The notes under the pieces: model-generated
What the model saw: only the letters and a program-made list of their open reading frames with translations
Told to the model about the DNA's origin: nothing
The model's database searches: none
Program-made: the position numbers and the translations under genes
NCBI GenBank assembly: GCA_021323635.1
Contig: JAJPKQ010000024.1
Location: 1-48,879 of the forward strand
Direction: 5' to 3'
DNA length: 48,879 bases
From: a bacterium
GTDB taxonomy: Bacteria > Actinomycetota > Thermoleophilia > Solirubrobacterales > Solirubrobacteraceae
Shown: positions 1-48,879 of the stretch, piece after piece
Layout: each line of letters begins with the position of its first letter
How positions within the stretch are numbered: position 1 is the first letter of the stretch

Positions 1-2
1 GC

Positions 3-596
3 GGGGGGACTGCGGGCGGCGGCGCCCGAAGCGCAAGCGCCGCCAAGGGCTCAGGCGGCGACCCGCCGCTGGAAGTCCTGCGCGCCTCCTTCCCCGCCCA
101 CCAGGCGATCGCAAAGCCGGCGCGCCTGGAGATAGAGGTCCGCAACAGGAGCGACGCGCCCGTTGCAGCGCTGGCGCTCTCGGTTCGCTCCTTCTACTAC
201 CGCTCAAGCTATCCGCATCTCGCGGACGCCTCGCGCCCGGTGTGGGTCGTCGATGAAGGCCCCGGCGCCAAGCCACGGCTGCCCGTTGAAAGCGTGCCCT
301 TCGACAGCCCCGGCGGCGATGTCAGCGTGGACCAGAGCGTCTGGCTCGCCGGCCCGCTGGGCGCCGGGCAGAGCCGCACCTTCTCCTGGCTCCTGACGCC
401 CGTGCGCTCCGGCGCTCAGACCATCGCCTACTCGCTCTACTCCGGGCACCCTGGGCCCTCGGGCCTGCGCCCCGAAGGGCCAGCTCTGCGCGGCTCCTTC
501 TCCGTGCAGGTCGCGCCCGCGCCGCCCTCGCGCTACGTCAACCCGGAAACCGGCGCAGTCGAAGTCGGGCGGCTGCCGGTCGCGCCGGGGCCCTGA
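3..596 (+). CDS. Uncharacterised protein, C-terminal part
   Basis: The reading frame is open from the first bases of the window to TGA at 594-596, so the N-terminus lies outside. About 197 residues are visible. After a Gly/Ser/Ala-rich stretch there is a region that looks like an extracytoplasmic beta-sandwich: an alternating strand with EIEVRNRSDAPV, then a Tyr-rich YYRSSYP segment, then a strand ending in GSFSVQVAPAPPSRY. This resembles bacterial Ig-like or CARDB folds, but I recognise no named family. It precedes the glutamine synthetase gene on the same strand with about 180 bases between. No function is assigned; the frame is supported by length and by the GC-rich third positions typical of genuine genes here. 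Confidence 0.6.
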   Translation, partial: GGTAGGGARSASAAKGSGGDPPLEVLRASFPAHQAIAKPARLEIEVRNRSDAPVAALALSVRSFYYRSSYPHLADASRPVWVVDEGPGAKPRLPVESVPFDSPGGDVSVDQSVWLAGPLGAGQSRTFSWLLTPVRSGAQTIAYSLYSGHPGPSGLRPEGPALRGSFSVQVAPAPPSRYVNPETGAVEVGRLPVAPGP

Positions 597-773
597 GCGC
601 GCGCTCTCCCGCGCGCGCTTCGACAGCCGTCCAAGCGCACGCGCAGACTCTTGGCCTGCTGGAGAGGCACCGCTGGCGCGCGGATCGATAGAGTCGCGCG
701 CACACGAGCAACGCATTCGAGGGACGGGCCGGCCAGGGCGCCTGTCAGTCCAGGAGGAAGAGGCAGAGAGAAA

Positions 774-2279
774 ATGCAGACAGCAAGGTGCAATGCGATT
801 CGCGAGCTGGTGACCTCGCAGAAGGCGATGACGATCGAGCGCTTCAGCGGCTCGGCCAGCGCCACGGCCGCAGACGTCCTCAAGATGGGCGAGAGCCTGG
901 GCGTGCGCATGGTGGACCTCAAGTTCACCGACGTCCCCGGCACCTGGCAGCACATGACGCTCTCCTTTGCCGCGCTCGAGGAGGACGCCTTCAGCGACGG
1001 GCTGGGCTTCGACGGCTCCTCGATCCGCGGCTTCCAGCAGATCGCCGAGTCCGACATGCTGCTGATGCCCGACCCCGCAAGCGCGCTGATCGACCCTTTC
1101 TACGAGCTGCCCACGCTCTCCCTGATCTGCAACATCATCGACCCGATCACGCGCGAGCCCTACTCGCGCGACCCCCGCTACGTCGCGCAGAAGGCCGAGC
1201 GCCACCTGCGCGAGAGCGGCATCGCAGACACCGCCTTCTTCGGCCCCGAGGCCGAGTTCTACGTCTTCGAGCATGTCGCCTTCGACCAGCGCACGCACAC
1301 CGGCTTCTACGAAGTCAACTCGCAGGAGGCCTACTGGAACATGGGCGAGGCCTTCCGCGAGGCGGGCAACCTCGGGCACAAGATCCGCTCCCAGGAGGGC
1401 TACTTCCCGGTGCCTCCATCCGACTCCCAGGGCGACCTGCGCGCGCTGATGGTGCTCGTGCTCGAGGCGCTCGGAGTTAAGACCGAGTTCCACCACCACG
1501 AGGTCGGCGGCCCCGGGCAGGGCGAGATCGACCTGCGCTTCGAACCGCTCCTGAAGATGGCCGACACGCTGATGCTGCACAAGTACGTGGTCAAGAACAC
1601 CGCGCGGGCAGCGGAGAAGACCGCGACCTTCATGCCCAAGCCGGTCTTCGAGGAGAACGGCTCCGGGATGCACGTGCACCAGTCGCTCTGGAAGGACGGC
1701 AGCACGCTGATGTTCGACGAGTCCGGCTACGCCCTGCTCTCAGAGCTCGCGCTCTCCTACGTCGCCGGCATCCTCGCCCACGGGCGCGCGCTGATGGCCT
1801 TCTGCGCGCCGACGACCAACTCCTACAAGCGCCTCGTGCCCGGCTACGAGGCGCCCGTCAACCTCGTTCACTCCCAGCGCAACCGCTCAGCGGCGGTGCG
1901 CATCCCGATGTACCTCTCATCGCCGAAGGCCAAGCGGATCGAGTTCCGCCCGCCGGACCCGATGGCCAACCCCTACCTCGCCTTCTCCGCCCTCTTGATG
2001 GCCGGCCTTGACGGCATCCGCAAGGGCCTCAAGCCGGGCGACCCGGTCGACACCGACCTCTTCGACCTCTCCGCCGAGGAGCTTGCGGCGATCGCGCACG
2101 TGCCAAGCTCGCTCTCCGACGCGATGGACGCGCTCGAGGCCGATCACGACTTCCTGCTTGAGGGCCAGGTCTTCACGACCGACCTGATCGAGGAGTGGAT
2201 CTCCTACAAGCGCACGGAGGCCAAGGAGGTCGACATGCGACCGCATCCCTGGGAGTTCCCCCTCTACTACGACGGCTGA
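774..2279 (+). CDS. glnA: Glutamine synthetase, type I
   Basis: ATP-dependent ligation of ammonia to glutamate, the main nitrogen-assimilation step; the enzyme is a cytosolic dodecamer. About 501 residues. The start at 774 follows an AGGAGGAAGAG purine tract at 752-762; an ATG at 828 is an alternative. Visible motifs are GFDGSSIRGF, the catalytic FGPEAEFYVFE, the HHHEV strand, NGSGMHVHQSL, PTTNSYKRLVPGYEAP, RNRSAAVRIP and the C-terminal HPWEFPLYYDG. The segment NxYDLPPEE that carries the adenylylated Tyr in enteric enzymes reads DLFDLSAEE here, with Phe near residue 430 (codon 2061-2063), so GlnE-type covalent control looks impossible for this copy. It may be one of several paralogues. The gene stands alone and is followed by a hairpin. 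Confidence 0.96.
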   Translation: MQTARCNAIRELVTSQKAMTIERFSGSASATAADVLKMGESLGVRMVDLKFTDVPGTWQHMTLSFAALEEDAFSDGLGFDGSSIRGFQQIAESDMLLMPDPASALIDPFYELPTLSLICNIIDPITREPYSRDPRYVAQKAERHLRESGIADTAFFGPEAEFYVFEHVAFDQRTHTGFYEVNSQEAYWNMGEAFREAGNLGHKIRSQEGYFPVPPSDSQGDLRALMVLVLEALGVKTEFHHHEVGGPGQGEIDLRFEPLLKMADTLMLHKYVVKNTARAAEKTATFMPKPVFEENGSGMHVHQSLWKDGSTLMFDESGYALLSELALSYVAGILAHGRALMAFCAPTTNSYKRLVPGYEAPVNLVHSQRNRSAAVRIPMYLSSPKAKRIEFRPPDPMANPYLAFSALLMAGLDGIRKGLKPGDPVDTDLFDLSAEELAAIAHVPSSLSDAMDALEADHDFLLEGQVFTTDLIEEWISYKRTEAKEVDMRPHPWEFPLYYDG

Positions 2280-2288
2280 GCCGCGCCT

Positions 2289-2315
2289 GCTGCACGCACC
2301 GCCGTGCGTCGCAGC
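2289..2315 (+). terminator. Hairpin after glutamine synthetase gene
   Basis: GCTGC-ACGCA (2289-2298), a six-base loop, then TGCGT-C-GCAGC (2305-2315): ten base pairs with one bulged C, starting ten bases after the stop codon. There is no T tract, so it may act as a GC-type terminator or only as a 3' stabilising structure. Confidence 0.5.
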
Positions 2316-2432
2316 GCGCCTCGGCCCAAACGCTCACCGCGAGCGAAGGGCTGAGGCGCACCCGTGCCCGAGCGGCCCGACCGGCGGGCAGGGCGCCCCA
2401 GCGCCCCGCCCGCCCCGCCGCCGCTGGCGGCC

Positions 2433-3023
2433 TCAGCTCTCAACGGTGAGCCTCCCCTCCATCCAGCCCGAGGTCGACATCGCCCCGCTCATGCCTTCCT
2501 TGCCTTCGCCGCAGGGCGCATAGCAATGCCATTCGAAGGTCCCGGCCTTTTTCGGCGTGAAGCTGAAGGTGACCGTGTTCGTCGAGCCTTCCGGAGCTGC
2601 GGGAATCACTGCGTTGATGCCAAGCTCGGGGATCGTGAAGGTGTGAGCGACCTTCTTGTTTTCGACCGTCGTGACCCTCGCTCCGTTCAATGTCTCTTCG
2701 CCGCCCGCGACAGCGTCATACATCTGCATCGCGGCAGACAGCGGCGCCGTGCCGCCGTCATGGTTGACGATCGTGATCCTGACCGGCACCCCGGCATGCA
2801 CCGTGAAGTCCGCCGGGACATAGCGCGGCCATTCCGCATGCCCCGGACCGCTGGTCTGGATTTCCAGGCGCACCTGCTGCACCTGTTGCGCGCTCCTGCT
2901 TGCCGCCGCAGCGGCCTTCGGCGGACTTGAGCTGCTGCCGCAGCCGGCCACGGCGAGGGCAGCGCCGAGCGCCGCGAGCGTCGCACCGAAGCGGAGGCTG
3001 GTCTTGCGTCGGGAGATATTCAT
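2433..3023 (-). CDS. Cupredoxin-fold lipoprotein resembling the CuA domain of cytochrome oxidase subunit II
   Basis: A 196-residue predicted lipoprotein. The ATG at 3023 follows AAGGAG. A twin-Arg/Lys start, a hydrophobic segment and the lipobox AVAGC (Cys28) point to anchoring on the outer face of the membrane. The rest is one cupredoxin domain. The segment VAHTFTIPELG (His127) and the C-terminal WHCYAPCGEGKEGM line up with the CuA region of oxidase subunit II (His-Ser-Phe-x-Ile/Val-Pro-Glu, then C-x3-C-x3-H-x2-M). Here Cys167, Cys171 and Met178 are in register but Lys175 occupies the position of the second CuA His. A normal binuclear CuA site is therefore unlikely; a mononuclear copper site or a structural role is possible. 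It is divergent from the beta-helix gene at 3362. No oxidase genes are visible nearby. Confidence 0.8.
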   Translation of the reverse strand: MNISRRKTSLRFGATLAALGAALAVAGCGSSSSPPKAAAAASRSAQQVQQVRLEIQTSGPGHAEWPRYVPADFTVHAGVPVRITIVNHDGGTAPLSAAMQMYDAVAGGEETLNGARVTTVENKKVAHTFTIPELGINAVIPAAPEGSTNTVTFSFTPKKAGTFEWHCYAPCGEGKEGMSGAMSTSGWMEGRLTVES

Positions 3024-3361
3024 TGTCACACTCCTTGTCCTGTTCGTTCCCAGTTGACAGATGTCACTCTGCGTGCTCGCGCATTCAGCCCTTGCTGAAG
3101 CTGTCGGCCACGTCCGAGCACGCGACAATGTTCGGTGAGGCTGCTCGCGGCACGCTGCGGGTTTGCCGCAATGCCATGCCATCTGACCGCTGCGGTCATA
3201 ACCGTCGACAATGACCCTCACGCGGCCGCCGACCGGCAGCTCCCACAGCCACAGATCGCGCTAGACTGCGGTGCCTCAGATGCGAGCAGGCGCGCCCTGC
3301 ACGCTCGCAGCGCGCACCGCGCACACCGCTCGAGAGCAAGCGATTGAAGAAGGAGATCGCC
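3024..3361. other. Divergent intergenic region
   Basis: 338 bases between the cupredoxin and beta-helix genes. It carries a ribosome binding site on each side (AAGGAG at 3350-3355 for the plus gene; AAGGAG on the minus strand just before 3023). A TAGACT hexamer at 3262-3267 could be a -10 for the plus-strand gene, giving a leader of about 90 bases. No clear -35 box and no convincing small gene is seen. Confidence 0.4.
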
Positions 3362-4861
3362 ATGCGATCGATGCTGCAGCACAGCAGTGCGCCCCAAGTC
3401 CATCGCGCGCCCGGGAGGTCTTTGCACGTCAAAGGCGCCGAGCCACATCGCCGCCGGCGGCTGCTGGCCACGGTGCTGGTCGCTGCGATCGCCCTCACCG
3501 TGGCCCTCGCCGCGATCTTTGCAAGCAGCGCGCACGCTGCGGTGCCCGCTGCGGTCAACATCGTCGGCCCCGGGCACTACGCCAGGATCCAGGAAGCCGT
3601 GAACGCCTCCTCCCCGGGCGGATGGGTGCTGATCGAGCCTGGCGTCTACGACGAATCGGTGCGCGTGACCACACCGGACCTGCATATTCGCGGGATGAGC
3701 CGCAACGCGGTCATCATCGACGGCCAGGGCCTATCTGTCCCGGGCGGCCGCAATGGGATCGAAGTCTACAAGGCAGATGATGTCTGGATCGAAAACCTGA
3801 CGGTGCGAAACTTCGAACGCGAATCCCAGAACGGCGCCAACGGCAATGCGATCTGGTGGAACGGCGGGTCCGGCTCGGGCCAGATCGGCGCGCGCGGGTG
3901 GTGGGGGCGCTATCTGACCGCGTACGACACCGGCCTTGACGGCGGCTATGGGATCTTTACAAGCAACGAGACCGAAGGCTCCTTTGAAGATGTCTACGCC
4001 TCGGGCTTCAATGACTCCGGCATCTACGTCGGCGCCTGCCGCGACTGCTACGCCCGGATCGCCAACGCGATCGTCGAAGACAACGCGGTCGGCTACTCGG
4101 GCTCCAACGCGGGCGGCCACCTGATAATCGAACGATCGCTCTTCCGCCACAACTCGGCGGGCATCGTCCCCAACTCCGAAAACCCCGGCGACCCGCCGCC
4201 GCCGCAGGATGGCGCGTGCAGCTCAGGCGAAAACAGCTCGCCGACGCCGACCTTCTCGACCACCAGGATCGCCCGCTGTACGATCATCCGCTACAACGCG
4301 GTGGTCGAAAACAACAACCTCTCAACGCCCGCCAATGACTCCACGCTGAAGGCGCCTTGGGGCGTCGGAGTCGAGCTCCCCGGCACCTACGCCGATCTCA
4401 TCACGCGCAACCTGATCGCGGGCAACGCCAGCGACGGCGTGCTCGGCTTCGAGTATCCCAACCCCTTCCCGCCGACCGCCGAAACGATCTTCTTCCAGCT
4501 CGCCGGCAACCGCATCAGCGAAAACCTCTTCTTCGGCAACGGCACCGGAGGGGAGCCCTTCTCCGGCGATGTGACGCTCGCCGGCGGCCTCTTCGGCCAG
4601 CAGCTCTCCACCAACAACTGCGTCTCTTACAACCTGATGCCCGATCCCACCTTCCCCGAAGCGATCGAAGGCACCTGGGGCTGCCAGAACGAAACCACCC
4701 CCAACCCGAGCCCGGGCAACCTCGAACCGGTCGGCTATCTGCTGGCCCTCCAGGAAGCCTCCGAGAGCCGCCGATCGGTCCCACAGCCCCCGCCTCCTCC
4801 GCAGCCGACGATGCCCGATCCCTGCGCGGGCGTGCCCGCCAACCCGCTCTGCCGCCGCTAG
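3362..4861 (+). CDS. Exported right-handed parallel beta-helix protein
   Basis: About 499 residues. The ATG at 3362 follows AAGGAG at 3350-3355. An Arg-rich N-terminus (HRRRRLLATVLVAAIALTVA) with one long hydrophobic segment predicts export or membrane anchoring. The body is a pectate-lyase-like/NosD-like solenoid: it opens with YARIQEAVNASSPGGWVLIEPGVY, the usual entry coil of PbH1 proteins, and continues with short strands rich in Asn and Gly (for example NDSGIYVGA, NLIAGNASDGVLGFEY). A Pro-rich insert lies near residue 280 and a Pro-rich tail ends in CAGVPANPLCRR. These folds bind or cleave polysaccharide or serve as surface scaffolds; no catalytic set is identifiable. Glu is often encoded by GAA and Asp by GAT, less GC-biased than neighbours. 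Divergent from the cupredoxin gene. Confidence 0.8.
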   Translation: MRSMLQHSSAPQVHRAPGRSLHVKGAEPHRRRRLLATVLVAAIALTVALAAIFASSAHAAVPAAVNIVGPGHYARIQEAVNASSPGGWVLIEPGVYDESVRVTTPDLHIRGMSRNAVIIDGQGLSVPGGRNGIEVYKADDVWIENLTVRNFERESQNGANGNAIWWNGGSGSGQIGARGWWGRYLTAYDTGLDGGYGIFTSNETEGSFEDVYASGFNDSGIYVGACRDCYARIANAIVEDNAVGYSGSNAGGHLIIERSLFRHNSAGIVPNSENPGDPPPPQDGACSSGENSSPTPTFSTTRIARCTIIRYNAVVENNNLSTPANDSTLKAPWGVGVELPGTYADLITRNLIAGNASDGVLGFEYPNPFPPTAETIFFQLAGNRISENLFFGNGTGGEPFSGDVTLAGGLFGQQLSTNNCVSYNLMPDPTFPEAIEGTWGCQNETTPNPSPGNLEPVGYLLALQEASESRRSVPQPPPPPQPTMPDPCAGVPANPLCRR

Positions 4862-5208
4862 CGGCAGACTCGGCGGCCGCGGTCGGCTGGAAGGCGCTCC
4901 AGGCATACCGCCACCGCACGGGCGCAGCCTGAGCAATGCGGCCGTGCGACGGCCTGGATCATATGGGCCGCAGCTTTGGCGTGCTCGCGGCCTGCGGCGG
5001 CGCTGCGCTGTCTGTGCTGAGCCCCAAGGCCGGCGCATCCTGCTTGCAGGCGGCGTACCGGTCGCCACGCTGCTCGCCCTGCGGTGGGAATGGGGAGCGC
5101 AGGCGCCGGCGCGCGGCGCGCCGCCCTCTGGGCTCGCCGCGTTGCTCGCCCGGCCCGGTCGCCTCGCCAACCTTTACATGCACGTGTCAATGTAGCGGCG
5201 GCCACTGC
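4862..5208. other. Intergenic region upstream of metH
   Basis: About 350 GC-rich bases with no convincing gene. Short open frames here have no recognisable content. GCCACTG at 5201-5207 and GGTGGGAATGGGG near 5085-5097 recall pieces of a cobalamin riboswitch, but the conserved B12 box is absent and metH appears to start on its own promoter downstream, so no riboswitch is called. Confidence 0.4.
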
Positions 5209-5220
5209 TAGGATCGCCAG
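5209..5220 (+). promoter_or_regulatory. -10 box placing metH start at or near the transcript 5' end
   Basis: TAGGAT at 5209-5214 ends six bases before the GTG start at 5221, and there is no ribosome binding site. This spacing suggests a leaderless transcript. The -35 region (around 5185-5190, TGTCAA) is weak. Confidence 0.5.
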
Positions 5221-8200
5221 GTGCGCGACTTCCTCTCCGCAGCGCGCTCCCGCGTCGTCATCTACGACGGCGGCATGGGCGCCACGCTAGAGCAGCTCGA
5301 CCTCACCGCCGAGGACTACGGCGGCCTGCCCGGCCGCTGCCACGAGGCGCTCGTGCTGCACCGCCCGGATGTGATCGAGTCGGTACACCGCTCGATGCTC
5401 GAGGCGGGCGCAGAGGTGATCGAGACCGACACCTTCCAGGCCTCGCGGCTGAAGCTTGCCGAGTGGGGCCTCGCCGAGCACACCCACGAGATCAACCTGA
5501 GAGCGGCTCAGATCGCGCGCCGCGCGGCCGGTGATGACCGCTACGTCGCCGGCTCGATCGGGCCAACCGGGAACCTGCCGGCGTCCGAAGACCCCGAGCT
5601 TGGCCGCATCGGCTTCGGTGAGCTGCGCGCTGTCTTTGCCGAGCAGGCGCAGGGACTGATCGAAGGCGGCGCAGACCTGCTGATGATCGAGACCGCGCAG
5701 GACATCCTCGAGGTAAAGGCAGCGATCTTCGGCGCGCGCGACGCCTTTGCGAGGACCGGCAAGCGGCTGCCGATCCATACCTCCGTCTCGCTCCTGCCTC
5801 AGGGCGGCAAGATGCTGCTGGGCACGGACATCTCCTCCGCGCTCACCACGCTTGAGGCTTTGGGGGCGGACGTGATCGGGCTCAACTGCTCGACCGGCCC
5901 CGAGGACATGCGCGATGCGATCCGCTTTTTGGGCGAGAGCTCCCCGGTCCCGGTCGCGTGCATCCCCAACGCCGGTCTGCCGCTGCAGGGGCCAAACGGC
6001 GAGACCATCTTCCCCGAGCAGCCCGAGCCCTTCGCCGACGCGCTGGCGGAGTTCGTGGAGCGCTACGGCGTCGCGATCGTCGGCGGCTGCTGCGGCACCA
6101 CCCCGGAGCACATCGCAGCGCTCGCCGCGCGCGCCGGCGGGCGAGCGATCGCGGCGCGCCCGGCGCCGCGTCCGGCGCACCTCTCCTCGATGATCGCGGC
6201 CACCCCGCTTGCCCAGGACCCGCCGCCGACGCTGGTCGGCGAGCGCATCAACGCGCAGGGCTCCCGCCGCGCCAAGGAGCTGCTGCTCGCGGAGGACTAC
6301 GACGGCCTCGCTCAGATCGCCGAGGAGCAGGTCGCCGCGGGGGCGCACGTGCTTGACATCTGCGTCGCGCTGACCGAGCGCACCGACGAGTCAGAGCAGA
6401 TGCGTGCGCTCGCCAAGAAGCTCTCGCTCAGCCAAGCGCCGCCGCTGCAGGTCGACTCCACCGAGCCGGATGTGATCCGCGCTGCGCTCGAGCAGATCCC
6501 GGGGCGGGCGATCATCAACTCCGTCAACCTCGAGGCCGGGCGCGAGAAGCTCGACCTGGTCTGCGCGCTCGCGCTCGAGCACGGTGCTGCGCTGATCGCG
6601 CTGACGATCGACGAGCAGGGCATGGCAAAGACCGCCAAGCGCAAGCTAGAGGTGGCAAAGCGAATCCATCAGATCGCCTGCGGCGAGCATGGGCTTGACC
6701 CGGAGCTCTTGATCTTCGACGCCCTCACCTTCACGCTCACGACCGGCGAAGAGCAGTGGCGGGACTCGGCGCTGCAGACGATCGCCGGGATCGAGGCGAT
6801 CAAGCGCGAGCTGCCCGCGGTGAAGACCTCGCTTGGCGTCTCCAATGTCTCCTTCGGCGTCTCCCCCGCCGCACGCGGCCTGATCAACTCGGTCTTCCTG
6901 CACCACTGCGTCGCCGCCGGCCTCGACCTTGCGATGGTCAACCCCGCCCACATCACCCCCTACGCAGAGATCGGCTCAGAGGAGCGCGAGCTTGCCGAGG
7001 ATCTTGTCCTCAACCGTCGCGAGGATGCGCTCGAGCGGCTGATCGCGCATTTTGAGGCGCGCGCCGGCGAGCCGGGCGAGGGCACAGCCGCCAAGGCCGA
7101 TCCGACCGCGGGCATGGAGCCCGAGGAGGCCCTTCACTTCCACATCCTGCGCCGGCGCAAGGAAGGCGTCGAGGAGTGGATCGACGCCAGCGTGCAGAAG
7201 ATCGGCGCCGTGCCGACGCTCAACGACGTCCTGCTGCCAGCGATGAAGGAGGTGGGCGACAAGTTCGGCGCCGGCGAGCTGATCCTTCCCTTCGTGCTGC
7301 AGTCTGCTGAAGTCATGAAGCGCGCGGTTGCGCGCCTTGAGCACTACCTCGATCGCATCGAGGGCTACACCAAGGGGACCGTCGTGCTTGCAACCGTCTT
7401 CGGCGACGTGCACGACATCGGCAAGTCGCTTGTCAACACGATCCTCACCAACAACGGCTACACCGTGATCGACCTCGGCAAGCAGGTGCCGATCCAGCAG
7501 ATCATCGAGGCCGCAAAGGAGCACGATGCAACCGCGATCGGCCTTTCAGCGCTGCTTGTCTCAACCTCCAAGCAGATGCCCGCATGCGTCGCGGAGCTGC
7601 ACAGCCAGGGTCTCCCCTATCCGGTGCTGATCGGCGGCGCGGCGATCAACCGCGCCTTCGGCTATCGCGCCCTCTACCCCAACGGCCAGGATGGCGAGGA
7701 GACCTACGCGCCGGGCGTCTTCTACTGCAAGGACGCCTTCGAGGGGCTCGCCGTGATGGACCAGCTGATCGACGAGCAGTCGCGTGCCGCGCTCACCGCC
7801 AAGCTGCGCGCAGACGCCGCCGCGCACCGCGCCAAGGGCGAGAGCGAGCGCAGCGAGGATTTCAGCGACGACTCCGTGCGCTCTGGGGCGCGCAGCGACG
7901 TGAGCGTGCCCGAGCCGCCCTTCTTCGGCGTGCGCGAGGTCGATGTAGATCTCGAGGAGGTCTACTCGCACCTTGACACCCATGTTCTCTTCAAGCTGCA
8001 CTGGGGCGGTCGCGGCGTCAAGGGCGAGGCCTGGCGCAAGCTGCTCGCAGAGGACTTCGTCCCGCGCCTGCAGCGGATGTGGCAGGAGCAGGACTACTTG
8101 CAGCCGCGCGCGCTGCTGGGCTTCTTCCCCTGCTACGCGCAGGGCAACGAGATCGTGATCCTCGACCCCGAGGACCACGCGCGCGAGCTGGAGCGCTTCA

Positions 8201-8805
8201 TCTGCCCGCGGCAGCCCGCCGGCGAGCGCCTCTGCCTGGCGGACTTCTTTCGCCCCGCGCAGGACGGTCGCCCGCCCGCAGAGCTTGACGTGGTCGCGCT
8301 GCAGGCGGTCACCGTCGGCGCGCGGGCAAGCGAGCGCATCGCCCAGCTTGAGCGCTCAGGCGAGTTCGCCGAGCAGCTCTTCGTCCACGGCCTCGCCGTC
8401 CAGAGCGCTGAGGCACTGGCGGAGTGGCTGCACTGGCGCGTGCGTCAGATGCTCTCCATCCCGGCCTCGCAGGGCAGGCGCTACTCCTGGGGCTACCCCG
8501 CGATCCCCGAGCAGAGCGAGCACAAGAAGGTCGAGCGCCTGCTCGACCTAAGTCAGATCGGCATGCGCATCACCGACGGCTACGCGCCCGAGCCCGAGCA
8601 GTCGACGCTGGCTCTGATCGCCCACCATCCGCAGGCGATCTACTTCGGCACGCGCCAGGGACGTCTGCCCAGCGGGGAGGCGCCGGATGACCTGATCAAG
8701 GGCTCCTCCCGCGACCCCTCGCTCTTTGCTCCCAACGGCAAGCCGCCGACGCTCGACGACTCTGAGCCCGACATCTCAGAGGAAGAGGACGTGCGGGCCG
8801 CGTAG
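5221..8805 (+). CDS. metH: Cobalamin-dependent methionine synthase
   Basis: Transfers the methyl group of 5-methyltetrahydrofolate to homocysteine through cob(I)alamin/methylcobalamin. At 1194 residues it has the four-module MetH architecture. Residues 1-310 are the homocysteine methyltransferase barrel, with zinc ligands Cys223 (GLNCSTG), Cys290 and Cys291 (GGCCGTTPEH). Residues about 335-610 are the pterin-binding barrel (LVGERINAQGSR). Then come the helical cap and the Rossmann cobalamin domain with the lower-ligand motif DVHDIG (His731). The last 300 residues are the S-adenosylmethionine-dependent reactivation domain (DTHVLFKLHWGGRG, then RYSWGYPAIPEQ). A Ser/Asp/Arg-rich linker (near residues 870-895) separates the last two. 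GTG at 5221 directly follows a -10 box. A stem-loop follows the stop. Monocistronic as seen. Confidence 0.97.
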   Translation: MRDFLSAARSRVVIYDGGMGATLEQLDLTAEDYGGLPGRCHEALVLHRPDVIESVHRSMLEAGAEVIETDTFQASRLKLAEWGLAEHTHEINLRAAQIARRAAGDDRYVAGSIGPTGNLPASEDPELGRIGFGELRAVFAEQAQGLIEGGADLLMIETAQDILEVKAAIFGARDAFARTGKRLPIHTSVSLLPQGGKMLLGTDISSALTTLEALGADVIGLNCSTGPEDMRDAIRFLGESSPVPVACIPNAGLPLQGPNGETIFPEQPEPFADALAEFVERYGVAIVGGCCGTTPEHIAALAARAGGRAIAARPAPRPAHLSSMIAATPLAQDPPPTLVGERINAQGSRRAKELLLAEDYDGLAQIAEEQVAAGAHVLDICVALTERTDESEQMRALAKKLSLSQAPPLQVDSTEPDVIRAALEQIPGRAIINSVNLEAGREKLDLVCALALEHGAALIALTIDEQGMAKTAKRKLEVAKRIHQIACGEHGLDPELLIFDALTFTLTTGEEQWRDSALQTIAGIEAIKRELPAVKTSLGVSNVSFGVSPAARGLINSVFLHHCVAAGLDLAMVNPAHITPYAEIGSEERELAEDLVLNRREDALERLIAHFEARAGEPGEGTAAKADPTAGMEPEEALHFHILRRRKEGVEEWIDASVQKIGAVPTLNDVLLPAMKEVGDKFGAGELILPFVLQSAEVMKRAVARLEHYLDRIEGYTKGTVVLATVFGDVHDIGKSLVNTILTNNGYTVIDLGKQVPIQQIIEAAKEHDATAIGLSALLVSTSKQMPACVAELHSQGLPYPVLIGGAAINRAFGYRALYPNGQDGEETYAPGVFYCKDAFEGLAVMDQLIDEQSRAALTAKLRADAAAHRAKGESERSEDFSDDSVRSGARSDVSVPEPPFFGVREVDVDLEEVYSHLDTHVLFKLHWGGRGVKGEAWRKLLAEDFVPRLQRMWQEQDYLQPRALLGFFPCYAQGNEIVILDPEDHARELERFICPRQPAGERLCLADFFRPAQDGRPPAELDVVALQAVTVGARASERIAQLERSGEFAEQLFVHGLAVQSAEALAEWLHWRVRQMLSIPASQGRRYSWGYPAIPEQSEHKKVERLLDLSQIGMRITDGYAPEPEQSTLALIAHHPQAIYFGTRQGRLPSGEAPDDLIKGSSRDPSLFAPNGKPPTLDDSEPDISEEEDVRAA

Positions 8806-8809
8806 CGCG

Positions 8810-8829
8810 CGACGCGCCCAAGCGCGTCG
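8810..8829 (+). terminator. Hairpin after metH
   Basis: CGACGCGC, loop CCAA, GCGCGTCG: a perfect eight-base-pair stem five bases after the metH stop codon. No T tract follows. Confidence 0.5.
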
Positions 8830-9265
8830 AGCAATGCAGCCCCAAGCAGGAGAGGGCCGCGCGGTGCAAAGCAGTTTCGCGGGCGCCGGGCCGGCCACAT
8901 CCCGCCGAGCGCCCATATTCACGCCGCCGCCAGCGCACTTGACGCGGTGGCAGCGACGGATATCGAATCCACCGAAAGCAACCTGCTCGTCGATTGCGAG
9001 ACAGAGCTTGAAGGGACGGCGCCTATGAGCCTGGGCGTCGCGGAGACCGTCCAGTCCGGCACCGCCTCTCAGTTGGGCGTAGACGCCTCCACGCTTCGCG
9101 CAACCCCGTATGGAGCCTCCGCGGGACGCCACACGCTCGAACCGCTCTGCGAGCGCTCGACCACGGGAAGCGGGGTCGCTGCATCGTGTGCGGCCATCCT
9201 CGCCTGCGCGAGCGGAACCTGACCCGCATCGGCCATCTCGCCATCCAACAGCCACTGTGCGGCCG
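8830..9265. other. Intergenic region, no gene recognised
   Basis: About 435 bases between the convergent metH and glycosyltransferase genes. Open frames on both strands are short and lack recognisable protein sequence or ribosome binding sites. I see nothing assignable. Confidence 0.4.
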
Positions 9266-11647
9266 CTACGCCCCTGCGCCCGCCAGCTCCTCCCGCACAC
9301 GCTCCTCGCTGCGCAGCTCGATCGGCATCGCATGCAGCGACTGCAGACGCAACTGCCGCCAGGAGAGCCGCTCGCGCGCGAGCGCGGGGAGCCCACCGCC
9401 GAGCGCCAGCGCAAGCTCGCAGCCTTGGAGCAGGAGCCCATAGGCGAGCGCGACCGCAGCGCCAACCCCGAAGGCCCCGTGCAGCACCGCAAGCACCGCC
9501 AGCTGGAAGACGCCGACGTTGGCCGGGCCGGCCGGCACCAGCGCTGTCACGTTGACCGCAAAGAGCACCGCTGCGGCCCCCGCAAAGCCGATGCGCCCCG
9601 CCAGCCCGAGCGCCTGCGCAAGCAGATAGCAGGCAAGCAGCTGCAGCCCCCAGGCGCCAAGCTGCAGCGCCGCCGCGCGAGCGCCGCTGCTGCGGTCCGC
9701 AAGCAGGGCGATGGCCGCTCGCAACCGCGCCAGGGCATCGCGCAGCTCAGCGCGCAGGCCCGGCAGCGCGAGCGCGCGCCGCGAGCGCGCGCCGGGCAGG
9801 ATCAAGGGCGCAAAGAGCAGCCCGATCAGCGCCAGCGCAGGCACAAGCACAATCAGGGTCAGCAGGACGTCCCGACTCTGCATCGCGCGCGTCCCGAGCG
9901 TTGCGGAGAGCCCGAGCGCAAGGACGGCAGCGACGTTCAGGAGCATCTGCGCGACCATCGCTGAGAGCACGTCCGGCAGCCGCGCGCGAGCGCCGCCAAG
10001 GCGCCTGGCGATGACAAGCGCACGCGATGGCTCGCCCAGCCGCGCGGGCAGCGTCGCCGACATCAGCACGCCGATCAACGTCGCCCGCAGCGCATCGCGC
10101 ATGCGCGCGCCGCTCAGGCTCGGCAGCGCGCCCATCAGCGTCCGCCATGATGCAGCGCGCGCTGCAAGCGCCCCGGCCATCAAGGCCAGCCCGCCGATGA
10201 CCAGCGCAGGCTTGGAGGCCGCAAGGCTTGTCTCGACACGCCCGACGCCCACATTCGCCAGGCCCGCTGCGACCATGCCGAGCGCGGCAAGCGTGCTTGC
10301 GCCCAGCGCCCGCCTGCGCGTCAAGCGCGGGAGCACGCGCACACGACGCTGCGCTGAAGCGCTTTGGCTGCCCTTGTCTTGACGGGCCGCAGGAGGGCCG
10401 GCGCCCTCGCCCTGATCCCGGCGCCTGAGGCCGTAGCGCATGCCGAGCGCGCGCAGGCCGCTTGCGCTCTCAGCAGCGTCTCTGCAGGCAAGCGAGCGCT
10501 CGTAGGCGTCGCGCACTTCGGCTGCGACACGTCCCCAGGCATAGCGCTCGGCGCGGGCCCGCGCCGAGCGCGCCATCGCCTGACGCGCGCGCGGCTGCGC
10601 CGCCATCGCGCGCAGCGCCTCGGCGAGCGCGCGCCGGTCGCCGGGCGGCACGAGCAGCCCCTCGCGGCGGTCGCGCACGACATCGCGGTAGCCGTGGATG
10701 TCCGAGGCCACCACCGGCAGACCCGCCGCAAACGCTTCGGTCAGAACCATCCCGAAGGACTCGCCGCGCAGTGAGGGGGCGCAGAGCACATCGGCGCTGG
10801 CCAGCTCCGCGCGCTTGCGCTCCTCGCTCACGCGGCCGAGCACCTGCACGCCGCGCTGCTCGAGCAGCAGGGGCGCAACCTCCTCGTAGAGGGGGCCGAC
10901 GAGCGTGAGCGTCGCAGGGAGCTCAGCGCGCAGCGCCTCAAAGGCGGAGAGCAGCACGGGCAGCCCCTTGCGCGCCACAGCCTGACCGATGAAGAGGATC
11001 CGCAGCGGCGCCGCGCCAGCGGCTTCGGGCTCCCGCTGCGCGCGCTCGCCCGAGCGCTGCGGCTGCCGAGCGGCCCAGCGCAGGTCGACTCCGTTTGGTA
11101 TCACCCGGCAGCGACCGCCGAAGAAGCGCTCCGCGGTCCACGCGGCGGCCTCCGAGACCGCTATGCGCCCGTGCAGGCGGTTCATTCGCCGGCGGGCGCC
11201 GAGCAGAACGCCGATCCCGTTGGTGAGCGGGTTCTCGGAGTAGGAGTGATAGGTGCCGACGAGCGCCGGGCCATCGACGGCGCCGAGGGCATCCCAGCAG
11301 ACGATCGGCGCTACTGGTTCGTGCATGTGGATCACGTCGTAGCCGCCGCCGCGCAGCTCCTCGCGCAGGGTCAGCAGCGCGTTCCTGGAGACAGCCAGGT
11401 TCGAGACCGCCCCATTTGCCGGAAAGCCGACCGTACGCCCAAGCGAGATGAATCCCTCCGGCGGCGCGACCTGCTGGGGGCGAACGCCACGGTGCAGCCG
11501 CCGCGTCAGCGCGTCATCGGGGTCATAGGGCCCGACGATCGCGACTTCATCGCCGCCGGCGCGCAGCTCAGCTGCAAGCGCCTCGATGTGGCGAGTCACG
11601 CCGCCTGGGTAGGACCAGGAGTAGGGCGAGAGGAGCGCGATGCGCAC
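9266..11647 (-). CDS. GT4 glycosyltransferase (PimA-like) fused to UPF0104/LPG-synthase-type membrane domain
   Basis: A 793-residue two-part protein. Residues 1 to about 385 are a GT-B, family 4 transferase: PGGVTRHIEALAAEL at the N-terminus, VIHMHEPVAPIV, the acceptor-side GRIAVSE, and the donor-site E-x7-E motif in RGESFGMVLTEAFAAG. This pattern is closest to phosphatidyl-inositol mannosyltransferase PimA and relatives. After an Arg/Gln-rich linker (about 390-440), residues 445-760 hold roughly eight membrane segments of the UPF0104 family, with PARLGEPSRAL and PAGPANVGVFQ. The fusion suggests lipid or polyprenyl-linked sugar addition coupled to movement or anchoring of the product at the membrane; this is inference. 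Start GTG at 11647 lies six bases after TACAGT. Divergent from hemQ. Confidence 0.88.
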   Translation of the reverse strand: MRIALLSPYSWSYPGGVTRHIEALAAELRAGGDEVAIVGPYDPDDALTRRLHRGVRPQQVAPPEGFISLGRTVGFPANGAVSNLAVSRNALLTLREELRGGGYDVIHMHEPVAPIVCWDALGAVDGPALVGTYHSYSENPLTNGIGVLLGARRRMNRLHGRIAVSEAAAWTAERFFGGRCRVIPNGVDLRWAARQPQRSGERAQREPEAAGAAPLRILFIGQAVARKGLPVLLSAFEALRAELPATLTLVGPLYEEVAPLLLEQRGVQVLGRVSEERKRAELASADVLCAPSLRGESFGMVLTEAFAAGLPVVASDIHGYRDVVRDRREGLLVPPGDRRALAEALRAMAAQPRARQAMARSARARAERYAWGRVAAEVRDAYERSLACRDAAESASGLRALGMRYGLRRRDQGEGAGPPAARQDKGSQSASAQRRVRVLPRLTRRRALGASTLAALGMVAAGLANVGVGRVETSLAASKPALVIGGLALMAGALAARAASWRTLMGALPSLSGARMRDALRATLIGVLMSATLPARLGEPSRALVIARRLGGARARLPDVLSAMVAQMLLNVAAVLALGLSATLGTRAMQSRDVLLTLIVLVPALALIGLLFAPLILPGARSRRALALPGLRAELRDALARLRAAIALLADRSSGARAAALQLGAWGLQLLACYLLAQALGLAGRIGFAGAAAVLFAVNVTALVPAGPANVGVFQLAVLAVLHGAFGVGAAVALAYGLLLQGCELALALGGGLPALARERLSWRQLRLQSLHAMPIELRSEERVREELAGAGA

Positions 11648-11653
11648 AGCCGC

Positions 11654-11663
11654 ACTGTAACCT
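11654..11663. promoter_or_regulatory. Overlapping divergent -10 boxes
   Basis: Minus strand TACAGT (11659 down to 11654) ends six bases before the GTG of the glycosyltransferase; plus strand TAACCT (11658-11663) lies eleven bases before the hemQ ATG at 11675. The two hexamers share two base pairs, so the two promoters should compete for polymerase. Confidence 0.45.
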
Positions 11664-11674
11664 TTTCAGCGGTC

Positions 11675-12454
11675 ATGAGCATGCGCGAGGACTACGGGCA
11701 CGCAAACGAGGCAAACGGCTCAAGCTCGAGCCCGCCGAAGGGCGCACGCGGTCCGATCGGCCGCTTCGTCAAGTACACCTTCCTCAGCGTCGACCCGGCC
11801 TGGCGCAGGCTCCCCGCCGAGGAGCGGGCACAGGGAAAGCGGGAGCTGATCGCAGCCTGCGAGGACTTTGCACAGGACCATCTGCTGCAGTCCTTCTCGC
11901 TTGTTGGCATGCGCGCCGATGCTGAGCTGCTGCTGGTGGCAGAGGCCGAGAACCTCGAGCGCATCCACGAGCTCCATGTCGTCCTTGCGCAGAGCGGGCT
12001 GATGAAGTGGGCGCGCGTCACCGCGTCCTTCCTGGGGCTGCGCAAGGGATCTGAGTACTCCGAAGAGCTGCGCCTGCGCGGGCGCTCCTTCCGCGGCAAG
12101 TACCTCTTCGTCTACCCCTTCATCAAGAGCCGGGAGTGGTATGGGCTGCCCGCGGGGGAGCGCTACCGGATCATGCAAGAGCACATCCGCATCGGCAAGG
12201 AGTACCCGCAGGTCGACAACCACACGACCTACTCCTTCGGGCTCGACGACCAGGAGTTCGTGGTCGCCTTCGACACCGATGACCCGGCGGCGTTTCTGGA
12301 GCTCGTGCAGCGCCTGCGCGGAACTGAGGCCTCCAGCTACACGGTGCGCGACACGCCCTCCTACACCTGCATCTCCGCATCGCTGCTGCGCGCGGTCAAC
12401 GCCTTGGACGGCGAGCCGCTTCCTGCCTCGGCAGACCTCGAAGCAGCCGCCTGA
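11675..12454 (+). CDS. hemQ: Coproheme decarboxylase/chlorite dismutase-family protein
   Basis: HemQ converts coproheme III to protoheme by two oxidative decarboxylations in the Gram-positive (coproporphyrin-dependent) heme pathway. The 259-residue frame matches the family: FVKYTFLSVDPAWRRLP at the start of the first ferredoxin-like half, then YPFIKSREWYGLP carrying the reactive Tyr region, and DNHTTYSFGLDDQEFVVAFD with the proximal heme His near residue 183. True chlorite dismutases have a distal Arg in a different context, so decarboxylase is preferred. ATG at 11675 was chosen because it follows TAACCT by eleven bases; a second ATG lies six bases later. The N-terminal 30 residues are low complexity. 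No other heme-pathway gene is seen in the window. Confidence 0.92.
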   Translation: MSMREDYGHANEANGSSSSPPKGARGPIGRFVKYTFLSVDPAWRRLPAEERAQGKRELIAACEDFAQDHLLQSFSLVGMRADAELLLVAEAENLERIHELHVVLAQSGLMKWARVTASFLGLRKGSEYSEELRLRGRSFRGKYLFVYPFIKSREWYGLPAGERYRIMQEHIRIGKEYPQVDNHTTYSFGLDDQEFVVAFDTDDPAAFLELVQRLRGTEASSYTVRDTPSYTCISASLLRAVNALDGEPLPASADLEAAA

Positions 12455-12480
12455 CGCAGCGCGGCGCAGCGGCGTACATT

Positions 12481-12498
12481 CGCCCCTGGCCAGGGGCG
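12481..12498. terminator. Perfect 18-bp palindrome downstream of hemQ
   Basis: CGCCCCTGGCCAGGGGCG reads the same on both strands and begins 27 bases after the hemQ stop. It could fold as a cruciform/hairpin terminator; being a perfect dyad, it could also be a binding site. Confidence 0.45.
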
Positions 12499-13096
12499 GT
12501 CGGCAGCCGGGGCAAACACGGGTCGCAGGATCACGCGCGCGGTCGCGGTGATGATGCTGCGCTGCCATGCGCAGCGACGCTGCCGGCGCTCGGCTCCACG
12601 CTGCGATGGGCGCCGCTGAGGTTCGTGATCGAGCGCTCAAGCTACGCCTGCGAGCTGGCGAGACGCTTCAACCGCGCCGATGAAGGCCTGGTTGCCCCCT
12701 CGGGCGCATCGCGGGCCTACGCCTGCATCGACGCGCCGCTCGGCCACGGGCTGACCGAGACCTTCGAGGTGGAGCCAAGCCCGTGCCCGAGCCGCGGCGC
12801 AAGCGCGTCCGTCACAGGGCAACCGCCGCTGGCCTCGCGGCATGCATTTGAAGCTCGCCTGCTCGCGCAGATGCTCGATGTTGATTGCGGTAAGCGGCTG
12901 TACATCCGCAGACTTGCGGCTCTCGCCCGTGAGCCTGAGCGCATGCACGCTCCGCTTGACCGTCTTGAGGCTGCCGCTGTCCAGGAGCTTGAGGTTGCAT
13001 GCGCCAGATCGGCCGCTGCGACGGAGGTGCAGCGAGGCGACTAGCCGAGAGAGAGGACGAAGCAGAGACGCCACTTGGCATGAGCGCTCCTTTGGT
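12499..13096. other. Intergenic region, no gene recognised
   Basis: About 600 bases between hemQ and the IS3 remnant. Open frames of 139 and 145 codons exist on opposite strands over the same stretch, but neither encodes recognisable sequence nor has a good ribosome binding site or -10 box. Likely non-coding or decayed DNA next to a mobile-element remnant. Confidence 0.4.
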
Positions 13097-13371
13097 TCAT
13101 GCCGCTGAGCCTCTCATATAACTGGTCCGAGGAATGGGGTTCAGATCACCTGGTCCAGTTTTTGGGGTGCAGATCAGCCAGGCCGCCGCGAACTTCGCCC
13201 ACGGCATCATGCAAGGCGCTGAGTGCGGCCGCCTGAGGTTGTAGTCCTCCTGCCAGTCGGCGACAATGACCTTCGCCTCGGCCAGGCTCAAGAGCAGCTC
13301 CTCGTGCACCGGCGAGCCGAAAGACTCGACGTAGGGGCTATGCCAGGTGCCGCCGGGCTCGATGTAGCATG
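13097..13371 (-). pseudogene. Remnant of IS3-family transposase (OrfB C-terminal end)
   Basis: On the minus strand the frame reads CYIEPGGTWHSPYVESFG, then EELLLSLAEAKVIVADW, then DYNLRRPHSAPCMMPWAKF. This is the end of the rve/DDE domain of IS3-type transposases (consensus YIEPGSPWENPYVESF and YNxxRPHSALGxxxPAEF), including the catalytic Glu of VESF. The usual HSALG and PAEF motifs are altered to HSAPC and WAKF, and everything upstream (DDE Asp residues, OrfA) is missing, so it is a dead fragment. Its last 25 codons run into end-like repeats. It sits between hemQ and a sensor kinase and marks a past insertion. Confidence 0.85.
13122..13176. repeat. Two imperfect 27-bp direct repeats at the IS3 remnant
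   Basis: Copy 1 (13122-13148) and copy 2 (13150-13176) both begin CTGGTCC and end CAGATCA with GGGG between. Read on the minus strand, copy 2 is TGATCTGCACCCCAAAAACT followed by GGACCAG, which resembles terminal repeats of IS150-type IS3 elements. They probably represent element ends. Confidence 0.6.
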
Positions 13372-13419
13372 AGCGTGCGCTGGAGAGGCGACAGCGGTCG
13401 TGCAGCGCGTTTGCGCGCG

Positions 13420-14589
13420 CTACGCCCCAAGCTGCGCCAGCGGCACGACCAGACGCACGGTGGCGCCCCGGCCGGGCTGAGACTCCAGCTGCAGCTCGCC
13501 ACCGACCAGCTCAGCGCGTTCCCTCATTCCCGGCAGGCCGTAGCCGCCATAGCGGCGCTCAGCGCTCTCCTGCGCCTCCACGCCCTTGCCGGGCTGCGCC
13601 GCACTCGACTCCCGCGCCTCCCGGGCGCCCTGCAACAGTCGCTCGGGGTGCTCGATGCCGCTGCCGTTGTCCTGGATCTCGACGACCAGGTCGCCCTCTC
13701 GGACAAAGACGCGAACGTCGGCCCTCGTGGCGTGCGCATGGCGCGAGGCGTTGGATAGCGCCTCCTGGATGATGCGGTAGATCGTCGTCTCAAGCTCGCC
13801 GTCCAAGCGCCCCTCCTGCTCCTGCGCCTGCGCCGGCAGCGAGAGCTCAAGCGCGACCTCGAGCCCATAGACATCCTGGGCCCGGCGGGCAAGCGCGGCA
13901 AGCGCCGCCTCCAGCCCGAGGTCGTCGAGCGCTGCGGGGCGAAGCTCGGTGATCAGGTGGCGGATCGAGACCACCTCGCGGTTGAGCCCTTCGATCACCT
14001 GGTCGGCGGCCGCGAGCACCTGCTGGGGGTCGCCGCTGTCACGGGCGTTCGCAAGTGTCATGCGTAGAGCTCCGAGGCCCTGAACGGTGTCGTCATGAAG
14101 CTCGCGCGCCCAGCGCGCGCGCTCCCGCTCGCGCTGCTGAACGCCGTAGCGAAGCCGTTCCTGCTCCGCCAGACGCTCCGCGGCAAGGCGCTGCGTGAGG
14201 TTTGCCGCAAGCGCCGCAAACGCGCTCATGTCGGCGTCGCGGAAGGACTCTTCGCGACGCACCGCCACAAGCATGCCACCACCGGGCTGACCTGTCTCAA
14301 GCGGCTGGATCAACGCTGGCCCCGCCTCGAGCCCGAGCTCCCTAAGCCAGTCCGCCTGCGCGCCGAGCGGGCGCTCGAAGGCAAGCGGCTTGCCCTGACG
14401 ATAGATCGTCCCGAGCGCGCTGCCTTCGATCGGCACGACACGCGCGCGCGCCGCCCGCTCAGGGCTTGCTGCGACCACGTGCAGCTCCCGATCGGCCTCA
14501 AGGATCACCAGCACGATCGAGGGGTCCAAGAGCCTTCGGGCACGATCTGCCATCAGCTCCAGAAGCCATCGCTCACCCCTCGTCGCCAT
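13420..14589 (-). CDS. NarL-family sensor histidine kinase with GAF domain
   Basis: About 389 residues, no membrane segment, so a cytosolic sensor. Residues about 20-170 form a GAF-like input domain (RRLLDPSIVLVILEADRE onward). A coiled linker (RLRYGVQQRERERARW) leads to the HisKA_3 dimerisation helix with the phospho-acceptor His in ARELHDDTVQGLGALR. The HATPase domain carries the N box EALSNASRHAHA and the G1 box VEIQDNGSGI, with YGGYGLPGMRERAELVGG as G2. The start ATG at 14589 is seven bases after TACCAT (minus strand 14602-14597), so the message is probably leaderless. No response regulator is adjacent. It is divergent from the HD-GYP fusion gene, which suggests a functional link but does not prove one. 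Confidence 0.9.
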   Translation of the reverse strand: MATRGERWLLELMADRARRLLDPSIVLVILEADRELHVVAASPERAARARVVPIEGSALGTIYRQGKPLAFERPLGAQADWLRELGLEAGPALIQPLETGQPGGGMLVAVRREESFRDADMSAFAALAANLTQRLAAERLAEQERLRYGVQQRERERARWARELHDDTVQGLGALRMTLANARDSGDPQQVLAAADQVIEGLNREVVSIRHLITELRPAALDDLGLEAALAALARRAQDVYGLEVALELSLPAQAQEQEGRLDGELETTIYRIIQEALSNASRHAHATRADVRVFVREGDLVVEIQDNGSGIEHPERLLQGAREARESSAAQPGKGVEAQESAERRYGGYGLPGMRERAELVGGELQLESQPGRGATVRLVVPLAQLGA

Positions 14590-14735
14590 CCTGCCGATGG
14601 TAGCGAAGATGCAATCCGAAAGCCTGATGCGCCCCGATAGCGCCCGCGCTCCCCTGCCCCCCGACGGCAATCCGTGAACATTGTGCAGCTGTGTGCAAGC
14701 GTAAATCCGTCCTCAGGCACGCTACGGTAATGCCG
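14590..14735. promoter_or_regulatory. Divergent promoter region of kinase and HD-GYP fusion gene
   Basis: 146 bases. Minus-strand TACCAT (14602-14597) and plus-strand TACGGT (14723-14728) each end exactly seven bases before an ATG (14589 and 14736). Both genes therefore look leaderless. No ribosome binding site is seen on either side. Confidence 0.5.
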
Positions 14736-17700
14736 ATGTGGCTCGCCGATGCCCCCAGATTGCGGAGGGTCGTCCTTGCCTACAGCCTCAGTGAGCTGGG
14801 CGGATGGTTTGCAATGGTCGCGCTGCCGCTCGCGATTTACAGCCACACACACAGCTCGCTCGCAGTCGGTGGCCTGCTTGCTGCCGGCTCGCTGCCCGCA
14901 GCACTCGCCCCGGCGATCGTCGCGCGCGTGGAGATGATGGAGCGCCGCGGCGGTATTGCGCTGCTCTTTCTGATCGCAGGAGTTGCGGCCGGGCTTCTGG
15001 CGCTGCTCCTATGGCACTTCTGGCTGCCGGTGATCTTTCCAGTCTTCGCGCTCCAGAATGGCGCGACCTTCGCGGGCGTTGCGATGCTACGCGCCGAGGG
15101 CGTACATCCGCACAATCCCATCGCGCCACAGCATCACGATGGCGATTTCTCACTTCATTTGGCAGCTCGTCAAGTCCCCCCGGGAGACTATCCAGACGCG
15201 ACGCCGGCCGATGAGGTAGACACCGCCACACCGCATCAAGAGACCATACACAGAGCCAACGCAGCCTTTAATCTCGCGATGTCGCTGGCGATGGTAATCG
15301 GGCCTGCAACAGCTGGCCTCGCTGTTACCGCCCTCCATCCTCCGCTCGCCATGCTTATCGCAGCCGCCGCACTCGCCGCAGCTGCCGCTCCAATTCTAAG
15401 CCTTGATCTCTATCGCATCCGCGATACGCAGACAACTGTCCGCGCGCTTCTAGCACAAGCGGCCAACCACCTGCGCAGCAGCCCACACGTCGGGCCGCTA
15501 CTGCGAGCCGAGGCACTAGCACTTCTCTTCTTCACGGCCGTCGTTCCCCTTGACGTCGCCTATTCCAAATCCACGCTCCGTGCTGGCGCCGCCGGCTATG
15601 CCGCATTGATAGGGGTCTGGGGTGCTGGAATGATCGCAGGCAGCATAACCTTCGCACGATATCGTCGTCCCCCCGCGCGAGCTCGCTCTCGACTCCGCCC
15701 ACCTCCGTCTCTCAGCCTTTTCCTCTCTGTCGGCACTGCAGCAGTTGCGCTCGCATACATCGGATTCTTCGCTGCACCGGCTCTGCCCGATGCCCTGATT
15801 GCTGCCTTTGCAGGAGGCGCTGGCAATGGGATTCAGTGGGCCGCATTCCTCGGCATCGTTCAAGTCCTGACTCCCAGGACGCTGCTCGCCCGAACAATGG
15901 CTGCAACTGAAGCGTTGCGTGCTACGACCCCATTTCTTGGAGTGCTTTTTGGGGGAGTTCTTGCTACCGTGTACTCAACGCGCGTTGCCTTCCTCATCGC
16001 CGGTGCCGGCACAACTGGTGCACTCGCATTCCTCGTACGCACTGTTCTCAAGCCCCTGATGAGCGACGCTCCTTCTGATCCAACGCTCGCTCCCGCTCGA
16101 ACTGCTCGCCCCGCAACTCCAACAGAACAGGTTCAACAGCGCGTACAACCAAAACTCCCCATCTCTCCGCGCTCACTGCCACTTACCCTGATTCGCCTCA
16201 TACGCAGTAGGCACCTCTACTATGCCGTTAGTCTCGCTCTTCTTCTAGGAGCAATAATCGGTGCGATCATCACCGCGCGCGCAACTGAATGGGAACGCCT
16301 CCCACTCCTCGCCATTTTGACGATGTTGCTTCTGACCGGCGAGCTGATCCAAAGCATCATACAATCCAAGGCATACTCTGCGGGCTTTCTTGCCATCGCC
16401 TTCGCCGCGTGCCTACTAGGCCCGGCGCCAGCAGTCGCATTCGCTCTACTCGCTGCTATTCCTGCGACTCGTGAAAGAAGGCGTGCCCTGCGCTACTGGC
16501 TAGCAAATCTGAGCAGCGCTGCCATTGCGGCCTTCGCCGCTGCCAGTCTACTCCGGCTCGTGATCGTCCATGTGTACCACACGCCCGTCGACCGATTGCT
16601 TCCATCGATCAGCTTCGCCCCAGCTATCTTCGCAGTCCCATTTATTTTTGATACCCTCAACACTATCCTGATCTCCTGGTCTGGGACCGCGTTTTGGCAG
16701 ACTCCGATGCGAACGCAGCTGCGGACCCTCCTGTTGCCAACGTTACCCGTCCAAGCTGCGCTCGGGCTAATGGCTGCGATTGTCGTCATTGGATACGCTC
16801 GCATCGGACTTCCATTCTGGATACTCGCTTTTCCCGCTCTAATTGCCTTTCAACACCTGGCCGTCCAATTGGTACGCTCCGGTTCGCATCTCGATACTCT
16901 TCAGAGAGCTACCCCCGCCGACAGCTCTCGGAGCAAGATGCCCACATCTGCCGCGGCTCATGAGTCCGGTAGCCATGCTTTTACCTCGTCGCCACTGCCG
17001 ACGTCCAATGGCTCTGACCGCCAACGCAGCTCGTTTCCCCCTCGCAAGCGACTTGGCATGTACATGTTCTATTCGTGCACGAGCATTCTGGCCGGTGGCT
17101 CGCTTACGCTAGCAGCTATCACTACGCACAGCTACGAATGGACGCCCCTTGCGCTCTTCGCGTTGCTAGCTGGACTTGCCTTTTTTGGTGAGCAGCTCCA
17201 GATAACCATACACGGACAACCCCTCGCGGCCTCCTTCGTCGCCTACACGCTAGCCATGGTTCTACTCGGACCAGCGCCAGCAGTCGCAATCGGCGTGGCA
17301 ACAATGGTGTACACCTCCGCGAGGCGTCGTCTAGCGCCGCGCTTCTGGCTCGCCAACATCGCCATTCACTCCACCTACCTGTACGCTGGCGCTGCCCTGG
17401 CCCAGTCGCTAGCGGGCAATGTGCATTCCCAACATGCTGCTCATGCTGACCGAACCCTAGCGTTCGCCGAGATTGTCTTCCTGGTCTTCATGGTCAGCAT
17501 GCTTTTGAATTTTGTTCTTATTTCAATTGCTGCCAGAATACTTTGGCGCCGTCGGTTCGCTGACCAATTTCGCGAGCTCTTCTTGCCCGTTTTGCCAGCT
17601 CAGCTAGCGCTTGGCGTCCTGACAACCCTTGCCGCCATCGCCTACATGAACTTCGGCGTTTCGATTTTGCTAGGCGGCATTTTGCTGCTCGCACTGTTCC

Positions 17701-18527
17701 AATACCTCATGACTCGATTGGTCCGCTCCGAGGATCGACTGGCGCAGCTGGTTCAGGAGGCTCTACATCGCGCAACGATGGAGATCGGTGCTCTGTCTTT
17801 TACGATGCGCAGTCTCAATGCCCGCTTGAGCGACTCAGGCCGACACGCGGCGGCAGTTGCACTGTATGCGGAAGAGTTGCTTCGTCATCTCGATCGTCCC
17901 GAGTTCGAGCAGCACGTAGCCCATGCAGCAGGACTTTTTCACGACATAGGAATGACCGCAGTCCCAGATCATATATTCGAGTCGGACAAGGGTCTCGATG
18001 TATCCGACTGGGATGCGATCAGGCGCCATCCGATCGACGGGTCACACCTGATATCGCAGTTCCCAGACTATCGTGCAGCCGCCGATGCCATTATGTCGCA
18101 TCATGAGCGTTGGGACGGCACTGGCTATCCGGACGGCTTGATCGGTGGAGAGATTCCATTCCTGGCTCGCGTACTAGCAATATGTGAGGCGTACGATGTC
18201 ATGACCGCTGCCTCTTCATACGCTTGCATTGGCGATAGTAGTCGTGCTTTAGAAGAGATCCGAGCCAACTCCGGCTCACAGTTCGATCCTGAGCTTGCGG
18301 AAGCGTTCATCGCGCTGCGCATATCGGCAGATGATACGGTAATAGTCAACGCAAGCCTTGAGTCGGAGCTGGACAAGGAGAGAAGGATCCTGATCGGCCA
18401 CGCCAAGCCGTCGCCCAGTCACGAGCCGCCCAAATCAGCAGAGCGCACTGTTCGGAAAACAGTGCATATATGGAATACGGCCAAGCGACTCGGAACAAGC
18501 CAGCGCGGATCGCGGGTTGGCGCCTAG
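14736..18527 (+). CDS. Giant membrane protein: MFS-like domain, two tandem homologous membrane modules, HD-GYP domain
   Basis: About 1263 residues. Residues 1-440 resemble an MFS transporter (SELGGWFAMVALPLAIY at the start), with an unusual hydrophilic His/Asp/Pro-rich insert near residues 125-175. Residues about 488-723 and 775-1005 are two copies of one multi-pass module: each has LLGPAPAVA, an Arg-rich cytosolic loop, then RYWLAN or RFWLAN, and ends LVRSG/E-xx-L. Residues about 1010-1210 are an HD-GYP phosphodiesterase-like domain with His1069-Asp1070, His1122-His1123 and GYP at 1130-1132. Two canonical positions differ: HDIGK is HDIGM and the late metal-ligand Asp is Glu1151 (CEAYD). HD-GYP domains usually hydrolyse c-di-GMP. 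G+C is visibly lower than neighbours. Leaderless start at 14736; ATG at 14730 is possible. Ligand unknown. Confidence 0.85.
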   Translation: MWLADAPRLRRVVLAYSLSELGGWFAMVALPLAIYSHTHSSLAVGGLLAAGSLPAALAPAIVARVEMMERRGGIALLFLIAGVAAGLLALLLWHFWLPVIFPVFALQNGATFAGVAMLRAEGVHPHNPIAPQHHDGDFSLHLAARQVPPGDYPDATPADEVDTATPHQETIHRANAAFNLAMSLAMVIGPATAGLAVTALHPPLAMLIAAAALAAAAAPILSLDLYRIRDTQTTVRALLAQAANHLRSSPHVGPLLRAEALALLFFTAVVPLDVAYSKSTLRAGAAGYAALIGVWGAGMIAGSITFARYRRPPARARSRLRPPPSLSLFLSVGTAAVALAYIGFFAAPALPDALIAAFAGGAGNGIQWAAFLGIVQVLTPRTLLARTMAATEALRATTPFLGVLFGGVLATVYSTRVAFLIAGAGTTGALAFLVRTVLKPLMSDAPSDPTLAPARTARPATPTEQVQQRVQPKLPISPRSLPLTLIRLIRSRHLYYAVSLALLLGAIIGAIITARATEWERLPLLAILTMLLLTGELIQSIIQSKAYSAGFLAIAFAACLLGPAPAVAFALLAAIPATRERRRALRYWLANLSSAAIAAFAAASLLRLVIVHVYHTPVDRLLPSISFAPAIFAVPFIFDTLNTILISWSGTAFWQTPMRTQLRTLLLPTLPVQAALGLMAAIVVIGYARIGLPFWILAFPALIAFQHLAVQLVRSGSHLDTLQRATPADSSRSKMPTSAAAHESGSHAFTSSPLPTSNGSDRQRSSFPPRKRLGMYMFYSCTSILAGGSLTLAAITTHSYEWTPLALFALLAGLAFFGEQLQITIHGQPLAASFVAYTLAMVLLGPAPAVAIGVATMVYTSARRRLAPRFWLANIAIHSTYLYAGAALAQSLAGNVHSQHAAHADRTLAFAEIVFLVFMVSMLLNFVLISIAARILWRRRFADQFRELFLPVLPAQLALGVLTTLAAIAYMNFGVSILLGGILLLALFQYLMTRLVRSEDRLAQLVQEALHRATMEIGALSFTMRSLNARLSDSGRHAAAVALYAEELLRHLDRPEFEQHVAHAAGLFHDIGMTAVPDHIFESDKGLDVSDWDAIRRHPIDGSHLISQFPDYRAAADAIMSHHERWDGTGYPDGLIGGEIPFLARVLAICEAYDVMTAASSYACIGDSSRALEEIRANSGSQFDPELAEAFIALRISADDTVIVNASLESELDKERRILIGHAKPSPSHEPPKSAERTVRKTVHIWNTAKRLGTSQRGSRVGA

Positions 18528-19940
18528 CCGCCAGCGTCAAATCTGATTCTAGCTTTCCTCGCTGTGCATCACGCGGCCACAGACACCCGCTACGGGCCAG
18601 CAGCGCAACCGCTCGACGCCTCTTCTCATACGGCGGCCGAAAGGCTCCGGTCTAGTTTGCCGCGGAAGCCTACCCCGGATTCCGCAGCTGTTGCGCTGAG
18701 CGCACTCGTCGGTCTTGCCTGTATCAGAGGCTCTAAGCGGACACGGCTCCGTTGTTATCGGTCGGCCTTTGAGGTTAGCTGCTGGAGGTGATCGTGGAGC
18801 GCTCGGAAGAGCTGACTGCACCCAAATCTGAGGAGAGCGCGTGCATGCGTCTGCCGGCTCCCGCCGACTCGCGCTTGTCGGAGCTCCGCCACTTCTCCGT
18901 CATTGTCAGCGGGCTATCGGTGTTGCATGACTAGTTACCGCCCACAGCGGCCGCGATGTCGCGACAAAGACAAGCCGCGCCTACTGGCCGCCGATGCCGC
19001 ACGTACTCCTGCCCTGACCGCTTAGCTGATCTAATCGCTTGCACGGCCTCAAGCGTTCCGCATGGTGGCAAACTCAGCCTGGGTAATGGCATCTGCAGGC
19101 AGATTCTTTGCGCCCTACGCGATGCCCATTCATGCGTTTCAAAGCGCTCAGGCACGCCATCACACCGCAGGCAGGACTGGCGGCCTGAGCGCTATCTATC
19201 TCTGTTTAGAAACGCCAAGACACCTGTATTCCTCCTTTGGTGATGCACCGAGACTCGTGCGGACTGGCCTTCAAACGTCAAGCCACCGACACTGCTCAGC
19301 TAGGAAGTGGAACGAACATAGATATAGGCCGGATTGAGTAGGTTTGATTAGAGTTGCACAGCTTTATGCAGGTTTTATTGCAAAATGCGGATTCGTGAGA
19401 AACAGCGTGCGCCCACGCCGATCCGACCTCTGGTAATGGCCTCACGACTGGCGCGCATCCCACCCGGCTTTCCGGCGCCGTCATCGTCCGGCCAGCGGTG
19501 GTCGATCCTCTCCTGCCAATGATCGAACGGCCAGTGACCTGACCGTCCGCCCGCCAGTGCTGCTATTTGCGCAGCTGATCGTGCCGGTCAGATAGCGACT
19601 GAAATGCCGCCACGGCGTCGCCTGGTTGGCCGGCTACGTGGCGCGTGGTCGCTGCCCGACCGTCCGCCGGGACTGCACATTCGAGGCGACGGCCGCCCCG
19701 CGCCCAGCAAGCGGCATCCCTCAGACACGGCCGAACACCCCCTGGCGATGAAGACGCTGTGACACGTAGAAGAGGTTGCGCGCCTATGCGTCGGCACATA
19801 CGCATGGAGCCCCGATGAGCTCGGCACGCGCGTCCCCGACCGCGGGCGACAACCGCCGACACGGGTCGCGCCGGAGCCTCCTGGGACGTGGCGCTGCGCG
19901 ATGCCCGCGTATTCGCGAGCATCGCTTCCATCAGCCTCCG
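18528..19940. other. 1.4-kb region without a recognisable gene
   Basis: Mixed composition, partly AT-richer (for example around 19320-19400). Many open frames under 125 codons occur on both strands and in several frames, none with recognisable sequence, a good start signal or consistent third-position G+C. No tRNA-like cloverleaf, element ends or long repeats were found by eye. It follows the lower-G+C HD-GYP fusion gene and may be decayed or acquired DNA. Confidence 0.5.
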
Positions 19941-20921
19941 TCAGCGCGCAGCTGCCAGCCGCTGCGCGGCAAGCTCACCGAGGGCGACCTGATGGCCCTT
20001 GAGCGGGCCAAGCAGCGCGCAGTCAAGCTGTGCGCGCTTGTAGAGCCAGTGCACGTCCGCCTCCCAGGTGAAGCCGATCCCTCCGTGCATCTGGATTGCC
20101 CCCGCCGTGACCTCGCGGCCCGCCTCGATCGCCGCGGCGGCAGCTAGCGCCGAGGCCTCCGCAATGGCCTCCTCGGCAGCATCAGCCGCCCAGGCTGCGT
20201 AGTAGGTCGCAGAGCGCGCGCTCTCCGTGAAGCGGAACATCTCCGCACAGCGGTGGGAGACCGCCTGGAAGGAGCCCACCGGAACGTCAAACTGCCGGCG
20301 CTCCTTGACGTAGGCAAGGGTCATGTCCAGCGCCCGCTGGCAGACTCCCACAAGCTCAGCGGCGAGCGCGATCAGCACGCGCCCACGCGCGGCAGCACCC
20401 AGAGCGCTCTGCGCCCCGCCTGAGACGCGCGCATAGGAGCGCGTCGGATCCACAGTGGCCACCTCCTCCACCTGCGGCTCGCGCATGAGCAGCGCCCGCC
20501 CGCCGTCGATCACGATCGCCAAGCCCGCCCCCGCTCCGTCCGCTGCCATGCTCGGCAGGCCAACCGCAGCGCGCCGCTCCCCGCTCACAAGCGTGGCCAG
20601 CAGCTCGCCGCCTGCATCGATCGTCTCGGCTGCGAGCGCAGCCGCGCTCACCGCGCTGCCCAGGAAGGGCACCGCCGCGCACGCATAGCCAAGCTCCTCC
20701 AACAGCACCGCAAGCTCGACCATCCCCAGACCGCCACCGCCGTGCTCCTCGCCCACCGCGATCCCGGTCCACCCCAGCTCCACCAGCTCGCGCCAGAGCT
20801 GCTCGTCGTAGCGGCGCTCCTCTGCGCAAGCACGCACCTTCGCAAAGGTCGAGCGCTCCGTAAGGAGGTCGTGCGCGACCGACTTGATCTCCTTCTGCTG
20901 GTCGCTCAGATCAAAGTCCAC
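19941..20921 (-). CDS. Acyl-CoA dehydrogenase, small partner subunit
   Basis: 326 residues with the acyl-CoA dehydrogenase fold: DFDLSDQQKEIKSVAHDLL at the N-terminus, GGGGLGMVELAVLLEELGYA, and the C-terminal helices YVKERRQFDVPVGSFQAVSH and QMHGGIGFTWEADVHWLYKR. It is shorter than standard enzymes (about 380) and lacks parts of the middle beta domain, and the MCAD-type catalytic Glu region is replaced by WEADVHWLYKR. Such proteins act as partners in alpha2beta2 FadE pairs of actinobacteria, for example in steroid side-chain or other bulky acyl-CoA oxidation. Start GTG at 20921 lies 19 bases after the stop of the larger dehydrogenase gene, so the two form an operon. Substrate not determined. 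Confidence 0.9.
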   Translation of the reverse strand: MDFDLSDQQKEIKSVAHDLLTERSTFAKVRACAEERRYDEQLWRELVELGWTGIAVGEEHGGGGLGMVELAVLLEELGYACAAVPFLGSAVSAAALAAETIDAGGELLATLVSGERRAAVGLPSMAADGAGAGLAIVIDGGRALLMREPQVEEVATVDPTRSYARVSGGAQSALGAAARGRVLIALAAELVGVCQRALDMTLAYVKERRQFDVPVGSFQAVSHRCAEMFRFTESARSATYYAAWAADAAEEAIAEASALAAAAAIEAGREVTAGAIQMHGGIGFTWEADVHWLYKRAQLDCALLGPLKGHQVALGELAAQRLAAAR

Positions 20922-20940
20922 AGCACCGCGCTCCTCTCTC

Positions 20941-22080
20941 TCACCGCGACTTCGGCAGCCCGAGCACGCGCTCGGCGACGATGTTCTTCAGTACCTCAGT
21001 CGTGCCGCCCTCGATCGAGTTGCCCCGCGCCCTCAGCAACTCATACGCCCATGGGTTGCCCTCAGCGAGCGCCTCGGGCCCGATCAGGTCGACCGCAAAC
21101 TGCGTCAGCTCCTGGTTGGTCTGCGACCACATCCACTTCGTCAGCGACCCCTCCGGCCCCGGCTGACCGTACTTCTCGGTCGCGGTCAGCCCCCGGTATG
21201 CGGTCAGGCGCAGGATCTCCGCGCGCATCTGCAGCTCGCCCAGCCGCGCCGCCACCAGCGGCTGCTCGATCGCGCCGCTTGCCGCCGCCTGCGCGATCAG
21301 GCGGTCAAGCAGCTGACGCAAGCGCACCTGCAGGAAGAACGCAAGCCCCGCGCGCTCGTTCATCAGCGTCGTCAGCGCCACCTTCCAGCCATTGCCCTCG
21401 CCCCCCAGCACGTTCTCAGCCGGCACCCGCGCGCCGTCGATGAACAGCTCGTTGAACTCCGGCGAGCCTGTGATCTGGCGCAGCGGGCGCACCTGCACGC
21501 CGTCCTGCTCCATGTCCATCAGGAAGTACGTCAAACCGCGGTGCTTGGGCGCGGAGGGATCAGAGCGCGCAACCAGCATGCACCACTTCGAGTACTGAGC
21601 CCCGCTCGTCCAGACCTTCTGGCCGCTGATCACCCATTCGCCGCCCTCCTTGACCGCCCGCGTCTTCAGGCTTGCGAGGTCCGAGCCCGCATCCGGCTCC
21701 GAGAAGCCCTGGCACCAGATCTCCTCGCCAGAGAGGATCGGCGCCAGGTAGCGCTCCTTCTGGCGATCGCTGCCCCAGAGCATGATCGTCGGGCCGGCCA
21801 GCAGCAGGCCCAGCACGTTTGCCGGCAGCGGCGCCCCTGAGCGACCGAGCTCCTCGAAGAAGATCGCCGATTCGGTCACGCTCGCCCCGCGCCCGCCGTA
21901 CTCCGGCGGCCAGTGCACCGCCGCCAGGCCGTCAGCCGCCAGCCGCGCCTGGAAGTCGCGCCGCCATTTGAAATGCAGGTCCTCGTCGCTCTCGGGCTCC
22001 TGCCCGGGGTCGTTGCGCGCAAACCACTCCCGCAGCTCCTCGCGGAACGCCTGCTCACGCTCTGTGAATGTCAGGTCCAC
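20941..22080 (-). CDS. Acyl-CoA dehydrogenase, large partner subunit
   Basis: 379 residues, full three-domain acyl-CoA dehydrogenase: DLTFTEREQAFREELREWF, the FAD/substrate motif WCQGFSEPDAGSDLASL, the beta domain with GQKVWTSGAQ, and the C-terminal SIEGGTTEVLKNIVAERVLG. Oxidises acyl-CoA to trans-2-enoyl-CoA with FAD, passing electrons to electron-transfer flavoprotein. The paired gene 19 bases downstream encodes a shorter homologue, the arrangement of heteromeric FadE enzymes (FadE26/FadE27, ChsE4/ChsE5 types), so the active enzyme is probably a heterotetramer. GTG at 22080 is the chosen start. No beta-oxidation partner genes lie adjacent; the cluster at 39-45 kb contains other acyl-CoA enzymes. 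Confidence 0.92.
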   Translation of the reverse strand: MDLTFTEREQAFREELREWFARNDPGQEPESDEDLHFKWRRDFQARLAADGLAAVHWPPEYGGRGASVTESAIFFEELGRSGAPLPANVLGLLLAGPTIMLWGSDRQKERYLAPILSGEEIWCQGFSEPDAGSDLASLKTRAVKEGGEWVISGQKVWTSGAQYSKWCMLVARSDPSAPKHRGLTYFLMDMEQDGVQVRPLRQITGSPEFNELFIDGARVPAENVLGGEGNGWKVALTTLMNERAGLAFFLQVRLRQLLDRLIAQAAASGAIEQPLVAARLGELQMRAEILRLTAYRGLTATEKYGQPGPEGSLTKWMWSQTNQELTQFAVDLIGPEALAEGNPWAYELLRARGNSIEGGTTEVLKNIVAERVLGLPKSR

Positions 22081-22227
22081 GGTCTATGACTCAAGCTGAG
22101 CTATCGCTGCTGGTGTTCAACCCGTCGCTCCCGGCGCCGCCAAGCGCCGCTAAGTGGGCCGCTGCGCCCGCTACGCCCGCGAGCTTAGCGACGTCCGGCG
22201 GGCGGTGCCCTTCGCGGCGCTGCGGCG

Positions 22228-22276
22228 CCCCCGATCGGGGGATCGCGGCTGCGATCGCCTGCTGCCCCATTTGGGG
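22228..22276. repeat. Palindrome and hairpin upstream of two-component operon
   Basis: CCCCCGATCGGGGG (22228-22241) is a perfect 14-bp palindrome; about 24 bases later CCCCATTTGGGG (22265-22276) can form a short hairpin. They lie between divergent genes and might be regulator sites or terminators. Confidence 0.35.
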
Positions 22277-22383
22277 GGTCGCCGGCCGCGCTCTCGCCAA
22301 GGGCGCCGCGCACGTGCCAAGCTGTATCTATGCGGGCAAGCCCCACTGAAGGCAGCCCTGCCACCGCAGAGCGGGAGGGCTCG

Positions 22384-23655
22384 ATGGTCGACTTCTCAAG
22401 CGCGGCGCTGCACCCGGCCGCGCAGCGGGCGCGTTCGCAGGGCCCTGGCGCTGCGCACGACGGCCCAGTCGCGCTTGGCAGCCTCAGTCGCGGCGGCGGG
22501 ATCGATGTCCTTGAAGTGATCTCCGATCTGCTGCTCGGCATCGGCGAGGGCTCCCCGCCCGATGCCTTCTTCTCAAGCCTCTGCGCTGCGATCTGCCAGC
22601 TGACCGCGCTGCGGCGGGCGGTGCTCTTCCGCTATGACGCCGCCCAGCGGCGGGTGCGGGCGGTCGGAGCCCACGGGGTCGAGCTTGAGCCCTATCTCGA
22701 TCTGCATGTGACGATCGAGTCGGTGCCCGTCGCCCGCCGGGCGCTGATCGAGGACGAGGTGCAGGAGGTGATCGGCGGCGAGGACTTCAGGATCCCTGCC
22801 GCGCTGCGCCAGAACCTTGCGGGCCTTACGCTCGTCTGCACCCCGATGCAGGCCGCCGGCCGCTGCGTCGGCGTGGTGATCGGCGACCGCGACCCCGCCG
22901 TGCCGCAGATGGGCGAAGAGGAACGGCTGCTGCTGCGCACGCTTGGCAAGGCGATCGCGATGGCATCGGTCGCCCGCTCGGTCACCCGCTACCACGAGCG
23001 CTCCAAGCAGCTGCAGCAGCGCATCGACCTCGCGCGCGAGATCCACGAGGCGGTCATTCAGCGCCTGTTCGGGGTCTCGCTGGCGCTCTCCTCCGATGAG
23101 CCGCTGGACCCGGAGTCACGCGAACGCTGCGCCGCCGAGCTGCAGGGAGCGCTTGCAGACCTGCGTGCGGCGCTGCAGCGGCCGCTGCGCTACAGCTCGC
23201 CGCCCGCCGGGCTGACCTTCGCGCAGGAGCTCGAGCGCCAGCAGGCGCTCCAACCCGATGCCGCAATCGAGCTGATCTCCGGATCGCCCGCCGAGGTCCC
23301 CGAGCAGCTTGAGGCGCTCGCCCAGTCGGTGCTCGTGGAGGCGCTGCGCAACGTGCGCAAGCACTCGCCCTCCGCAACGGCGCAGATAGCGCTGGCCAAC
23401 CGCGATCGCACCTTCACGCTCGAGGTGCGCAACCGCATCGAGCAGGGCGCGCGCGAGAGCGCCCGAGAGGACGCTGCTCAGCCCCCCCGGCGCCGGCAAC
23501 CCGCCGCCACGGCCGCGCCAAGCGCGCTGCAGCGCAAGGGGATCGGGCTGCATGTCGCATCGCTGGAGGCGCTCACACACGGTGGCGTCCTCGAGTACGG
23601 CGAAGCCAACCCCGGAATCTGGCAGGTCCGCCTTGTCGTCCCCAGCGACTGCTGA
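22384..23655 (+). CDS. NarL-family histidine kinase with GAF domain
   Basis: About 423 residues from ATG 22384, which has GGGAGGG just upstream; ATG 22330 in the same frame is an alternative. A GAF-like domain occupies roughly residues 30-190 (FFSSLCAAICQLTALRRAVL, then GVVIGDRDPAVPQ). The dimerisation helix has LAREIHEAVIQRLFGVSLAL, with the acceptor His followed by Glu instead of the usual Asp. The ATPase domain shows the N box VEALRNVRKHSP and a final GIGLHVASLEALTHGGVLEYG, but the middle DxGxG box is replaced by an Arg/Ala/Pro-rich stretch, as in some Streptomyces-type kinases. The adjacent response-regulator gene overlaps its 3' end by 23 bases, so the two are a translationally coupled pair. 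Confidence 0.85.
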   Translation: MVDFSSAALHPAAQRARSQGPGAAHDGPVALGSLSRGGGIDVLEVISDLLLGIGEGSPPDAFFSSLCAAICQLTALRRAVLFRYDAAQRRVRAVGAHGVELEPYLDLHVTIESVPVARRALIEDEVQEVIGGEDFRIPAALRQNLAGLTLVCTPMQAAGRCVGVVIGDRDPAVPQMGEEERLLLRTLGKAIAMASVARSVTRYHERSKQLQQRIDLAREIHEAVIQRLFGVSLALSSDEPLDPESRERCAAELQGALADLRAALQRPLRYSSPPAGLTFAQELERQQALQPDAAIELISGSPAEVPEQLEALAQSVLVEALRNVRKHSPSATAQIALANRDRTFTLEVRNRIEQGARESAREDAAQPPRRRQPAATAAPSALQRKGIGLHVASLEALTHGGVLEYGEANPGIWQVRLVVPSDC

Positions 23656-24286
23656 GCGCGAGCCGGCAGCCGCACGCAGGCTGCGCATCCTGGTTGTCGA
23701 CGACCATGAGGTCGTCCAGTGGGGTTTCCGTCTGCTCTTTGCGCAGCTCCCCTGGGTCGAGCGCTGCATCGGCGCGCGCACCGGCGCGCAGGCGCTCTCG
23801 CTCTGCGCCCGCTACGAGCCGCACGTGACGCTGCTCGATCTCTTTCTGCAGGGCGAGTCCGGGCCGGAGATCTGCGCGCGGCTGCGGGCGCAGGCCCCGG
23901 CCCCGCGCGTGATCCTGATGTCCGGTGCCGGCTCGATCTCGGCCCGCGCCGCCCGCGCCGCCGGCGCTGCGGCATTCGTCTCCAAGGAGCGCTCGGCAAA
24001 CGAGATCGTTCACGTCGTTCAGATCGTCGGCGAAGGCGGGGACTTCTTCGATGAGGAAGGGCCGAGCAAGGAGGTCCCCCTCTCAGCGCGCGAGCGCGAG
24101 GTGCTGGCGCACATCGCCCGCGGCCAGACCAACCGCGAGATCGCCGCTGCGCTCTACCTCTCTCCGCACACCGTCAAGGAGCACACGAGCACGATCTATC
24201 GCAAGCTCGGCGCCCGCAACCGTGCCGAGGCGGTCAAGCGCTCGCAGGAGCTCGGGCTGGCGCCGACGGTGACGCTGCACCGCTAG
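23633..24286 (+). CDS. NarL/FixJ-family response regulator
   Basis: Receiver plus LuxR-type helix-turn-helix, about 217 residues from TTG at 23633; the open frame extends upstream to an ATG at 23552 but that portion lies inside the kinase gene and looks non-native. Receiver: RILVVDDHEVVQWGF with the acidic pair, the phospho-acceptor Asp in HVTLLDLFLQGESGPE, the Ser of ILMSGAGS and the conserved Lys in FVSKERS. Output domain: LSAREREVLAHIARGQTNRE and IAAALYLSPHTVKEHTSTIY with RKLGARNRAEAV, the standard four-helix DNA-binding unit. It is the evident partner of the kinase at 22384-23655. Target genes are unknown; the fatty-acid operon begins 128 bases downstream but a direct link is not shown. 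Confidence 0.92.
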   Translation: MSSPATAEREPAAARRLRILVVDDHEVVQWGFRLLFAQLPWVERCIGARTGAQALSLCARYEPHVTLLDLFLQGESGPEICARLRAQAPAPRVILMSGAGSISARAARAAGAAAFVSKERSANEIVHVVQIVGEGGDFFDEEGPSKEVPLSAREREVLAHIARGQTNREIAAALYLSPHTVKEHTSTIYRKLGARNRAEAVKRSQELGLAPTVTLHR

Positions 24287-24345
24287 CGCCGGGCAGGGCG
24301 CGCAGCGAGCGCGCCGGCAAAGAGCGCCCGATGCGGCTGTAACGG

Positions 24346-24365
24346 CCCCCCGGGCGGGGGAGTTT
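24346..24365 (+). terminator. GC-rich hairpin between response regulator and fabD
   Basis: A run of C (from 24345), CGGGC loop region and a run of G (to 24360) followed by AGTTT. A plausible terminator separating the two-component operon from the fatty-acid operon. Confidence 0.4.
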
Positions 24366-24414
24366 CAGCGCGCATCGCTTACCACCCGCGCTGCCTTTCG
24401 CCACCGTTGCGCCG

Positions 24415-25350
24415 ATGTCAAAGCAGCCCACTGACACGCTCCCGACCGTGTTCCTGTTCCCGGGCCAGGGCGCGCACACGCCCGACATGCGCCGGATGGT
24501 CGAGCTCCATGCCCCCGATCTCTGCGCCCTCTGCGAGGAGCTCTGCGACGACGATCCCTTCGCGCGCGCCGCGGAGTCCACACGCTTTGCCCAGCCTGCG
24601 ATCTACTGCGCCTCCCTGGCTGCCTGGCGCGCGCTGGCGCATCGCCGCGCGCCGCTTGCGCTCGCCGGTCATTCGCTTGGCGAGCTGAGCGCGCTTGCGG
24701 CCGCCGGGGCGATCACGCCCGCCGACGGCCTGCGGCTTGCGCTCAAGCGCGGCGCGCTGATGGCGGAGGCATCCGAGCGGGGCGAGCCGCAGGGGATGCT
24801 CGCGCTGCGCGCCCCGAGCGCAGAGCAGCTTGCCGAGATCTGCGCGAGCGCAGATCTCTTCATCGCCAATCGCAACTCGCCGCGCCAGGTCGTCCTCGCG
24901 GGCACCCTGCGCGCCATCGCCCAGGCAGCGACCGCCGCAGGCGAGCTTGGCGTGCGCTCGCTGACGCTCGATGTTCGCGGCGCCTACCACACGCCGCTGA
25001 TGGCCTCCGCGGTCGAGCCCTTCGCTGCGGCCCTCGCGCAGCTGCCGATCAGCGAGCCCAAGCTGCCCGTCTACTCCTGCATCAGCGCCGCGCCCTTTGT
25101 GGACATCCGCCGGGAGCTTGCGCGGGCGCTCACCACGCCGGTGAGCTGGCAGCGCCTGATGGCCGAGCTCTGGGCGCTTGGCGCGCGCAGGCTGATCGAC
25201 GTGGGGCCCGGGCAGGTGCTTGCAGGGCTTGCGCGCCACTGCCTCCCCGACGCCGAGATCTGCGGCCCCAGCTCGCTGCTCCAGCAGCGCCCAGGCACAC
25301 GGCAGAATGACGGCGAGCAGCTTCAGGAGAAGACCTTTGATGGGCGCTAG
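24415..25350 (+). CDS. fabD: Malonyl-CoA:ACP malonyltransferase
   Basis: Loads malonate from CoA onto acyl carrier protein for type II fatty-acid synthesis. 311 residues, normal length. Motifs in order: TVFLFPGQGAHTPDM (oxyanion Gln), the nucleophile elbow AGHSLGELSAL with Ser87, and the catalytic His of RGAYHTPLMASA. The C-terminal VDVGPGQVLAGL-like segment (IDVGPGQVLAGLARHCLP) is also typical. It is the first gene of a six-gene plus-strand run; its 3' end overlaps the reductase gene by 11 bases. No good ribosome binding site precedes the ATG at 24415. Confidence 0.95.
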   Translation: MSKQPTDTLPTVFLFPGQGAHTPDMRRMVELHAPDLCALCEELCDDDPFARAAESTRFAQPAIYCASLAAWRALAHRRAPLALAGHSLGELSALAAAGAITPADGLRLALKRGALMAEASERGEPQGMLALRAPSAEQLAEICASADLFIANRNSPRQVVLAGTLRAIAQAATAAGELGVRSLTLDVRGAYHTPLMASAVEPFAAALAQLPISEPKLPVYSCISAAPFVDIRRELARALTTPVSWQRLMAELWALGARRLIDVGPGQVLAGLARHCLPDAEICGPSSLLQQRPGTRQNDGEQLQEKTFDGR

Positions 25351-26083
25351 CGCCGGCACTCCGCAGGGCGCCGCGCTTGTCACCGGCGCCTCGGGGGGAA
25401 TCGGAGCAGCCGTCGCCGCCGCGCTTGGCGGCGACCACTGGCCGGTCGGGGTCTGCTACCGCACCCACCCCGAGCGCGCGCAGGAGACACTGGAGGCGAT
25501 CGAGCGCGCCGGTGGCAGCGGCATCGCGATCAAGGTCGATGTCCGCGACCGCGCACAGCTCGAGGGCGCTTTTCTAGCCCTCGAGGAGCGCTACGGGCGC
25601 GTCCTCGTGCTGGTCAACAACGCCGGCATCCGCGCCGATGATCTCGCGCTCTCGCTCAGCGACCACGACTGGTCGGAGGTGATCGACACCAACCTCTCCG
25701 CAGCCTTTGCCGCGAGCCGGCGCGCCCTGCGCGGGATGCTGCGGGCGCGCTTTGGGAGGATCATCAACATCGCCTCCGTGGTCGGCCCGCGCGCGAACGC
25801 CGGGCAGGCCAACTACGCCGCCGCCAAGGCCGGCCTGATCGCGATGACCCGTTGCATCGCGGTCGAGGTCGCCCGGCGTGGAATCACCGTCAACGCGATC
25901 GCGCCCGGGCTGATCGAGACCGAGATGACCGCCGACCTCGACGGATCGCTGCTTGCCGCAGTTCCAGCACGGCGCGCGGGAAGGCCCGAGGAGGTCGCCG
26001 AGTGCGCTCGCTTCCTCGCCTCCCCCGGCGCCTCCTACATCACCGGCACCGCCCTCTTCGTCGACGGCGGCCTCTCCGCATGA
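25340..26083 (+). CDS. fabG: 3-oxoacyl-ACP reductase
   Basis: NADPH-dependent reduction of 3-oxoacyl-ACP, an SDR of 247 residues. The start ATG at 25340 is preceded by AGGAGA and overlaps the end of fabD. Nucleotide-binding TGASGGIGAAVA, the NNAG motif (VNNAGIRADD), and the catalytic Ser-Tyr-Lys set in NIASVVGPRANAGQANYAAA followed by Lys are present; the C-terminal ITGTALFVDGGLSA is diagnostic of FabG. Its position between fabD and acpP fixes its role in fatty-acid elongation; it is the counterpart of mycobacterial MabA. Confidence 0.95.
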   Translation: MGASAGTPQGAALVTGASGGIGAAVAAALGGDHWPVGVCYRTHPERAQETLEAIERAGGSGIAIKVDVRDRAQLEGAFLALEERYGRVLVLVNNAGIRADDLALSLSDHDWSEVIDTNLSAAFAASRRALRGMLRARFGRIINIASVVGPRANAGQANYAAAKAGLIAMTRCIAVEVARRGITVNAIAPGLIETEMTADLDGSLLAAVPARRAGRPEEVAECARFLASPGASYITGTALFVDGGLSA

Positions 26084-26152
26084 GCGACCGATGTCACCGC
26101 CAGGCAGTCACAGAGCAACCACACCACCAAGTCCAACAGAAAGGAGCAGCCA

Positions 26153-26398
26153 ATGAGCAGCTCGCTCAGCAGCGACGATGTCTACGCCGGCCTGCGCGAG
26201 GCGCTGATCGGCCTCGGCGCCGAGCAGGAGCAGATCACGCCCGCAGCCACCTTTGAGCAGCTCGACGTCGACTCGCTCGACATGGTCGAGCTTGCCCAGA
26301 TCGTCGAGGAACGCTTTGGCGTGAGCATCAAGGGCTCTGACGTCGCCAAGATCGCAAGCCTCGGCGAGGCAGCGCAGTGGATCAGCGACCGCGCCTAG
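26153..26398 (+). CDS. acpP: Acyl carrier protein
   Basis: 81-residue acidic protein that carries growing acyl chains on a 4'-phosphopantetheine arm. The modified Ser41 lies in LDVDSLDMVELAQIVEERFG, the canonical DSL motif. AAAGGAGCAGCC precedes the ATG at 26153, one of the best ribosome binding sites in the window, consistent with the high amount of ACP needed relative to the enzymes. Located 69 bases after fabG; the next gene (ketosynthase) starts inside its last 22 bases. Confidence 0.96.
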   Translation: MSSSLSSDDVYAGLREALIGLGAEQEQITPAATFEQLDVDSLDMVELAQIVEERFGVSIKGSDVAKIASLGEAAQWISDRA

Positions 26399-27588
26399 CA
26401 GCCGCGATCACCGGCGTTGGCGCGGTCAGCCCGCTCGGCGTCGGCGCCCCTGCGCTGCATGCGCGCTGGCAGCAGGGCGTCTGCGCGCTGGCCGATGGGC
26501 TCGGACGCTGCGCGGAGCTGCACCTCGCCGATCATCTCTCCGCCAAGCAGGCGCGCCGCCTCGATCGCTTCTCCGCGCTCGCGCTGATCGCCGGCGCCGA
26601 GGCGATGGCGCAGGCCGGGTGCGCCGAGGCGCTGCCCTGCGCGCCCGAGCGCTTCGGCTGCGTGATCGGGACTGGCATCGGCGGCATCCAGACGCTCTGC
26701 GCCGGTCAGGATGCGATCCGCGAGCGCGGCGCGCGCGCTGTGCCGCCGCTGTCGATCCCGATGATGATGGTCAACGCGGCCACCGCGACGCTCTCGCTGC
26801 GCTTCGATCTGCGCGGGCCCTCCTTTGCGGTCTCAACGGCCTGCGCCGCAGGCGGCCATGCGCTCGCCTGCGCGCTCTCGCTGCTGCGCGAAGGCCGCGC
26901 CGACGCGGTGCTTGCCGGCGGCGCGGAGGCAGCCTGCACGCCGCTCGCCCAGGCTGCCTTCAGCGCGCTGGAGGCGCTCTCCCCGAGCGGTCGCTCGCTC
27001 CCCTTCGATGCGCACCGCGACGGCTTTGTGCTCGGCGAGGGCGCCGGCGCGCTGGTGCTCGAGCACCCCGAGCGCGCGCGCTCGCGTGGAGCCGAGATCC
27101 TCGGCTACCTGCGCGGAGCGGGCAGCAGCTCCGACGCCCACCACATGACCGCGCCGCGCGCCGACGGCGCAAGCCAGGCAGACGCGATCGAAGGCGCCCT
27201 CCGCGACAGCGGCATCGACGCCTCTGCGCTCTCCTACATCAACGCCCACGGCACCGGCACTCCGCTCGGCGACCGCATCGAGGCGCTTGCGCTGGGGCGC
27301 GCGCTCGGCGCGGATGCGCAGCGCATCCCCGTCTCCTCGCTCAAGTCCGCGATCGGCCATACCCTCGGCGCAGCGGGCGCGCTTGAGGCCGTCGCGACGC
27401 TGCTTGCGCTGCGCGCGCGCAGCGCGCCGGCGAACATCGGCCTGGCCGAGCCCGACCCCGATCTCGCGCTTGAGCTGATCAGCGAGCGCCCGCGCCCGCT
27501 TGGCGACGATCGCCAGCGGCCGCTGTTGGCGCTCTCAAGCTCCTTTGGCTTTGGCGGGCACAACGTCGTCCTCTGCCTGGAGGCCTGA
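26377..27588 (+). CDS. fabF: 3-oxoacyl-ACP synthase II
   Basis: Condensing enzyme that elongates acyl-ACP with malonyl-ACP. 403 residues with the thiolase fold. The Cys-His-His triad is visible: Cys156 in AVSTACAAGGHAL, His in NAHGTGTPLGD, and His in KSAIGHTLGAAGA, with the C-terminal SSFGFGGHN glycine loop. The GTG start at 26377 overlaps acpP, implying translational coupling; in turn its TGA overlaps the ATG of the next gene by one base (TGATG). It occupies the place of KasA/KasB in the mycobacterial fabD-acpM-kasA-kasB-accD6 operon. Only one ketosynthase is present here and no FabH. Confidence 0.95.
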   Translation: MDQRPRLAAAITGVGAVSPLGVGAPALHARWQQGVCALADGLGRCAELHLADHLSAKQARRLDRFSALALIAGAEAMAQAGCAEALPCAPERFGCVIGTGIGGIQTLCAGQDAIRERGARAVPPLSIPMMMVNAATATLSLRFDLRGPSFAVSTACAAGGHALACALSLLREGRADAVLAGGAEAACTPLAQAAFSALEALSPSGRSLPFDAHRDGFVLGEGAGALVLEHPERARSRGAEILGYLRGAGSSSDAHHMTAPRADGASQADAIEGALRDSGIDASALSYINAHGTGTPLGDRIEALALGRALGADAQRIPVSSLKSAIGHTLGAAGALEAVATLLALRARSAPANIGLAEPDPDLALELISERPRPLGDDRQRPLLALSSSFGFGGHNVVLCLEA

Positions 27589-29021
27589 TGGCGCTCGCGA
27601 CGCGAGCAGGCGCGCAGGAGCGCATCGAGAGCCTCCTCGACCCCGGCAGCTTTGAGCCCCTGCGCAGCGCGGTTCGCTCAGGCGCGCTCGGCGAGCGCGC
27701 TCGCGCCGGCGACGGGGTGCTTGCAGGCTGCGGCTGCGTCGACGGCCGGCCGCTGTGCTGCTACGCCCAGGAGGGCGCCTTCCTGGGCGGCTCGCTCGGC
27801 GCAGCGGGCGCCGGAACGCTCGTTGAGCTCTATCGCTATGCCCGCCGCGCGCTGCTGCCGGTCGTCGGCTTCATCGACTCCGCCGGCGCCCGGCTCCAGG
27901 AGGGGCTGCCAGCGCTCGCCGGCTACGGCGCGCTCTTTCGCGCCCAGGTGTCGGCCTCCGGCCTGCTGCCGCAGATAGCGATCCTCTGCGGAAACGCCGC
28001 CGGCGGCTCCGCCTACAGCCCCGCGCTGTGCGACTTCGTCGTGATGAGCGAGCAGGCGGCGATGTTCCTCACCGGCCCGGGCGTCGTCGCGGCGGTCACC
28101 GGCGAGAGCGTCGATGCGGAGGCGCTCGGCGGGCTCTTGGTGCACGCGCGCAATGGAACCGCACACCTTTACGCCGCAGGCTGCGATCACGCCAGTGAGC
28201 TCGCGCGTGCGCTCCTCTCCCATCTGCCCTCAAGCGCCCGCTCGCCGCTGCCCTGCCGCGCGCCCGCGCCCCCTGCGGCCGGCGATCCCGGCGCGCTCGT
28301 GCCCTCCGATCCGCGCCGCGTCTATGACATGCGTGCGCTCGCGCGCACGCTGCTCGATCGCGGCGAGCTGCTTGAGATCTCACCGCGCCATGCACGCAAC
28401 CTGCTCTGCGCGCTCGGCTTCCTCGCCGGCATCCCGGTCGGCGTCATCGCCAGCCAGCCCCGCTATCTGGGCGGGGTGCTCGATGGGGCATCGGGCAGCA
28501 AGGGGGCGCGCTTTGTGCGCACCTGCTCCGCCTACGGCCTGCCGCTGATCGTGCTGGTCGACACGCCCGGCTTCCTGCCCGGCGCCCGCCAGGAGCGCGA
28601 GGGCGTGATCCGCCAGGGCGCAAAGCTCCTGCACGCCTTCGCCGAGGCGCGCGTCCCACGCCTGACCGTGATCATCCGCAAGGCGTTCGGCGGCGCCTAC
28701 ATCGCGATGAACTGCAAGACGCTCGGCGCCGATCGCGTCTTTGCCTGGCCGACGGCGCAGATCGGCGTGATGGGCGCCCAGCAGGCACTGCCCTTCCTCC
28801 ACCGTCGCGAGCTTGCCGGCAGCGCCGAGCCCGAGCTCGCGCGCGCGGTGCTTGCAGCCCGCTACGAGCGCGAGCAGCTCAGCGCGCAGCGCGCGCTCGA
28901 GTGCGGCCTCGTCGATGAGCTGATCGCTCCCGACCAGACGCGCGAGCGCCTCACGCGCGTGCTCACGCCGCTGGTGGGCGCCGCCCGGCCCCGTCCGCGC
29001 ATCCGCAACATCCCACTTTGA
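27588..29021 (+). CDS. Acyl-CoA carboxylase carboxyltransferase (beta) subunit
   Basis: Transfers carboxyl from biotin carrier to acetyl- or propionyl-CoA. 477 residues made of the two crotonase-like halves found in AccD/PccB: N-half with FIDSAGARLQEGLPAL and the oxyanion GNAAGGSAYSPALCDFVVM; C-half with VDTPGFLPGARQEREGVIRQ, VPRLTVIIRKAFGGAYIAM and AWPTAQIGVMGAQ. It lacks the zinc finger of E. coli AccD and is not split from AccA, as usual in actinobacteria. Its place inside the fatty-acid operon matches AccD6 of mycobacteria, so malonyl-CoA supply is the likely role. A biotin carboxylase/BCCP partner is not in the window. Confidence 0.9.
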   Translation: MALATRAGAQERIESLLDPGSFEPLRSAVRSGALGERARAGDGVLAGCGCVDGRPLCCYAQEGAFLGGSLGAAGAGTLVELYRYARRALLPVVGFIDSAGARLQEGLPALAGYGALFRAQVSASGLLPQIAILCGNAAGGSAYSPALCDFVVMSEQAAMFLTGPGVVAAVTGESVDAEALGGLLVHARNGTAHLYAAGCDHASELARALLSHLPSSARSPLPCRAPAPPAAGDPGALVPSDPRRVYDMRALARTLLDRGELLEISPRHARNLLCALGFLAGIPVGVIASQPRYLGGVLDGASGSKGARFVRTCSAYGLPLIVLVDTPGFLPGARQEREGVIRQGAKLLHAFAEARVPRLTVIIRKAFGGAYIAMNCKTLGADRVFAWPTAQIGVMGAQQALPFLHRRELAGSAEPELARAVLAARYEREQLSAQRALECGLVDELIAPDQTRERLTRVLTPLVGAARPRPRIRNIPL

Positions 29022-29038
29022 CGGACCTCCTGCGATCG

Positions 29039-29911
29039 ATGGACGCCGACAGCTCAGCGAGCCAGCCCGCCAACGGCAAGCAGGCGCCCTGCGCGCGAGA
29101 GGGGGCCGACGGCGCCCTGCTGGCCGGCAAGCGCCTGCTTATCACCGGCGTCCTCACCCGCCACTCGATCGCCTATGCCGCCGCCCGGCACGCCCAGCTT
29201 CAGGGCGCAGAGGTGATCCTGACCGGCTTTGGGCGCGCTCGGCGCATGACCGAGCGCGCCGCAGCAACACTGCCGACACCGGCGCCGGTGCTCGAGCTTG
29301 ACCTCAGCAGCGAGGAGGACCTCGAGCGCATCGCAGCTGAGCTTGCCGAGCGCTGCGGCCACCTCGACGGGCTGCTGCACGCGATCGCGCACGCGCCGCC
29401 AGAGGCGCTCGGCGGCGCCCTGATCGATGCCAGCGCCCCCAGCGCGCTTGCAGCGCTGCAGATCTCCGCCTATTCGCTCGCAGCGCTCGTGCGCGCGCTT
29501 GCGCCGCTGCTCTCCCGCGCGCCCGGCGGTGCCTCCGTCGTTGCCCTGCACTTCGACTCCGCGCGCGCCTGGCCCGCTTACAACTGGATGGGCGTCGCCA
29601 AGGCCGCGCTGGTCGCGATCGCCCGCTATCTGGCCCGCGATCTGGGCCCACAGGGGGTGCGCGTCAACCTGCTTGCCGCCGGGCCGCTCGCCACCCCGGC
29701 CGCCGGCGGCATACCCGGCTTCCAGGCGCTTGCGAGCGCCTGGTGCCAGAGCGCGCCGCTCGGCTGGGACGCGGAGGACCCCGGCGCGGTCGCCGATGCG
29801 ATCTGCCTGCTCTTCTCGGACCTCTCGCGCGCGATCAGTGGGGAGGTCGTGCACGCTGACGGCGGGCTGCACGCGCTGGCGCTGCCTGGCTGCGGCGACG
29901 CAGGGGGCTGA
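29039..29911 (+). CDS. fabI: Enoyl-ACP reductase, FabI/InhA type
   Basis: Last reductive step of fatty-acid elongation, NADH-dependent. About 290 residues from ATG 29039; a TTG at 29018 overlapping the previous stop is possible. SDR-type with the FabI signature: LLITGVLTRHSIAYAAARHA for cofactor binding, then FDSARAWPAYNWMGVAKAAL containing the catalytic Tyr181-x6-Lys188, then VRVNLLAAGPLATPAA, and SGEVVHADGGLHALAL at the end. The wording closely follows InhA (PAYNWMTVAKSAL, NLVAAGPIRT, DIIYADGGAHT). The last 77 bases overlap the 3' end of the convergent GGDEF gene. It closes the operon; dehydratase (FabZ or HadABC) is not encoded here. Confidence 0.92.
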   Translation: MDADSSASQPANGKQAPCAREGADGALLAGKRLLITGVLTRHSIAYAAARHAQLQGAEVILTGFGRARRMTERAAATLPTPAPVLELDLSSEEDLERIAAELAERCGHLDGLLHAIAHAPPEALGGALIDASAPSALAALQISAYSLAALVRALAPLLSRAPGGASVVALHFDSARAWPAYNWMGVAKAALVAIARYLARDLGPQGVRVNLLAAGPLATPAAGGIPGFQALASAWCQSAPLGWDAEDPGAVADAICLLFSDLSRAISGEVVHADGGLHALALPGCGDAGG

Positions 29912-31625
29912 GCGTCGCTGCGGCAAGCACCGGCATGCCGCGCGCGCGGCCCTTTGACTCATACATCGCCTCGTCGGCAAGCTGCACCAGCTCCTCGGCG
30001 CGGACGCTGCGCGCGCGACTGCGCTCATGGGCATCCTGCTCCAGGCCGACGCAGGCGACGCCGATAGCCGCGCGCACCGAGACCGAGCCGAAGGATGTGC
30101 GGTAGCGACCGGAGAGCGATCCGGCGATGCGCCGCGCCGTGCGCATCGCGCCCTGCGTCGAGCGCACGCTGCGCATCAGCACCACGAACTCGTCCCCGCC
30201 CATGCGCCCGACATCATCCGCGCGCCTGCTTGCCGCGCGCAGTCGCTCTGCGACCAGCTGCAGCAGCTCATCGCCCGCAGCATGGCCGAAGCGGTCATTG
30301 ACCGGCTTGAACTCGTCGAGGTCGACATAGAGCAGCCCCGTCGGCGACCCGGCTGCAAGCTCCTTTGCCACCCGCGCGAGAATCTCTTCGCGGTTGTAGC
30401 AGCGCGTCAGCGAGTCGATGCTGGCGCGGCGCTCGAGCTCAATCCGCGCGCGTGTGCGGTCGGTCACGTCAAGCGCGCAGATTATCGCGCCGCTGACGAC
30501 CCCCTCCTCGCGGTGCAGCGTGCGCATCGCAAAGAGCACCCGGCGCCAGCTCTCGGGCTCCGGCTCGGCGTCAACCTCGATGTCGCGGTCTGCACCCTGC
30601 TCCAGCACCGCACTCAGCGCAGTGTGGAACTCCCGCCTGCCCGCGACGGTCAGCGGCTCAAGCAGCCCCTCCAGTGACTCGGCGCCACTGCCACGGCTGC
30701 GCGGCAGCCCGATCAGCTCGCGCAGCTGCGCGTTCTGGTAGACGACGGCGCCTGAGCGATCGACCTGCAGCAGCCCCACCGGCATCGACTCTGTCAGCCG
30801 CGAGAGCAGCTCCTCGCGCTCGCGCAGCGCCTCCTGGGCGTGCATCTCCAACGAGACGTCAACAAGCTCGACGAGCACATAGCCGCGGTCGGGGTCATGC
30901 AGGAAGTTGCGCAGCGTCGAGTCGACCCACAGCCAGTGGCCATCGCGGTGGCGGCGACGGCAGCGGTAGTACTGGTCGCGCCCTGTCTGCAGCATCTGCA
31001 GCCAGGACTCGACCGCGCGGCCGCGGTCATCGGGGTGGATGTGCTCCAGCACGCCGCCTCCGATCACCTCCTGCGGGGCGTAGCCGAACATGCGCCCGAA
31101 GGCATCGTCGCAGCCGATCACGTTCGCACCTTCATCCTCTTCGAGCGCACAGTGGCGCGGCGGCGGCACAACCTCGGAGAGCTCCTGTGGCCCGACGGGC
31201 TGCCCGCCTGAGGCAGCCGCGGGCGCCTGCCCCATGCCGGCCGAATCGCGCAGCCCCGCCTGCAGCGACGCCGGCGGCAGGATCACAGCCATCATGATCC
31301 CGTGCGCCGCGCGCAGGTCAAACACATGGGTCTCGACCTCCTGACCGGGCTCATCGGCCAAGCGCGTACGCACGGTCGCCGCGCCCTCGCGCAACGCCTG
31401 CGCCCAGGACTCAAGCACCAGGTTGCGGTCCTCGGCCACCACGAAGTCGATCAACGAGCGCCCCTCGATCACGCGCTGGCCGCGCAGCTCGATCGTGCCC
31501 GGCAGCGGCGCGATCAGGCCGTTCTCGGCGACCGCGCAGACGAAGGCTTCGGGGTGCGCCGCAAGCAGCGCCTCAGCGGCCAGCTCAAGCGTTCCCCGCT
31601 TGCTCTCTGAGCCCTTCCCGGCCAT
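29835..31625 (-). CDS. PAS-domain diguanylate cyclase
   Basis: Synthesises c-di-GMP from GTP in response to an unknown signal. About 596 residues from ATG 31625, preceded by GGCGGGAG. No membrane segment. An N-terminal region of about 130 residues (PEAFVCAVAENGLIAPLPG, a PAS-like fold) is followed by a clear PAS/PAC (GCDDAFGRMFGYAPQEVIGG ... RCRRRHRDGHWLWVDSTL), another PAS (ESMPVGLLQVDRSGAVVYQN) and a GGDEF domain at about 405-565 (SIDSLTRCYNREEIL, VDLDEFKPVNDRFGHAAGDE, MGGDEFVVLM). RRAD five residues before GGDEF fits the inhibitory I-site. The C-terminal 30 residues are Arg/Ala-rich and overlap the convergent fabI. No EAL domain; an HD-GYP protein is encoded at 14.7-18.5 kb. Confidence 0.92.
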   Translation of the reverse strand: MAGKGSESKRGTLELAAEALLAAHPEAFVCAVAENGLIAPLPGTIELRGQRVIEGRSLIDFVVAEDRNLVLESWAQALREGAATVRTRLADEPGQEVETHVFDLRAAHGIMMAVILPPASLQAGLRDSAGMGQAPAAASGGQPVGPQELSEVVPPPRHCALEEDEGANVIGCDDAFGRMFGYAPQEVIGGGVLEHIHPDDRGRAVESWLQMLQTGRDQYYRCRRRHRDGHWLWVDSTLRNFLHDPDRGYVLVELVDVSLEMHAQEALREREELLSRLTESMPVGLLQVDRSGAVVYQNAQLRELIGLPRSRGSGAESLEGLLEPLTVAGRREFHTALSAVLEQGADRDIEVDAEPEPESWRRVLFAMRTLHREEGVVSGAIICALDVTDRTRARIELERRASIDSLTRCYNREEILARVAKELAAGSPTGLLYVDLDEFKPVNDRFGHAAGDELLQLVAERLRAASRRADDVGRMGGDEFVVLMRSVRSTQGAMRTARRIAGSLSGRYRTSFGSVSVRAAIGVACVGLEQDAHERSRARSVRAEELVQLADEAMYESKGRARGMPVLAAATLSPLRRRSQAAPARAARRQRARPPH

Positions 31626-31850
31626 CAGCGCCTGCTCCCGCCTGGCTGCAAGCGGGCAGGCACGCGCACGCACGACAAGCTGCACAACATGGCAAGAGAC
31701 TCCTCTGGCGCACCTATCGGCGCGCCGACACACAGCTCTCAGCTTAGCGCGGTCAAATCAACAAGTGAACTACGCAACAAGACTCCCAGTCGCCCACCCA
31801 CGCGCTGTCGACGCGCCGGTGCGTACACAATCCGGCTTCTCGGAGCGCGC

Positions 31851-32204
31851 CTAAAGCGCCGATACCTGCTCCTCGTCCGCCACGCGGAAGGAGGAGCCGC
31901 AGCCGCACGCAGCGACCACGTTCGGGTTGTTGACCTTGAAGCCGGCGCCCTGCAGGCTTTCCTCGTAGTCGATCACCGAGCCTTCGACGTAGGGGAGGCA
32001 TTCGGAGTCGACGAGCAGCTTGAGGCCATGGCTCTCGAAGACCACGTCGCTCTCGCGCTGCACATCGAAGGCAAGCTGATACTGAAATCCCGAGCAGCCG
32101 CCGCCGCGCACGCCCACGCGCAGCCCGGCGAGCGCCGTGTCCGCCTGCTGGGCGGAGAGGAAGTCGCGCACCTTCTCGGCGCCCTTGTCTGTCATCGTGA
32201 TCAT
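31851..32204 (-). CDS. erpA: A-type iron-sulfur cluster insertion protein
   Basis: 117-residue HesB/IscA-family carrier that delivers Fe-S clusters to apo-proteins. The three conserved cysteines are present: GGGCSGFQYQL and the C-terminal CGCGSSF. VDSECLPYVEGSVIDYEE is typical of the ErpA/IscA core. TAGAAT on the minus strand (32218-32213) ends eight bases before the ATG at 32204, so the transcript is probably leaderless. It is divergent from bolA, and a CGFS glutaredoxin follows bolA, so three Fe-S trafficking factors lie within 1.3 kb. Whether it is ErpA or IscA in strict orthology cannot be settled here. Confidence 0.92.
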   Translation of the reverse strand: MITMTDKGAEKVRDFLSAQQADTALAGLRVGVRGGGCSGFQYQLAFDVQRESDVVFESHGLKLLVDSECLPYVEGSVIDYEESLQGAGFKVNNPNVVAACGCGSSFRVADEEQVSAL

Positions 32205-32290
32205 CAGGATCCATTCTAGCCTGGGCGCCTGGGTCCCCAGCGCACGCGCCCCCTGCGGCGCCTCCGGGCAAGGCGGTAAGCTTGCCGGTG
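32205..32290. promoter_or_regulatory. Divergent erpA/bolA promoters
   Basis: Minus-strand TAGAAT (32218-32213) eight bases before the erpA ATG; plus-strand TAAGCT (32277-32282) eight bases before the bolA ATG at 32291. Both start codons would be at or within a base or two of the predicted transcript end. Confidence 0.45.
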
Positions 32291-32575
32291 ATGCAAGCCG
32301 GCGAGATCAAGGAGCGCATCGAGGCCGCGCTGCCACAGGCGCAGGTCGAGGTCGAAGACTTCACGGGCGGCGGGGACCACTTCCGCGCGCGCGTGATCTC
32401 CCCCGCGTTCGCCGGCAAGAGCAGGATCGAGCGCCATCGCCTGATCTACGCGATCTTCGGCGCCGAGATCGGCGGGCCGATCCACGCCCTCTCGCTGCAG
32501 ACGCTCGCTCCCGGCGAGCTGCCATCCGAGCGCCAGCAGCCGGCAGGCGCGGGCGGCGCGGGCGCTTCGCGCTAG
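32291..32575 (+). CDS. bolA: BolA family protein
   Basis: Small (94-residue) BolA/IbaG-type protein: AGEIKERIEAALPQAQVEVE, then GDHFRARVISPAFAGKSRIE and RHRLIYAIFG with the conserved His that ligates an Fe-S cluster shared with monothiol glutaredoxin, ending GGPIHALSLQTLAP. BolA-Grx heterodimers act in Fe-S cluster trafficking or iron sensing. The glutaredoxin gene follows 75 bases later in the same direction, supporting that role. Start ATG 32291 (GTG at 32288 is in frame and possible). The last 20 residues are low complexity. Confidence 0.92.
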   Translation: MQAGEIKERIEAALPQAQVEVEDFTGGGDHFRARVISPAFAGKSRIERHRLIYAIFGAEIGGPIHALSLQTLAPGELPSERQQPAGAGGAGASR

Positions 32576-32650
32576 CGTAGGGATTGCGGCGCGACCCGCG
32601 CGCCGCATGACCGACTGCAGTAAAAGCCACAACCAAGCGAGGATCAGCGC

Positions 32651-33091
32651 ATGAGCACGCACGCAAGCCAGGAGCAGAGCAGCCAGACGGACACCGAGAG
32701 CGAGGCCGGCAGCCTCAGCGAGCAGATCGCCGCGGCGATCGCCTCAAACGAGGTGATCCTGTTCATGAAGGGCACGCCCGAGGCCCCCGCCTGCGGCTTC
32801 TCGGCACGCACCGTCGCCGTCCTGCAATCGCTCGGCAAGCCCTTCGCCGCGGTCGATGTGCTCGTGGACCCGCGCATCCGCCAGGAGCTCTCCGCGCTCT
32901 CCAACTGGCCCACGATCCCGCAGCTGTTCGTCCGCGGCGAGCTGATCGGCGGCTGCGACATCGTCACCGAGATGTACGAGTCAGGCGAGCTGGGCAGGCT
33001 GCTTGGCGCGGAGGAGGGCGCGACGCAGGGCGTCGCTGCGCCCGACGCTGCGCCGCAGACGCCCTTCACGCCGATCGAGAACCGGCTCTGA
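32651..33091 (+). CDS. grxD: Monothiol glutaredoxin, CGFS type
   Basis: 146 residues. Monothiol glutaredoxins bind a [2Fe-2S] cluster at the CGFS cysteine together with glutathione or another low-molecular-weight thiol. Key features: VILFMKGTPEAPACGFSART with active-site Cys48, the TIPQLFVRGELIGG cis-Pro region, and CDIVTEMYESGEL. The C-terminal 35 residues are an extra low-complexity tail rich in Ala/Gly/Pro. Actinobacteria largely use mycothiol; which thiol serves here is unknown. Pairs with bolA upstream. Confidence 0.93.
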   Translation: MSTHASQEQSSQTDTESEAGSLSEQIAAAIASNEVILFMKGTPEAPACGFSARTVAVLQSLGKPFAAVDVLVDPRIRQELSALSNWPTIPQLFVRGELIGGCDIVTEMYESGELGRLLGAEEGATQGVAAPDAAPQTPFTPIENRL

Positions 33092-33162
33092 GCGCCTTCG
33101 GCCGGCTGGGCTCGCAAGACCGCCCGGCGCGCCCTAGCCTTGCCCGCTAGCCTGCTGGCGCG

Positions 33163-34026
33163 ATGGCGCGCGTTGCGATAGTCAGCGACAGCACCAACTA
33201 CCTGCCGCGCGAGCTTGCGCGGCAGCTTGGCATCCACGAGGTCAGCCTCTACGTCGGCTGGGGCGATGAGCGCGTGCGCGAGTCGACGATCGCCGACACG
33301 CCCTCCTTCTACGCACGCCTGCGCGAGGAGGCGCAGCTGCCGACGACCTCCCAGCCCTCGATCGGCGACTTCCTCTCCGTCTGGGAGCCGCTGCTGGAGG
33401 AGGGCTGCCAGATCGTCTCCGTGCACCTCTCCGGGGGCATCTCCGGCACCTGCGAGGCGGCCCGCCAGGCCAAGGCGATCCTCGAGGAGCACGGCCGCGG
33501 CGATCAGGTCGAGGTGCTTGACAGCAGGACCGGCTGCGGCGGCATGGGACTGGTGCTGCTGGCCGCCTGCGCCGCCGCCCGCTCGGGGGCGAGCCATCAG
33601 GAGGTCGCAGAGCGCGCGCGCGGAGCACGCGCAGAGCTTGAGATGTGGTTCTCGATCGACACCCTCGAGTACCTGCGTCGCGGCGGGCGGATCGGCAAGG
33701 CGGCCGCCTGGCTTGGCTCGACGCTGAAGGTCAAGCCGATCCTGACGCTCGGCTACGAGATCACCCCCGTCGAGCGGGTGCGCACCGCAAGGCGCGCCTT
33801 CGAGCGCCTGCTGGATCACGCCCGCGAGCTGCACGATCGCGGTGCCGACGGCTTTGCGGTCCAGCACATCCAGGCCGCTGCGCAGGCCCAGGAGCTGGCT
33901 GGGCGCGCAAGCGAGATCTTTGGGCGCGAGCCCCTCTTCATCTCCGAAGTCGGCCCTGTCATCGGCACCTACACCGGCCCGGGGCTGCTTGGCGTCGGGG
34001 CGATCCCCGAGCGCTTCCTGGCCTGA
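33163..34026 (+). CDS. DegV family fatty-acid-binding protein
   Basis: 287 residues, typical DegV/FakB fold: VAIVSDSTNYLPRELARQLG at the N-terminus, TTSQPSIGDFLSVWEPLLEE carrying the conserved TSQPS, VSVHLSGGISGTCEAARQ lining the ligand tunnel, and GPVIGTYTGPGLLGVG at the end. These proteins bind a fatty acid and, as FakB, present it to the FakA kinase; no fakA is in the window. TAGCCT at 33148-33153 ends nine bases before the ATG at 33163 and no ribosome binding site is seen. Ends just before a convergent run of minus-strand genes. Confidence 0.93.
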   Translation: MARVAIVSDSTNYLPRELARQLGIHEVSLYVGWGDERVRESTIADTPSFYARLREEAQLPTTSQPSIGDFLSVWEPLLEEGCQIVSVHLSGGISGTCEAARQAKAILEEHGRGDQVEVLDSRTGCGGMGLVLLAACAAARSGASHQEVAERARGARAELEMWFSIDTLEYLRRGGRIGKAAAWLGSTLKVKPILTLGYEITPVERVRTARRAFERLLDHARELHDRGADGFAVQHIQAAAQAQELAGRASEIFGREPLFISEVGPVIGTYTGPGLLGVGAIPERFLA

Positions 34027-34037
34027 TCGACGCCGCC

Positions 34038-34250
34038 TCAGCGCCTGCGCCTGCGCGGTGCCAGCAGAGCGCCGATCAAGAAGCCCGCCGCAGCGGCGCC
34101 AAGCATCGCCTCGCGCCGATGGCTTGAGACCTGCCGGCGCCAGTCGGTCAGCGCGGAGACCTCGCTGCGCAGCGTCACCAACGAGCGCGAGAGCTCGCTG
34201 CGGCTGACCTCCATCGAGGAGCGGATCTCAGCCGGGCTGCGTCTTTGCAC
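34038..34250 (-). CDS. DUF3618-type small membrane protein
   Basis: About 70 residues. RRSPAEIRSSMEVSRSELSR fits the start of DUF3618 proteins (usually SPEEIRREIEATRxEL), followed by a coiled segment, a hydrophobic stretch (AMLGAAAAGFLIGALLAP) and an RRRRR tail: a single-pass protein with a cytosolic basic end. Start GTG at 34250 was chosen because GGAGAG precedes it; TTG at 34265 is possible. It overlaps the holin-like gene by 23 bases and is last in the operon. Confidence 0.75.
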   Translation of the reverse strand: MQRRSPAEIRSSMEVSRSELSRSLVTLRSEVSALTDWRRQVSSHRREAMLGAAAAGFLIGALLAPRRRRR

Positions 34251-34725
34251 CTGCGCTCTCTCCAAGTGGCTCCCAGCTTGGGATCTGGCGCTGCTGGGGC
34301 TGCTCCTCGCCGGCGCTCACCGCCTCGCGGATCTTGCGCGCCTCATCGATCGCCATCGTCGGCACGGGCGGGGAGCCCGCGCGCACCACGCGCCAGGCAA
34401 GCAGCGCCGCGAGCGCCGCTACGAGCACCAGCGCGCCGGCGAGCGCGAAGAAGCCCCAGAAGTATTCGTACTGCCCGACCGGCAGCAGGTACCAGGCAAG
34501 CAGCGCCAGGCCGATCAGCGCCATCTGGAGCGCTCCGAGCAGGAAGACCCCCGCCGCCACGCCGACCGCCGTGCCGCGCAAAAGCGCAGCGATCTTCGCG
34601 CCAACCTCGGCCTTAGCCAGCTCGATCTCGTCGTGCATCAGCTTCAGCGCGGCGTCGCTTGCCTCGCCGATCGCCTGCGCGATGCTCTGGCTGCCGGGAC
34701 TGCGCTCGCGCGAGAAGACGCTCAC
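34228..34725 (-). CDS. Holin-X (phage holin superfamily III-like) membrane protein
   Basis: 165 residues. QAIGEASDAALKLMHDEIEL and KAEVGAKIAALLRGTAVGVA, then two membrane segments (VFLLGALQMALIGLALLAWY and FFALAGALVLVAALAALLAW) fit the actinobacterial Holin-X family PF07332. The family name is historical; members are common in actinobacterial chromosomes beside DUF3618 genes and are not evidence for a prophage. GTG at 34725 with GGAGG upstream; GTGA overlap with the preceding gene implies coupling. The C-terminal tail is hydrophilic and Gln/Pro-rich. Function unknown, probably envelope-related. Confidence 0.85.
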   Translation of the reverse strand: MSVFSRERSPGSQSIAQAIGEASDAALKLMHDEIELAKAEVGAKIAALLRGTAVGVAAGVFLLGALQMALIGLALLAWYLLPVGQYEYFWGFFALAGALVLVAALAALLAWRVVRAGSPPVPTMAIDEARKIREAVSAGEEQPQQRQIPSWEPLGESAGAKTQPG

Positions 34726-34976
34726 CTGCGCCTCCGCTTCAGCGCAACCGCAAGCAGCAGCCCGGTCAGAAAGGCTGCCGCGAGCAGCAGCTCAGGGCGC
34801 TCCCAGGGCGCATCGTGCCCCGCACTCAGATCGCCGAGCTGATGCGCGCTGCCGTGGCCGTTTGAGCTCGCGTAGGAGGCCGTCGCAGCCGCCCCCGGGA
34901 TGCCGAGCTCCGCGGTCGGCGGATCGAGCTCTCCGTCGGAGCGCTCCTCGGAGTGCCCTGGCTCCTCGCCGCTCAC
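34722..34976 (-). CDS. Small single-pass membrane protein
   Basis: 84 residues: an acidic, Ser/Gly/His-containing N-terminal part (SGEEPGHSEERSDGELDPP) and one C-terminal membrane segment LLLAAAFLTGLLLAVALKRR with a basic end. I recognise no family. It overlaps both neighbours by GTGA tetranucleotides (34973-34976 and 34722-34725), so it is translated as part of the same operon. Confidence 0.7.
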   Translation of the reverse strand: MSGEEPGHSEERSDGELDPPTAELGIPGAAATASYASSNGHGSAHQLGDLSAGHDAPWERPELLLAAAFLTGLLLAVALKRRRR

Positions 34977-35107
34977 TCCGGCGGCTCCTCACCAAAGATC
35001 TGCCGCCACAGGTAGCCGGCGGTGCGCTGCGCAAGCACGTTCGCGAGCGCCCCGCTGGCAGCGAGCATTCCCGACCAGATCAGGCGCTTCATCCACGCGC
35101 TCTCCAT
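34973..35107 (-). CDS. DUF4235-like very small membrane protein
   Basis: 44 residues beginning MESAWMKRLIWSGMLAASGA, with one hydrophobic segment and the ending YLWRQIFGEEPPE. The GEEPP ending and membrane anchor resemble DUF4235 proteins. The open frame extends upstream to 35245, but that part runs into the TetR gene and is not native-looking. ATG at 35107 lies 14 bases after the TetR stop. Confidence 0.65.
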   Translation of the reverse strand: MESAWMKRLIWSGMLAASGALANVLAQRTAGYLWRQIFGEEPPE

Positions 35108-35121
35108 CACGGGCGCCCAGT

Positions 35122-35748
35122 TTACGCTCCGGCGCGGCGCTGCGCGCCCCGCTCCCCGCAAAGCCCGTCGAAGACCAGTTCGATCGCAGCCTGCTTTGTG
35201 CGATCGAAGTGCTCCTCGCCGGCGGGCAGCAGGCCGAATATCCACCCCGTCAGGACCTGCTCGATGACGCCGTAGAAGGCCATCGCGGCAAAGCGCACAT
35301 CGGTCTGCGCGCGCACTTCGCCTCTGCGGATCGCCTCGGAGAGGATCTCGCCGATCAACGCGTAGGCCTCGCCGATCTGATCGAGGTGACGAGCGCCGAA
35401 GGAGTTGGCAGCCCGCGTCACCTCGACGATGATCACCTTCATCAGGTCCGGCTCGCGCCGATAGCTCTCGAAGATGAAGGAGGCGATCGCAGCGAGCTTC
35501 TCGCGCGCAGAGGGCTCGCCGGCGTCGATCGCCCTGATGGCATCGAGCATCACCCCCCAGCGCTCGAGGAAGATCGTGTCCAGCAGCGCCTCCTTGGAGG
35601 GGAAGTAGTGGTAGACGAGCCCGTAGCCGACCTGTGCCTCGGCGGCGATGTCAGAGACGCGACAGGCGTGGAAGCCCTCGCGCGCAAAGACGCGCACCGC
35701 GGCGGCGAGGATCGCCGCGCGTCGCTCCGATGTCTCCGGATCGCTCAC
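35122..35748 (-). CDS. TetR-family transcriptional regulator
   Basis: 208 residues from GTG 35748, which overlaps the nitrilase-family stop by GTGA. N-terminal helix-turn-helix: RRAAILAAAVRVFAREGFHA, CRVSDIAAEAQVGYGLVYHY, FPSKEALLDTIFLERW. The C-terminal ligand domain resembles FadR/TetR_C regulators of acyl-CoA metabolism (ERWGVMLDAIRAIDAGEPSA, ESYRREPDLMKVIIVEVTRA). Such regulators are usually released from DNA by an acyl-CoA. A candidate operator is the palindrome at 43544-43559 between divergent acyl-CoA genes, 8 kb away; that link is only an inference. Confidence 0.9.
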   Translation of the reverse strand: MSDPETSERRAAILAAAVRVFAREGFHACRVSDIAAEAQVGYGLVYHYFPSKEALLDTIFLERWGVMLDAIRAIDAGEPSAREKLAAIASFIFESYRREPDLMKVIIVEVTRAANSFGARHLDQIGEAYALIGEILSEAIRRGEVRAQTDVRFAAMAFYGVIEQVLTGWIFGLLPAGEEHFDRTKQAAIELVFDGLCGERGAQRRAGA

Positions 35749-36584
35749 GATCCCTGCCCGCGGCCGCCCTGCGGCCAGCTGTAGGCGCTCTCCCTGCGGT
35801 TTGCGAGCGTCGGCAGGCCTGCGCGGACGCGCTCGAGCGCCCCGAGGTCGAGATCCGCGATGATGAAGCACTCGCTGTCGGGCGCGGTTGCAAGCACCAC
35901 TCCCCAGGGATCGACGATCATCGAGCGCCCGCCCGAGCGCAGCCCGCCCGGGTGCTCCCCGATCTGGTTTGCGGCCACCACAAAGCAGCCGTTCTCGATC
36001 GCCCGCGCGCGCAGCAGCACCTCCCAGTGATCGCGGGTGGTCGGATAGGTGAAGGCGGCTGCCACGACGACGATCTGCGCCCCCTTCAGCGCAAGTATGC
36101 GGTAGAGCTCAGGAAAGCGCAGGTCGTAGCAGATGCTCATGCCGAGCATCTGCCCCCCGGCGCTCTCGCTCAGGACGATCTCGCCGCCCGGGGTGGCGAG
36201 CGCCGACTCGCGATAGTGCCGACCCTCGACCTCGACGTCGAACATGTGGATCTTGCGGTAGGTCGCCACGATCTTGCCGCTGCGGTCCAGGTGGACGCTC
36301 GTATTCGCGATCGAGCCATCGGCACGCCGCTCCAGGATCGAGCCCGCGATCAGCTCGATCGAGTGCCGCCGCGCCAGCTCGCCGGCGAAGGCGAGCGCGT
36401 CGCTCTCCTCCAGCGCCTGTGCGCTTTTGCGCATCGCCGCATCGCGCCCCAGCAGGGGCCACTTCTCAGGGAGCACGCACAGCTGCGCGCCAGCGGCGGC
36501 GGCGGCCTCCAGCAGGCGCTCTGCGGTGGCCATGTTCGCGGCCGCATCCTCGCCTGAGGTCATCTGCAGCGCGGCGATCTTCAC
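35745..36584 (-). CDS. Carbon-nitrogen hydrolase (nitrilase superfamily, Nit1/Nit2-like)
   Basis: 279 residues. The Glu-Lys-Cys triad is visible: CVLPEKWPLLG (Glu), TYRKIHMFDVEVEG (Lys) and GMSICYDLRFPELYR (Cys). The RHYRES and AANQIGEHPGGLRSGG segments resemble omega-amidase/deaminated-glutathione amidase (Nit) rather than true nitrilases, but substrate is not certain. GTG at 36584 is the chosen start: TAGCGT (36597-36592) ends seven bases before it, and the TAG of this -10 is also the stop codon of the def gene. So the gene can be transcribed from its own leaderless promoter as well as from upstream. Overlaps the TetR start by four bases. Confidence 0.9.
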   Translation of the reverse strand: MKIAALQMTSGEDAAANMATAERLLEAAAAAGAQLCVLPEKWPLLGRDAAMRKSAQALEESDALAFAGELARRHSIELIAGSILERRADGSIANTSVHLDRSGKIVATYRKIHMFDVEVEGRHYRESALATPGGEIVLSESAGGQMLGMSICYDLRFPELYRILALKGAQIVVVAAAFTYPTTRDHWEVLLRARAIENGCFVVAANQIGEHPGGLRSGGRSMIVDPWGVVLATAPDSECFIIADLDLGALERVRAGLPTLANRRESAYSWPQGGRGQGS

Positions 36585-36594
36585 AGCGCGCACG

Positions 36595-37125
36595 CTAGCG
36601 CGGGGCGCCCTGCGGGTGCTGCGTGCGCCGGCGGAATACGTCGCGCGAGAGCGAGTCGACCCGGTCCAGGAAGAGGATGCCGTCGAGGTGGTCGAGCTCG
36701 TGCAGGATGCAGCGCGCCTCAAAGCCCTCGGTGTCGATCGACAGCCGCTCGCCTGCGGGCGTGCGCGCGCTCAAGCTGATCGCGCTGGCGCGGCGCACGT
36801 TTGCGGTCAGCCGCGGGATCGAGAGACAGCCCTCGCGGGCGACCTCAACCCCCTGCGAGGCCTCGATCCGCGGGTTTACCAGCACAAGCTCCCCGTGGCA
36901 GGTGGTCGTCTTGCGGTGGCCGCTGACATCGATGACCGCCATCCGCACGAGCTCGCCAAGCTGCGGCGCCGCGATCCCCACGCATCCGGGATAGGCGCGC
37001 ATCGTCGCGCGCAGATCCTCAGCGACGCGCTCGATCAGCTCGCGCTCCGCCTCCCCCTCTGCCAGCTCGCGCGCGCGGCGCTTGAGCAGCGGATGGGGGT
37101 AGAGCAGCACCTTGCGCACGGCCAT
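36595..37125 (-). CDS. def: Peptide deformylase
   Basis: Metal enzyme removing the N-formyl group from new proteins. 176 residues. The three signature motifs are intact: GCVGIAAPQLG (motif I), EGCLSIP with the ligand Cys (motif II), and HELDHLDGILFLDRV with two His ligands and catalytic Glu (motif III). The N-terminus VLLYPHPLLKRRARE is typical. ATG at 37125 with GGGAGGATC upstream. It follows the ACT-domain gene by 33 bases and precedes the nitrilase-family gene by 10; no fmt gene is adjacent. Confidence 0.96.
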   Translation of the reverse strand: MAVRKVLLYPHPLLKRRARELAEGEAERELIERVAEDLRATMRAYPGCVGIAAPQLGELVRMAVIDVSGHRKTTTCHGELVLVNPRIEASQGVEVAREGCLSIPRLTANVRRASAISLSARTPAGERLSIDTEGFEARCILHELDHLDGILFLDRVDSLSRDVFRRRTQHPQGAPR

Positions 37126-37158
37126 CGCAACAGCGATCCTCCCCGCCCCGGCTTGCGC

Positions 37159-37821
37159 CTAGAGCACGTCCCGCTCCAGCTCGCGCACGGAGATGTCGAC
37201 GCTCTGCTCGCTGCGGACCTCGCCGAGCAGCGCCTCGACGCCCTCGACGCCCATCCCGGTGGGCAGCTCGCACTCGATGACCATCGCATAGAGGGCGCTC
37301 TGCGGCGTCCGCTCCAAGGGCTCAGCGCCGCCGGAGCCCTCCGCGGCCTCCTCCTGGCCAGGAGCAAGCTGGGTCTGCAGGTCGGTGATGTTGACCCCGG
37401 CAGATGCCAGCTTCGCGGCGACCGCATGGACGATCCCAGGGTGGTCGGCACCGTAGACGGTGATGATGCATGAGGGGCTAGGCTCCGCGAGGGAGTCCAG
37501 GAGGGGCTCTCCGCGGCGCTGCGGGCCGCGCGCATCTGCGCCAGCTGCAGCCGCCCCCCTGCGCGCTCGCTCCTCAGACAATGCCGTGAGCACCACCGCA
37601 TCGAGCGAGAGCTCTGCGCCGACGCGCTCAAGCTCGCTGCGCAGCGGCAGCTCGGCGACGTCATCGGCGCCGGCCAGGATCAGCAGCACGCAGAAGCGGC
37701 CACGCAGGATCGCCATCTGCGAGTCCTCGATGTTCAGCTGCTGCTCGAGCAGCACCCGCGCGATCGCCGCCACGATACCCGGGCGGTCTCCTCCCACTGC
37801 GGCAAGGGCAAAGCGGCGCAC
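37159..37821 (-). CDS. Two-ACT-domain regulator (GcvR-like)
   Basis: 220 residues. Two ACT domains: the first, RRFALAAVGGDRPGIVAAIA with NIEDSQMAILRGRF, and the second, PSCIITVYGADHPGIVHAVA with NITDLQTQLAPGQ. A Gly/Ala/Arg-rich linker joins them. This arrangement matches glycine-cleavage repressor GcvR-like proteins, which sense amino acids, though in actinobacteria the target is not established. GTG at 37821 was chosen because TATGCT (37834-37829) ends exactly seven bases before it; the ATG at 37833 overlaps that box. First gene of the minus-strand run through def, nitrilase, tetR and membrane proteins. Confidence 0.85.
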   Translation of the reverse strand: MRRFALAAVGGDRPGIVAAIARVLLEQQLNIEDSQMAILRGRFCVLLILAGADDVAELPLRSELERVGAELSLDAVVLTALSEERARRGAAAAGADARGPQRRGEPLLDSLAEPSPSCIITVYGADHPGIVHAVAAKLASAGVNITDLQTQLAPGQEEAAEGSGGAEPLERTPQSALYAMVIECELPTGMGVEGVEALLGEVRSEQSVDISVRELERDVL

Positions 37822-38043
37822 GCTGCCCAGCATAAGCCCAGTCGCTGCTGCGGTCAAGCTGCAGCGAAGGCTCCGGCCAATCGGCGCGCCCTCAGTCGCC
37901 GTAGTAGCGCGCAGCGATCCCGCGGCAGGCCACGGATGACCTGGCCGCTTGCCGGATGCAGCATTCGACGCACGCAAGCAAGCGTGGCAGGCGCCGACCA
38001 CCGCGGTCGCCCAGGCGCTGCCGCCGGAACGACAGGAGGAACG

Positions 38044-38397
38044 ATGGCCAAGGACTACCGCGACATCTACTCGCACCTGCAGGAGCTGATGGGCCGCCTC
38101 GGCGAAGATGCCCCCGGGGTGATGGAGGGGTTTGACAGACTCCACCAGGCAAGCACGTCGAGCGGCGCATTGGATACGAAGACCAAGGAGCTGATAGCCC
38201 TTGCGATCGGGATCACGGTGCGCTGCGACGGCTGCATCGCCTATCACGTGCACGATGCGATCAGCGCCGGCGCAAGCCGCCAGGAGATCGTGGAGACGAT
38301 CGGCGTCGCCGTGATGATGGGCGGCGGGCCCTCTGTCGTCTACGGCTGCGAGGCGCTCGAGGCGGTCGATCAGCTGCAGCCGGCAGGCTCTGTCTGA
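38044..38397 (+). CDS. AhpD/carboxymuconolactone decarboxylase-family protein
   Basis: 117 residues, all-helical AhpD-like fold. TKTKELIALAIGITVRCDGC and IAYHVHDAI contain the CxxC-x3-H redox motif of alkylhydroperoxidase AhpD-like proteins. AGGAGGAAC precedes the ATG at 38044. It could act in peroxide defence with a peroxiredoxin, but no partner is nearby and many members have no known function. Not obviously co-transcribed with the CBS gene, which has its own promoter. Confidence 0.9.
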   Translation: MAKDYRDIYSHLQELMGRLGEDAPGVMEGFDRLHQASTSSGALDTKTKELIALAIGITVRCDGCIAYHVHDAISAGASRQEIVETIGVAVMMGGGPSVVYGCEALEAVDQLQPAGSV

Positions 38398-38425
38398 GGC
38401 TCGGCGCCCGCTTCCCGCAGCCGGC

Positions 38426-38455
38426 TTGACAAAAGCCCCGATTTACCAGTAAGCA
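38426..38455 (+). promoter_or_regulatory. Consensus sigma-70-type promoter of CBS gene
   Basis: TTGACA at 38426-38431, 18-base spacer, TAAGCA at 38450-38455, then five bases to the ATG at 38461. The perfect -35 is the best in the window, and the spacing predicts a leaderless transcript. Confidence 0.65.
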
Positions 38456-38460
38456 AGGTC

Positions 38461-38904
38461 ATGTCAACGAGTGCCGCTCGATCTGCCGATCTGAAGGTTG
38501 GAGAGTGGATGCACGCGGGCATCGTGAGCTGCCCGCCGGATGCATCCTTCAGCGAGTTTGCGCGCGTGATGAGCGAACAGCGCGTGCATGCGGTGGCCGT
38601 CGCTGAGATAGGACATGGACGGCCATGGGGCAACTGGCGCTTCGTCTCCGACGCCGACCTGGTTGCAGCCGTTGCAGCAGGTCGCGAGCCCACTGCCCGC
38701 GAGGCCGCGAGCAGCGCGGCAACCGTGTCCGCCGATGCCAAGCTTGCGGATGCGGCCCGCGTGATGGCCGAGCAGCACGTCTCGCACCTGGTGGTCCTGC
38801 ATGAGTCGGGCGGCTACCCGATCGGGATCATCTCCTCGCTGGACATCGCCGCCGCCTGCAGCAGCGCCGCCGGCAGCGACGGTGTCGATGAGCCGCGCGG
38901 CTAG
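38461..38904 (+). CDS. CBS-pair protein
   Basis: 147 residues made of two CBS motifs: KVGEWMHAGIVSCPPDASFS ... VMSEQRVHAVAV and REAASSAATVSADAKLADAA ... VMAEQHVSHLVV with YPIGIISSLDIAAA. CBS pairs bind adenosyl ligands (AMP, ATP, SAM) and regulate partners; as a stand-alone protein its partner is unknown. It has a clear promoter with a perfect -35 and no leader. Confidence 0.9.
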   Translation: MSTSAARSADLKVGEWMHAGIVSCPPDASFSEFARVMSEQRVHAVAVAEIGHGRPWGNWRFVSDADLVAAVAAGREPTAREAASSAATVSADAKLADAARVMAEQHVSHLVVLHESGGYPIGIISSLDIAAACSSAAGSDGVDEPRG

Positions 38905-38991
38905 CTGTTGTGCCCCAAGACCTCCCGGCGCGCTCGATCCGCCGGCTGCCCCCGGCGCCTGCGCCGCACAGAGCGCGCCCCAGAGCGACCC

Positions 38992-40230
38992 TCAAGAGCC
39001 CCCGAGCGCGCCCTCCTCGATCAACCTTGAGATCTGCGTCTCGCCGTAGCCGGCCTCGGCGAGCAGCTCGCGCGTGTGCTGCCCCGGCGCGGGCGCAGGC
39101 AGGCGGTCGGCCCGCGCGGGCGTGCGCGAGAGCTTGACCGGGGTCCCGAGCGCGCGCACCGCGCCCGCGGCGCCCGGCTGAGGCACATCGACAACCATCT
39201 CGCGCGCGGCCACCTGCTCGCCGGCCAACGCCTCATCGAGCTCACGGACGACCTCAAGGCAGCAGTCGTGCGCCGCCGCAAACTGCTCCCACTCAGCGCG
39301 CGTTCGCTCGGCGAAGACCTCCTCCAGCTGCCTGTGCGCTTCCGAGCCCGGTGGATCAAATTGGTGGGGCAGGAGATCCTCGCGCTCCACGCCGGTGCAG
39401 AAGGCTCGCCAGAACTTCTCCTCGAGGGCGCCCAGCGCGACATAGCCGTCCGCGCAGCGATAGGGGCGATAGCAGAGCAGCCCTCCCGCCAGCTCGACCT
39501 CGCCGCGGCGGGGCGCGACGCCGCTCGCAAAGTAGCGCGCCGCGGGCAGCGCAAGCCAGGAGAGCGCCCCGTCGAACATCGCGATGTCCACCTGCTGCCC
39601 GCGCCCTGAGCCCGGCTGACCCGGCGCGCCATCGCGCTCGCGCAGCGCCGCGAAGATGCCCACCAGCGCCATCAGCGCGCCGCCGCCCAGATCGGCGATC
39701 TGACCCGCACACTGCAGCGGCGGTCCCTCGCGCTCGCCGGAGAGGGCGAGCAGGCCGCCTGCCGCAAGGTAGTTGAGGTCGTGACCGGCGCGCTCGCGCA
39801 AGGGGCCGCTCTGCCCGTAGCCGCTGATCGAGCACCACACCAGCCGCTCATTCTCAGCCGCGCAGCGCTCGTAGCCGACGCCCAGGCGCTCGAGCACGCC
39901 TGGGCGAAAGGACTCCACGAGCACATCCGCGCTGCGCACCAGCGCCAGCAAGGCCTCGCGGCCGTGCTCGTTGCGCAGATCAACTCGAATCGAGCGCTTG
40001 TTGCGATTGAGCGCGATGAAGTGCGCCGAGCGCGCGCCCTCCTGCGGGCCCTCGTAGAAGGGCGGCGACCAACGCAGGTAGTCGCCCGCGCCGGTGTCCT
40101 CCACCTTCACCACGTCGGCGCCCAGGTCCGCCAGCAGCAGCGTGCAGAAGCCCCCCGGCAGGAGCCTGGTCAGATCGAGCACGCGCAGCCCCGCCAGCGG
40201 GCCCTCGCTCGCGCAGGGGCGCTCGCCCAC
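38992..40230 (-). CDS. CaiB/BaiF family CoA-transferase or alpha-methylacyl-CoA racemase
   Basis: 412 residues from GTG 40230, one base after the stop of the preceding gene. Family III CoA-transferase fold: LAGLRVLDLTRLLPGGFCTL, LADLGADVVKVED, LNRNKRSIRVDLRNEHGREA, VLVESFRPGVLERLGVGYE, and the AMACR-like ISGYGQSGPLRERAGHDLNY. The GHDxNY segment favours alpha-methylacyl-CoA racemase over oxalate/carnitine CoA-transferases, but assignment within this superfamily by eye is uncertain. Last gene in a minus-strand acyl-CoA operon (hydratase, carboxyltransferase, BKACE, this gene), which suggests branched-chain or methyl-branched acyl-CoA catabolism. Confidence 0.88.
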   Translation of the reverse strand: MGERPCASEGPLAGLRVLDLTRLLPGGFCTLLLADLGADVVKVEDTGAGDYLRWSPPFYEGPQEGARSAHFIALNRNKRSIRVDLRNEHGREALLALVRSADVLVESFRPGVLERLGVGYERCAAENERLVWCSISGYGQSGPLRERAGHDLNYLAAGGLLALSGEREGPPLQCAGQIADLGGGALMALVGIFAALRERDGAPGQPGSGRGQQVDIAMFDGALSWLALPAARYFASGVAPRRGEVELAGGLLCYRPYRCADGYVALGALEEKFWRAFCTGVEREDLLPHQFDPPGSEAHRQLEEVFAERTRAEWEQFAAAHDCCLEVVRELDEALAGEQVAAREMVVDVPQPGAAGAVRALGTPVKLSRTPARADRLPAPAPGQHTRELLAEAGYGETQISRLIEEGALGGS

Positions 40231-40231
40231 C

Positions 40232-41098
40232 TCAGCCCCCCGCCGTAAGGCCAAGCAGCGCACGCGCCTGCGCGGGGGTCGCAGGGGTGCGCCCGACCGC
40301 TTCGGTCATGCGCCGCGCCTGCGCGATCAGATCGCCGTTGGAGCGCGCCATCTCGCCGTCTGGCAGGTAGAGGTTGTCCTCCAGCCCCACGCGCACCGAG
40401 CCGCCCAGCGCAAGTGCGGCGGCGACCATCAGCCACTGGGCGCGCGAGATCGCGATCAGCGACCAGTGCGCGCCCGCGGGCAGGTTGTCGACCATCGCCT
40501 CCAGGTTGCGCGCGCTCGCGGGGATGCCCCCGAGCACGCCGAGGATGCAGTTCACATGCGGGCGGCCGCCCACCAGGCCGAGGTCCCCAAGCGGGGCGAT
40601 CGACGCGACATGGCCGATGTCGAAGCACTCGTGCTCGGGCTTTATCCCAAGCTCTGCCATCGCTTCCAGCAGCGCGATGATTTCCGCAAAGGGGTTCGAG
40701 AAGACCATCTCGAAGACAAACTCCCTGCGGCGGCGCGAGTACTTGGCGTAGTTCATCGAGCCCATGTTCAGCGCCGCGACCTCCGGCCGGCAGGCGCGCA
40801 GGTAGGCGACGCGCTTCTCCACCGCGACGCCGACCGCGCCGGTGGAGAAGTTGATGATCACCTCCGGCGCCGCCTCTCTGATCGCAGCCGTGATCGCCGC
40901 GTAGTCCTCGACCTCGAAGCTTGGCGAGCCATCGGCCTTGCGCGCGTGGATGTGGATCATCGCCGCCCCCTCCTCCGCCGCGCGCCTTGCCTCCTGCCCG
41001 TACTCCTCGGGCGTGTAGGGGATCGCGGGGCACTGCTGCCTGTTGGCGAGCACGCCCGAGATCGCGCAGGTGATGATGACCGGGTCCGCGAGCGCCAT
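40232..41098 (-). CDS. BKACE family beta-keto acid cleavage enzyme (DUF849)
   Basis: 288 residues. BKACE enzymes condense a beta-keto acid with acetyl-CoA to give acetoacetate and a new acyl-CoA (founding member: 3-keto-5-aminohexanoate cleavage enzyme Kce). Features: PVIITCAISGVLANRQQCPA at the start, the zinc-binding MIHIHARKADGSPS, INFSTGAVGV, ALNMGSMNY, and LEDNLYLPDGEMARSN near the end. TATAGG (41111-41106) ends seven bases before the ATG at 41098 and contains the stop TAG of the upstream carboxyltransferase gene. Substrate specificity cannot be read here; it could replace HMG-CoA lyase in a leucine-type pathway, or act on another beta-keto acid. Confidence 0.92.
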   Translation of the reverse strand: MALADPVIITCAISGVLANRQQCPAIPYTPEEYGQEARRAAEEGAAMIHIHARKADGSPSFEVEDYAAITAAIREAAPEVIINFSTGAVGVAVEKRVAYLRACRPEVAALNMGSMNYAKYSRRRREFVFEMVFSNPFAEIIALLEAMAELGIKPEHECFDIGHVASIAPLGDLGLVGGRPHVNCILGVLGGIPASARNLEAMVDNLPAGAHWSLIAISRAQWLMVAAALALGGSVRVGLEDNLYLPDGEMARSNGDLIAQARRMTEAVGRTPATPAQARALLGLTAGG

Positions 41099-41106
41099 CG
41101 CCGCCC

Positions 41107-42714
41107 CTATACCGGCATCACGCCGCTCCGGCGCGCCGGTCGCTGCACCTGCTTGCCCGCCGCCAGCGCCAGCGCGCCAGCGACCCGCTCCCTGGTCTCA
41201 GCCGGGTCGATGACTTCGTCGATCATCGCATTGCCCGCCGCGACATAGACATCGATGCTGCGGCGAACTGCCGCCACCAGCTCCGCGCGCTTGGCCTCCG
41301 GGTCCTCGGCCTCCTCGATCGCCCTGCGCATGATGATGTTCACCGCGCCCTCCGGCCCCATCACCGAGATCTCAGCGCTCGGCCACGCGACGATCAGATC
41401 GGGCTCGAACGCGCGCCCGCACATGACGTAGTAGCCCGCGCCGTACGCCTTGCGGACGATCACCGTCACCTTCGGCACGCTCGCGTTGGATACCGCATAG
41501 AGCATCTTCGCCCCGTGGCGGATGATCCCCTGCGCCTCCACCTTGCTCCCGACCATGAAGCCCGGAACGTCCTGCAGGAACAGCAGCGGGATCGAGTAGG
41601 CGTCGCAGAGGGTGATGAAGCGCGCGGCCTTGTCCGCAGAGTCGTTCTCGATGATGCCCCCCAGGTGCTTGGGCTGGTTGGCGACGATCCCCACAGCACG
41701 CCCCTCGATCCGCGCCAGGCAGGTGATGATCGAGCGCCCGAACTGCGCTTTGATGTCGAGGTACTCGCCGCCGTCGACCAGGCGCCTGATGATCTCGTAC
41801 ATGTCATACGGCCGCCGCGGCGAGTCCGGGAGGACATCGCGCAGCTGCTCGGCGGCGCCCTCCGGCGGCCCCTTGGGCGCGGCTGCAGGCGGTGGCTCGC
41901 TGCAGCGCGAGGGGAAGTAGGAGAGGTAGCGCTTGATCGTCTCGATGCACTCCTGATCGGAGCCGACCTCGATGTCGCCCACCCCGGAGGTGCGGCAGTG
42001 CACCTGGGAGCCGCCAAGCTCCTCCTGGCTGATCTCCTCCCCGGTCACCGCCTTGACAAGATGCGGCCCGGCCAGCGCCATCGAGCCGCGGCCCTTGACC
42101 ATCAGCACAACGTCGGCGAGGGCGGGGATGTATGCCGTGCCCGCCGCACAGGGCCCCATCAGGGCGGCAACCTGCGGCACGACGCCGCTCATCTGAGCCT
42201 CCTCGCGGAACAGCGCTCCGGTGCCCGCAAAGAGCGAGCCGGCGGCCTCCTGGATGCGCGCGCCCGCCGAGTCAAGCAGCCAGATCATTGGGACGCGCTC
42301 GCGCAGAGCAAGCTCGCGCAGCCGCGCCACCTTCATCTCGCCGGTCGCTCCCATCGAGCCCGCCATCACCGTGAAGTCGTAGGCGGCGACGCAGACCGGG
42401 CGCCCCTCAACGTTGCCGTAGCCGCAGATCACGCCGTCCGCGGGCGCCTCCACGTCGCGCAGCGCCGCCTGGGAGAAGTGCGGCCGCCCGTGGATGCCAA
42501 GCTCGCAGAAGCTGCCCCCATCGAGCAGCAGCGCGATCCGCTCGCGGGCGGTCAGCTTTCCTTCGGAGTGCTGCTTGGCAATCTTCTCCTCGCCCCCGCC
42601 GCCAAGCGCGCGCTCTCGGCGCTCTGCCAGCTGCTCGAGCGCGGCCGCCATCGGCGAGCGCGCGACCTGCTGCCCCCCGGCGCCATCCGCCTCTGCCTGC
42701 CGGCGCTCAGGCAT
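41107..42714 (-). CDS. Acyl-CoA carboxylase carboxyltransferase (beta) subunit
   Basis: 535 residues from ATG 42714, overlapping the hydratase stop by eight bases. The open frame extends 85 codons further upstream through the hydratase gene, but that part is a shadow. PccB/MccB-type: KLTARERIALLLDGGSFCEL, VAAYDFTVMAGSMGATGEMK, LLDSAGARIQEAAGSLFAGT, CAAGTAYIPALADVVLM, TGEEISQEELGGSQVHCRTS, GFMVGSKVEAQGIIRHGAKM and RKAYGAGYYVMCGRAFEPDL. Substrate could be propionyl-, methylcrotonyl- or geranyl-like acyl-CoA; the neighbouring hydratase and acyl-CoA dehydrogenase favour a leucine/terpenoid-type route. The biotin-carrying alpha subunit is not in the window. Confidence 0.92.
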   Translation of the reverse strand: MPERRQAEADGAGGQQVARSPMAAALEQLAERRERALGGGGEEKIAKQHSEGKLTARERIALLLDGGSFCELGIHGRPHFSQAALRDVEAPADGVICGYGNVEGRPVCVAAYDFTVMAGSMGATGEMKVARLRELALRERVPMIWLLDSAGARIQEAAGSLFAGTGALFREEAQMSGVVPQVAALMGPCAAGTAYIPALADVVLMVKGRGSMALAGPHLVKAVTGEEISQEELGGSQVHCRTSGVGDIEVGSDQECIETIKRYLSYFPSRCSEPPPAAAPKGPPEGAAEQLRDVLPDSPRRPYDMYEIIRRLVDGGEYLDIKAQFGRSIITCLARIEGRAVGIVANQPKHLGGIIENDSADKAARFITLCDAYSIPLLFLQDVPGFMVGSKVEAQGIIRHGAKMLYAVSNASVPKVTVIVRKAYGAGYYVMCGRAFEPDLIVAWPSAEISVMGPEGAVNIIMRRAIEEAEDPEAKRAELVAAVRRSIDVYVAAGNAMIDEVIDPAETRERVAGALALAAGKQVQRPARRSGVMPV

Positions 42715-43495
42715 CGCGCCACCGGGGCTCGCGCTTCTCGAAGAAGGCGGCCACGCCCTCGCGGATGTCATCGCTGGAGAGGGCGAGCGAGAGCTGCGAG
42801 CGCAGATAGGCGAGAGCCTCATCGAGCTCCATCTCCGCCTGCGCGGCCATCGCTTCCTTGCCCAGGCGCATGATCGCTCGCGAGCGTCCCGCCAGCGCGA
42901 GCGCCCACTCGGCGACGAGCCCGTCGAGCTCCTCGGCCGCCACCACGCGGTTGACGATCCCCGCCGCAAGCGCCTCGGTCGCGGAGATGCGCTCGCCGAG
43001 CAGCGCCAGCTCGCTCGCCTTCTTGCGCGGCACGTTGCGATAGAGCAGCGCCATCACCATGAACGGAAAGGCGCCCACCTTGATCTCCGGCAGCCCGAAG
43101 GTGGCCTCCTCGCTCGCCACCACCAGGTCACAGGCGAGCGCGATCCCGAGCGCGCCCGCGAGCACGTGGCCGCGCGCAGCGCAGATCGTCGGCTTGGGGT
43201 AGGAGAGCAGCGTGCGGAAGAGCGAGACGAAGAGCTCCGTGCCGAAGTGCTTCTCAAGCAGCGTGCTCTCCGCTGCGAAGCCGGCCAGGTTCGCGCCCGA
43301 GGAGAAGACGCGCTCATCCGTGGAGCCGAGCACGACGCAGCGCACCGCATCGTCTCCGGCGGCGCCGGCGAGCGCGGTCGTGAGCTCCGCCAGCAGCTGC
43401 GCAGAGAGCGCGTTGCGGCTCTCGGGCTGATCGAGGGCGATGCTCGCCACGCCCTGCTCGCTGATCTGATAGCGGATGGTGTTGTACGTGCTCAT
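42707..43495 (-). CDS. Enoyl-CoA hydratase/isomerase family protein
   Basis: 262 residues, crotonase fold. ATG at 43495; upstream codons in the frame are in the regulatory region. YQISEQGVASIALDQPESRN, the CoA/oxyanion segment FSSGANLAGFA, KPTICAARGHVLAGALGIAL with the second oxyanion Gly, ACDLVVASEEATFGLPEIKV with catalytic-position Glu, and a helical C-terminus ending FEKREPRW. First gene of the minus-strand acyl-CoA operon; divergent from the acyl-CoA dehydrogenase at 43666. TAGGAT (43562-43557) is a candidate -10 that would give a leader of about 55 bases. Confidence 0.92.
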   Translation of the reverse strand: MSTYNTIRYQISEQGVASIALDQPESRNALSAQLLAELTTALAGAAGDDAVRCVVLGSTDERVFSSGANLAGFAAESTLLEKHFGTELFVSLFRTLLSYPKPTICAARGHVLAGALGIALACDLVVASEEATFGLPEIKVGAFPFMVMALLYRNVPRKKASELALLGERISATEALAAGIVNRVVAAEELDGLVAEWALALAGRSRAIMRLGKEAMAAQAEMELDEALAYLRSQLSLALSSDDIREGVAAFFEKREPRWRDA

Positions 43496-43543
43496 CGGTG
43501 GCTGGCGCGCTCCCCGCTGCCGGCGGCGGCAGTGGGCAGTGTA

Positions 43544-43559
43544 GATAAGGATCGTTATC
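43544..43559. promoter_or_regulatory. 16-bp palindromic operator candidate between divergent acyl-CoA genes
   Basis: GATAAGGATCGTTATC, with seven of eight base pairs symmetrical. It overlaps the minus-strand -10 candidate TAGGAT (43562-43557) of the hydratase operon and abuts plus-strand candidates TATCCT (43556-43561) and TATGCT (43561-43566) for the dehydrogenase gene. One repressor bound here would block both directions. Size and symmetry fit TetR-family operators. It stands out as AT-rich in GC-rich DNA. Confidence 0.65.
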
Positions 43560-43665
43560 CTATGCTGCGCGCCTGCCTCGAAGGCTGCCGGCCGCGAGTG
43601 CTGCCCTGCAGGCAGCCGGGCGCCTGTCAACGAGATCCAACGCCACCAGGAGGCGAAAGCAAAAG

Positions 43666-44850
43666 ATGGCCACCGCCGATGTCTTGAAGCCCGACCACGC
43701 GGCGCCCAGGCGCCACTTCATCTTCACCGAGGAGCATGAGCGGCTGCGCGAGTCGATCGGCTCCTTCGTCGAACGCGAGCTGGCCCCGCATGCGGCGGAG
43801 TTCGAGCAGAGCACCTTCGACGACTGGGTCTTCCAGCGCATGGGCGAGCTTGGCTTCCTGGGCCTCTCGATGCCCGAGCGCTACGGTGGCCAGGGCGGCG
43901 ACTACTTCTGCAACATCGTGCTCTCCGAGGAGATGGCAAAGGCCAACTGCGGCGGGCTGGCGATGGGCGTCGCAGTGCACACGGACATGGTCATGCCGCC
44001 GCTGCACAGCTTCGGCAGCGAGGAGCAGAAGCAGCGCTTCCTCGTCCCGGCCATCCGCGGCGAGCAGATCGCCTGCCTGGGCATAACCGAGCCGGATGCC
44101 GGCTCCGACGTCGCAGGCATCAAGACCCGCGCCGTCAGGGACGGCGACGAGTACGTCATCAACGGCTCCAAGACATACATCACCAACGGCCACCGCGCGC
44201 ACTTCATCCTGCTGGTGACCAAGACCGACCCCGACGCCGGCTACGACGGCTTCTCGCTTTTCCTGGTGCCGATGGACACCCCGGGAGTGATCCGGGAGAA
44301 GCGCCTGGAGAAGCTCGGCATGCACGCCTCCGACACCGCCCTGCTGGCCTTCCAGGATGTGCGCGTCCCCGCCGAGAACCTGCTCGGGCAGGAGGGCAAG
44401 GGCTTCTACCACATCATGTGGGAGCTGCAGGGGGAGCGGCTGGTCAGCGCCTGCGGCTGCGTCGCGGGCGCGCAGCGATGCTTTGACCAAACCCTGCGCT
44501 ACGCCCAGGAGCGCTCAGCCTTCGGGCGCAAGATCGCAAGCTTCCAGACGATCCGCCACAAGTTTGCCGACATGGCAACGAAGATCGAGGCCGCCCGCCA
44601 GATGGTCTATGCGACCGCGTGGCGCTTCGCTGCCGGCGAGTACCCGGTGCGGGAGATCACGATGTCCAAGCTCTTTGCCTCCCGAGTGGCCTGCGAGGTC
44701 GCTGACGAGTGCCTGCAGATCCACGGCGGCGCAGGCTACATGAAGGAGTACGGGATCGAGCGTGCCTGGCGTGACATGCGCCTCTTCCGCATCGGCGCCG
44801 GCACCGACGAGATCATGCTCGAGGTGATCGGGCGCTCCTACGGCATCTGA
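43666..44850 (+). CDS. Acyl-CoA dehydrogenase (LCAD/AtuD-like)
   Basis: 394 residues, FAD-dependent. FIFTEEHERLRESIGSFVER at the start; GVAVHTDMVMPPLHSFGS; CLGITEPDAGSDVAGIKTRA; LGMHASDTALLAFQDVRVPA; WELQGERL, with the catalytic Glu at the LCAD/isovaleryl-type position; and QIHGGAGYMKEYGIERAWRD with IGAGTDEIMLEVIGRS. The VHTDM and LGMHASDT segments resemble citronellyl-CoA dehydrogenase AtuD, so a branched or terpenoid acyl-CoA is plausible, but long-chain acyl-CoA cannot be excluded. CCAGGAGGCG precedes the ATG at 43666. Divergent from the hydratase-carboxyltransferase operon across a shared palindrome; probably co-regulated. Confidence 0.93.
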   Translation: MATADVLKPDHAAPRRHFIFTEEHERLRESIGSFVERELAPHAAEFEQSTFDDWVFQRMGELGFLGLSMPERYGGQGGDYFCNIVLSEEMAKANCGGLAMGVAVHTDMVMPPLHSFGSEEQKQRFLVPAIRGEQIACLGITEPDAGSDVAGIKTRAVRDGDEYVINGSKTYITNGHRAHFILLVTKTDPDAGYDGFSLFLVPMDTPGVIREKRLEKLGMHASDTALLAFQDVRVPAENLLGQEGKGFYHIMWELQGERLVSACGCVAGAQRCFDQTLRYAQERSAFGRKIASFQTIRHKFADMATKIEAARQMVYATAWRFAAGEYPVREITMSKLFASRVACEVADECLQIHGGAGYMKEYGIERAWRDMRLFRIGAGTDEIMLEVIGRSYGI

Positions 44851-44995
44851 GCGCTCCTGCGCCGCCGCTGCACATCGATCGAGCCGCGCCCCGGCAGATG
44901 CCTCGTGCAGGGGGCGCGTCAGCTAGCGGCTACAACAGCCGTCCAGCGCATCCACCCGCACGCGAGGATCGCGGCGCACTGCCGAGTCTCTCCTC

Positions 44996-45853
44996 GTGGC
45001 GCATCAAGGACCAGCGACGCTTGGCCTACCGCAGGCTCCCGCTCGGCGCGCAGCGGCCCTGCTGCTTGCCGCCGCCTGCCTTCTGCTCGGCAGCCTCCTT
45101 GCCCCCTCGGCGCTTGCGCACAGCGATGCCCACATCGCAAGCGCGCATGCGCACCGCCGCGGAGCGCATCGTCATGCGCGGCTGCGCCGCCGCGCCCACA
45201 GCAGCCCCCACCGCCGCCATCGGCGCAGCCACGCCCACGGCCGCCACAGCCACAGGGCTCGCCGTAATCATCCCCATCGCCGGCACGCCCGCGCCAAGGC
45301 CAGGCACGCCGCGCGGCGCGCACAGGCGGCGCGCCGCCCCACCCATGCAAGGCTCTCACGACTCGCAAACGCAACGTGCGAAAACACGTCGATCATGCCG
45401 ACGGAAGAAGACATCGCGATCGTGCGCGCGGCGATCCTCTGCCTCGTCAACCGTGAACGCGCACGGGCCGGCGAGCTGCCGCTGCGCATCGACGGGCGCA
45501 TGCAGCTTGCCTCCCAGCGCCACAGCGAAGAAATGGTCGCCCAGGACTACTTCGAACACGACTCGCCCAGCGGCCAGTCCGTCGCCGATCGCATGCGCTC
45601 AAGCGGCTACATCTACAGCGATCGCGTCGGCTTTGAACTGGGCGAGAACATCGCCTGGGGAACGCTCTCGGACGCCACTCCGGCCTCGATCGTCGAAGCC
45701 TGGATGGCCTCCCCCGGCCATCGCGAAAACATCCTCGAACGGCGCTACGCAGACACCGGCATCGGCGTGGTCGCCCACCTGCCCGCCTCGCTAGGCGAAG
45801 GCCACCGCGGCGCGGTCTACACCCAGGACTTCGGGCGCATCGTCCGCCCATAA
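44996..45853 (+). CDS. Secreted CAP-domain protein with His/Arg-rich spacer
   Basis: 285 residues from GTG 44996. A signal peptide (RRAAALLLAAACLLLGSLLA ending PSALA) is followed by about 75 residues made mostly of His, Arg, Ala and Ser (for example HAHRRGAHRHARLRRRAHSS and HRRHRRSHAHGRHSH). The CAP/SCP domain begins near residue 135: ILCLVNRERARAGELPLRID, LASQRHSEEMVAQDYFEHDS, GENIAWGTLS and WMASPGHRENILERRYADTG, with the putative cavity His and Glu residues. CAP proteins bind lipids or metals and act outside the cell. The spacer could bind metal or anionic wall polymers. Start is uncertain: no ribosome binding site is visible. GAA is used often, as in the beta-helix gene. Confidence 0.82.
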   Translation: MAHQGPATLGLPQAPARRAAALLLAAACLLLGSLLAPSALAHSDAHIASAHAHRRGAHRHARLRRRAHSSPHRRHRRSHAHGRHSHRARRNHPHRRHARAKARHAARRAQAARRPTHARLSRLANATCENTSIMPTEEDIAIVRAAILCLVNRERARAGELPLRIDGRMQLASQRHSEEMVAQDYFEHDSPSGQSVADRMRSSGYIYSDRVGFELGENIAWGTLSDATPASIVEAWMASPGHRENILERRYADTGIGVVAHLPASLGEGHRGAVYTQDFGRIVRP

Positions 45854-46018
45854 GCCGTCGCCCGCCGGCAGGCGCGCGCGCCCTCCGCGCCCCGATAAGC
45901 TCCCGTGCCGACCGCCGAGCGGCTCGCCGCGCGCCTGCGCGCCGGGCCTCTGCTTGGCGGCGGCGACCGGCGATCGGCTCCGGGAGCCTGACCACGACCA
46001 AAAGGAGAAGCAAGCAAC

Positions 46019-46849
46019 ATGGGCTTACTGGACGGCAAATCCGCGATCGTGACCGGATCGGCGCGCGGAATCGGCCGCGCCACCGCAGAGATCCTGGCCG
46101 CAGAGGGGGCGCAGGTCCTGATCAACGACCTCGACGCCGATCTCGCACAGCAGGCCGCCGCTGAGATCTCCGGCGAGACGGCTGTCTTCGCGGGCGACCT
46201 CACCAAGGGCGAGGCGCCCGACCGGCTGGTGCAGAGCGCCATCGACGCCTTCGGGAAGATCGACATCATCGTCAACAACGCCGGCTACACGCGCGACGAG
46301 GTCATTCACAGGATGACCGACGAGCAGTTCCAGGCGATGCTCGACATCCACCTGATCGTGCCCTTCAAGATCGTGCGCGCAGCGGCGCCGCACCTGCGCG
46401 AGCCCGCCAAGAAGGAGCGCGAGGAAGGCCGGGAGGTCTTCCGCAAGATCGTCAACGTCTCCTCCACCTCGGGCACCTTCGGCAACTCCGGGCAGGCCAA
46501 CTACTCGGCTGCGAAGGCCGGCGTGGTCGGCCTCACCAAGACGCTTGCCAAGGAGTGGGGCCAGTTCAAGGTCAACGTCAACGCGGTTGCCTTCGGCTTC
46601 ATCGAGACCCGCCTGACCGCCGCCAAGCAGGATCAGAACGTGATGGAGATCGGCGGCGAGACGGTTCAGCTTGGCATTCCCGAGCAGATGCGCAACCTCG
46701 CGGCGATGCTGATACCGCTGGGGCGCCCAGGAACGCCGCAGGAGGCGGCAGGCGGCATCTTCATGCTCTGCTCGCCCTGGTCGAACTACATCCACGGTCA
46801 GGTCCTGCACGTGACCGGCGGCATGTTCGGCGGCATGTCCGCGACCTGA
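46019..46849 (+). CDS. Short-chain dehydrogenase/reductase (FabG-like)
   Basis: 276 residues. AAAAGGAG upstream of ATG 46019. Classical SDR: IVTGSARGIGRATAEILAAE, VNNAGYTRDEVIHRMTDEQF, and the catalytic Ser...Tyr-x3-Lys in SSTSGTFGNSGQANYSAAKA; then NAVAFGFIETRLTA and a C-terminal IHGQVLHVTGGMFGGM. The substrate loop is extended by a Lys/Glu-rich insert (REPAKKEREEGREVF). It sits downstream of the acyl-CoA gene cluster and may reduce or oxidise a 3-oxoacyl/3-hydroxyacyl-CoA, but this is inference from position. Confidence 0.92.
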   Translation: MGLLDGKSAIVTGSARGIGRATAEILAAEGAQVLINDLDADLAQQAAAEISGETAVFAGDLTKGEAPDRLVQSAIDAFGKIDIIVNNAGYTRDEVIHRMTDEQFQAMLDIHLIVPFKIVRAAAPHLREPAKKEREEGREVFRKIVNVSSTSGTFGNSGQANYSAAKAGVVGLTKTLAKEWGQFKVNVNAVAFGFIETRLTAAKQDQNVMEIGGETVQLGIPEQMRNLAAMLIPLGRPGTPQEAAGGIFMLCSPWSNYIHGQVLHVTGGMFGGMSAT

Positions 46850-46869
46850 GCGCGGCTTCAAGCAGCTTG

Positions 46870-47667
46870 CTAGCGGCGCGCCGCCGGCTCGGCCTCGACC
46901 GGCCTGCGGCGCGCCGCACGCCGTGCCGCGCGCGCGCCGTGCAGAGCCGCGCGCCGGCCGCTCTGCGCAAGGGCTGAGTAGAGCCTCTTGATCTCCGCCA
47001 GCACCTCGTCAGCTACCGCCTGCTGGAGCTCGCGATCGGGGCTCTCGATGCGCTCGTAGCGGATCGGGTCGCCGTAGGCGACCGTCACCTGCGGAAACTG
47101 CAGGCGCTTCCAATTGCGCACGTGCGAGGAGCCGTAGACGGCGATCGGCACGACCGGGACGCCCGTTTCGAGGGCCAGCCGCCCGATGCCACGCCGTGCG
47201 CGCTCCGAGAGGCTGCCCGTGCGCGAGCGTCCGCCCTCCGGGTACATCAGCACCGCGCTGCCGCGCTCCAGCAGCGTCTTGGCGGTGATGAAGGTCTCCT
47301 CGTCCGCTGCTCCCCTTCGCACCGGGAAGACGCCGCCGTGCGTGTAGATGATCTGCATCGGCAGCTTGAAGAGCTGCGACTTGGCCATGAAGCGGATCTT
47401 CCGTCGCAGGTAGCAGCCGACCAGGAAGTGATCCATGAAGGAGAAGTGGTTTGGCGCAAGGATCACAGGCCCGCTGCGCGGAACCTTCTCGACGTCAATC
47501 GCGCGCGTACGCAGCAGCGTGTAGGCGTAGATCGAGGTGATGATGCGCGTCAGCTCATACGCCCAGTCCGGTTCGCGCGAGCGCGCGCGAGCGTGGAAGC
47601 GGTCGAAATGCTCTTTGGGGCGCGGATCGGTGTAGATCTGCGGGCGCATCGGCGCAAGGTCGCTCAT
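46870..47667 (-). CDS. plsC: 1-acyl-sn-glycerol-3-phosphate acyltransferase family protein
   Basis: About 265 residues from ATG 47667, which has AGAAGG upstream (GTG 47670 is possible). PlsC/LPLAT motifs: I, APNHFSFMD (NH-x4-D); II, GGVFPVRRG; III, LMYPEGGRSRTG; IV, VPVVPIAVYG. Transfers an acyl chain to lysophosphatidate or a related lysolipid at the membrane. The N-terminal DPRPKEHFDRFHARARSREP is typical of actinobacterial members; the C-terminus is Arg/Ala-rich and basic. Convergent with the SDR gene, 20 bases apart. It could be a lysolipid acyltransferase other than PlsC proper. Confidence 0.92.
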   Translation of the reverse strand: MSDLAPMRPQIYTDPRPKEHFDRFHARARSREPDWAYELTRIITSIYAYTLLRTRAIDVEKVPRSGPVILAPNHFSFMDHFLVGCYLRRKIRFMAKSQLFKLPMQIIYTHGGVFPVRRGAADEETFITAKTLLERGSAVLMYPEGGRSRTGSLSERARRGIGRLALETGVPVVPIAVYGSSHVRNWKRLQFPQVTVAYGDPIRYERIESPDRELQQAVADEVLAEIKRLYSALAQSGRRAALHGARAARRAARRRPVEAEPAARR

Positions 47668-47805
47668 CACAACCTTCTACAGCGACTCGCGCAAACCGTT
47701 ACGCACAGGCGTCCGCCACGACCGCGCCAAGGGCCCTCGCCGCGCGCTGCCACCGCGATCGCCGCTGGCCGGCGCAGGAGGCCCCACGCGGGCTTCCGGC
47801 ATGAT

Positions 47806-47884
47806 GATGCAGATTTACTTGGAATAATTTGCATCTGTTTGCAGATTTTGCCGCGAATATCTGCATTGCAGCTACGATCGACGC
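47806..47884 (+). promoter_or_regulatory. AT-rich promoter region with repeated GCAGAT/ATCTGC half-sites
   Basis: GATGCAGAT (47806-47814), TGCATCTG (47830-47837), GCAGAT (47841-47846) and ATCTGCA (47859-47865) occur within 60 bases; ATCTG-TTTG-CAGAT (47833-47846) is a perfect inverted repeat. TACGAT (47873-47878) ends six bases before position 47885. This looks like an autoregulated promoter of the ATPase gene that follows. Confidence 0.5.
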
Positions 47885-48777
47885 GTCAATGACGGCCAGC
47901 TTGCTCGCCTGCTGAGCGCAACCAACAGCTGCTGGCGCGATCCATCCTGGCAGCGCGGCGATCGCGACCTCAGGCGGATCTCCGAAGCTGCCCTCAACTA
48001 CGTCCCTCGCCCGCTGCACGACATCGCTCCCCCCGGCCTCTGCGTGCTGCGCGGTCCACGACGCGTGGGAAAGAGCGTCGAGATCAAGCGCGCCATCGCG
48101 GAGCTGGTCGACGGTGGCGTGAACCCGCGTCGCATCATCCACTTCGCCTGCGACGAGCTCCGCAGGGGCGACCTGCAGCGACTGGTGCGCAGCGCACGAG
48201 ACGTGCTCACGCACGGCGTCGTTGAGCCACGCTACTGGTTTCTCGACGAGATCACAGGTGTGCCCGAGTGGCCCGAGGCGATCAAGTGGCTGCGGGACAA
48301 TACAGCGCTTATCGAAGACTGCGTGGTCCTCGGCGGCTCCTCCGCGCGCGGCCTGGCGGAGGCGCAAAAGCAGCTTGCCGGTCGCCGTGGCGGCGCCAAG
48401 GACTCCGATCGCCTGCGGCGCGTCGGCGGCTTTCCACGCGCCGTCAGCGACCAGATCCATCATGGCCACGTGCAGGCTGACTTCATCGACGACCTGTGGA
48501 ATGTCGCAGCGGGCGAAGCTCTGCGGCGCTCTGCCACGACCCCCGGGCAGATGGGCGCGCTGCTCGATCGCCTCGCGCGAAGCCTTGGAACGCCGCTGGC
48601 GGTCGAGTCGGCGCGCTCCGACATGGGCGTCGCCAGCCCGCATACCGCGCTCGCGCGTATTGAGGATCTCATCCTCGCCTACCTGATCTGGCCCTGCCAC
48701 CTCAGCGATGGTCGAGCGCCGCGGCTCTCTGCGCGATCGAAGTACTACTTTGTCGATCCGCTGCTGGCGCGCCTAGC
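47885..48777 (+). pseudogene. Decayed AAA-family ATPase gene (AAA_14/DUF4143 type)
   Basis: The frame reads NDGQLARLLSATNSCWRDP, then the Walker A VLRGPRRVGKS (48044-48076), the Walker B-like RYWFLDEITGVPEWP, IKWLRDNTALIEDCVVLGGS, AGRRGGAKDSDRL, VGGFPRAVSDQIHHGHVQAD and YYFVDPLLARLA. Three lesions are apparent. First, the position of the start codon, six bases after TACGAT, is GTC instead of GTG; the only good in-frame start is GTG 48044, inside Walker A. Second, AKDSDRL joins directly to RRVGGFPRAV, whereas intact homologues as I recall them have about 65 residues between. Third, an IS481-type element cuts the gene after ARLA, at 48778. Such ATPases are usually single-gene units of unknown role, often likened to mobile or toxin-antitoxin-like genes. 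Confidence 0.8.
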
Positions 48778-48879
48778 TGTAAGACCCGAGGACGTTGTTC
48801 AGCTCAGCCAAGCGAGCACCGGGAGCCTTGTGGCCGAGGGAGCCGTGCGGTCTTCGCCAGTTATATAGATCGAGCCAGC
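48773..48879 (-). mobile_element. IS481-family transposase, C-terminal end (continues beyond window)
   Basis: On the minus strand the last bases encode WLDLYNWRRPHGSLGHKAPG followed by ARLAELNNVLGSYS and a TAG stop at 48775-48773. This is the end of the rve domain and tail of IS481-type transposases (RPHGSLGxxxP, LNNVxGxY). The element end TGTAAGACCCGAGGACGTTG starts at 48778, so the last codon and the stop lie partly in the target: CTAG at 48773-48776 supplies TAG. IS481 itself is known to insert at CTAG-containing sites. The element interrupts the AAA ATPase gene. The remainder is outside the window, so intactness cannot be judged. Confidence 0.85.

Follow-up and report, generated by a model that had tools for sequence, protein, structure and literature searches.

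The window analysed here, a stretch of 48,879 nucleotides, encodes a cupredoxin-like lipoprotein, P0001, from a little described family whose members mostly adjoin respiratory genes and carry the signature His + C-x3-C + M-x5-M, that is, a CuA-like set minus one histidine plus an extra invariant methionine. The family and predicted fold of P0001, the conserved residues and the gene contexts of its relatives are established, and an altered CuA-like site is supported by conservation, alignment and gene context; the alteration itself, likewise supported, would consist in loss of the second histidine along with an invariant extra methionine in a reshaped loop. We favor the reading that P0001, a protein of cupredoxin fold exported and held by a lipid anchor, carries electrons by means of copper in a CuA-like or hybrid site, a proposal to which we assign an even chance.

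The coding sequence of P0001 (196 aa) runs on the minus strand from 3023 to 2433, with the ATG at 3023-3021 and the stop codon at 2435-2433 (Table 1). Translation places His127, Cys167, Cys171, Lys175 and Met178 at the residues named in a preliminary description of this gene, and the N-terminus is indeed lipoprotein-like, with LAVAGC28 fitting the lipobox rule. The N-terminus also contains SRRKTS (window 3023-2980, minus strand; SRRTTS in the relative L008/L042), which presumably resembles a twin-arginine signal motif and hints at possible export of the folded protein. No respiratory genes were found among the neighbours examined, namely glutamine synthetase, the ORF at 3344-4861 and methionine synthase. 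Elsewhere in the window, at 14691-18527 on the plus strand, lies a 1278-aa ORF with C-terminal HD_5 and HD domains above cut-off and, further N-terminal, MFS models below their cut-offs, in keeping with a long membrane-HD protein.

Table 1. Features of the P0001 gene and its surroundings, in window coordinates
Feature	Position	Strand	Basis
P0001 cupredoxin lipoprotein CDS	2433..3023	-	translation; Pfam Cupredoxin_1; relatives at 48-49% identity
Shine-Dalgarno-like AAGGAG, 7 nt 5' of the P0001 ATG	3031..3036	-	sequence read
Cys28 in lipobox LAVAGC, putative lipid anchor of P0001	2940..2942	-	translation and lipobox rule
His127, counterpart of first CuA His	2643..2645	-	100/100 rows; aligned to COX2 His
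Cys167, first Cys of C-x3-C	2523..2525	-	100/100 rows; aligned to CuA Cys
Cys171, second Cys of C-x3-C	2511..2513	-	99/100 rows, one Ser; aligned to CuA Cys
Lys175, in variable insertion, not a conserved site residue	2499..2501	-	conservation; COX2 profile alignment
Met178, not conserved	2490..2492	-	26/101 and 25/91 rows
Met182, invariant, on lengthened loop; candidate substitute for second CuA His	2478..2480	-	100/100 rows; helix 180-183
Ser185, where second CuA His falls; variable column	2469..2471	-	profile alignment
Met188, counterpart of CuA Met, before last strand	2460..2462	-	100/100 rows; profile alignment; strand 189-195
Glutamine synthetase, P0001 neighbour	ORF ending 2279	+	
ORF, right-handed beta-helix match below threshold (21.1 vs 25.9 bits)	3344-4861	+	
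B12-dependent methionine synthase, P0001 neighbour	5221-8805	+	

Relatives of P0001 are encoded on 319 stretches of the GTDB contigs, and the best 80 loci of these were used in the analysis. These 80 loci come chiefly from Actinomycetota and also from Dormibacterota, Chloroflexota, Bacillota, Acidobacteriota and Pseudomonadota MAGs, as well as from Thermoplasmata and one Thaumarchaeota MAG. Together with the window they gave a family set of 101 ORFs, 100 of which cover the site; the fragment L038_17, which lacks it, was excluded from alignment A3 and from the tree. A3 comprises 91 rows, namely the window protein and 90 of the 92 rows kept from 99 by an identity filter (L074 and L105 were left out). 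The loci L037 and L042 are apparently the same as G021:C458 and G019:C199 (identical ORFs), with one copy each among the 101 rows. Multiple family copies, two to four per locus, are present in 12 of the 80 loci, and among L036-L056, with L044 and L049 as examples, arrays of two to four copies in tandem precede the 4Fe-4S and NrfD genes.

At E ≤1e-5, a family profile of 14 rows finds matches in 72 of the 399 genomes of the class (35 of 215 among the better assemblies). Matches at E ≤0.001 occur in 28 of 101 genomes, several of them being ordinary COX2 (L030, L031, L033) or N-terminal only (L027, L029, L032), and a single-sequence scan of genome contigs returned 181 stretches, no relative among them. 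The genome from which the window derives (G000, 97.5% complete) holds one further family member, on contig C3 near 95983. This second member (L146:7465-8175) is of the short-loop kind. The protein encoded next after it, 400 aa long, has a relative in the NrfD-type loci (L056_5, E 2.5e-51); Pfam names neither protein.

Conservation of the His/Cys/Cys/Met/Met set is far beyond chance. His127, Cys167, Met182, Met188 and Gly190 are invariant in the 100 family rows, Cys171 is present in 99 (the exception, L038, has Ser with Cys167 kept) and Trp165 in 98; outside columns 127, 167, 171, 182 and 188, no column is His, Cys or Met in 50% or more of the rows. The same five columns give 91, 91, 90, 91 and 91 of 91 on A3, where C-x3-C-xN-M-x5-M-x-G occurs in 89 of 91 rows, the spacer N being 10 or 11 residues long in 79 of them and 4 in 8. 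A second conserved histidine is absent: column 127 is the sole one with His in at least half of the family rows, and any His between C171 and M188 occurs in just 6 of 100. A hidden second His ligand in P0001 itself was considered and rejected, given that His166 recurs in 6 of 101 rows and that, apart from 127, no column is His in half of them.

The register of these residues against CuA was obtained from a profile-profile alignment of the family with 23 COX2 domains (alignment A4, consisting of 22 of the 24 motif-bearing COX2 neighbours, with L105 and L113 left out, and the COX2 of the window's own genome), which gave 96.9% probability and E 1.6e-10. In it, H127, C167 and C171 pair with the first CuA His and the two CuA cysteines, M188 pairs with the CuA Met and Ser185 with the second CuA His, and residues 175-184 form an insertion. 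In structural alignments, residue 196 of the P0001 model pairs with 168 of 2cua and 580 of 1fwx; if the last strand is ungapped, Met188 would fall on 160 and 572, respectively, the CuA Met ligands. The published CuA motif is H-xn-C-x3-C-x3-H-x2-M (PMC6189053, in part); the family has the first His, the C-x3-C pair and the final Met and lacks the second His. Accordingly, of the CuA register claimed in the preliminary description, His127, Cys167 and Cys171 stood in the alignment with oxidase subunit II, whereas Met178, taken there as the CuA Met, and Lys175, placed there at the second CuA His, both fall in the insertion. Lys occupies position 175 in 2 of 101 family rows (2 of 91 on A3) and Met position 178 in 26 of 101 (25 of 91), with the short-loop rows gapped at both; conservation and the COX2 profile alignment therefore take Lys175 off the ligand position, and with the A3 counts they led both residues to be rejected as part of the site. 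The broader suggestion of an altered site on a CuA-related fold is supported, since one CuA His is missing and none is conserved to replace it.

A cupredoxin fold related to CuA is supported for P0001 by profile matches and by a predicted structure. Pfam Cupredoxin_1 (PF13473) matches at 34.7 bits (cut-off 27), Pfam COX2 at 12.5 bits, below its cut-off of 22, and the NCBIfam models CoxB and nitrosocyanin (TIGR03096) at 29.9 bits (cut-off 147.7) and 17.7 bits (cut-off 142.85); the CoxB, clade III NosZ and nitrosocyanin matches to the C-terminal part are all far under the cut-offs. An AlphaFold model built with A3 predicts a cupredoxin fold with a mean pLDDT of 84.6 (by ten-residue block, 93-98 across 71-170, 72 for the loop 171-180 and 84 for 181-190), in which Met182 lies in a short helix, 180-183, and Met188 directly before the last strand, 189-195. 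The best VIA match of the model is nitrosocyanin (Z 11.6; rmsd 2.2 over 97 residues), followed by the Bacillus anthracis Cupredoxin_1 protein (11.2), FtrB (10.1), a cytochrome bo3 subunit (9.4), a CopA domain (9.4) and CupA (9.3), with the CuA proteins N2OR (1fwx) at 9.3 and Thermus thermophilus CuA (2cua) at 8.8; Z differences below 1 were treated as ties, so the fold does not show P0001 to be closer to CuA than to blue copper proteins. The top Foldseek rows are AcoP and rusticyanin (E 2.5e-5 and 3.7e-5), at low TM-scores by query length of 0.33-0.39, and a profile search of the PDB gave weak matches alike to blue-copper nitrite reductases, auracyanin, N2OR and COX2.

The preliminary description called P0001 stand-alone, which is true of P0001 and its two nearest kin and fails for the family, in which 66 of the 80 loci lie in two respiratory neighbourhoods. 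Neighbours were called by tblastn with 12 members per gene group as queries, drawn from the same 80 loci, and a context was counted where a COX1 or COX2 gene, or a 4Fe-4S or NrfD gene, lay on the same strand within 6 kb. Among the best 80 loci, 48 adjoin COX1/COX2, 19 adjoin 4Fe-4S/NrfD, one (L053) adjoins both and 14 neither. A COX-type member from a named isolate is that of locus L076, from Intrasporangium chromatireducens Q5-1. Pfam names for one representative per neighbour group are Fer4 domains, NrfD, COX1, COX2 and SCO1-SenC, and SCO genes are present in many COX-type clusters. The canonical CuA motif is intact in 24 of 26 neighbouring COX2s, the other two being cut off; these oxidases therefore keep their own CuA motif, and the family is an addition to it, not a replacement. 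In one locus (L081), the family member is followed by a CopC-CopD fusion gene. The archaeal members (L060, L063, L079, L088, L073 and L082, from Thermoplasmata and Thaumarchaeota) have neither known gene context, and Pfam found no oxidase among ten neighbours from seven "neither" loci, archaeal ones included.

A quick tree, built without bootstrap, was labelled with earlier ORF-based contexts (40 COX-type, 18 NrfD-type and 23 neither among the 80); the 'none' group of 24 rows is too large, and these context counts are too low because the choice of the longest ORF took antisense ORFs in several loci. Contexts are clustered on the tree, which shows 14 changes of context compared with 47.5 on average after shuffling. 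P0001 joins L037 and L042, both "neither" (SH-aLRT 90), and this group is nested in mostly NrfD-associated clades (SH-aLRT 82, 92 and 88), although no starred set includes P0001. The window genome encodes a canonical COX2 (CATLCGRDHARM), a COX1 split into two parts that lie at contig ends, a single SCO match and two cytochrome b matches, and NrfD gave no match in this 97.5% complete assembly. Given this position in the tree and the lack of an NrfD match, the P0001 gene looks like a detached member of an NrfD-associated clade. In genomes G019 and G021, which appear to hold L042 and L037, the NrfD matches were not matched by the family's NrfD neighbours (tblastn, E ≤1e-3); G021 also has a 4Fe-4S match, at roughly 30% identity.

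Because the respiratory genes beside family members belong to a 4Fe-4S/NrfD pair in some loci and to a CuA oxidase in others, the simplest common role is one-electron transfer outside the membrane by an anchored copper protein. Under the carrier reading, copper would be held by His127, Cys167, Cys171, Met182 and Met188, which, judged by alignment with CuA, should converge at one point, and the backbone carbonyl between the two cysteines may be a further ligand, by analogy with CuA. Two cysteines at CuA spacing favor a bridged two-copper site, and a Cys-bridged two-copper centre is the most likely form; the histidine and two methionines would complete a CuA-like set through one His-to-Met change, the extra Met on the lengthened loop replacing the lost second His. 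Family members would then pass single electrons to or from CuA oxidases, the partner at the other end being the quinol-side 4Fe-4S/NrfD pair or a different donor; in the window organism, the P0001 gene lies apart from such partners. NrfD-like subunits interact with quinones and are without redox cofactors (PMC8076601, in part). Against the carrier reading count the window genome without NrfD, the lack of a respiratory neighbour for P0001, the 14 of 80 loci with neither context, and the modelling of the ligand loop 171-180 at pLDDT 72.

A wider and more tentative proposition is that the family represents a natural CuA-type two-copper electron-transfer centre with a His/Cys/Cys/Met/Met ligand set, the second His having given way to Met on a lengthened loop, in anchored cupredoxins working for CuA oxidases or for 4Fe-4S/NrfD modules across Actinomycetota, Dormibacterota, Chloroflexota and certain archaea. 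Altered sites have precedents in the His143Met variant of rusticyanin, in PmoD, which forms CuA with another ligand set (PMC6189053, in part), and in CupA, where Cys and Met bind two coppers (PMC7558416, in part). In the literature searched, from which preprints and most subscription journals were outside scope, neither this ligand set nor a cupredoxin-4Fe-4S-NrfD cluster was found described, which is weak evidence of novelty. If the proposition is true, a widespread family that lacks one His, bears an invariant extra Met and retains the remaining CuA anchors would serve as a natural experiment on ligand tuning of CuA, and would give the oxidases and NrfD-type modules of little-studied lineages a candidate for their electron carrier.

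The differences from CuA domains of COX2 and N2OR, with which the family shares the cupredoxin fold and, at matching positions, the first His, the C-x3-C pair and the final Met, are the missing second His, about ten extra loop residues and the extra invariant Met182; family members are not subunit II, because a canonical COX2 is encoded beside many of them. The two Cys and two Met, invariant or nearly so, and the fold match might also fit a CupA-type site, and P0001 could be a Cu(I) carrier or chaperone and not an electron carrier; these four residues would then bind Cu(I), either to pass it on to CuA or to confer copper tolerance. CupA of Streptococcus pneumoniae is described as having a two-copper cluster with bis-thiolate and Met-rich sites, two Cys plus Met around the copper (PMC7558416, in part), and the fold search brought up both CupA and the CopA metal-binding domain (Z 9.3-9.4). 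The frequent SCO genes in COX-type clusters and the relative beside CopC-CopD point the same way, and the CupA precedent with the SCO neighbours makes this a serious rival and the leading alternative, though we consider it unlikely. Against it, His127 is invariant at the CuA His place, and a CuA chaperone leaves unexplained the 19 of 80 loci whose neighbours are 4Fe-4S/NrfD genes and not those of a copper enzyme, some of these loci carrying 2-4 family copies in tandem. Compared at the level of site motif and locus, the family differs from CupA and CopA in this invariant His, in the C-x3-C spacing and in gene context.

We regard as distinctly doubtful a one-copper, type 1-like electron carrier in which His127, one Cys and Met182 or Met188 bind the metal and the other Cys is second-sphere or structural. 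Blue copper and CuA proteins match P0001 about equally in fold and profile searches, the one row with Ser at 171 keeps Cys167, and a His143Met rusticyanin structure is among the fold matches, so a cupredoxin can accommodate Met at the loop His position; against this, the second Cys is present in 99 of 100 rows at exact CuA spacing. Type 1 (blue) copper has two His, one Cys and one Met as ligands, with one His in the C-terminal loop (PMC4059628, in part), and the family has no conserved loop His. AcoP and rusticyanin of Acidithiobacillus ferrooxidans are cupredoxins serving a cytochrome oxidase (PMC4059628, in part) and, unlike the family, are without C-x3-C; they bind one copper with a His in the ligand loop, the rusticyanin ligands being His85, Cys138, His143 and Met148 (PMC10654088, in part).

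That Lys175 and Met178 are themselves copper ligands in CuA register is scarcely credible: C-x3-C-x3-K-x2-M is literally present in P0001, but it imitates the CuA C-x3-C-x3-H-x2-M because the spacing was counted from Cys171 alone, and both residues vary within the insertion while Met182 and Met188 are found in every row. The case illustrates how a literal match in spacing can assign a lysine to a ligand position of which the family makes no use.

Two further cupredoxins bear comparison. Nitrosocyanin (red copper) is the best VIA match, yet its NCBIfam model scores far below cut-off, and its ligands, Glu, Cys, His and His, differ from those of the family. PmoD resembles the proposed site as a natural CuA-type centre on a cupredoxin with non-canonical ligands (PMC6189053, in part), although its centre is at a dimer interface in another part of the fold, whereas the family residues lie at the classical CuA place.

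The COX1 neighbours of the family (e.g., L077:6841-8778) have no Lys two residues past PTG in the 14 listed variants of 34 COX1 rows. This is presumably the K-channel position, and its loss suggests a changed K-channel; the COX1 of the window genome has PTGVK, and the family-neighbour COX1s carry a Glu a few residues earlier.

What the first reader, a model, noticed from the sequence alone, without database searches (positions are those of the whole stretch)
14736..18527. MFS-like domain + two tandem membrane modules + HD-GYP in one protein
Seen: one uninterrupted frame of about 1263 codons with an MFS-like half, two homologous multi-pass modules (both with LLGPAPAVA, an Arg-rich loop, R-Y/F-WLAN and a closing LVRS) and a C-terminal HD-GYP domain. 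Known: HD-GYP domains hydrolyse c-di-GMP and are often coupled to membrane sensors, but I know of no named family joining an MFS domain and a duplicated module. Inference: a transporter-like sensor whose state is passed through two repeated membrane relays to a second-messenger enzyme.
Basis: partly seen in the sequence, partly recalled or inferred. Interest (0 to 1): 0.88.

Follow-up and report, generated by a model that had tools for sequence, protein, structure and literature searches.

The report
Transporter fused to duplicated membrane receptor, HD-GYP
One soil bacterium has joined, into a single giant membrane protein, a transporter-like domain, two copies of a vitamin-transporter-like receptor domain and a signalling-enzyme domain that its relatives keep as two neighbouring genes, which suggests that the transporter and the signalling receptor work together, although here the enzyme end has lost residues normally needed for activity.

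Summary
In detail: window 14691-18527 (+) is one open frame of 1278 codons (1263 from ATG 14736) encoding MFS - module A - module B - HD-GYP. The modules align over 239 residues (33% identity, E 1e-40). AlphaFold gives the MFS fold, and gives module A the S-component fold of ECF vitamin/metal transporters, which is also the fold of 5TMR receptors. By sequence the modules are weakly MASE9-like. In 20 genomes of the same genus the MFS protein and a single-module HD-GYP protein are usually adjacent but separate genes. The pairing recurs across two families of Solirubrobacterales, tandem or divergent, and in one genus the HD-GYP is replaced by GGDEF-EAL. So the real finding is a conserved MFS/S-fold-receptor pair controlling c-di-GMP; the window carries its only fused form found, with a lineage-specific module duplication. 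The gene has low GC3 and a fast-evolving HD-GYP domain, so remodelling or early decay remain open. Closest precedents: UhpC-UhpB, CbrA (SLC5-kinase) and NRAMP-5TMR fusions. New variant of a known kind.

The parts
14691..18527 (+). Whole fused ORF, 1278 aa from GTG 14691; the likelier start is ATG 14736 (1263 aa), near where homologous MFS proteins begin
14736..16070 (+). MFS domain, residues 16-460, DHA3-like (TIGR00900/MFS_3 group), with a longer low-complexity loop near residues 136-185
16071..16205 (+). Linker 1 (residues 461-505), low model confidence; in same-genus kin this is the intergenic gap with the MFS stop codon. No start codon between Met457 and module A
16206..16904 (+). Module A: extra S-component-fold (MASE9-like) receptor domain, residues 506-738, fast-evolving copy
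16905..17051 (+). Linker 2 (residues 739-787), low complexity, no HD-GYP remnant seen
17052..17755 (+). Module B: orthologous S-component-fold (MASE9-like) receptor domain, residues 788-1021, continuing into a long helix
17811..18296 (+). HD-GYP domain (PF13487), residues 1041-1202; metal-ligand histidines, HD and GYP kept; D183 and K225 equivalents lost
17826..17828 (+). L1046, where 32 of 32 relatives have Asp (PmGH D183)
17952..17954 (+). M1088 (HDIGM), where 31 of 32 relatives have Lys (PmGH K225)
13420..14670 (-). Divergent GAF-HisKA_3 histidine kinase; its orthologue lies beside the MFS/HD-GYP pair in all ten kin loci examined (49-56% identity)

Best explanation
The ORF is a lineage-specific fusion of a conserved two-gene signalling pair of Solirubrobacterales: (1) a DHA3-like MFS protein and (2) a membrane receptor with the S-component fold that carries a c-di-GMP-turnover domain. 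Most likely the MFS protein binds or moves a ligand, and its state, or the ligand it handles, is read by the S-fold receptor, whose last helix drives the cytoplasmic domain, much as UhpC informs UhpB. In the window lineage the receptor domain was duplicated and the stop codon between the genes was lost, so MFS, receptor A, receptor B and HD-GYP are one polypeptide whose membrane parts can all begin and end in the cytoplasm. The HD-GYP end has lost two residues needed for hydrolysis in PmGH, so it is more likely a weak or inactive phosphodiesterase, or a c-di-GMP-binding output, than an ordinary enzyme. Shown: frame, domains, duplication, genomic pairing, output swapping, residue losses. Inferred: physical coupling, direction of signalling, ligand, loss of activity.
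For: Frame and domains. Predicted folds: MFS and HD-GYP, S-component fold for module A (pLDDT 90; the 22 best VIA rows are all ECF-type S-components or the related NikM/CbiM, Z 8.2-13.4, next unrelated row 6.7). Same-genus pairs are separate genes: tandem, MFS first, mostly about 40-180 nt apart where both are complete; in kin G006 a single in-frame TAG separates them. Family survey: 57 of 79 strong module hits (two of them the window's own) lie within 3 kb of the MFS subfamily, 30 tandem, 25 divergent, 2 convergent; 53 of 67 strong MFS hits are linked. Second family f3: all 10 loci of the first set with the module-HD-GYP gene show the MFS neighbour. Output swap to GGDEF-EAL in genus g39. Modules A and B are sisters inside the genus (96/94). 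Positive charges alternate as expected for eight helices with both ends in the cytoplasm. Residue losses: with PmGH mutants in PMC4159591. Genome rich in GGDEF domains (32).
Against: No direct evidence of physical coupling or of a ligand. 22 of 79 strong module hits have no linked MFS: some at contig ends, but Solirubrobacter has extra unlinked paralogues, and one later f3 locus shows none (L173). Low GC3 (0.61, vs 0.85-0.90 in window genes used for comparison) and 20 of 61 conserved HD-GYP positions changed could mean early decay. AlphaFold gave no confident overall arrangement of the domains (pTM 0.54). In PmGH, R314A and K317A had little effect, so those losses alone say little.
Confidence: 0.5

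Rival explanations
1. The fusion is an early stage of gene decay: the locus lost its selective constraint, the stop between the genes disappeared, a module was duplicated and the HD-GYP degenerated; the long frame simply has not broken yet.
For: GC3 near intergenic level in a low-GC stretch 14.7-19.9 kb; most deviant of 33 sequences at conserved positions (28%); catalytic residues lost; the response regulator seen beside the kinase in kin is absent and a transposase-like fragment sits nearby; each linker would be stop-free by chance in about a third of cases.
Against: 3.8 kb with no stop or frameshift; module B differs at 1 of 18 conserved positions while HD-GYP differs at 20 of 61, which uniform drift would not give (Fisher p 0.03); all metal histidines, HD and GYP kept.
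Confidence: 0.27
2. The MFS domain is an ordinary exporter and the HD-GYP part regulates something else; the genes are neighbours only because they are co-regulated, and the fusion has no mechanistic meaning.
For: MFS scores best among drug/H+ antiporter-type models; a histidine kinase shares the locus.
Against: Pairing is kept through tandem, divergent and convergent arrangements and through a change of output domain, and one lineage fused the two.
Confidence: 0.15
3. Two proteins are made: an internal start (ATG 790 or 792) gives a separate module B-HD-GYP protein besides the fusion.
For: Met790/Met792 lie close to the N-terminus of homologous single-module proteins.
Against: No Shine-Dalgarno-like sequence is visible upstream of these codons, and module A has no start codon of its own after Met457.
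Confidence: 0.08

Closest known systems
UhpC-UhpB (MFS-type glucose-6-phosphate receptor with a membrane histidine kinase)
   Same: An MFS protein (own knowledge) working with a multi-pass membrane signalling protein; UhpC senses glucose-6-phosphate and activates UhpB (PMC8871633)
   Different: Output here is HD-GYP or GGDEF-EAL, not a kinase; the MFS is nearer TIGR00900/DHA3 models by sequence; here the two are fused
5TMR receptors with the S-component fold (Partipilo and Slotboom 2024, PMC11109136), including NRAMP-5TMR fusions
   Same: S-component-fold membrane receptor with varied signalling outputs, GGDEF and EAL among them; an N-terminal extra helix; NRAMP-5TMR was the only transporter fusion those authors reported
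   Different: No Pfam match to the 5TMR family was listed; an extra C-terminal helix (eight in all); HD-GYP output; an MFS partner at the N-terminus; receptor duplicated
MASE9 (PF20972)
   Same: Module A aligns over nearly the whole profile (19-197 of 203, E 6e-4); both models hit some of the same loci in the family
   Different: Below the curated cut-off; module B does not match
CbrA (SLC5 transporter domain fused to a histidine kinase)
   Same: Transporter domain fused to a signalling output in one polypeptide (PMC8871633)
   Different: Different transporter superfamily, no S-fold receptor domain between, kinase output
HD-GYP phosphodiesterases PmGH (4mcw) and PA4781 (4r8z)
   Same: Domain fold, HD and GYP motifs, metal-ligand histidines
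   Different: D183 and K225 equivalents are Leu and Met; D305 equivalent is Glu; R314/K317 equivalents lost

Membership tests
Major facilitator superfamily (DHA3-like, TIGR00900/MFS_3 group) | MFS fold | tested here: met
   AlphaFold model mostly about 90 pLDDT; Foldseek to G6PT, SotB, MdfA
Major facilitator superfamily (DHA3-like, TIGR00900/MFS_3 group) | Match above a curated family cut-off | tested here: inconclusive
   Window below the MFS_1 and MFS_3 cut-offs; orthologues above them
Major facilitator superfamily (DHA3-like, TIGR00900/MFS_3 group) | Transport activity | not testable with these tools
   needs an assay
S-component fold (ECF transporters / 5TMR receptors) | Six-helix S-component core | tested here: met
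   Module A model matches ThiT, RibU, PanT, BioY, NikM2 at Z 8.2-13.4 over about 150-188 residues; Foldseek E only 0.04
S-component fold (ECF transporters / 5TMR receptors) | AXXXA motif in helix 1, associated with assembly on an ECF module (PMC11109136) | tested here: not met
   Absent from the first core helix of modules A and B (read from the alignment): receptor-like rather than ECF-bound
MASE9 (PF20972) | Score over the curated cut-off of 24.3 bits | tested here: inconclusive
   Module A 20.2 bits over almost the whole profile; module B no match; some more distant relatives exceed the cut-off
HD-GYP c-di-GMP phosphodiesterase | HD and GYP motifs and metal-ligand histidines | tested here: met
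HD-GYP c-di-GMP phosphodiesterase | Active-site D183 and K225 (PmGH numbering), each essential in PmGH | tested here: not met
   L1046 and M1088
HD-GYP c-di-GMP phosphodiesterase | Hydrolysis of c-di-GMP | not testable with these tools
   needs an assay
UhpC-UhpB-type receptor pair | MFS protein encoded beside a multi-pass membrane signalling protein | tested here: met
UhpC-UhpB-type receptor pair | Histidine kinase as partner | tested here: not met
   Partner output is HD-GYP or GGDEF-EAL

The most novel reading that the evidence does not exclude
MFS protein plus S-component-fold receptor is a general two-part transceptor of Solirubrobacterales that controls c-di-GMP through interchangeable output domains, and the window shows its one-polypeptide form, with a duplicated receptor domain and a catalytically silent HD-GYP acting as a c-di-GMP-responsive output.
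Probability: 0.35. Interest if true: 0.75.

Novelty: new variant of a known kind. Interest (0 to 1): 0.56.

Why it matters
How multi-pass membrane receptors of c-di-GMP enzymes sense their signals is mostly unknown. A conserved partnership between a transporter-type protein and an S-component-fold receptor, with one natural fusion as a Rosetta stone, gives a concrete hypothesis (the transporter is the sensor) that can be tested by deleting one gene in a cultured Solirubrobacter. It also extends the 2024 transceptor idea (S-component fold shared by transporters and receptors) to HD-GYP outputs and to MFS partners.

Tried and rejected
Apparent MFS-module fusions in relatives (open frames of 900-1036 aa): those checked at sequence level are separate genes in different frames, genes split by stops, or contig-edge open frames. 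Sequencing or assembly merging: not supported (one frame, 33% identity between modules, both modules inside the genus tree), but there were no reads to check. ECF-module partners of the S-fold domains: not searched in the genome. Module-to-PDB sequence search: no hit to E 1. MASE1 and 5TMR Pfam families: not among the 25 families listed for the module members. Literature searches for MFS with HD-GYP or GGDEF, and for MASE9, gave nothing relevant; the library is open-access only. A column table for PmGH positions 183/185 was misaligned at its edge and was not used; those positions rest on the gapless pairwise alignment and on the alignment.

Full report
Observation. ORF 14691-18527 (+) is open for 1278 codons, while the other five frames carry 26-55 stops in the same stretch. 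HMM and BLAST checks give MFS (residues about 16-460), module A (506-738), module B (788-1021) and HD-GYP (1041-1202) in one frame. The two modules align over 239 residues at 33% identity (E 1e-40) and are both found end to end by a profile built without them.

What the parts are. The MFS part is a complete MFS fold (AlphaFold mostly about 90 pLDDT), nearest in sequence to TIGR00900/DHA3-type exporter models. Module A, folded with 25 relatives, is confident (pLDDT 90) and its 22 best structural matches are all S-components of ECF transporters or the related NikM/CbiM proteins (Z 8.2-13.4, next unrelated row 6.7; Foldseek ranks the same group first, though only at E 0.04). That is the fold Partipilo and Slotboom (PMC11109136) showed to be shared with 5TMR receptors. 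In sequence, module A reaches MASE9 at E 6e-4 over nearly the whole profile, below the cut-off. The models have eight helices per module, and K+R counts alternate so that both ends lie in the cytoplasm; MFS, A and B can therefore be chained without topological conflict. If all eight helices span, the S-core would be inverted relative to ECF S-components; this is unverified.

Family context. In the same genus (Palsa-744-like Solirubrobacteraceae; record titles) 19 other genomes carry the module, one copy each. Where both genes are complete on a contig, the MFS gene lies just upstream of a single-module HD-GYP gene as a separate gene; in G006 a single in-frame TAG separates them. A GAF-HisKA_3 kinase is a third conserved neighbour, and a LuxR-type response regulator was found in the three loci that were annotated. 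Across the family (146 genomes) 57 of 79 strong module hits lie within 3 kb of the same MFS subfamily in tandem, divergent or convergent order, and 53 of 67 strong MFS hits are linked (the window contributes two of the 57). With about 26 MFS-like candidates in 2.6 Mb chance would give only a few percent; this is a rough estimate, not a test. In a second family of the order all ten module-HD-GYP loci of the first set show the pair; of three loci fetched later one does not (L173). In genus g39 the module carries GGDEF-EAL instead, and the MFS neighbour is present in most of those loci. Among 232 genomes of the order and a sample of 396 of the phylum, no other frame with two modules or an MFS-module fusion was seen; the long-frame candidates that were fetched proved to be separate genes.

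Origin of the window form. Modules A and B are sisters (96/94) inside the genus, with A on a branch of 1.42 and B on 0.5 against a median of 0.3. The simplest history is a duplication of the receptor domain plus loss of the stop between the genes in this lineage. Long-branch effects on A's exact place cannot be excluded.

The enzyme end. All metal-ligand histidines, HD and GYP are kept. In PmGH, alanine at D183 or K225 abolished activity (PMC4159591); the window has L1046 and M1088 there, while 32 of 32 and 31 of 32 relatives keep Asp and Lys. The D305 equivalent is Glu, but this position is variable in the genus. The window deviates at 20 of 61 conserved HD-GYP positions but at 1 of 18 in module B. 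Relative G011 is also degenerate (HE for HD, Tyr for H250), so loss of catalysis may have happened more than once.

Mechanism and its limits. I think the MFS protein is the sensor or ligand-handling partner of the S-fold receptor, which acts through its last helix on a c-di-GMP domain; UhpC-UhpB is the closest working precedent and CbrA a precedent for a transporter-output fusion (PMC8871633). Adjacency, output swapping and fusion are shown; contact, ligand, direction of signalling and loss of activity are inferred. Low GC3 (0.61), the low-GC stretch 14.7-19.9 kb and fast evolution keep early decay alive as the main rival.

Verdict. The fused protein is a new variant of known kinds; the conserved pair behind it is the more interesting and more testable discovery.

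Noticed in passing
window 13097-13309 (-): 70-aa ORF resembling the C-terminal end of an IS3-type transposase (HEELLLSLAEAKVIVADWQEDYNLRRPHSA...), beside the histidine kinase; identified by eye only.
   Followed up: no
window 18530-19940: 1.4 kb with no convincing ORF and about 60% GC against about 70% around it; continues the low-GC stretch that begins at the fused gene.
   Followed up: partly
L019 (G011), HD-GYP domain: A second degenerate HD-GYP in the genus: HD is HE and the H250 equivalent is Tyr.
   Followed up: partly
L110, L111, L143, L144 (Solirubrobacter): Two tandem module-HD-GYP genes divergent from one MFS gene, a possible model of how a duplication could begin.
   Followed up: partly
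L104-L109, L115-L117 (genus g39): The same module on long proteins without HD-GYP (GGDEF-EAL confirmed by Pfam for L104, L105, L106, L115), with the same MFS neighbour in most of these loci.
   Followed up: yes
L113:5431-7770 (-) (G062): A distant module on a HisKA_3 histidine kinase.
   Followed up: no
G000 whole genome: 32 GGDEF domains and five further HD-GYP matches in a 2.6 Mb genome.
   Followed up: no
window 11700-12454 (+): Chlorite dismutase/HemQ-like protein (PF06778, E 2e-48) about 2.2 kb upstream of the fused gene; no match to it in the ten kin loci examined.
   Followed up: no
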